Shown in pieces: positions 1 to 8,661 of a stretch of 8,661 nucleotides of DNA; positions within the stretch are counted from its first letter, which is position 1; the number at the start of each line of letters is the position of its first letter. Made by a program: the position numbers and the translations under genes. This DNA comes from Candidatus Alcyoniella australis (GTDB taxonomy: Bacteria > Lernaellota > Lernaellaia > JAVCCG01 > Alcyoniellaceae), in the NCBI GenBank assembly GCA_030765605.1, contig JAVCCG010000010.1:1-8661 (forward strand), written 5' to 3'. Under the pieces are notes generated by a model. It saw nothing but the letters and a program-made list of their open reading frames with translations, was not told the DNA's origin and made no database searches.

Positions 1-359
1 GCGCAGTGCTCGAGGTGATCGGCGAGGACTACGTGATCGCGGCGCGCGCGCGGGGCATGCCCGAGTGGCTGGTAATGCTCAAGCACGTGATGCGCAACGC
101 GGCGATTCCGATCCTGACCGTAATCGGATTGCAGTTCGGCGCGCTGCTCTCCGGCGCGGTGATTACCGAGAACGTCTTTGCCTGGCCCGGGCTGGGCACC
201 GAGTTCATCAGTGCGCTCAACCGCCGCGACTACCCGGTGGTCCAGGGCTGCGTGCTGCTCTTCGCCTTCGTGTTCGTCGGCGTCAACCTGCTTACCGACC
301 TGGCCTACGCAATAGCCGATCCGCGCATCAGGCTCGGGGTTCGCGGAGAGTCGCGATGA
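1..359 (+). CDS. ABC importer inner-membrane permease, DppB/OppB type (5'-truncated)
   Basis: This is the C-terminal ~118 residues of a permease; the start lies before the window and the first complete codon is at base 3. The protein would form half of the membrane channel of a dipeptide/oligopeptide/nickel-type ABC importer. The sequence shows the cytoplasmic EAA loop that contacts the ATPase (EDYVIAARARGMPEWLVMLKHV). It also shows the signature of this subfamily, ENVFAWPGLG, then RDYPVVQG and a last membrane helix ending in ADPRIRLG, all in the places usual for DppB/OppB. The stop TGA overlaps the ATG of the next permease (ATGA, 356-359), so the two are translationally coupled. Which substrate is carried cannot be told, because the binding protein and ATPases are outside the window. 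The GTG at 6 is an internal codon, not the start. Confidence 0.93.
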   Translation, partial: AVLEVIGEDYVIAARARGMPEWLVMLKHVMRNAAIPILTVIGLQFGALLSGAVITENVFAWPGLGTEFISALNRRDYPVVQGCVLLFAFVFVGVNLLTDLAYAIADPRIRLGVRGESR

Positions 360-1159
360 CCGTGCGCGCCTGGATCGGCCTGGGGTTGGTGCTGCTGCTG
401 ATTGCGGCCGCGCTGCTCGGACCGCTGCTGGTCCGCGCCGATCCCGAACAGCTCGAGCTCGGCCAGCGCCTGAGCGCGCCAAGCCGCACGCACCTGTTGG
501 GGCAGGACAAGCTGGGACGCGACGTGCTGGCGCGGGTGCTGATCGGCGCGCGGGTCAGTCTGGCAGTGGGCCTGATCGTGGTGCTGGTCAGCGCGCTGGT
601 CGGTTCGCTGCTCGGCGGGTTGGCCGGGTTCCTCGGCGGAGTGTTCGACGGCGCGCTGATGCGCTTGGTCGACGTGCTGATGGCCTTTCCCGGCATCTTG
701 CTGGCCATCGCCATCGCCGGGATTCTCGGGCCCAGCGTAACCAACGTGATCATCGCGCTCTCGGCTTTGGGCTGGGTGGGCTACGCGCGGCTGGTGCGCG
801 GCCAGGTGATGGCCGTGCGCGAGCGCGACTTCGTGATCGCGGCCCGCGCCACGGGCGTGCCCGAGTCGCGCGTGCTCTGGCGGCACGTGGCGCCGGTGGT
901 GCTCGCGCCGGTGATCGTCCAGGCCTCGTTCGGCATTGCCGGGGCGGTGCTCGCCGAGAGCTCGCTGAGTTTCCTCGGGCTGGGCCCCCAGGACATGCCC
1001 TCGTGGGGCGCGATGATTTCCGAGGGCGCGGAGCAACTGCGCAAGGCGCCGCATTTGGCGACGTTCCCCGGTCTAGCCATCGCCCTGACCGTGCTGGCGT
1101 TCAACTTCCTCGGCGACGGACTGCGCGATCGGCTCGACCCCCAGGGTGCCGCGCAATAG
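356..1159 (+). CDS. ABC importer inner-membrane permease, DppC/OppC type
   Basis: Complete 267-residue permease, the partner of the preceding DppB-type protein in a dipeptide/oligopeptide-type ABC importer. The ATG at 356 is chosen because it overlaps the upstream stop and has GGAGAG five bases before it; the open frame continues upstream only as a shadow of the first gene. Visible features are an N-terminal membrane segment (~5-26) and HLLGQDKLGRDVLARVLIGARVSL (~46-69), the hallmark of DppC/OppC. Further membrane helices follow, then the EAA loop (ERDFVIAARATGVPESRVLWRHVAP, ~156-180). Near the end are SSLSFLGLGPQDMPSWGAM (~202-220) and FNFLGDGLRDRLDP (~249-262). Length is slightly short for the family because the N-terminal tail before the first helix is nearly absent. 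A weak terminator-like hairpin follows at 1182-1204, suggesting this is the last gene of its operon. Confidence 0.95.
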   Translation: MTVRAWIGLGLVLLLIAAALLGPLLVRADPEQLELGQRLSAPSRTHLLGQDKLGRDVLARVLIGARVSLAVGLIVVLVSALVGSLLGGLAGFLGGVFDGALMRLVDVLMAFPGILLAIAIAGILGPSVTNVIIALSALGWVGYARLVRGQVMAVRERDFVIAARATGVPESRVLWRHVAPVVLAPVIVQASFGIAGAVLAESSLSFLGLGPQDMPSWGAMISEGAEQLRKAPHLATFPGLAIALTVLAFNFLGDGLRDRLDPQGAAQ

Positions 1160-1181
1160 CGCGACCTGTCGAAGATCATAA

Positions 1182-1204
1182 AGACCCGCGCGCCGCGAGG
1201 GTTT
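1182..1204 (+). terminator. Possible rho-independent terminator after the permease genes
   Basis: The arms 1182-1191 and 1195-1204 pair around a 3-base loop. The stem has one G/A mismatch (1188/1198) and one G-T wobble (1183/1203). The 3' arm ends in TTT, followed by AAT, so the U-tract is short. It sits 22 bases after the permease stop and before the separate SD of the next gene. It is a weak candidate by sequence alone. Confidence 0.35.
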
Positions 1205-1235
1205 AATGACGATTGGATATTAAAAGGGGGAAGCT

Positions 1236-1736
1236 ATGAGCGATGCCAATAACGACGTTCCGGACGCCTCAATCCTACGCGACGCCCTGGCCAAGCTGCA
1301 CTACGGGCTGTACATCCTGACCGTGGAGGAGGGCGGCGAAGTCAACGGCATGCCCGTAAGCTGGGTCAGCCAGGTGAGCTTCGACCCGCCGCTGGTGATG
1401 ATCGCGGTCCACTCCAGCCGCTACACCCACCAGATGCTCGAATCGGCCGGAAGCTTTGCGCTGAACCTGCTCAAGCCCGAGCAGGCCGCGCTGGTGCCGC
1501 GCTTTAAACTCAAGGGCGAGCAGCGCAGCCACAAGTTCGACGGGCTGGAGCTCGAGCGCGGAAGCATCGGTGCGCCGCTGCTGCGCGACAGCGTTGCGAG
1601 CATTGAGTGCGAAATAGTTAAAACGTTCGTGCCTGGAGACCACACGCTGTTCTTCGGCCTGGTGCGCGACGTGCGGCTCAACGAGCCGGACTCGCCCGTG
1701 CTCGGAGTCGACGACTTCGGCAAGGGCTACGGCTGA
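1236..1736 (+). CDS. Flavin reductase-domain protein (flavoredoxin-like, FMN-binding)
   Basis: 166-residue single-domain protein of the flavin reductase-like FMN-binding split-barrel family, which includes flavoredoxins, the flavin reductase components of monooxygenases, and NADH:FMN reductases. The start ATG at 1236 has a strong SD (AAGGGGGAAG, 1224-1233). Residues 19-58 (AKLHYGLYILTV ... NGMPVSWVSQVSFDPPLVMIAV) match the N-terminal FMN-phosphate and isoalloxazine-binding stretch. AGSFALNLL (71-79) and GDHTLFFGLV (134-143) are the other family landmarks. The C-terminus ends GKGYG, resembling the usual terminal gly/tyr-rich strand. The electron donor and acceptor cannot be deduced; no partner oxygenase or rubredoxin is next to it. 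It stands alone between the permease operon and a convergent minus-strand block. Three hairpin repeats begin directly after its stop codon. Confidence 0.9.
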   Translation: MSDANNDVPDASILRDALAKLHYGLYILTVEEGGEVNGMPVSWVSQVSFDPPLVMIAVHSSRYTHQMLESAGSFALNLLKPEQAALVPRFKLKGEQRSHKFDGLELERGSIGAPLLRDSVASIECEIVKTFVPGDHTLFFGLVRDVRLNEPDSPVLGVDDFGKGYG

Positions 1737-1766
1737 CCCGGCTTTGAGCCGGGCACAAAACTCGCG
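1737..1766. repeat. Hairpin-plus-tail repeat, unit 1
   Basis: Perfect 7-bp stem CCCGGCT/AGCCGGG (1737-1743 and 1747-1753) with a 3-base loop TTG, followed by the tail CACAAAACTCGCG (1754-1766). It begins on the base right after the flavin reductase stop codon. The tail CAAnnCTCGCG is shared with two more units downstream. There is no T-run, so a classical terminator is not supported. It resembles a small REP-like palindromic element. Confidence 0.6.
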
Positions 1767-1795
1767 GCGGCTTGGAGCCGCCACAAGACTCGCGC
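1766..1795. repeat. Hairpin-plus-tail repeat, unit 2
   Basis: Perfect 7-bp stem GGCGGCT/AGCCGCC (1766-1772 and 1776-1782) with loop TGG, followed by ACAAGACTCGCGC (1783-1795). The stem differs from unit 1 at its outer pairs, but both arms change together, so pairing is kept while the tail stays nearly identical. It abuts unit 1 directly. Confidence 0.6.
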
Positions 1796-1833
1796 AGCAC
1801 GATAATCATTGAGCAACGCCCCACCCCGCGTAG

Positions 1834-1863
1834 CCGACTTTTAGTCGGGGGCAAGTCTCGCGC
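1834..1863. repeat. Hairpin-plus-tail repeat, unit 3
   Basis: Perfect 6-bp stem CCGACT/AGTCGG (1834-1839 and 1843-1848) with loop TTT, then GGGCAAGTCTCGCGC (1849-1863). Relative to units 1 and 2, the inner G-C pair has become A-T on both arms, a compensatory change. The tail CAAGTCTCGCGC aligns with the tails of the other units. It is separated from unit 2 by 38 bases of unrelated sequence. Confidence 0.55.
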
Positions 1864-1869
1864 CTACCC

Positions 1870-1891
1870 AATATTGTTGAAAAACAATATT
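1870..1891. terminator. AT-rich perfect hairpin at the convergent junction (possible bidirectional terminator)
   Basis: A perfect 9-bp stem AATATTGTT/AACAATATT (1870-1878 and 1883-1891) closes a GAAA tetraloop as read on the plus strand. It lies 6 bases beyond the stop codon of the minus-strand radical SAM gene and downstream of the plus-strand flavin reductase gene. The place fits a terminator for convergent transcription. No T-run follows on either strand, so intrinsic termination is uncertain; it could instead protect mRNA 3' ends. Confidence 0.4.
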
Positions 1892-1896
1892 ACCCC

Positions 1897-3321
1897 TCAC
1901 CCCCCGTTGCGTCCGAGTCGCGGTAGCAGCACCAGGGCGCGTTTGATGTCGGCCCACAGGCCGCGTCCGCGGCTGCGGATTAGCCGTCGCAGTACAACGC
2001 CGGGCCGCAAGTAGAACTGGCGGTTGAAGCGTCGCAGCAGCGCCTCGAGCCGACGGCGGGTGATCGCCCCGGGCCAGGCCGGCGGATCGAAATCGGGTCG
2101 CGGATTTGCTGCGAAGCGTTGCCAGTAATCCTCGCTGATCACGCCCTGGGCCAGCGCCCGTTCGTAGATCTTGGTCGCGGGGTAGGGGATGTAGATTGCG
2201 GTATGCACCATGTCGGGGTTGAGTTCGCGGGCCAGGGAGATGCTTCGGCGCACGTGGCCCTCGGTCTCGCCGGGATTGCCGAGCATGAAGTACGCCAGAT
2301 GCGGCAGCCCGACCTCGCGTGTGAGGGCGAAGGTCTCGCGCACTTGCTCGAGGGTGTAGGGCTTGCCCAACGTGCGCAGCACGTCTGGGTCCGAGGCCTC
2401 GACCCCGTAGGTGATCATGTCGCACCCCGCGGCCTTGAGCGCCAGCAGCAGCTCGTGATCCACGGTCTGCACCGTGGCACGCGCGGTGAAGCGCAACGGC
2501 AGCCGCTCGCGGACCATCCCGTCGCAGATTTGCAAAACGCGCTCGCGGTCGATGGTGAACACTTCGTCGTAGATCAGCAGGTAGCGAATGCCCATCGCCA
2601 CGCACTCGCGCAGCTCCTCGATCACATACTCGGCCGAGTGCGCGCGGAAGCGTTTGCCCGTGATCGAGCGCGAGCAGAATGCGCAGCGGAAAGGGCAACC
2701 GCGGCTGGTGATTATAATCGACAGCGGTCGCAGGTCGGTGATCAGCGAGCCGTAGCGCGCGGTGTCCACCAGGTCGCGCGCCGGTCGCGGAATCGAGTCC
2801 AGCTGCTCGATGCGCGGCGGCATCGGGTTGGTCTCGATCCGTCCATCGACTTGGCGCACCAGGCCCGGCGCGTCGTCGATTTTCCCGTTGCCCGACAGCC
2901 GTTCGAGCAGCGCGGGCAGCGTGGTCTCGCCCTCGCCGATCAGCAGCATGTCCAGCGGCTCGAGGGCGATGGTCTCACGCGGATAGAGGAAGGGTTGGAG
3001 CCCGCCCATCACCACCGGCGCGTGGGGCACGGCAGCGCGCGCCGCGGCCGCGGCGTCCAGGGCGTCGGGCATGCTGAACGAGACCGCGGTTACGCCCACC
3101 AGGTCCGGATGCCACTGTTGCAGACGCGCGCCGATCTGGTCGGGCCGCAGGTTGTCCAATGCGGCGTCGATGATCAGCACCTCGTGCCCGGCCTGACGCA
3201 CTGCGGCGGCCACGTACATCAGTCCGATCGGAGGATTGATCCCGCGGATGCGTTCGACCTCGCGCGGCAGGTTGGCGCCGATCATCCGGCGTTCGGCGGG
3301 CTGGATCAGCGCTACCCGCAT
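1897..3321 (-). CDS. B12-binding-domain radical SAM protein (first of tandem pair by coordinate)
   Basis: 474-residue protein with a cobalamin-binding-type Rossmann domain followed by a radical SAM core. The ATG at 3321 is chosen because it shares its A with the stop of the upstream radical SAM gene (TGATG); a TTG 18 bases earlier is a weaker alternative. Residues 1-140 look like the B12-binding domain (MRVALIQP, NPPIGLMYVAAAVRQAGHEVLIIDA, VVMGGLQPFLYP, LLIGEGETTLPALLE). No DxHxxG cobalt-ligand motif is seen, as is common in BchE/HpnP-like relatives. The [4Fe-4S] motif CxxxCxxC is C209-C213-C216 in SRGCPFRCAFCS. The core continues through YDEVFTID, ITYGVEASD and YFMLGNPGET (~345-353), and the C-terminus has NRQFYLRPGVVLRRL (433-447). 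Members of this class methylate or rearrange lipids, pigments and antibiotics. The substrate here is unknown. Confidence 0.92.
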   Translation of the reverse strand: MRVALIQPAERRMIGANLPREVERIRGINPPIGLMYVAAAVRQAGHEVLIIDAALDNLRPDQIGARLQQWHPDLVGVTAVSFSMPDALDAAAAARAAVPHAPVVMGGLQPFLYPRETIALEPLDMLLIGEGETTLPALLERLSGNGKIDDAPGLVRQVDGRIETNPMPPRIEQLDSIPRPARDLVDTARYGSLITDLRPLSIIITSRGCPFRCAFCSRSITGKRFRAHSAEYVIEELRECVAMGIRYLLIYDEVFTIDRERVLQICDGMVRERLPLRFTARATVQTVDHELLLALKAAGCDMITYGVEASDPDVLRTLGKPYTLEQVRETFALTREVGLPHLAYFMLGNPGETEGHVRRSISLARELNPDMVHTAIYIPYPATKIYERALAQGVISEDYWQRFAANPRPDFDPPAWPGAITRRRLEALLRRFNRQFYLRPGVVLRRLIRSRGRGLWADIKRALVLLPRLGRNGG

Positions 3322-4700
3322 CAGACGCCCACCAGCCAACGCATGATGCGCAGCAGCAGATAGACCAGGTGCCGCGGCCCGCGCACGTTGCGCAGGATCT
3401 CGATGATCACCCGCGGCCGCGCGTGGAAGCGCAGCAGGGCCCAGCGCTGTTCGTTCTTTAATCTACTCGCGGTGGTCCCCTCGGGCACGAACGCCACCTC
3501 GGCCAGGGTCGGCGCGTCGCGCCGCCAGGTTCCCGCGTAGTCGCCGCACTCCAGAGCCTCGTAGGCCGAGGTGCCGGGGAAGGGGTGGAACAGCATGAAG
3601 TGCCCCACGGCCAGCGGCAGCTCCATTGCCAGCTTCAGCGACTGTCGACGCTCCTGCCGCGTCTCGGTGGGGAAGCCGTAGAGGAAGAAGCCGCGCAGCA
3701 GAAATCCCTCCTCGTGCAGCATTTGCGCGGTGCTGCGCACCTGCTCCACGGTCAGGTTCTTGCGGATCAGGCTCAGCATTCGGTTTGAGCCGGATTCGAT
3801 CCCGAGGTTCATCGAGTAGCAGCCCGCGCGAAACATCAGCCGCACCAGCTCGCGGTCGAGGGTGTCGATCCGCAGGCCGTTGGGGCACAGCCACCACAGG
3901 CGCGGACCGGCCAGGATCCGTTCGCAAAAGGCGCGCACGTAATCGCCGTCGTGGGTGAAGTTGTCGTCCACCACGTGGATCTCGTTGATCCCGTAGTCGC
4001 GCCGCAGCAGCTCGATCTCCTCGATCACGCTCTCCAACGGGCGGTAGCGCACGCGGCGGCCCGAGATCGCCGAGGCTCCGCAGAAGGTGCAGGGGTGCGG
4101 GCAGCCGCGGCTGATCGAGATCGGCGCCAGCGGGGTTGCGCGGTAGAACGCTCCCTGGGGCGCGGGGGGCGCCAGGTCGGGTCGCAGCAGATCCCAGCGC
4201 GGCAGCGGCACCTGCGCCAGGTCCACGCGGTCCAGCGGATTGGACTCGATTCCCGCATCAGTGCGGCGCACCAGCCCGGCCACCGAGGCGTAGTCGCTGC
4301 TGTTGTTTGCGATCAGCTCGATCAGCGCGGGCAGGGCGTTCTCCGCCTCGCCGCGGATCATCCAGTCGACCAAGTCGCCGTAGAATTCCCAGGCGCCCGC
4401 CGGGTCGGCGCTGGGGTCTGCGCCGCCGAGCACGATCGTCGCGTTCGGAGCAGCGTTACGCGCGGTCTGGATATAGGGTAAGTCCAGGCGGCGGCCGTAG
4501 GTGTTGACCTGGAAGCCGATCAGCTTGGGCCGAAACGACTCGATCTTGCTTGCCAGCCGCGCGGGCTTGGCGTGCAGGCGGATCGCGTCGAACAGTTCGA
4601 CCTGGTGGCGTTCGCTCAGGGCCGCGGCGAGAAAGCCCAGGCCGAGGTTGGGTTGGATCGAGTCTGAGAGCTCGCGGGGTTTTACCAGCAGGACGCGCAT
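3321..4700 (-). CDS. B12-binding-domain radical SAM protein (upstream member of tandem pair)
   Basis: 459-residue protein with the same architecture as its downstream neighbour but clearly diverged. Residues 1-130 form a B12-binding-like Rossmann domain (MRVLLVKP, NLGLGFLAAALSERHQVELFDA, TIVLGGADPSADP, MIRGEAENALPALIE). A DxHxxG motif is not visible, so cobalamin binding is inferred from the family. The iron-sulfur motif is C200-C204-C207 in SRGCPHPCTFCG. VVDDNFT (243-249), NLGIESGSNRMLSLIRKNLTVEQV (298-321), GFFLYGFPTET (337-347) and HPFPGTSAYE (372-381) are typical of the radical SAM barrel in this class. The ATG at 4700 is the family-typical start, though its SD is weak. It overlaps the next gene by TGATG and lies 66 bases after the CpxP-like gene with no terminator between. 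Substrate unknown. Confidence 0.92.
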   Translation of the reverse strand: MRVLLVKPRELSDSIQPNLGLGFLAAALSERHQVELFDAIRLHAKPARLASKIESFRPKLIGFQVNTYGRRLDLPYIQTARNAAPNATIVLGGADPSADPAGAWEFYGDLVDWMIRGEAENALPALIELIANNSSDYASVAGLVRRTDAGIESNPLDRVDLAQVPLPRWDLLRPDLAPPAPQGAFYRATPLAPISISRGCPHPCTFCGASAISGRRVRYRPLESVIEEIELLRRDYGINEIHVVDDNFTHDGDYVRAFCERILAGPRLWWLCPNGLRIDTLDRELVRLMFRAGCYSMNLGIESGSNRMLSLIRKNLTVEQVRSTAQMLHEEGFLLRGFFLYGFPTETRQERRQSLKLAMELPLAVGHFMLFHPFPGTSAYEALECGDYAGTWRRDAPTLAEVAFVPEGTTASRLKNEQRWALLRFHARPRVIIEILRNVRGPRHLVYLLLRIMRWLVGV

Positions 4701-4766
4701 GCCAGCCCGTTGTAAGGCCCGCGGAAGGGGAAATCAAGCGACGAGTTCAACGCCGCCGACGGAAAA

Positions 4767-5291
4767 TCAGCGCATGGGCGTGCGATTGCCCATACCGCGC
4801 GCCGGACGGTCGCTGTGCTTGATATCGTAGATGATCTTTTGGATCTCCTCCTGGAAGCGGATTTCGAACGCAATGAACTTCATCATTCGCTCTGTGTCGA
4901 GCACCTTGGCGACCGCGACGTATTCCTCGTGATGCAGGTCGATGATCTTGTGATCGATCTGGGACGAGCGATCGATCAGCTTGTTCAGCTCCTCGGCGGT
5001 CAGCGGCTTGTCCTGGCTGATCGCGGTCGCCAGCCCGTGTCGAATCTGGCGCTGCTCGCGCAGCAGCTCGTTGATCTGGTCCTCGTATTGCTGCATCACC
5101 GGGAACAGTTTGGCCGAGAGCTCGGTATCGAGCTCGAGGAACTCGGTTATCTTCCAGATGCGGATCGACTGGATCCGCTCTTCAAGCTGCTTTTCCTGTC
5201 CGCCCCCGCGCCGTTGTCCGGGCGCGGCCATGCACGGCGCGGCCAGGATCAGCATTAACGCGATCGCCGTTAATCCATGCAGCCATTTCAT
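4767..5291 (-). CDS. Secreted CpxP/Spy-like periplasmic protein (heavy-metal sensor/resistance type)
   Basis: 174-residue predicted periplasmic helical protein. Residues 1-22 form a signal peptide (MKWLHG, then a hydrophobic stretch to ~18). Cleavage near Cys20-Met-Ala-Ala is likely; the residue before Cys20 is proline, so a lipobox is not convincing. After a Gly/Arg/Gln-rich linker, residues 34-158 are charged and almost certainly alpha-helical. Two LDTE motifs (54-57 and 131-134) stand where CpxP/Spy proteins carry LTxxQ motifs, and FIAFEIRFQEE (139-149) matches the second helical half. Such proteins often act with an ECF sigma/anti-sigma pair as envelope or metal sensors (CnrX/NccX-like) or as chaperones. 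Its SD (GGGGGGA, 5299-5305) lies inside the last codons of the anti-sigma gene, and only 4 bases separate the two. Family assignment is by pattern, so function is moderate confidence. Confidence 0.75.
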   Translation of the reverse strand: MKWLHGLTAIALMLILAAPCMAAPGQRRGGGQEKQLEERIQSIRIWKITEFLELDTELSAKLFPVMQQYEDQINELLREQRQIRHGLATAISQDKPLTAEELNKLIDRSSQIDHKIIDLHHEEYVAVAKVLDTERMMKFIAFEIRFQEEIQKIIYDIKHSDRPARGMGNRTPMR

Positions 5292-5295
5292 AGGT

Positions 5296-5970
5296 CTATC
5301 CCCCCAGGGTGCTGTCGATTGTATACGAGTTGAGTCGCTCGATGAGCATCTCGATTTGTTCGTCGTCCAGGTCGTAGAGCAACTGTATATCCCCTGCCTC
5401 GGCGATGCTCAGCTGATCGATCTGCGTCGAATCGAGGTCCTCGCTGATCTGCTGGGCCAGCAGGTCGTCCAGCTGTGCCACCTGCGTATCGTCCAGCTCG
5501 TCGATCGTCACCAGCTGCAACTGCTCGACGTCCAGGGCGTTGAGTGCGTCGAGCTCGTCTGACTGTGCAGCCTGCTGCGGCTGGTCGGACTGCGCTGTTT
5601 GCTGCAACGCGGGCTGGGTCGGTTCGAAGCTGATCAGTCCGATGATCAGCGCGGCCACGATCAGCGCGGCCGCCGGAACCAGGGTGCGCGTCCCGAAACG
5701 CTCCCAGGCTAATTGCCACCACGGCGCGGACTGCGCCTGCTCGATTACCCTGGTCGTTAGCTCCACGCGATGGTTGGGGCTCGGATCGTTGCGCAGTATT
5801 TTGCCCCAGTCGCCAAGCAGCGCGCGCTGGGCTTCGAGTTGTTCGCGGCACACGGCGCACTGCTCCAGGTGCTGATGCACGGCCCGGCTCTCAGCCTCGG
5901 TCAGCTCCTGCTCGGCGCCGGCGGCCAGCAGGTCGAGCAGCGGCTCGATCCACTCGCATTGGGGTTTCAT
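5296..5970 (-). CDS. Transmembrane zinc-finger anti-sigma factor with LDxxQ-repeat periplasmic domain
   Basis: 224-residue single-pass membrane protein expected to hold the adjacent ECF sigma factor inactive at the inner membrane. The N-terminal cytoplasmic domain has the zinc-binding anti-sigma pattern with Cys5 and His34-x3-Cys38-x2-Cys41 (HLEQCAVC). One membrane helix spans ~97-115 (TLVPAAALIVAALIIGLIS). After a Gln-rich linker, the periplasmic part (~137-217) is strongly acidic. It contains four spaced motifs of the form LDxxQ followed by hydrophobic residues (starting at 146, 159, 179 and 201). The ATG at 5970 overlaps the sigma stop (ATGA) and has SD GAGAGG (5979-5984). Coupled translation would keep sigma and anti-sigma balanced. 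Confidence 0.9.
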   Translation of the reverse strand: MKPQCEWIEPLLDLLAAGAEQELTEAESRAVHQHLEQCAVCREQLEAQRALLGDWGKILRNDPSPNHRVELTTRVIEQAQSAPWWQLAWERFGTRTLVPAAALIVAALIIGLISFEPTQPALQQTAQSDQPQQAAQSDELDALNALDVEQLQLVTIDELDDTQVAQLDDLLAQQISEDLDSTQIDQLSIAEAGDIQLLYDLDDEQIEMLIERLNSYTIDSTLGG

Positions 5971-6503
5971 TGCGCCAACCTCTCTTTCAACTTACGCACG
6001 GCGTGATGAAAATTCACCTTGGCCGCGTTCTGCGTTATGCCCAGGGCCTCGCCGATCTGCGCGAAGGGCAGCTCCTCGGCCAGCCGCAGCCGCGCGACTT
6101 GGCCCTGAATCTCGGGAAGCTCGTCCAGCGCCTGATAGAGCATCCGGCGTCGGCGGTCGTGGTCGAGCTGTTCGGCCGTGTGGTCCTCCACGCTTAACCG
6201 TGCTTTGTCCAGCTCCATTCCCTGGTGCCGCGCGCGGTCGCGCAGCCGGTTGCGCGCCTGGTTGACCGTGATGCGATAGAGCCAGGTGCTAAACGCCGAG
6301 CGGCCCGAGAACGTGTGCAGCTTGCGATAGACCCGCACGAAGGTGCTCTGTACTACCTCGTCGGCCTCAGCCGGATCCTTGGTGACCGAAAGGGCGGTGC
6401 GATAAACAAACGCGGTGTAATCCCTGACGATTTGCTCGAACGCCTCGTGTTCGCCCGCCTGAGCGCGCGCCACAGCATCGGTTAGGTCGGGCAGCTTGGT
6501 CAT
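5967..6503 (-). CDS. ECF-family RNA polymerase sigma factor (sigma-70 family)
   Basis: 178-residue ECF sigma factor from the ATG at 6503. Region 2 (~20-90) carries the core-binding and -10 recognition helices, including DEVVQSTFVRVYRKL (49-62) and FSTWLYRITVNQARNRLRDR (71-90). Region 4 (~122-172) ends in a helix-turn-helix, LPFAQIGEALGITQNAAKVNFHHAVRKLKERL, that would read the -35 element. Regions 1 and 3 are absent, as expected for ECF. A GTG start five codons upstream (6518) is possible, but it would fall at or before the transcription start predicted from the promoter at 6524-6550, so the ATG is preferred; neither has a good SD. It is followed by its zinc-finger anti-sigma factor with a 4-base overlap. 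The close ECF group was not determined. Confidence 0.93.
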   Translation of the reverse strand: MTKLPDLTDAVARAQAGEHEAFEQIVRDYTAFVYRTALSVTKDPAEADEVVQSTFVRVYRKLHTFSGRSAFSTWLYRITVNQARNRLRDRARHQGMELDKARLSVEDHTAEQLDHDRRRRMLYQALDELPEIQGQVARLRLAEELPFAQIGEALGITQNAAKVNFHHAVRKLKERLAQ

Positions 6504-6523
6504 CGTGATCACTGACACATGGT

Positions 6524-7913
<1,390 letters not shown>

Positions 7914-7954
7914 GCTGCCGGGCTTTGATCGTGATTAGTAAAAGTGAAAGTGGG

Positions 7955-7983
7955 TTGAATTGACGCTCGCTGCTGTTTACACT
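7955..7983 (+). promoter_or_regulatory. Candidate promoter for tRNA-Ser
   Basis: TTGAAT (7955-7960), a 17-base spacer and TACACT (7978-7983) match four of six consensus bases in each element. An A-rich stretch at about 7938-7950 just upstream could serve as an UP element, common before stable RNA genes. The start would be near 7990, giving a ~16-base 5' leader on the tRNA. An overlapping TTGACG at 7960-7965 is a competing -35, but no good -10 follows it. Confidence 0.45.
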
Positions 7984-8005
7984 TACGCTCCGCGCTGGTA
8001 ACAGC

Positions 8006-8097
8006 GGAGAGATGACCGAGAGGCCGAAGGTGCTCGCCTGCTAAGCGAGTGTACGCCTAACCGTGTACCGAGGGTTCGAATCCCTCTCTCTCCGCCA
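8006..8097 (+). tRNA. tRNA-Ser, anticodon GCU (reads AGC/AGU)
   Basis: The full cloverleaf is visible. The acceptor stem is GGAGAGA (8006-8012) with TCTCTCC (8087-8093), followed by discriminator G8094 and a genome-encoded CCA (8095-8097). The anticodon stem CTCGC/GCGAG (8033-8037 and 8045-8049) encloses loop CTGCTAA, with anticodon GCT at 8040-8042. A long class II variable arm (about 8050-8069, GTAC pairing GTAC) is diagnostic of serine tRNAs. The T arm is GAGGG/CCCTC (8070-8074 and 8082-8086) around TTCGAAT. It lies next to serS, its charging enzyme. Confidence 0.98.
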
Positions 8098-8138
8098 CTT
8101 TTTCCAGGATAGACGCTTCGCCCGCGGGCGGGCCCAAT

Positions 8139-8661
8139 ATGCAAAACATCGACGCACAACAGCTGCCGGCCGGCCGCATGGAACAGTGGGGGCTGCCCCT
8201 GCTGTTGATCAGCCTGGCCAATTTGTTTTCGGCCTTTGTGCTGTTCCTGTTGCCGCTGTATCTCGACGAGAGCCTGCACTACTCCGGCCTGCAAATCGGT
8301 GTGGTCTTCGGCGCGTTCAACATCAGCGCATTGGTCGGCGCGGTGCCCTTTGGTTTGGGCAACGATCGTCGTCGCTCGCGTGTGCTGGTCAGCGTATCGG
8401 TGCTGCTGGTGGCCGTGGCCGCATTGGCCCTGAGCGAGACCCAAAGCTTCAGCCTGTTCGTCGCGGCGTTCGTGATCTTCGGCGTGGGCGTAAACCTGTT
8501 TCGCATTAGCCTCGACGCGTTGATCTACCGCACTAACCGTTCGGGCAGCGAGGGCTGGCGGCTGGCGGTCTACCACTCGTTTCGCATGGGAGCCTTCGGC
8601 CTGGGCACGCTGCTGGTGGCCTGGCAGCTGGACCGCATCGGTTTTCCCATGGCGCTCAAGC
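8139..8661 (+). CDS. Major facilitator superfamily transporter (3'-truncated)
   Basis: The frame from ATG 8139 stays open to the window end (174 residues visible), so the C-terminal half is missing. The protein has the MFS pattern of hydrophobic helices at about 18-41, 51-73, 82-98, 104-124 and 149-164. Between helices 2 and 3 it has GLGNDRRRSRVL (72-83), corresponding to MFS motif A (G-x3-D-R-x-G-R-R). The short N-terminal tail before helix 1 is hydrophilic. The SD is weak (GGGCGGG, ~8126-8132); a second ATG at 8178 (Met14) is a possible alternative start, still before helix 1. It starts 41 bases after the tRNA. Substrate and direction of transport cannot be told from this half; drug or metabolite efflux is possible. 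Confidence 0.85.
   Translation, partial: MQNIDAQQLPAGRMEQWGLPLLLISLANLFSAFVLFLLPLYLDESLHYSGLQIGVVFGAFNISALVGAVPFGLGNDRRRSRVLVSVSVLLVAVAALALSETQSFSLFVAAFVIFGVGVNLFRISLDALIYRTNRSGSEGWRLAVYHSFRMGAFGLGTLLVAWQLDRIGFPMALK

Follow-up and report, generated by a model that had tools for sequence, protein, structure and literature searches.

The genome of Candidatus Alcyoniella australis contains a new family of repeats of the known REP/BIME kind, in which a tag of its own replaces the usual one. Three units of the family lie in the window, the 8,661-nt stretch of contig JAVCCG010000010.1 that we analyzed. The repeats are numerous and intergenic, keep their stem pairing under selection and their tag fixed, stand in tandem and inverted arrangements, and adjoin stop codons; the same genome encodes a REP-associated tyrosine transposase (RAYT) with its catalytic residues in place. 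We infer that the repeats are mobile. The reading we favor, with a probability of roughly 0.55, is that they are non-autonomous elements of REP/BIME type whose folded single strand and tag would be moved by a Y1 HUH enzyme, with the resident RAYT, acting in trans, as the best candidate.

Three tagged hairpins lie between convergent genes

The sequence-only reading of the window had described three hairpin-plus-tail units in a convergent intergenic region, and we found all three where it had placed them, at 1737-1862. The flavin reductase-like gene (Flavin_Reduct) ends with the TGA at 1734-1736, directly 5' of the unit 1 hairpin, and a minus-strand gene for a B12-binding radical SAM protein ends at 1897. 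The features of the region are as follows.

1737-1753, plus strand: unit 1 hairpin, 7-bp stem CCCGGCT/AGCCGGG, loop TTG (sequence, fold, pattern match)
1756-1766, plus strand: unit 1 tag CAAAACTCGCG (sequence, direct-repeat family)
1766-1782, plus strand: unit 2 hairpin, 7-bp stem GGCGGCT/AGCCGCC, loop TGG (sequence, pattern, fold)
1784-1794, plus strand: unit 2 tag CAAGACTCGCG (sequence, direct-repeat family)
1795-1830, plus strand: 36-nt segment of unit 2 ending CCCCGCG, the conserved third module (covariance-model match)
1834-1848, plus strand: unit 3 hairpin, 6-bp stem CCGACT/AGTCGG, loop TTT (sequence, pattern, fold)
1852-1862, plus strand: unit 3 tag CAAGTCTCGCG (sequence, direct-repeat family)
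1870-1891, strand unassigned: AT-rich hairpin AATATTGTT/GAAA/AACAATATT (sequence, fold; parallels elsewhere in the genome)

Base 1766 is common to the unit 1 tag and the unit 2 hairpin. A covariance model of the family matched unit 2 over 1760-1830 with 72.9 bits and unit 3 weakly over 1833-1895; within unit 2, the 36-nt segment could form a second hairpin only poorly. After unit 3, the AT-rich hairpin stands in place of the 36-nt segment, before the minus-strand gene. The hairpins and tails had thus been correctly recognized in the sequence-only reading, but the unit had been drawn too short, since its full length is about 71 nt, and the AT-rich hairpin had been overlooked.

The repeat region is more stably folded than shuffled sequence on both strands (z = -3.1 on the plus strand and -3.7 on the minus strand). 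Searched against Rfam at the gathering score, the window gave a single match, a tRNA at 8006-8094, and none on the repeats; a known RNA family was rejected for them on this search.

The repeats are abundant and confined to the host genome in our comparisons

We searched the host genome (4,285,834 bases, or 4.29 Mb, in 157 contigs) with a strict pattern, AGNCGN..CAANNCTCGCG, and with a covariance model of 71 positions built from 32 copies aligned without gaps. The strict pattern gave 73 exact matches, compared to 1 for a reversed control pattern, and the model, which scored the first 150 candidates of its initial pass, gave 153 matches at an E-value of 0.01 or better, the best reaching 4.5e-21; the copies therefore number at least 150. 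A genome-wide search of this kind had been proposed from the window alone as the way to recognize a REP family, and it returned at least 150 copies, intergenic, in a genome with one RAYT gene; that the three units might have no further copies is clearly contradicted by both searches. Several copies were found within a few hundred bases of the ends of eight contigs (C5, C65, C76, C92, C104, C115, C129 and C136), and many of the arrays sit close to such ends. It looks as though the assembly had been interrupted at the repeats, and the true copy number is probably higher.

In 40 other genomes, including six class-mates, the covariance model gave only marginal matches (E-values of 0.002 to 0.008), and in the six class-mate genomes the strict pattern stayed at the control level. 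These six, from the same class but from other orders, are the nearest relatives in the comparison. Absence from the other genomes is as expected of species-specific REPs. We also considered spread in viruses or plasmids and set it aside: one narrow pattern had zero matches in viral contigs, and there were zero pattern matches in plasmids.

Stem pairing is selected while the tag is kept by sequence

In the 32-copy alignment, four of the seven hairpin pairs change on both sides, and no shuffle equals the observed covariation score. Because the aligned copies had been chosen partly by their stem, we repeated the pairing test on 176 tags collected irrespective of stem. A Watson-Crick stem of at least 6 bp with a 3-nt loop was present at 137 of these tags, compared to a mean of 0.66 and a maximum of 4 in shuffles. 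When the 3' arms of 160 apex-aligned stems were re-dealt 2000 times, perfect 6-bp pairing (G-U allowed) arose in a mean of 44 and at most 62 stems, against 141 in the genome. The matched changes of the two arms first noticed in three copies therefore hold genome-wide. These counts are not independent events, the copies being kin by descent; several differing stem types, each paired, remain.

Four stem types predominate: GCACCT/AGGTGC, GCGGCT/AGCCGC, CCGGCT/AGCCGG and GCAGCT/AGCTGC. Across units, the apical C-T/A-G and the TNG pattern of the loop hardly vary. On the 3' side of the hairpin stands the conserved, unpaired tag CAANNCTCGCG, which reads CGCGAGNNTTG on the minus strand; its invariance is partly by construction, as units were picked by their tag, and the model found more copies with small departures from it. 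Selection is thus on pairing in the stem, while the tag is kept by its sequence.

Units of about 71 nt form tandem and inverted arrays

The full unit of about 71 nt consists of a perfect hairpin, the tag, and a 36-nt segment ending CCGCG. The segment 3' of the tag is exactly 36 nt long in 66 of 81 copies, and often resembles TAGTTCGCTGGTCGT-AATGCA-ACGACCCACCCCGCG. This form could fold into a second hairpin, a candidate that we regard as weak and uncertain because just 74% of the cells pair.

Units are found alone, in head-to-tail series of as many as seven, and in inverted pairs joined at CCGCG(T/A)CGCGG. Among the 150 model matches listed, 35 have another tagged unit within 60 nt downstream, and 17 lead into CGCGG and then a tag in inverted orientation, in most cases 37-38 nt further along. 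Some copies run on into modules with AT-rich hairpins, such as TAATAATGTT...AACATTATT or AAAGATCG...CGATCTTT; the AT-rich hairpin of the window is akin to the former kind. This arrangement is in the mosaic style of BIMEs and REPINs. Modules of the AAAGATCG...CGATCTTT kind recur on the 3' side of units (for example at loci L104, L111, L148 and L168), where they are followed by GTGTGT and a longer common sequence.

The repeats lie between genes and often abut stop codons

We predicted genes in 302 kb around the repeats with our own codon-usage script, which in the window recovers the Pfam-supported flavin reductase and radical SAM genes. By these predictions, overlap with a gene exceeds 25 nt for one of the 150 model matches listed, and of 185 hairpin units 4 fall within a gene. 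The 139 units with both neighbors predicted comprise 70 between convergent, 58 between co-directional and 11 between divergent genes, counts that carry no background rate because the stretches were picked for containing repeats.

Among 60 cases with a same-strand stop codon within 100 nt, the first hairpin begins at -1 to +4 of that stop in 26 (P = 1.6e-16 compared to uniform placement), and unit 1 of the window is likewise flush with its stop codon. A hairpin that starts at -1 provides the final base of the stop codon. The other approaches are looser: between the tag side and a convergent stop there are always at least 19 nt, and where the hairpin side faces a gene start rather than a gene end, as in 51 units, at least 32 nt separate it from that start. 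TAG is the stop codon at 14 of the 26 flush sites versus 64 of 190 (P = 0.05), an enrichment that we set aside. The adjacency to stop codons follows the same tendency as that of published REPs, which are located no more than 20 bp from the 3' ends of genes and whose GTAG termini sometimes supply stop codons (PMC3733652); in E. coli, REPs stall ribosomes where they lie within 15 nt of a stop codon, and they stabilize mRNA (PMC12306157).

An intrinsic-terminator scan of window positions 1650-1950 found no plus-strand terminator, and a classic intrinsic terminator for the upstream gene is rejected, since the hairpin is followed by the tag, with no T-tract in the sense of the gene. The suggestion that the units are RNA 3'-end elements, raised in the sequence-only reading, fits their position behind stop codons, although a T-tract is lacking. 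Judged from position, an effect of the repeats on mRNA 3' ends is possible.

The host genome encodes one RAYT, without flanking repeats

A PF01797 profile search identified exactly one Y1 transposase gene in the host genome.

L031:1354-1923, minus strand (contig C95): RAYT, 190 aa (PF01797, NF047646)

The protein scores 146 bits against NF047646 (cut-off 80) and matches E. coli TnpA-REP (4er8) with an E-value of 1.4e-21. In the alignment to 4er8 it keeps the HUH histidines, the catalytic tyrosine (E. coli 115) and the asparagine at E. coli 119; on this alignment, the RAYT is intact and has its catalytic residues. Where E. coli has Q95, E100 and R104, residues that are reported to take part in reading the GTAG guide or to be conserved with it (PMC8266576, PMC6006769), it carries R, N and C. 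These residues fit a tag other than GTAG, and also fit a RAYT subclass without REPs.

RAYTs presumed to mobilize REPs are usually flanked by them (PMC3733652, PMC6006769). At the host RAYT locus we found no hairpin of 7 bp or longer, and the nearest full repeat copies are about 3.7 kb away. The flanks of the gene are not repeated, and a search of a collection of genome contigs with the RAYT protein gave only two distant relatives. We rejected the locus as a REPtron or a TIRtron, since hairpins do not flank it, its flanks are not repeated and none of its terminal inverted repeats is convincing. A decayed half-copy of the repeat, GCCCGCAAAGCTCGG, lies at L031:1161-1175 on contig C95, directly after the stop codon of a gene convergent with the RAYT gene and about 175 nt from the RAYT 3' end; as a link between the two it is suggestive at most.

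Class-mate genomes present a different picture. Matching hairpins stand in inverted orientation on both sides of the RAYT gene at six loci (L180, L181, L182, L183, L186 and L188) in four genomes (G001, G003, G004 and G005), and a seventh locus, L187, which is near a contig end, has no flanking hairpins. The six loci are apparently REPtrons, whose predicted tags are other than GTAG and vary between the genomes. The flanking hairpins have a conserved extension, as in the GGGAGC-GCAGGCG hairpins of L181 and the TCCTGGGA-GCGGGCC hairpins of L186. The earlier suggestion of mobilization by a RAYT thus gains from the one intact gene in the host genome, but the arrangement in which a RAYT is flanked by its own REPs, present at these six class-mate loci, is absent from the host.

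The family resembles known REPs but has its own tag

Compared with described families, the repeats have a palindrome conserved in its pairing, an unpaired conserved motif at one foot of the hairpin, and many, mostly extragenic copies, as REPs do; they form pairs of inverted units at regular spacing, as BIMEs and REPINs do; and their genome encodes an intact RAYT, as expected of a REPtron, although copies of the repeat do not flank that gene. The tag is the point of departure. GTAG REPs carry GTAG or GTGG 0-2 nt 5' of the hairpin. In a search for GTAG and CTAC, neither occurs within 8 nt of either hairpin foot in any of 164 units, and a GTAG REP is rejected on this basis; immediately 3' of the tag, 45 of 181 units do have GTAG, which is not fixed there. 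Only 4 of 164 units have CGTC or its complement near a hairpin foot, and a CGTC REP is likewise rejected. Since the repeats pass every structural test for REPs and BIMEs and fail the tests for a GTAG or CGTC tag and for a REPtron, we file them as REP/BIME-type repeats with their own tag. The proposal of a REP-like element, made from three copies, is borne out by copy number, intergenic placement, the hairpin with its fixed tag, tandem and inverted arrangement, and location at gene 3' ends.

Like the GTAG REPs that occur with a RAYT in E. coli and Pseudomonas (GTAG-1), the repeats combine a hairpin and an unpaired foot tag in many intergenic copies, single or in inverted pairs, and lie near gene 3' ends, where they sometimes provide the stop codon (PMC3733652), in a genome with a RAYT. 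They differ from them in the tag itself, CGCGAGNNTTG, in the additional 36-nt segment, and in a RAYT without flanking copies. With CGTC REPs they share the absence of an adjoining transposase gene (PMC3733652), but not the CGTC near the hairpin foot. The atypical REP-like hairpins of TnpA-Y1 subclass 2.6 and class 3 are also repeated hairpins without GT[AG]G (PMC6006769); those were identified beside transposase genes, whereas the RAYT here has no flanking copies. Finally, inverted unit pairs at fixed spacing and mosaic arrays recall REPINs and BIMEs, from which the family differs in its joint, CCGCG(T/A)CGCGG, and in its head-to-tail tandems, which are also common.

A model for dispersal, and its alternatives

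On the minus strand, 5'-CGCGAGNNTTG is followed after a few nucleotides by the hairpin, and an enzyme could read the hairpin together with the fixed, unpaired tag. The repeat strand would fold while single-stranded; a Y1 HUH enzyme would bind hairpin and tag, cut and rejoin the strand, and a copy would land elsewhere. The best candidate for this enzyme is the single resident RAYT acting in trans. Copies would persist between genes, chiefly behind stop codons, where a stable hairpin may be harmless or may act on the mRNA 3' end. Movement as a folded single strand by an HUH enzyme is probable, and mobilization by the resident RAYT in particular is plausible. Against the RAYT we counted that it lacks the flanking repeats that class-mate RAYTs have, that its flanks are not repeated, that the tag is neither GTAG nor CGTC, and that its changed guide residues also fit a RAYT subclass without REPs.

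The lack of flanking repeats and the non-GTAG tag also favor a REP-type family spread by another agent, either a different transposase or a RAYT since lost. The CGTC REPs, for which the literature describes no associated transposase (PMC3733652), offer a precedent for such a family, and the one intact RAYT in the genome argues against it; we consider this reading possible, if doubtful. A primary role at RNA 3' ends, in which the element blocks 3' exonucleases, or slows or aids termination, and is kept by selection with dispersal secondary, would explain why the hairpin is on the gene side of the unit and so often at -1 to +4 of the stop (26 of 60), and it is consistent with the compensatory stem changes and with the stalling of ribosomes and stabilization of mRNA by E. 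coli REPs near stops (PMC12306157). Such a role has no need of long tandem arrays and inverted pairs, however, and the 51 units whose hairpin side faces a gene start, as well as the lack of a T-tract 3' of the hairpin when read with the gene, speak against it; the position bias could equally come from survival of insertions. We judge this role unlikely as the primary one.

Still less probable is a putative binding site, dispersed genome-wide, for a chromosomal protein such as gyrase, an IHF-like protein or another nucleoid protein. E. coli REPs bind proteins of these kinds (PMC6006769), and a fixed tag and hairpin in many dispersed intergenic copies could suit such a site, but the stem retains its pairing rather than its sequence, which favors a folded single strand over a site bound as duplex. 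Chance palindromes in a GC-rich intergenic region would be easiest to imagine for units this short in a GC-rich genome. The control pattern (73 matches versus 1), the shuffles (137 of 176 tags with a stem of at least 6 bp versus 0.7), E-values down to 4.5e-21 and the arm-dealing test rule out chance or composition, to which we assign practically no weight.

This family carries tagged REP repeats into a bacterial class from which few members have been sequenced. Its tag differs from those of both large superfamilies described so far, its stems document compensatory change clearly, and the host genome offers a single candidate RAYT, with guide-contact residues unlike those of E. coli. The ordinary RAYT-plus-hairpin loci of the class-mates offer a comparison, and both the choice of guide tag by the RAYT and its action in trans are directly testable. 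Tight placement behind stop codons makes the family a good case for separating REPs that act on mRNA 3' ends from REPs that merely survive there. A broader and rather speculative extension is that the compound units of about 71 nt, with their tag CGCGAGNNTTG, might represent a further large class of tagged REPs flush with stops, moved by a trans-acting RAYT with altered guide recognition or by another enzyme, and forming the 3' ends of numerous mRNAs in the lineage; we think this improbable as a whole.

Other genes in the window

On the minus strand at 1897-4700, two neighboring B12-binding radical SAM genes lie in tandem. Further along the same strand, at 4767-6518, a gene for a sigma-70-like factor is followed by a zf-HC2 gene (zinc-finger, anti-sigma-like) and a gene with a Metal_resist domain, a set that is likely an ECF sigma operon.
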